A stretch of 14,844 bases of DNA from Anaerolineales bacterium (lineage in GTDB: Bacteria > Chloroflexota > Anaerolineae > Anaerolineales > Villigracilaceae), in contig WGAD01000152.1 in NCBI GenBank assembly GCA_015489255.1, positions 1 to 14,844 on the forward strand, written 5' to 3'. Each line of letters begins with the position of its first letter. Position 1 is the stretch's first letter. This document shows, piece after piece, positions 1-14,844 of the stretch. The notes beneath the pieces were generated by a model. It worked only from the letters and a program-made list of their open reading frames with translations. It made no database searches and was not told the DNA's origin. The translations under genes were made by a program, and so were the position numbers.

Positions 1-1
1 G

Positions 2-1606
2 CCCGTGGATGTACAGATCGGCGCTGGCGGCGAGGCCTGCGCTTTGTTGCTGCCGGCGGAGGGGGAGGAAACGCGCCTGTACCGTTTGCAGCTGGCCTGC
101 CTCGCGCCCGATGGTCGCCAGCGCTGGCAAGATTTTCCATGGCGTTTGAAAATACCGCGCGGGGCGGCCTTTCGCTGGCAGGACGAAGCGGTGCGCTTCT
201 GGTGGCTGGATGGCGACCGGCTGTTCACATCGTTGGCCGGTGCAGAGGGCGAAGAGATCGAACCGCCTCGCCCTCTGCTGGATGAACGGCCGGTGGAATA
301 TTTCCTGGTCTTCGAAGACGCGCTTTTGGCCTCCGGCAGCAAACGACAGCCGGGCGTTTATGTCCAGGATGAAAGAGGCGAGGTGCGAACCCTGGCAGAA
401 GACGGCGTGTGGCTGCGGGCTGCGCGAGATGCCCAGGGGAACTGGCACCTGGCCTGGGTGACGTACCCCCTGGGGTATGGCGACTCGGCGTTGTATTACG
501 CCGTCCGCCCCGCTGCGGCGGGGTGGGACGCGGTCTCCATCCGCAAGGTCACCGATCTGCCTCTGGGTTTGAACACCCGCCTGAACAGCTTGACGCTGGG
601 GGTGGACGACACGCACGTCACCATTTTGTGGACAACCAGCATCGTTGCCGGCCTGGAGGCCGGGACAGTGACTTCCCATTATGCTAGCGCGCCTCTGGAG
701 AGCGGTCTCTTTGCCTCTCCGCAAGTGTTGACAGCGCCCATAGGCTACGACTTGCCTTTTCAACAGCCTGGGGAAAGCTTCTTGCAAACCGGGCGCCGCC
801 AGGATTTGCAGGCTGCGCCTTTTGCCCCGGCGGAGGCGCTGGACGATTTGATGGCGCTGAATGGCGCTTACGACGAGCTGGCGCTGGCTTATCGGGCTTC
901 CATGCTGCACCAATGGCGCAAGCAACGCTGGCAGGTGAATGTGCTCTATCTGGACGCCGGGCAGCCACGCTGGGCGCAGCCCTTGAGCTTTACACCTTCT
1001 TATTCGCTCAAGCCGCGTTTGCAGGCGGATGAAGATGGCTTTTTGTACCTGGCCTGGCTGGAAAAGGTGGCGCCTTATAACTACAGCGTGTATTTTGCCA
1101 GCACCCAGCCGGATATCGTCGCTGCGCAAAACGCGCTCACCTGGAGCGAACGCGGCGCTATCTTGCTGCAAGTGATCTTTGGCTTGCTGGTGGGGGCTTT
1201 GCTGGCGCCCCTGGCTGCCTCGGTGTGGATGCTGGCGCCGCTTTTCATTTATTTGCTGGTCAATGCGCTTCGTCGCTGGCTGCCGTCGTCCTGGGAACGC
1301 AATTGGGAATATCTCAGCCTGGGGCTGGCGCTGCTGGCTTTTTGGTCGGCCAAACATGCCACCCTGCCCGCCATGTTCACCTACATCCCCTTTTCTGCCT
1401 GGGTGCCCGGCATCCCGGCATGGCTGGGGACGGCGCTGCGCTTTGGCGTGCCCTTGCTCATTCTGGGGCTGTCTTTGTGGGCCGGCTGGCATTATACTTA
1501 CCGCAAACAAAACCGGGCTGGGTTATACTTTTTGATGATCTACATTGCTGTGGATGCCCTGTTGAGCATGGCGGTCTATGCCGTGATGATCTATGGGGTA
1601 TTTTGA
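2..1606 (+). CDS. Membrane-anchored propeller-like protein, unknown function (5'-partial)
   Basis: The frame is open to the left edge with no stop, so the gene probably starts upstream. The first start-like codon is GTG at 5 and no ribosome site is visible; residue numbers count from that GTG. Residues ~1-375 are a soluble, beta-rich region. Two segments of the type D-x-x-G-x-x-x-L-A-W (near residues 142 and 342), each followed by a Tyr-rich strand, resemble blades of sialidase-like beta-propellers. From residue ~384 to the end there are four or five hydrophobic helices separated by basic loops. A large extracytoplasmic sensor or binding domain anchored by C-terminal helices fits best. I do not recognise the family. 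The stop is 26 nt before the S41 protease gene, so the two are probably cotranscribed. Coding status is well supported; function is open. Confidence 0.75.
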   Translation, partial: PVDVQIGAGGEACALLLPAEGEETRLYRLQLACLAPDGRQRWQDFPWRLKIPRGAAFRWQDEAVRFWWLDGDRLFTSLAGAEGEEIEPPRPLLDERPVEYFLVFEDALLASGSKRQPGVYVQDERGEVRTLAEDGVWLRAARDAQGNWHLAWVTYPLGYGDSALYYAVRPAAAGWDAVSIRKVTDLPLGLNTRLNSLTLGVDDTHVTILWTTSIVAGLEAGTVTSHYASAPLESGLFASPQVLTAPIGYDLPFQQPGESFLQTGRRQDLQAAPFAPAEALDDLMALNGAYDELALAYRASMLHQWRKQRWQVNVLYLDAGQPRWAQPLSFTPSYSLKPRLQADEDGFLYLAWLEKVAPYNYSVYFASTQPDIVAAQNALTWSERGAILLQVIFGLLVGALLAPLAASVWMLAPLFIYLLVNALRRWLPSSWERNWEYLSLGLALLAFWSAKHATLPAMFTYIPFSAWVPGIPAWLGTALRFGVPLLILGLSLWAGWHYTYRKQNRAGLYFLMIYIAVDALLSMAVYAVMIYGVF

Positions 1607-1632
1607 ACCCTTTTGCCACAAGGAGAGAAGAG

Positions 1633-3039
1633 ATGCGTAAAAACTGGTTGTTTGCCCTGCTGATCCTGGGCCTGGCGCTGTCCGCCTGCAATGCGGCTGC
1701 GCCGACCCCCGAACCGGCGTCTCCGACCGCGCCGCCCGAACCCTCGGCGACGCCCACGCCCCTGCCGCCGACCGCTACGGCGACGGCGACCAAATCCGGG
1801 CCTACCGGCCCGCTGGCGACGGCAATGGCCTTGCAAAACCAGGTCACCCTGTCTGCGCCGACGGCACAGGTGATCGCAGCGGATGATTATGTCGGCATCT
1901 TTGAACAGGCCTGGCGGATTGTTAAGGAAAACTACGTGCGCGATAACTACAACGGCGTGGATTGGGATGCCGTCTATGAAGAATACCTGCCGCGCGCCGA
2001 AGCGATCCAGACAGATGAAGAACTGGACAAATTGCTGACCGACCTGATCCGCGAATTGGGCGATGACCACAGCCGTTATGTGCCCAAAAACCGCTTCGGC
2101 AACGAATTTGGCGTGGGCGAGAGCAGCGGCGGCTCACCGGTCACGGGTATCGATTTCCACTATTGGCCGGCCCGCGAAGATGAATATCTGTACGTCTGGT
2201 ATGTGTGCGAGGTCAGCCCGGCGGCTCAGGCTGGCATTCAGCGCGGCGATGTCATTTTGGCGATCAACGGCCAGGAAGTGCGCCGCGTGGGGCCGGGAGA
2301 GTTCGAGCCGGCTTACTGGCGGGCAGCCTACGGCTACGGCGATGCAACCGTGACCGTAACGGTGCAATCTGGCCCCACGGAAGAACCCCGCGATGTGGAA
2401 CTGGCGCTCAGTGGGGTGGCCGGTTGTGACGATTGGCGCTGGTATCTGGTTAGCGAATCGCCGCGCATCGGCTACATTCGGGTGCCAAACTTCGACGGCA
2501 ATGCGGCCTCCTTGATTATGGAAGCCCTGCGCGACCTGGAAGCCGACGCCCCCCTCGAAGGCCTCATTGTGGACGTGCGCCACAACCCGGGCGGCAACTC
2601 GGACGACGCCATGTCCATCTTCGCCGAGGGAACCATTGGCACGATGGGACCCCTGCGCGAAGACGCCACCCGCACGATTTACCGCATCCGCGGGCCGGTT
2701 GAATGGAACGACAGCACGCCGATGGCTGTTCTGACCGACGGCGCCAGCCATAGCGCGGCGGAATACTTCGCCATCGGCTTGCAGGTGTTGGGCCGGGCGA
2801 CCATTGTGGGCGAAAACACGGCTGGCAACACCGAGGGCATCAACAGCTTCAACCTGGCGAATGGCACTGTCATCCGCCTGGCTATCACCACCATTCTGTT
2901 GCCGGATGGTTCGTCTATCGAAGGGGTAGGCGTCACGCCCGATATTCGCGTCCCGCTGGGGATGTGGGGGCTGGCGCAGCGGCCCTACGATGTGCAATTG
3001 CAAGCGGCCATCGATCACCTGCTGACGCAAATTCCCTGA
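1633..3039 (+). CDS. S41-family (C-terminal processing/tricorn-type) protease, lipoprotein
   Basis: This 468-aa protein starts at ATG 1633 behind an AAGGAGAG ribosome site; the open frame reaching further upstream lies inside the preceding gene. A signal peptide ends in lipobox L-S-A-C (Cys19), so it should be lipid-anchored outside the membrane. A Thr/Pro/Ala linker follows (~20-60). Then come a helical S41 N-terminal domain (~84-160, with G-D-D-H-S-R-Y), a PDZ domain (~165-255, with S-P-A-A-Q-A-G-I-Q-R-G-D) and the S41 catalytic core (~275-450). V-D-V-R-x-N-P-G-G sits at 313-321 and the nucleophile Ser at 374 in H-S-A-A-E. The position 25 residues later, Lys in CtpA/Tsp enzymes, is Asn399 (T-A-G-N). 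The active site is therefore of tricorn/IRBP type, or activity is altered. Likely substrates are extracytoplasmic peptides or misfolded proteins. Family assignment is firm; substrate is unknown. Confidence 0.93.
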   Translation: MRKNWLFALLILGLALSACNAAAPTPEPASPTAPPEPSATPTPLPPTATATATKSGPTGPLATAMALQNQVTLSAPTAQVIAADDYVGIFEQAWRIVKENYVRDNYNGVDWDAVYEEYLPRAEAIQTDEELDKLLTDLIRELGDDHSRYVPKNRFGNEFGVGESSGGSPVTGIDFHYWPAREDEYLYVWYVCEVSPAAQAGIQRGDVILAINGQEVRRVGPGEFEPAYWRAAYGYGDATVTVTVQSGPTEEPRDVELALSGVAGCDDWRWYLVSESPRIGYIRVPNFDGNAASLIMEALRDLEADAPLEGLIVDVRHNPGGNSDDAMSIFAEGTIGTMGPLREDATRTIYRIRGPVEWNDSTPMAVLTDGASHSAAEYFAIGLQVLGRATIVGENTAGNTEGINSFNLANGTVIRLAITTILLPDGSSIEGVGVTPDIRVPLGMWGLAQRPYDVQLQAAIDHLLTQIP

Positions 3040-3050
3040 AGCCGACAGCA

Positions 3051-3084
3051 AAAGAGCACCTTGCCCGCTTGCAAGGTGCTCTTT
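3051..3084 (+). terminator. Rho-independent-like terminator after the S41 protease gene
   Basis: A perfect 14-bp inverted repeat (AAAGAGCACCTTGC / GCAAGGTGCTCTTT) encloses a 6-nt loop and begins 12 nt after the stop codon. The flanking A-run and the T-run at the 3' stem end are typical. It separates the protease unit from the next lipoprotein gene. Confidence 0.85.
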
Positions 3085-3143
3085 GCTTTCAACGCCCCCT
3101 CGGATCAACCCCAATCGAACGAAGTAACCCGAAAGGAGAAGCG

Positions 3144-5084
3144 ATGCGTCGTCTCATCTGGTTGTTACCTTTGCTGGGGGCGCTGCTGCTGGCGGCTTGC
3201 GGCCCACAGAATGCCGCCCCGGCAACGAAAACCCTTCCTCCAACGGCACCCTCCCCGGCGGCAACCATGCTCCCGGCAGCAGAAACCTCCACCCCGCTTC
3301 CGCAACCCCAGACGCTGACCATCTGCCTGGGGAGCGAACCGGCAACGCTGTTCCCGCCCCAGGCGACCGACCGCGTGGCGCGCACGGTGTTGGCCGCCGT
3401 TTACGATGGGCCGTTGGAACACGAAGGGTTTTCCTGGCAGCCCACCATCCTGGAGACCCTGCCCTCGTTGGAAAACGGCGCCGTGACCATTGAGCGCGTG
3501 CCCGTTCAGGTGGGCGACGAAGTCATCGGCGCGGATGGGCGTCCCGTCACCCTGGATGATGGCGTCCTCGTCCGCCCGGCCGGGTGCCGCGAGGCCGCCT
3601 GCGCCGTCGCCTTCGACCGCGAGCAACCCCTGGAAATGGAACAAATGCAGGTCGTGTTTCGCTTGCGCGCAGGGTTGCGCTGGGCGGATGGCGCCCCGTT
3701 GACGGCGGCGGATTCGGTGTACGCCTGGTCCTTGCGCGCCTCTCCCGCCATTTCCGCCGACCTCTACCTGCCCGACCGCACAGCAGATTACCGCCAGCTG
3801 GATGAACGGACGGTTGTCTGGGTAGGCAAACCCGGCTTCATCGACCCACAATATGAAGACAACTTTGCCTCGCCCCTGCCCGCACACCTGTGGGCCGAAA
3901 TGGAACCGCAGGCGCTGGCGGACAGCGAACAGGCGGCCCGCAGGCCGCTGGGATGGGGCGCTTATGTGGTGGACGAATGGATCCCCGGGGAGCGTATCGT
4001 TTTGCAGAGAAACCCTATCTACGCCGGAGAAGCGCCCTTCTTCGCCACCCTGGTGTTTCGCTTCACGCCAGACCCAAACCAGGCGATCGCCGATCTCCTG
4101 GATGGACAATGCGATCTCCTGGATGAAAGCATCCCGCTCGCCGGGCAACTGGACCTCCTGCAAGAAATGGAGGCCGATGGTCGCCTGCGTTTGCGCGCGC
4201 GCACCGCGCTGACGATGGAAGTGTTGGCGCTGGGCATTCGCCCCGCTGCCTACGACGATGGATACCAGCCCGGCCCCTTTGGCGACCGCCCCGACTACTT
4301 CGGCGATGTGCGTGTGCGTCAGGCCCTGGCCTATTGCCTGGACCGGCAGCGGGCTGCGGAGGCCGTTTGGGGCGGGCTGACCTATGTGCCCGATACTCTG
4401 GTTCCGCCCTCCTCTCCGTTTTACGACCCGGCAACGCCGACCTATCCCTACGATCCGCAGAAAGGCCGGGAACTGCTGGATGCCGCCGGCTGGAAAGACC
4501 TGGACGGCGACCCCTCCACCCCGTTGACGGCCTGGTCGGCGGTTGGCGTGCCCCAGGGGACCCCTCTGACACTGCAATACTGGACGACCGACACCGCTTT
4601 TCGCCGCCAGACAGCGGCGGTGTTCGCCGAATCTCTGGCTGCCTGCGGCATTGGCCTGGAAATCAACTTGCTGCCGCCGGAAGAACTCTTTGCCGATGGC
4701 CCGGAAGGCGTGATCTTTGGCCGCCGCTTCGACCTGGCAGAATTTGCCCTGGGGACGCTGGAAGGACCGCCGCCGTGCTACTGGTACGAACAAGAATCCA
4801 TCCCGACGATCGAGAACAATTGGCTGGGCGTGAACGTCTCCGGCTACGCCAGCGATACCTATGATGCGGCTTGCCGTCAGGCTTTGACCCTCTTGCCAGA
4901 CGATGAACGCGCCCTGGATGCCTGGGCACGCGTGCAGCAATTGTTGGCCCGCGATCTGCCGGTCATCCCGCTTCATGCGCGCGTGTACCTTTCAGCCAGC
5001 CGTGCAGACCTGTGCGGCGATTTTCCGCAAGATGGATTCGCCATGCTCACAGAGCGCATTGAAAGCTGGCGCCTGTGCCCATGA
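3144..5084 (+). CDS. ABC transporter substrate-binding lipoprotein, family 5 (peptide/oligosaccharide), canonical order
   Basis: A 646-aa family-5 solute-binding protein (SBP_bac_5/DppA-OppA type). ATG 3144 follows GAAAGGAGAA; the upstream open frame lies across a terminator and was rejected. Lipobox L-A-A-C puts the lipidated Cys at 19, then a Thr/Pro linker to ~55. Family landmarks appear in normal order: W-A-D-G-x-P-L-T-A-A-D (180), G-W-G-A-Y-V with R-N-P-I-Y (270-290), L-L-D-G-Q-C-D-L-L-D (~318) and D-V-R-V-R-Q-A-L-A-Y (388). Before the first landmark is an insert of about 50 residues with a C-x4-C pair, which I do not recognise as a domain. The extra Cys residues late in the protein could form disulfides. 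It may feed the importer encoded downstream or another transporter; substrate cannot be read. A terminator lies just upstream, and I saw no clear promoter in the 59-nt gap. Confidence 0.93.
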   Translation: MRRLIWLLPLLGALLLAACGPQNAAPATKTLPPTAPSPAATMLPAAETSTPLPQPQTLTICLGSEPATLFPPQATDRVARTVLAAVYDGPLEHEGFSWQPTILETLPSLENGAVTIERVPVQVGDEVIGADGRPVTLDDGVLVRPAGCREAACAVAFDREQPLEMEQMQVVFRLRAGLRWADGAPLTAADSVYAWSLRASPAISADLYLPDRTADYRQLDERTVVWVGKPGFIDPQYEDNFASPLPAHLWAEMEPQALADSEQAARRPLGWGAYVVDEWIPGERIVLQRNPIYAGEAPFFATLVFRFTPDPNQAIADLLDGQCDLLDESIPLAGQLDLLQEMEADGRLRLRARTALTMEVLALGIRPAAYDDGYQPGPFGDRPDYFGDVRVRQALAYCLDRQRAAEAVWGGLTYVPDTLVPPSSPFYDPATPTYPYDPQKGRELLDAAGWKDLDGDPSTPLTAWSAVGVPQGTPLTLQYWTTDTAFRRQTAAVFAESLAACGIGLEINLLPPEELFADGPEGVIFGRRFDLAEFALGTLEGPPPCYWYEQESIPTIENNWLGVNVSGYASDTYDAACRQALTLLPDDERALDAWARVQQLLARDLPVIPLHARVYLSASRADLCGDFPQDGFAMLTERIESWRLCP

Positions 5085-5088
5085 ATAG

Positions 5089-5130
5089 GGCGAAAAACGT
5101 CCAGCCCAGGCGCCTCAGGGCGTTCTCGCC
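5089..5130 (+). terminator. Possible imperfect terminator hairpin after the first SBP gene
   Basis: GGCGA (5089-5093) can pair with TCGCC (5126-5130), and AACG (5096-5099) with CGTT (5121-5124), with a small internal bulge and a few closing pairs. A weak T-rich stretch (to 5143) follows. The stem starts 4 nt after the stop codon, but it is imperfect and its loop is long. Confidence 0.3.
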
Positions 5131-5164
5131 TCATTAACGTTTTGGGTGAAAGAATTTGGGTTGC

Positions 5165-5193
5165 TTGACGAAAGAAAACCGATATGCTATAGT
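5165..5193 (+). promoter_or_regulatory. Sigma-70-type promoter of the ABC importer operon
   Basis: TTGACG (5165-5170), a 17-nt spacer and TATAGT (5188-5193) each match the housekeeping consensus at five of six positions with ideal spacing. Transcription would start near 5200, leaving a leader of about 130 nt before the SBP start at 5328. CCGA and TCGG repeats bracket the -10 region but are too short to call an operator. Confidence 0.75.
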
Positions 5194-5204
5194 CGGATGC
5201 AAGT

Positions 5205-5218
5205 GTACCTGATGGTAC
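5205..5218 (+). promoter_or_regulatory. Dyad GTACC-N4-GGTAC at the transcript start (operator or hairpin)
   Basis: This perfect 5+4+5 dyad lies at about +5 to +18 relative to the predicted transcription start. It could be a repressor site or a 5'-terminal mRNA hairpin that stabilises the transcript. The sequence alone does not decide between these. Confidence 0.35.
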
Positions 5219-5230
5219 GACCGAAACGGG

Positions 5231-5247
5231 AAGGAGGTGATTACCTC
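5231..5247 (+). promoter_or_regulatory. Leader element: 11-nt anti-SD complement partly folded in a hairpin
   Basis: AAGGAGGTGAT (5231-5241) equals the full complement of the usual 16S rRNA 3' tail, an unusually long Shine-Dalgarno match. GAGGT (5234-5238) pairs with ACCTC (5243-5247) over a 4-nt loop, so the element could switch between open and hidden. No start codon lies at normal distance; the SBP start is 87 nt further on and has its own ribosome site. It could be a ribosome standby site, a regulatory switch or a decayed leader-gene start. Confidence 0.4.
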
Positions 5248-5311
5248 AAAAACGCCGGAACACAGTCCTTGACCATCTGACGTTTGTATCCCTTTCCAAT
5301 TTCTCTGTAAC

Positions 5312-5317
5312 AGGAGG
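5312..5317 (+). promoter_or_regulatory. Ribosome binding site of the permuted SBP
   Basis: AGGAGG lies 10 nt before ATG 5328. This fixes the start immediately ahead of a proper lipoprotein signal peptide. Confidence 0.85.
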
Positions 5318-5327
5318 AGAAACCTTT

Positions 5328-7907
5328 ATGTTGCGCAAACGCTTGTTCTTTGTCTTTGCGCTGGTGCTCATTGCGAGCATGGTGCTGGCGGCCTGCGGTC
5401 CGACGACCGAGGCGCCTGCTACTGAAGCGCCGGCGACGGAAGCCCCCGCTACGGAAGCGCCGGCGACCGAAGCCCCCGCCACCGAAGAGCCGACGCCGGA
5501 ACCGACGCCGGAACCCACCAATCGCGTGGGCGGCTGGCTCGACAGCATTACGATGGTGGTAGCCTCCACCGATTCGGTGATCACCCAGCTGGAAGCGGGC
5601 GAGATCGATATCTACGCCTCCACCCTGGGCCGCGCCGAAGACTTCAAGGCCGCGCAAGAAGCGGGCCTGAAGACGGCTGCTTCCTTTGGCGGGTATTATG
5701 AACTCACCTTCAACCCTGCCGGCCCCGAATTCACCGATGGCCGCCTGAACCCCTTCGCTAACCCGAAGATCCGCGAAGCCATGAACTGGCTCGTCGATCG
5801 CGATTACATCGTGCAAGAGATCTACGGCGGTCTGGCGAAACCCAAATTCCTGCCGATCACCGGCGCCTTCCCCGACTACGCCAAGTACATTGACGTCGTC
5901 CGCGAACTGGAAAACAAATACGCCTACAATCCTGAGAAGGCCGCCGAAGTCATCAACGCCGAAATGGAAGCCATGGGCGCGGTGAAAGATGCCGACGGCA
6001 AATGGACCTACAACGGCGAACCCGTCACCATCATCTTCCTCATCCGCAACGATGGCGATGGCACCCGCAAGCCGATTGGCGACTACGTTTCCAATCAGCT
6101 GGAAGACCTGGGCTTCACCGTCGATCGCCAATACAAGACCTCCTCTGAAGCGGCGCCCATCTGGATCTTCAGCGACCCCGCCGAAGGCCAGTGGCACATG
6201 TACACCGGCGGCTGGATCACCACCGCGGTGAGCCGCGACCAGGGCGGCAACTTCTTGTTCTTCTACTCGCCGAACAGCGCTTACGGCTTCACCCCGTTGT
6301 GGGGCGCTTATCAGCCCAGCGAAGATTTCGAAAATGTGGCCCAGGCTCTGGACCGCAACACCTTCGCCTCGTTGGAAGAACGCGCCGACCTCTTCAAGAC
6401 GGCTCTGCGCCTGGCGATGGAAGACTCGGCCCGCGTCTGGCTGGTTGACCAGCAGGCTTTTGCTCCCTACCGCTCCGAGGTTGAAGTGACCGCGGATCTG
6501 GCGGGCGGCGTCCAGGGCGCGCAGCTCTGGCCCTTCACCCTGCGCTTCTCCGGTCAGGAAGGCGGAGACATGAAGTGGGCCATGTCCGACTTGCTGGTGG
6601 AACCGTGGAACCCGGTGGCTGGCTCCAACTGGGTGTACGACACGGCGGCGATCCGCGCCACCAACGACGCCGGCTTCATGAGCGATCCCTTCACCGGTCT
6701 GGCCTGGCCGCAGCGCGCCGAGCGCGCCGAGGTCTTCGTCCAGAACGGCCTGCCCGTGGGCAAGACCCTCGACTGGGTGAGCCTGGAATTCGTGGATGAA
6801 ATCCAGGTTCCGGAAGATGCCTGGGTGGATTGGGATGCTGAAAATCAGGTCTTCGTCACCGCTGGCGAAATGTACCCCGATGGCCTGACCGCCCTGCGCA
6901 AGAGCGTGGTGTACTACCCCGCCGATTTCTGGGACACCGTCAAGTGGCACGATGGCAGCCCGATGACCCCGGCTGACGTCATCATGTCCCTCATCATGAC
7001 CTTCGACCCGGGCAAAGAAGCCTCCGCGATTTATGACGAGGCTCAAGCCGGCAACCTGGAAGTCTTCCTGTCCACCTTCAAGGGCTTCCGCATTGTTTCG
7101 TGGGATCCCTTCGTGGCGGAATACTACTCCGATTCCTACGGCCTGGACGCCGAAGCCAACGTGGTTTCCTTCTGGCCGTCCTACAGCCAGGGCGATGCCA
7201 AGTGGGATGCGATCGCCATCGGTAACATGGCCGAAGCCAACGGCGAACTGGCCTGGTCGGCTGACAAAGCCGAAGCCAACGAGGTGGAGCAGATCTCCTT
7301 CATCGGCGGCCCGAGCCTGGAAATCTTGACCAAGTACCTGGATCAGGCGATCGCTGATTCCTACATCCCCTACGAACCCACCCTGGGTCAGTACATCACG
7401 GCTGAAGAAGCGGCTGCCCGCTACCAGAACCTGAAGAGCTTCTACGAAGCCCATGGTCACTTCTGGGTTGGCACTGGTCCGTACATCCTCGACAAGGTCT
7501 ACACGACGGAAAAGACCCTCACCCTGGTTCACAATCCGGACTACCCGGACAAAGCCGACAAGTGGGCGCGCTTTGCCACGCCGAAGATCGCCGAAGCCGA
7601 AATTGACGGCGCCGGCAACGTGGTGGCAGGTGCGGAAGCCTCCTTTGACGTCTACGTGACCTTCGATGGCGCCGCCTACCCGGCGGACGAGATCGAAAGC
7701 GTCAAATACCTGGTCTTCAACGCCGAAGGCGCCCTGGCGGCTTCTGGCGATGCGGAACTGGTGGCTGATGGCCAGTATGTCATCAACCTCTCCGCCGACC
7801 AGACCGGCGCTTTGACCGAAGGCGCGAGCAAGATCGAAGTGGTGGTGGTCTCCAAACTGGTGTCCATCCCGACGATCGTCGACTTTGAGTTCGTTGCCAC
7901 CAAGTAA
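5328..7907 (+). CDS. ABC importer substrate-binding lipoprotein with rotated (circularly permuted) family-5 domain
   Basis: This 859-aa lipoprotein has lipobox L-A-A-C (Cys23), five A-P-A-T-E repeats (29-53) and a P-T-P-E linker. Its family-5 landmarks are out of order. L-E-A-G-E-I-D-I (88-95) and N-P-K-I-R-E-A-M-N-W-L-V-D-R (145-158), normally in the C-terminal half, come first. The motifs of the N-terminal half follow: a first-strand-like segment (414 onward), W-H-D-G-S-P-M-T-P-A-D (540-550) and V-G-T-G-P-Y-I-L plus H-N-P-D-Y (714-735). The last ~90 residues (~771-859) look like an Ig/FN3-type beta domain. Every part of one family-5 domain seems present once, so this is a rotation rather than a duplication. 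The gene leads an operon with permeases and ATPases, supporting a role as that importer's receptor. Peptides or oligosaccharides are the family's usual ligands. A shorter-linker fusion of two half-proteins is the alternative. Confidence 0.92.
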   Translation: MLRKRLFFVFALVLIASMVLAACGPTTEAPATEAPATEAPATEAPATEAPATEEPTPEPTPEPTNRVGGWLDSITMVVASTDSVITQLEAGEIDIYASTLGRAEDFKAAQEAGLKTAASFGGYYELTFNPAGPEFTDGRLNPFANPKIREAMNWLVDRDYIVQEIYGGLAKPKFLPITGAFPDYAKYIDVVRELENKYAYNPEKAAEVINAEMEAMGAVKDADGKWTYNGEPVTIIFLIRNDGDGTRKPIGDYVSNQLEDLGFTVDRQYKTSSEAAPIWIFSDPAEGQWHMYTGGWITTAVSRDQGGNFLFFYSPNSAYGFTPLWGAYQPSEDFENVAQALDRNTFASLEERADLFKTALRLAMEDSARVWLVDQQAFAPYRSEVEVTADLAGGVQGAQLWPFTLRFSGQEGGDMKWAMSDLLVEPWNPVAGSNWVYDTAAIRATNDAGFMSDPFTGLAWPQRAERAEVFVQNGLPVGKTLDWVSLEFVDEIQVPEDAWVDWDAENQVFVTAGEMYPDGLTALRKSVVYYPADFWDTVKWHDGSPMTPADVIMSLIMTFDPGKEASAIYDEAQAGNLEVFLSTFKGFRIVSWDPFVAEYYSDSYGLDAEANVVSFWPSYSQGDAKWDAIAIGNMAEANGELAWSADKAEANEVEQISFIGGPSLEILTKYLDQAIADSYIPYEPTLGQYITAEEAAARYQNLKSFYEAHGHFWVGTGPYILDKVYTTEKTLTLVHNPDYPDKADKWARFATPKIAEAEIDGAGNVVAGAEASFDVYVTFDGAAYPADEIESVKYLVFNAEGALAASGDAELVADGQYVINLSADQTGALTEGASKIEVVVVSKLVSIPTIVDFEFVATK
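5412..5486 (+). repeat. Five tandem 15-bp units encoding A-P-A-T-E in the lipoprotein linker
   Basis: Five in-frame 15-bp units run without interruption. Units 2 to 5 alternate between GCGCCGGCGACSGAA and GCCCCCGCYACSGAA (S = C/G, Y = C/T), giving a 30-bp superperiod that suggests expansion by slippage or unequal exchange. The encoded linker would space the receptor from the membrane, and its length may vary between strains. Confidence 0.85.
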
Positions 7908-7927
7908 GTTCAGCCTGTAAGGCAAAA

Positions 7928-7955
7928 AGGTAGGGGCAGTTTCCTGCCCCTACCT
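7928..7955 (+). terminator. Intercistronic hairpin between SBP and permease genes (likely partial terminator)
   Basis: A perfect 12-bp stem (AGGTAGGGGCAG / CTGCCCCTACCT) with a TTTC loop lies 20 nt after the SBP stop and is followed by a T-rich stretch (GATTTCATTTTATC). No promoter is evident between it and the permease gene 29 nt downstream, so read-through is expected. Such hairpins typically keep receptor mRNA more abundant than permease and ATPase mRNA. Confidence 0.75.
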
Positions 7956-7984
7956 GATTTCATTTTATCTGGGTGACCAAACCA

Positions 7985-9109
7985 ATGACCGAAAACCTGC
8001 CAGAACAGACCCCAAAGCAAAAACGTTCGGCCTCTACCAGCACCTTTTCGCGGGTGCTCAAATATTCGGGCGTGCGCCTGGTGACGCTGTTCATTACCAT
8101 TGTAATTGGCGTCTACCTGACGATCTTGATCGCGAACATGGGGGGCTATGTTGACCAGATCATGCGTAGCGAAATTCGTGAGCGTGTTACGCTGGCGGTT
8201 ACGCAAGATCCGGCCAACCGCGACATCTCGCCAGAACAGCGCAACAAATTGGTGGAAGAAAAAGTGCGCCTGGAAGAAAAACGCCTTGGCCTGGATCGGC
8301 CGTTCCTGGTGCGCAGCGTCAACTATTTGAAAAACGCCATGATGCTGCAACTGGGGCGCGCCCAAAACATGACCAGCGACAGCGGCTCCAAGCAAGTCCG
8401 CCTGATCATCCTGGAGCGCCTGCCACCGACCCTGCTCTTGATGGGCACATCGAACCTGATTTTGTTCTTCACCAGCATTTTCATCGCCCTGGCTTTGTCG
8501 CGTCGTTATGGCAGCTGGATAGACCGGATGGTGGTGGCTTTGTCGCCGACCTCCTCGGCGCCATCCTGGTTCTATGGCATTTTCTTCATCTTGATCTTTG
8601 CGGCTACTTTGCGCGTGTTGCCCTTCGGAGGCATGGTCGATGCGCCACCGCCGGAGAACCGCTTGGCCTATGTCTTGAGCGTGCTCAAACACCTCATCTT
8701 GCCGGCAGGGTCATTGATCATCTCATCGTTCTTTTTGAGCGTGTACAACTGGCGCACGTTCTTCTTGATCTATTCCAGCGAAGATTATGTGGAAATGGCC
8801 AAGGCCAAGGGCCTTTCTTCGCGCGACATCGAACGCCGCTATATCTTGCGCCCAACCTTGCCAACGATTGTGACCAGCTTCGCCTTGATGATCATCGGCC
8901 TGTGGACAGGAGCCATCATCACAGAGACGATTTTCAACTGGCCTGGCTTGGGGCGCACAATTTTCCGCGCCATCGGCCTGTACGATACGCCGGTCATCGT
9001 CGGCACAACCATCATCTACGCGTACCTGCTGGCGATCACCGTCTTTTTGTTGGATTTCATCTACGCGCTGGTTGACCCGCGCGTCAAAGTGGGTGGTGCA
9101 CAATCATGA
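7985..9109 (+). CDS. ABC importer inner-membrane permease, DppB/OppB type
   Basis: I chose ATG 7985 (374 aa) because GGTGA (7972-7976) lies 8 nt before it. GTG 7973 is in frame but has no ribosome site and would add four residues. A polar N-terminus is followed by TM1 and a charged extracytoplasmic segment ending in R-L-G-L-D-R-P, a DppB family hallmark, then several more helices. The ATPase-contacting EAA loop is clear: D-Y-V-E-M-A-K-A-K-G-L (267-277). It is followed by the family's E-T-I-F-N-W-P-G-L-G and by V-D-P-R near the end. With its partner permease it forms the transmembrane channel. The protein is somewhat longer than typical DppB (~340 aa), mainly in the N-terminus and first loop. 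Its stop overlaps the next start (ATGA), indicating translational coupling. Substrate is unknown. Confidence 0.93.
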   Translation: MTENLPEQTPKQKRSASTSTFSRVLKYSGVRLVTLFITIVIGVYLTILIANMGGYVDQIMRSEIRERVTLAVTQDPANRDISPEQRNKLVEEKVRLEEKRLGLDRPFLVRSVNYLKNAMMLQLGRAQNMTSDSGSKQVRLIILERLPPTLLLMGTSNLILFFTSIFIALALSRRYGSWIDRMVVALSPTSSAPSWFYGIFFILIFAATLRVLPFGGMVDAPPPENRLAYVLSVLKHLILPAGSLIISSFFLSVYNWRTFFLIYSSEDYVEMAKAKGLSSRDIERRYILRPTLPTIVTSFALMIIGLWTGAIITETIFNWPGLGRTIFRAIGLYDTPVIVGTTIIYAYLLAITVFLLDFIYALVDPRVKVGGAQS

Positions 9110-10452
9110 ACCGGTTGCGAAACCTTTTCAAGGAACTGAAACGCTACCCCTCGGCCGTCTTTGGGCTGGTGATCATCACCGCCCTGTTTGCCGTGGCCGT
9201 GTACGCTATCGTCAGCATTCCCTATGAGCAGGCCATTTACCTGTGGCGCGGCGGGGAGCAAGTCTGGTATCAGAACCCGAAGAACGCAGCTCCTGTCTGG
9301 TTCAACTGGTTTTCCAGCACGAAGCGTCCCGAAACGCTCATCCTCGACAGCCGCGCTGGCGATGCTGTCCGCGAAGTGACAGAACGGGAAACCGGTCGCA
9401 ACATCACACTGACCTTTACCTTTGATTACGCCTACGACGATTTCCCCCAGGAACTCATCCTCTACTACCACAACACCTATGAGGCGAAGGAACCCTTTGC
9501 CACGGTGTACTTCTACACCCCCGATGGCCGCGAAATTCGCGTGGCAAGCATGGGGGTGGCGCACGAGCAGAGCTTCCGCTTTTCGCAGGCCGACAAACTC
9601 AAACGCCGCCTGGGGACGGAATTCATCATCGAAGGCTTGTTTGCCGATCCGAACTCCGACCCGGAAGACCCCGCCCCGTTGAAGGGTCAGTACCAGGTGG
9701 TGATTGAAGGCGTTACCTTTGAAAAAGAAGCCGACATCCAGGCCGAACTGGTGATGCACGGCACCCTGGCTGGCTGGGCCGGCACCGATCACCTGCGCCG
9801 CGACCTGACGGTCGCCCTCCTCTGGGGGACGCCGGTGGCCCTGCTCTTCGGCCTGCTGGCCTCGTTTGGCACCAGCGTGTTGACCATGATCATCGCGGCG
9901 ATCGGCGTCTGGTTTGGCGGCTGGGTGGATGAACTCATCCAGCGCATCACGGAGATCAACCTGGTGCTGCCCTTCCTGTCCATCCTGATCATGGTGGGGA
10001 CGTTTTATTCGCGCAGCATCTGGGTGATCTTGGGTGTGACGATTCTGCTCAGCATTTTCACTGGCGGCATCAAGAGCTACCGCGCCATCTTCTTGCAGAT
10101 CAAAGAATCGACCTACATCGAGGCCGCACGAGCCTATGGCGCCACCGACGCCCGCATTATCTTCCGTTACCTGATCCCGCGCATCATCCCGTTGCTCATC
10201 CCGGGGCTGGTCTCCGGCATCCCCTCTTTCGTCTTCCTCGAGGCTTCGCTGGCTGTGCTCGGCCTGGGCGATCCGGTGCTGCCGACCTGGGGCAAGATCA
10301 TCAACGACGCCCAGTCGCAGGGTGCGCTGTACAACGGCTACTACTATTGGATCCTGGAACCGGCCGTATTGTTGATCATCACCGGTTTTGCGTTTGCCAT
10401 GCTTGGCTTCGCGCTTGACCGCATCTTCAATCCGCGTTTGAGAGAGTTATAG
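9106..10452 (+). CDS. ABC importer permease, DppC/OppC type, with large extracytoplasmic insertion
   Basis: At 448 aa this is about 150 residues longer than usual DppC proteins (~300). TM1 is at ~14-38. Residues ~40-222 are mostly polar and beta-prone, and lie between TM1 and the conserved core, which begins at G-T-D-x-x-x-R-D (226-233). The first R of that motif (residue 231) replaces the usual Gly of G-T-D-x-x-G-R-D. The EAA loop is intact (Y-I-E-A-A-R-A-Y-G-A, 337-346), as are the F-L-E-A-S-L-A-V-L-G-L-G segment and the terminal F-N-P-R-L-R. The insertion should face the receptor side of the membrane and may help dock the unusual SBP; that is inference. It is translationally coupled to the DppB-type gene, and the ATPase gene starts 2 nt after its stop. 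Confidence 0.92.
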   Translation: MNRLRNLFKELKRYPSAVFGLVIITALFAVAVYAIVSIPYEQAIYLWRGGEQVWYQNPKNAAPVWFNWFSSTKRPETLILDSRAGDAVREVTERETGRNITLTFTFDYAYDDFPQELILYYHNTYEAKEPFATVYFYTPDGREIRVASMGVAHEQSFRFSQADKLKRRLGTEFIIEGLFADPNSDPEDPAPLKGQYQVVIEGVTFEKEADIQAELVMHGTLAGWAGTDHLRRDLTVALLWGTPVALLFGLLASFGTSVLTMIIAAIGVWFGGWVDELIQRITEINLVLPFLSILIMVGTFYSRSIWVILGVTILLSIFTGGIKSYRAIFLQIKESTYIEAARAYGATDARIIFRYLIPRIIPLLIPGLVSGIPSFVFLEASLAVLGLGDPVLPTWGKIINDAQSQGALYNGYYYWILEPAVLLIITGFAFAMLGFALDRIFNPRLREL

Positions 10453-10454
10453 TC

Positions 10455-11411
10455 ATGGCTGAAACCAAGTTGTTGCAAGTCCGAGACTTGAAGTTGTATT
10501 TCCGCACCACGCGCGGACCGGTGCAGGCGGTAGATGGCGTGGATTTTGAACTCGACAGTAACCGCGCTGTGGTCATCCTGGGCGAATCGGGCTGTGGAAA
10601 GAGCTCCATGGCCAAGGCGCTCTTGCGTCTCTTGCCCCGCAACGCAGATGTTTACGAGGGGCAGGTGATGTTCGACGGCGTGGACGTCATGCAGTATGAC
10701 GATGAGACCTTCCGCAAAAAGGTCCGCTGGGTGGGGATGTCTATGGTGCCGCAGGCGGCGATGAACGCTCTCAACCCGGTGCTCCGCGTGGGCGATCAGG
10801 TTGCAGAACCGGCGATGATCCACCTGGGCCTGTCCAAAGACGAGGCCTTGCGCCTGGCGGCAGCCAAATTCGAGGACGTGGGGGTTCCGGTGGACTTTTT
10901 GCACCGCTACCCCTTTGAACTCTCCGGCGGGATGCGGCAGCGCGTGGCTATTGCGATGGCCCTGGTAACCTCCCCCAACCTGATCATCCTGGATGAGCCA
11001 ACCTCCGCCCTGGACGTTCTCACCCAGGCCAACATTTTCAACGTGCTCAAGCGCATCAAGAAGCACCTGGGCGTCAGCTTCATCCTCATCACGCACGATA
11101 TCGCTACCTCAAGCGAATTGGCGGACGAGGTAGCGGTGATGTACGCCGGGCAAATCGTCGAAACCAGCGATGCCCACCGCTTCTTCACCGGCCCGTTGCA
11201 CCCCTATTCGCAAAAGCTGATGGCCAGCGTGCCACGTTTGAAACAGATCAAAGAGCCGGAGTTCATTACCGGGCAGCCGCCCAGCTTGTTGAACCCGCCG
11301 ACGGGCTGCCGCTTTGCGAATCGTTGCAGTGAGCGTTTCGCAAAATGCGACCAAATGCCGCCCGTCTTCGAAAGAGATGGCCGCAAGGTCCGCTGCTGGT
11401 TGTATGAATAA
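10455..11411 (+). CDS. ABC importer ATPase, DppD/OppD type, with C-terminal four-Cys module
   Basis: A 318-aa cytoplasmic ATPase with all nucleotide-site motifs: Walker A G-E-S-G-C-G-K-S-S (43-51), Q-loop M-V-P-Q, signature L-S-G-G-M-R-Q-R (156-163), Walker B L-I-I-L-D-E-P (176-182) and switch His214. The C-terminal oligopeptide-transporter module ends in four Cys (285, 291, 298, 314), spaced as in family members reported to bind a [4Fe-4S] cluster. It should pair with the following ATPase as a heterodimer contacting the EAA loops of both permeases. ATG 10455 lies 2 nt after the permease stop; the weak GAGAG upstream suggests expression relies partly on coupling. Function as an importer ATPase is firm; substrate is not. 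Confidence 0.95.
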   Translation: MAETKLLQVRDLKLYFRTTRGPVQAVDGVDFELDSNRAVVILGESGCGKSSMAKALLRLLPRNADVYEGQVMFDGVDVMQYDDETFRKKVRWVGMSMVPQAAMNALNPVLRVGDQVAEPAMIHLGLSKDEALRLAAAKFEDVGVPVDFLHRYPFELSGGMRQRVAIAMALVTSPNLIILDEPTSALDVLTQANIFNVLKRIKKHLGVSFILITHDIATSSELADEVAVMYAGQIVETSDAHRFFTGPLHPYSQKLMASVPRLKQIKEPEFITGQPPSLLNPPTGCRFANRCSERFAKCDQMPPVFERDGRKVRCWLYE

Positions 11412-11423
11412 GAGGAGCGAAGC

Positions 11424-12461
11424 ATGACTGTGCAAACGAAAACGGAAAACCCCGCCCCCCAGGCGGCCGGTAGAGAGGCTCCCCTGCTTTCAATTCGCAA
11501 TTTGCGGGTTTGGTTTGAACTGCGTAAATTCGGGTTCGGCCATGCCGGTTATGTGCGGGCGGTCGATGGCGTAACTTTCGATGTCGCAGCTGGCGAAGCG
11601 ATCGCCGTGGTGGGCGAATCGGGGTGCGGCAAATCGAGCCTGATGAAGACCATCTTGGCGCTTTATAAACCGACAGAAGGCGAGATCCTCTTCAACGGTA
11701 CCAATGTGGGCGCTCTGGATCGCAAGGGCTTGCGCTGGTACCATGCGCGTGTGGGCTATGTCCAGCAAGACCCGTATGGCGCTCTGGCGCCTTTCATGAG
11801 CATCCGCCAGATCCTGGAAGAGCCGCTGATCGTCAATGGCGTGCGCGACAAGCAAGAACGCCTCGAGCGTGTGTTGCAGGCCATGGAGGAAGTCAAACTG
11901 ACCCCCCAGGAAGACTTCCTGAACAAGTTCCCGCACATGCTCAGCGGCGGCCAGCAGCAGCGGGTTGTCATTGCCCGCGCCATGATCATGGACCCTGAAT
12001 TCCTGGTGGCCGATGAACCGGTGTCCATGCTCGATGCCTCGGTGCGCGTCGAAATCTTAAAACTCTTGCGCGGCTTGCAGGAACGGCACAACCTTTCGGT
12101 GATTTACATCACGCACGACCTTTCGACCGTGAGTTACTTCTCGGAGCGCATCTTTGTGATGTATGCCGGCAACCTGGTGGAAAAGGCCTCAGTCCGCGAA
12201 CTGCTGGACAACCCTCTGCACCCCTATACCCTGGCCTTGCTGGCGGCGACCTCCGACCCGGATGCGGAAAACGCCTCCCGCTTCCGCGATGTGCCGCCGG
12301 GAGAGCCGCCCAGCCTGGTCAACCCGCCGGCTGGCTGCCGTTTCCATCCGCGTTGCAGCAAGCGTATCGACGGCGTGTGCGACGTGGACGTGCCGCCGGA
12401 CTTTGAACCAGTCCCCGGGCACCAGGTCGCCTGCTGGCTCTATCGCGATGATGAGGGCTAA
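11424..12461 (+). CDS. ABC importer ATPase, DppF/OppF type, with C-terminal four-Cys module
   Basis: A 345-aa partner ATPase starting at ATG 11424 behind GAGGAG, 12 nt after the preceding stop. Nucleotide-site motifs are complete: Walker A G-E-S-G-C-G-K-S-S (64-72), Q-loop V-Q-Q-D-P-Y-G-A-L, signature L-S-G-G-Q-Q-Q-R (173-180), Walker B F-L-V-A-D-E-P (193-199) and switch His231. The C-terminal oligopeptide module contains Cys305, 311, 319 and 337, parallel to the DppD-type partner, so both subunits may carry an Fe-S cluster. The first ~20 residues are polar with no recognised motif. Its 3' end overlaps the start of a small membrane-protein gene. Both ATPase sites look catalytically competent. 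Confidence 0.95.
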   Translation: MTVQTKTENPAPQAAGREAPLLSIRNLRVWFELRKFGFGHAGYVRAVDGVTFDVAAGEAIAVVGESGCGKSSLMKTILALYKPTEGEILFNGTNVGALDRKGLRWYHARVGYVQQDPYGALAPFMSIRQILEEPLIVNGVRDKQERLERVLQAMEEVKLTPQEDFLNKFPHMLSGGQQQRVVIARAMIMDPEFLVADEPVSMLDASVRVEILKLLRGLQERHNLSVIYITHDLSTVSYFSERIFVMYAGNLVEKASVRELLDNPLHPYTLALLAATSDPDAENASRFRDVPPGEPPSLVNPPAGCRFHPRCSKRIDGVCDVDVPPDFEPVPGHQVACWLYRDDEG

Positions 12462-12669
12462 ATTTCGCCCTGGGCATCTCATGGGCGTGGGGTTCGTCGG
12501 CGTCCTGTTGGGCGTCCTCCTGCCCTTTCTCATCATCCTGGACGTATTGCCCTCCACCTTCTTCTTGAATTTTTTGGCCTACAGCCTTTCTGTGGCCGGG
12601 TTGGCCCTGGGGGTGGTGGGTGCGGCCTGGCAGAGCAGCATCGACCGCCACAAACGTCGTCAAGATTAG
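12448..12669 (+). CDS. Small two-helix membrane protein, unknown function
   Basis: A 73-aa frame begins with adjacent ATG codons (12448, 12451) inside the end of the DppF-type gene, overlapping it by 14 nt; ATG 12481 is a shorter option. None has a strong ribosome site, so translation would depend on coupling. The product has a short basic N-terminus, two hydrophobic helices (~11-33 and ~38-60) and a basic C-terminus (R-H-K-R-R-Q-D). Both ends would be cytoplasmic by the positive-inside rule. I do not recognise the family. It lies immediately before the operon terminator, so it belongs to the importer transcript. It may be an accessory subunit or an unrelated small protein. Coding status is likely because the frame fills the gap between the ATPase gene and the terminator. 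Confidence 0.65.
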   Translation: MMRAKFRPGHLMGVGFVGVLLGVLLPFLIILDVLPSTFFLNFLAYSLSVAGLALGVVGAAWQSSIDRHKRRQD

Positions 12670-12672
12670 AAG

Positions 12673-12708
12673 AAAAGCGGCCTGCATAACCCCATGCAGG
12701 CCGCTTTT
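12673..12708 (+). terminator. Rho-independent terminator of the ABC importer operon
   Basis: A perfect 15-bp stem (AAAAGCGGCCTGCAT / ATGCAGGCCGCTTTT) with a 6-nt loop starts 4 nt after the small membrane-protein gene. Its strength and position mark the operon end. Confidence 0.92.
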
Positions 12709-12771
12709 GTGGTAAATTTAAGCACACTTGGTTTTCGTCCTGGATTCGTGCAACCTGCGAGGCAATTATCG

Positions 12772-13854
12772 ATGACGTCTGTACCGCGCGTGTTGATTGT
12801 TGATGATCAAAAAGAGGTCGTGCGCCTGTTACAATCGGCCATTGAGTCCACCGGGCATGAGATTGAAGTCGTTGGCGCGCCTTCGGGGGAAGAAGCCCTG
12901 CTGGAAGCCCTCCAGCAGCCGATCAACCTGCTGGTCGTCGATTATATGCTCCCGGGCATATCGGGCATTGAGCTCATCGAAAAGATTCGCAAACGCCACC
13001 CGGATGTGCAGGGGATTTTCATCACCGGGCAAACCAGTCGGGCGGTGCACCGCGAGATCATGAACGCCAACGTCCAGGCCTTTTTCGTCAAACCGGTGCC
13101 GATGGTCGATTTCCTCGATGCCGTGGAGCGATGCCTGGGGTTGACGCGCACCATCTTGCCCCCAGATGCCTACCCAACCAATGCCGTTCAACAAGAAAAT
13201 CTTTCGGGGCTTTTATCTAACTTCCGCCAGAAAGAAAAGGCCGACGCCGTCATTCTCCTGGATGAACGCGGCCTGGTGGTGATGCAGGCCGGCGATTTGC
13301 CCGACAGCAGCCGCGAGGCCTCGCTATATGCCTCCCTGACTTCTATCCTGTCTTACGGCAACAAGGTAATGGACATCTTCAGCGAGCCGGAAGCGGGGCA
13401 AGTTTTCCTTTTCAAACTGGATGGTTACGACCTCCTGGCGGTACCGGCCACCCGCAACCACCTCCTGCTGGTGGTGGGCGAGGGGTTCTCCAACGCAGAC
13501 CGCATCGGTTCGCTGCTGGTCACGCTGGATTTGATGCGTGCGGAAGTGCACGAACTGATGTACGACCTGGGCCTGTACGAAGAGGGCCAGCAAGCCGCCC
13601 CCCAGGAAACGGAAAGCCAGGAGAACGCGGCAGAACAGACGATTGAGGATATCCTGGAAGACGATGAGCCGGTGGCAGAAGACCTGTTGGCGCTGCTGGA
13701 AAACGCCAACTTGCAGGTTCCCGACCCCAACGCTTTTTGGGAAGAGGCCGTGGCTGAGCACACTCCGCAGCCGTTCTCGCCCGATGTCATCACTTACGAA
13801 CAGGCTTTGCAATTGGGGCTGGCCCCCGAAGAAGACGAAGAAATTGGTGGCTGA
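12772..13854 (+). CDS. Receiver domain plus Roadblock/LC7-like signalling protein with acidic tail
   Basis: ATG 12772 (360 aa) has GAGG 9 nt upstream. The earlier in-frame ATG 12694 sits inside the terminator stem and was rejected. The receiver domain (~5-125) is complete: acidic pocket Asp11-Asp12, phosphoacceptor Asp57 in V-V-D-Y-M-L-P-G, Thr85 and Lys107 in F-V-K-P. Residues ~142-265 (A-D-A-V-I-L-L-D-E-R-G-L to M-R-A-E-V-H-E-L) fit a Roadblock/LC7-like fold, a family that often works with small GTPases. The tail (~266-360) is rich in Asp/Glu and seems partly disordered. There is no DNA-binding output domain and no histidine kinase in view, so it is probably a protein-protein signalling switch. 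TAAATT at 12713 with an upstream TG is a weak candidate promoter. The receiver call is firm; the second domain is probable. Confidence 0.9.
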   Translation: MTSVPRVLIVDDQKEVVRLLQSAIESTGHEIEVVGAPSGEEALLEALQQPINLLVVDYMLPGISGIELIEKIRKRHPDVQGIFITGQTSRAVHREIMNANVQAFFVKPVPMVDFLDAVERCLGLTRTILPPDAYPTNAVQQENLSGLLSNFRQKEKADAVILLDERGLVVMQAGDLPDSSREASLYASLTSILSYGNKVMDIFSEPEAGQVFLFKLDGYDLLAVPATRNHLLLVVGEGFSNADRIGSLLVTLDLMRAEVHELMYDLGLYEEGQQAAPQETESQENAAEQTIEDILEDDEPVAEDLLALLENANLQVPDPNAFWEEAVAEHTPQPFSPDVITYEQALQLGLAPEEDEEIGG

Positions 13855-13859
13855 GAGAG

Positions 13860-13888
13860 TTGCCCTTTCTGCGCGGGTATGATAAAAT
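13860..13888 (+). promoter_or_regulatory. Promoter of tRNA-Gln
   Basis: TTGCCC (13860-13865), a 17-nt spacer and TAAAAT (13883-13888) form a sigma-70-type promoter; the -10 matches at five of six positions. Transcription would begin about 10 nt before the tRNA. It starts just after the stop of the receiver protein gene. Confidence 0.6.
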
Positions 13889-13906
13889 TCTGCCCGCTAT
13901 GACCCT

Positions 13907-13977
13907 TGGGGCGTGGTGCAATGGCAGCACAGCGGACTTTGGATCCGTTGATCTTGGTTCGAATCCAGGCGCCCCAG
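13907..13977 (+). tRNA. tRNA-Gln (anticodon UUG)
   Basis: A complete 71-nt cloverleaf. The acceptor stem is TGGGGCG/CGCCCCA with discriminator G, the D stem GTGC/GCAC, the anticodon stem GCGGA/TCCGT with loop CTTTGGA (anticodon TTG), and the T stem CTTGG/CCAGG with loop TTCGAAT. The TGGGG start and discriminator G are typical of tRNA-Gln. CCA is not encoded (GCAC follows), so it must be added after transcription. Confidence 0.97.
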
Positions 13978-14032
13978 CACTTGCGCTTACCGGCGCCTTG
14001 CAAAAGGGGCTGAACGCAACCGTTTTTCTTTT

Positions 14033-14068
14033 GGCTTTGCGCCGCCGCTGGTAGCGCAAAGCCTTTTT
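14033..14068 (+). terminator. Rho-independent terminator downstream of tRNA-Gln
   Basis: GGCTTTGCGC (14033-14042) pairs perfectly with GCGCAAAGCC (14054-14063) around an 11-nt loop, followed by TTTTTGTTTTT. It ends the tRNA transcript 16 nt before glmU. No promoter is recognised between them, so glmU may depend on read-through or an unseen promoter. Confidence 0.85.
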
Positions 14069-14084
14069 GTTTTTGGGAGTGTTT

Positions 14085-14844
14085 ATGGACGAGGTAACCG
14101 CAGTTTTGCTGGCCGCGGGGCAGGGAACCCGCATGAAATCGAACTTGCCAAAGGTACTGCATCCAGTCTGTGGCCGCCCCATGGTCTGGCACGCTTTGCG
14201 GGCGGTGGAACCTGTGTGTACACAAAAACCGGTGCTGGTTGTCGGGCATGGGGCGGAGGCCGTGCAGGCTGTCGTCGGCGAGGAGGCCCGCTTTGTCTTG
14301 CAGGAGGAACGCTTGGGAACGGGGCACGCTGTCCAGCAGGCTGAAGCCTTGCTGCGCGGGCAGGTGCGATATGTGATCGTCACCTATGCCGACATGCCGC
14401 TGCTGCGGGCGGAAACCATCCAGCGACTGCTGGAAACCCAACGCCAGAACCCCGGCCCGATGACCCTTCTCACCGTCCAGGCCGATGACCCGCGCGGTTT
14501 TGGCCGCATCCTCCGCAGCCCGGACGGGACGGTGGCGGCCATCGTGGAAGAAGCCGATGCCACCCCGGAGCAATTGCAGATCCGTGAACTGAACGCCGGC
14601 GCCTATTGTTTTTCTGCGGACTGGCTGTGGCAGGCCCTTCGCCAGGTGCGGCTTTCGCCCAAAGGCGAATATTACCTGACGGACACGGTGTCTATTGCTG
14701 TTTCGCAAGGGTTGACTGTGCAGGCCGTCCAGCTGACCGATCGGGAAGAGACCATCGGCGTCAATACCCGTTTGCACCTGGCCGAGGCCGAAGCGGCCAT
14801 GCGGCGGCGCATCAACCGCCGCCACATGCTCAACGGCGTGACGA
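14085..14844 (+). CDS. glmU: GlmU, N-acetylglucosamine-1-phosphate uridylyltransferase domain (3'-partial)
   Basis: ATG 14085 has GGGAG 5 nt upstream, and the frame is open to the right edge (253 complete codons). GlmU makes UDP-GlcNAc in the cytoplasm, the precursor for peptidoglycan and surface glycans. The visible part is the uridylyltransferase domain. It has L-x-A-G-x-G-T-R-M with P-K (9-23), G-T-G-H-A-V, Y-A-D-M-P (Asp103, metal ligand), G-F-G-R-I, N-A-G-A-Y (Asn170), K-G-E-Y-Y-L-T-D (193-200) and G-V-N (Asn227, second metal ligand). The end resembles the start of the linker helix (R-R-R-I-N-R-R-H-M-L). The left-handed beta-helix acetyltransferase domain would lie beyond the window, so whether the protein is bifunctional cannot be seen. 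GlmU is favoured over other sugar nucleotidyltransferases because all of its site motifs are present. Confidence 0.92.
   Translation, partial: MDEVTAVLLAAGQGTRMKSNLPKVLHPVCGRPMVWHALRAVEPVCTQKPVLVVGHGAEAVQAVVGEEARFVLQEERLGTGHAVQQAEALLRGQVRYVIVTYADMPLLRAETIQRLLETQRQNPGPMTLLTVQADDPRGFGRILRSPDGTVAAIVEEADATPEQLQIRELNAGAYCFSADWLWQALRQVRLSPKGEYYLTDTVSIAVSQGLTVQAVQLTDREETIGVNTRLHLAEAEAAMRRRINRRHMLNGVT

Follow-up and report, generated by a model that had tools for sequence, protein, structure and literature searches.

A circularly permuted family-5 substrate-binding protein encoded with Dpp-type transporter genes in Chloroflexota

Introduction

Can the two halves of a family-5 substrate-binding protein (SBP) be exchanged along the chain in nature? 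The question is raised by ORF 5328-7907 of the Anaerolineales contig WGAD01000152.1, which encodes a protein of 859 residues and which an earlier note, made from the sequence of the window (the whole stretch analysed, 14,844 nucleotides), had described as a receptor with a circularly permuted family-5 domain. There is a precedent in another fold: TpMglB-2 (Tp0684) from Treponema pallidum is a naturally circularly permuted cluster B binding protein. Its authors propose a class for it, Type Ic/cluster Bc, and suggest that the permutation may be linked to tethering (PMC4990184). Like the protein studied here, TpMglB-2 is a tethered, permuted receptor of an ABC importer, and its flytrap function is kept; it differs in having a Type I/cluster B sugar-binding fold, in which the three opening strands of the N lobe have been transferred to the end of the chain (PMC4990184), whereas ORF 5328-7907 encodes a family-5, DppA-like chain cut near mature DppA residue 205. 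Since SBP_bac_5 is the sole Pfam family matched by ORF 5328-7907 at E<=0.001, the protein does not belong to the Type I/cluster B sugar-binding family (Type Ic/cluster Bc). The literature searched, which was surveyed as listings and covered few subscription journals, yielded no natural circular permutation of a family-5 SBP. Given the TpMglB-2 precedent, a permuted family-5 receptor thus appears to be new, while natural permutation of an SBP is itself known.

Such a receptor matters as a classic fold rewired in nature; many Chloroflexota keep the swapped form together with a transporter of its own. The system also amounts to a natural test of whether docking to the permease depends on chain order and on where a flytrap receptor is tethered, with canonical family-5 proteins of the same genomes and a solved relative in canonical order as comparison material.

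Results and discussion

The halves of the family-5 domain are exchanged

The protein reads as five parts, and the gene directly upstream provides a comparison protein:

3144..5084, + strand: family-5 SBP in canonical order, encoded directly upstream (a single SBP_bac_5 block, 18-327)
5328..5396, + strand: signal peptide with lipobox LAAC and Cys23 (from sequence reading and the lipobox pattern in relatives)
5397..5522, + strand: tether rich in Thr, Glu, Ala and Pro, with a 15/30-base tandem repeat (repeats at 5400-5515)
5523..6560, + strand: family-5 C-terminal half, first in the chain, residues 66-411, ends approximate (SBP_bac_5 148-360; 7fi3 313-584)
6561..7577, + strand: family-5 N-terminal half, second in the chain, residues 412-750, ends approximate (SBP_bac_5 26-148; 7fi3 97-296)
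7578..7904, + strand: extra C-terminal domain, residues 751-859, which reads as all-beta and Ig-like (kept in listed relatives)

Scanned whole, the protein scores 119.5 bits against SBP_bac_5 (PF00496; curated cut-off 32.4, E 2.4e-34) in two stretches, the better of which places residues 71-311 on profile positions 148-360. A separate search with the two halves, as the earlier note had proposed, gave the same picture: residues 1-411 match profile positions 148-360 (E 1.9e-26) and residues 411-859 match positions 26-148 (E 1.2e-8), the latter weakly at 34.9 bits against the cut-off of 32.4. Profile positions 148-360 therefore come ahead of 26-148, and the co-linear order that would have spoken against a permutation is not what the alignments give; a genome scan with the family returned the same two swapped blocks at this ORF. 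The best-matching solved chain, 7fi3, aligns with its blocks exchanged in the same way (residues 62-314 of the protein fall on chain positions 313-584 and residues 530-730 on 97-296). The motifs on which the permutation had originally been proposed lie where they had been placed (LEAGEIDI at residue 88, NPKIREAMN at 145, WHDGSP at 540 and GTGPY at 715, with HNPDY at 735), as do those of the upstream SBP (WADGAP at 180, GWGAY at 270 and LLDGQCD at 318), apart from VRVRQAL, which starts at residue 389 rather than 388.

The solved chain 7fi3, assigned to Thermococcus kodakarensis from the name that P0241 bears in UniRef and here called TkOppA, belongs to the same superfamily, matches with both halves and has stretches such as NPFA..K.R.A, DGKWY.NGEPV and YT.GW in common with the permuted proteins, at identities of 21-23% to the ORF 5328-7907 protein and 23-28% to a Dehalogenimonas member. 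It differs in its canonical N-C order and in the CGP-CTERM names of its relatives, and neither it nor its canonical relatives match the HMM of the extra C-terminal domain. E. coli DppA and OppA and other SBP_bac_5 proteins likewise share the profile halves and the operon type (SBP-B-C-D-F), and differ in the order of the halves and in that the DppC insert described below lies outside the match to solved chains. In DppA coordinates the chain is opened at about mature residue 205 (204-206), past the 'DGYWGTKP' stretch; this cut position is approximate: the mature numbering assumes a 28-residue signal, and the half boundaries compared with DppA come from our own HMM coordinates, which builds part of their agreement into the comparison. 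The DppA loop near mature residue 205 is presumably in lobe I.

A canonical SBP of the same genome (G000:C22) has a leader that shares 76% identity with the leader and tether here (residues 3-65), and Cys23 is invariant in all 66 rows of alignment A1. For residues 751-859, which have no Pfam match at E 1, 'Ig-like' is our own reading of the sequence.

The exchanged order is kept in relatives

Of 8000 candidates scored in a search with the ORF 5328-7907 protein, 3340 matched at E<=1e-3, and of 7998 in a search with the Dehalogenimonas member, 2021 matched; 120 matches were listed from each, and the order of the parts was called with HMMs for the C-half, the N-half and the terminal domain built from alignment A1. 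In this homolog survey, which the earlier note had also called for, the C-half comes first in 120/120 and 120/120 of the matches listed. Among the matches of the first list, 116 of 120 read C-N-Ig and 4 have a split N-half, all 120 carrying the C-terminal domain; among those of the second, 100 read C-N-Ig, 17 C-N and 3 have a split N-half. In a scan of 31 related genomes, every SBP_bac_5 match among those listed forms one block and follows the profile in forward order.

The strongest alignment is that of P0263 from Geoglobus to 7fi3 (E 1e-145): residues 430-722 match chain positions 3-303 (177 bits) and residues 18-428 match positions 307-722 (319 bits), leaving a single residue of P0263 between the two blocks, which is what a joining of the former termini would produce. 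Judged by this alignment, P0263 is a relative of 7fi3 by a near-complete, two-block circular permutation. It is hence very unlikely that ORF 5328-7907 encodes two separate domains that merely resemble family-5 halves and form no single permuted fold: the weak Pfam match of the N-half scanned alone would fit that reading, but the two halves of the Geoglobus member together span 7fi3 almost end to end, the swapped order is kept in 240/240 relatives among the matches listed, and we reject it on the mapping of both the ORF 5328-7907 protein and P0263 to 7fi3. An assembly or gene-calling artefact joining pieces of two adjacent SBP genes, for which a fragmented source genome (401 contigs) and the adjoining canonical SBP could be cited, can be dismissed, since independent homologs share the order (120/120 relatives among the matches listed), P0001 is present on 2 contigs, and full-length matches occur in other genomes, including one isolate and the one-contig genomes G005 and G112.

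The exchange of the halves, the retention of that order in relatives and the B-C-D-F operon described below are all seen directly in the sequences. Very probably the protein is a lipid-anchored extracellular SBP of family 5 (DppA/OppA, cluster C) whose chain is circularly permuted, with the role and age proposed here, and we infer that the permuted chain adopts the two-lobed cluster C fold.

Among the source names of permuted members are Anaerolineae/Caldilineae, Dehalogenimonas, Dehalococcoidia, Nitrososphaerales, Thaumarchaeota MAGs and Geoglobus. The permuted P0121 is named Dehalogenimonas alkenigignens; P0266 is named G. acetivorans (Archaeoglobi) and comes from contigs of up to 1.86 Mb; in the partial P0270, named Thermococcus sp. 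MV5, the C-half stands directly behind the signal peptide. In each clade the C-half starts soon after the signal peptide, at residue 31 in P0263, 40 in P0121, 38 in P0269 and 31 in P0270. The permutation, to judge from these chains, is old, common to Chloroflexota and archaea, each opening at about the same strand. Anaerolinea thermolimosa IMO-1, whose genome comes from an isolate, has a match extending across residues 1-856. Of 404 pattern matches in GTDB r220, 399 encode relatives, and the best 80 of these 399 made up our locus survey, among them that of A. thermolimosa and one (L058) lying in a record titled Clostridiales. Among 400 sampled Chloroflexota genomes, 38 match the ORF 5328-7907 protein (E<=1e-30) and 36 the Dehalogenimonas protein, at most two candidates having been scored per genome in both searches. 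That 38 of 400 genomes hold a permuted receptor makes it a matter for annotation; the source names shown for permuted relatives are 'peptide/nickel transport system substrate-binding protein', 'ABC transporter substrate-binding protein' and hypothetical. A plasmid search with TkOppA gave no match.

The order may have changed more than once

A further set of 35 matches, which includes Geoglobus and Thermococcus members, is mixed in order: 18 read N-C, 6 C-N, 1 C-N-Ig and 1 C-N-C, 7 contain only the C-half and 2 neither half. For phylogenetic analysis both halves of every protein were placed in one order, and trees were built from the C-half, the N-half and the concatenated halves. The C-half and concatenated trees separate the permuted family from canonical SBPs with full support, and the free trees of all three kinds place the canonical-order OppA proteins of Thermococcales inside the permuted family. 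In the careful concatenated tree they group with the permuted Geoglobus members at 100/96; in the N-half tree Geoglobus first joins P0272 (20%) and the Thermococcales join this pair at 87%.

On balance the data favour a return of the Thermococcales to canonical order, though they do not establish it. The competing account, to which we give slightly less than an even chance, is that of a single permutation event without later reversal, in which the permuted members would form one clade and Thermococcales OppA would have retained the canonical order of the ancestor. That account needs one order change instead of two, and the long Anaerolineae-type branch may be attracting the distant outgroup. 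It conflicts with the position of the Thermococcales inside the permuted family, beside permuted Geoglobus (Geoglobus plus P0272 in the N-half tree), and with four of six AU tests of permuted monophyly, which reject it (p 3.4e-6, 1.0e-5, 0.016 and 0.011), whereas two do not, one with a reduced set that had no Anaerolineae-type rows, no P0272 and a close outgroup (p 0.43) and one with a 21-row outgroup (p 0.111); in reading these values, the monophyly group was named after the first tree had been seen, and the outgroup branch is long. These two rooting controls weaken any firm claim of a reversion, which, if true, would be a natural permutation undone.

The metagenomic protein P0272 reads as C-half positions 159-341, N-half, C-half positions 3-159 and a hydrophobic, anchor-like end; its first residues lie midway through the C-half, and its last ones before the hydrophobic stretch reach the matching point. 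It may be a chain opened at a third point or, as a contig of only 2443 bases and the lack of a visible signal peptide would allow, a tandem form truncated at the 5' end. On the reading that allows for reversion, the ring would have been opened more than once, with an ancient permutation common to Chloroflexota and archaea, a return in Thermococcales that would make 7fi3 a natural back-permutation, and a third opening in P0272; we advance this series of events tentatively, rating it a little under even. As for the origin of the permutation, tandem duplication followed by loss of the outer halves, as the earlier note had suggested, is plausible; tandem copies exist in L028, L139 and L140, with three permuted SBPs in a row in L028.

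The permuted SBP stands before a Dpp-type operon with an extended DppC

Downstream of the receptor gene the window contains the following:

7928..7955, + strand: 12-bp hairpin between the receptor and permease genes (consensus match only)
7973..9109, + strand: DppB-type permease (PF00528, Opp4B/Opp2B models; follows the permuted SBP in the survey)
9106..10452, + strand: DppC-type permease (PF00528; Opp4C)
9226..9750, + strand: extra region of DppC between TM1 and TM2, about 150-180 residues, presumed extracellular, ends approximate (alignment with paralogues)
10455..11411, + strand: DppD-type ATPase (PF00005 and PF08352)
11424..12461, + strand: DppF-type ATPase (PF00005 and PF08352)

The window holds 3 terminator-like sites where shuffling predicts 3.3. 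DppB, DppC, DppD and DppF genes lie directly downstream of the permuted SBP in 66 of the 80 named loci. Nine of the other 14 reach the end of the contig or locus DNA; the remaining five comprise L038 with overlapping ORFs, L021 with a fused permease, L028 with its row of SBPs, L089, where the SBP is accompanied by B and C alone, and L068 with none of the four Dpp genes. Of the 64 loci with more than 2.6 kb of upstream DNA, 18 have a canonical SBP no further than 1.5 kb upstream of the permuted one. The first gene of the window (5-1606), considered as a conserved neighbour, was the best match of no ORF in L015-L108 (E 1e-8).

The DppC insert is missing from all eight paralogous DppC proteins in the alignment and has no match in the PDB or Pfam; the solved DppC/OppC chains 8wd9, 8z21, 8z1v, 8z1y and 8j5q match the DppC of the window only from residue 210-224 onward, leaving the insert out of the match. 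An insert is also found in the DppC of the Dehalogenimonas-type operons L135, L136, L137 and L139, and the two versions find each other (the window's finds G039 with E 2.3e-8, that of Dehalogenimonas finds G000 with E 6.1e-8). Of the 400 sampled genomes, 36 have the window version and 30 the Dehalogenimonas version, 39 in all. Every genome with a permuted SBP (38/38 in this sample) carries the insert; G106 has the insert and a B-C-D-F set, with no permuted SBP detected. The co-occurrence (Fisher p 1.7e-52, a statistic that ignores shared descent) owes part of its strength to shared descent. Further inserts occur in DppB-DppC fusions of about 875-980 residues (L153-L158) with no SBP in the fetched flanks, which places the link between receptor and insert at the level of the genome, and not always at that of the locus.

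Proposed function and anchoring

In the proposed arrangement, the ancestral N- and C-termini would have been fused at about residues 411/412 and the chain opened at the loop near mature DppA residue 205, so that it would read signal peptide, Thr/Pro tether, C-half, N-half and extra C-terminal domain. Most likely, as far as the sequence allows a prediction, the receptor is lipid-anchored on its long tether and works as an ordinary two-lobed flytrap; a ligand would be bound between the lobes and handed to DppBC, with DppDF supplying the power.

The ligand is most likely an oligopeptide, as suggested by the Opp/Dpp partners, the name of 7fi3 and the nearby gene for an S41 peptidase with a lipobox-like leader (1630-3039). 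Family-5 proteins have varied ligands, and a non-peptide ligand (sugar oligomers, nickel chelates or another family-5 ligand) is a possibility of some weight, though one we consider doubtful. The NCBIfam equivalog cut-offs are indeed far from reached (Opp4A 54.1 bits against 650, nickel_nikA 21.2 against 393), but the best models of the permeases, Opp4B and Opp4C, are named oligopeptide permeases, the ATPases score best with Opp/Dpp models, the closest solved relative 7fi3 is named a dipeptide/oligopeptide transport protein, and the peptidase gene points the same way.

With the new chain ends on lobe I, the extra C-terminal domain would sit next to the lipid tether, and the two may act together with the presumed extracellular insert of DppC. 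That the permutation moves the tether to another face, as the earlier note had argued, holds for the position of the new ends, which follows from the order of the halves; the family is, however, anchored at either end and not at one. The lipobox pattern is present in 115/120 proteins of the first list versus 11/120 of the second, among the matches listed, while a hydrophobic C-terminal end, by a loose criterion, is present in 72/120 of the second and 30/120 of the first. Terminal hydrophobicity proved too loose as a test for a C-terminal anchor, the 30 first-list proteins probably passing by way of their last strand. The two Geoglobus-type members scanned, P0263 and P0266, both end in PGF-CTERM. 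With both ends of the permuted chain at one former loop, anchoring at the N- or the C-terminus would tether the same face of the receptor.

Duplicated and rearranged receptors

Permuted SBP genes, encoding family-5 receptors with the C-half before the N-half, were found in tandem at loci L028 (three copies), L139 and L140, and tandem duplicates of this kind could yield a permutation by duplication. The protein-search relatives P0030, P0102 and P0108 are permuted SBPs of 953-967 aa, in which the N-half is enlarged by an insert of ~95-115 aa. The chain of P0272 runs from C-half 159-341 through the N-half to C-half 3-159 and a hydrophobic C-terminal end, an order that possibly represents a third opening point of the same family-5 ring or else a truncated tandem form. 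P0260 is a Thermococcus-like OppA of canonical order assigned to a Chloroflexi MAG, a placement that looks like binning contamination.

Permease fusions and receptor neighborhoods

The DppC insert (~150-180 aa between TM1 and TM2) recurred in DppB-DppC fusions and in an operon:

L021, 11877-14558: DppB-DppC fusion with the insert
L153, 8270-10975: DppB-DppC fusion with the insert
L152 (genome G106), 5568-9965: DppB-C-D-F operon carrying the insert

Further insert-bearing fusions occur in L154-L158, and all of these fusions measure about 875-980 aa. A permuted SBP lies upstream of the L021 fusion; no SBP was found in the flanks retrieved around L153-L158. Despite its insert-bearing operon, G106, which shares genus code g35 with the genome of the Dehalogenimonas match (G039), had no detected permuted SBP, and the L152 operon is perhaps an orphan transporter. 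At L107 and L108, the Dehalogenimonas permuted SBP adjoins an ORF whose repeat motifs resemble those of sialidases and whose C-terminal end is hydrophobic. The first gene of the window (5-1606) had no match in the Pfam scan. In the window, a 12-bp hairpin at 7928-7955 separates the receptor gene from dppB and possibly serves unequal expression of receptor and permease.
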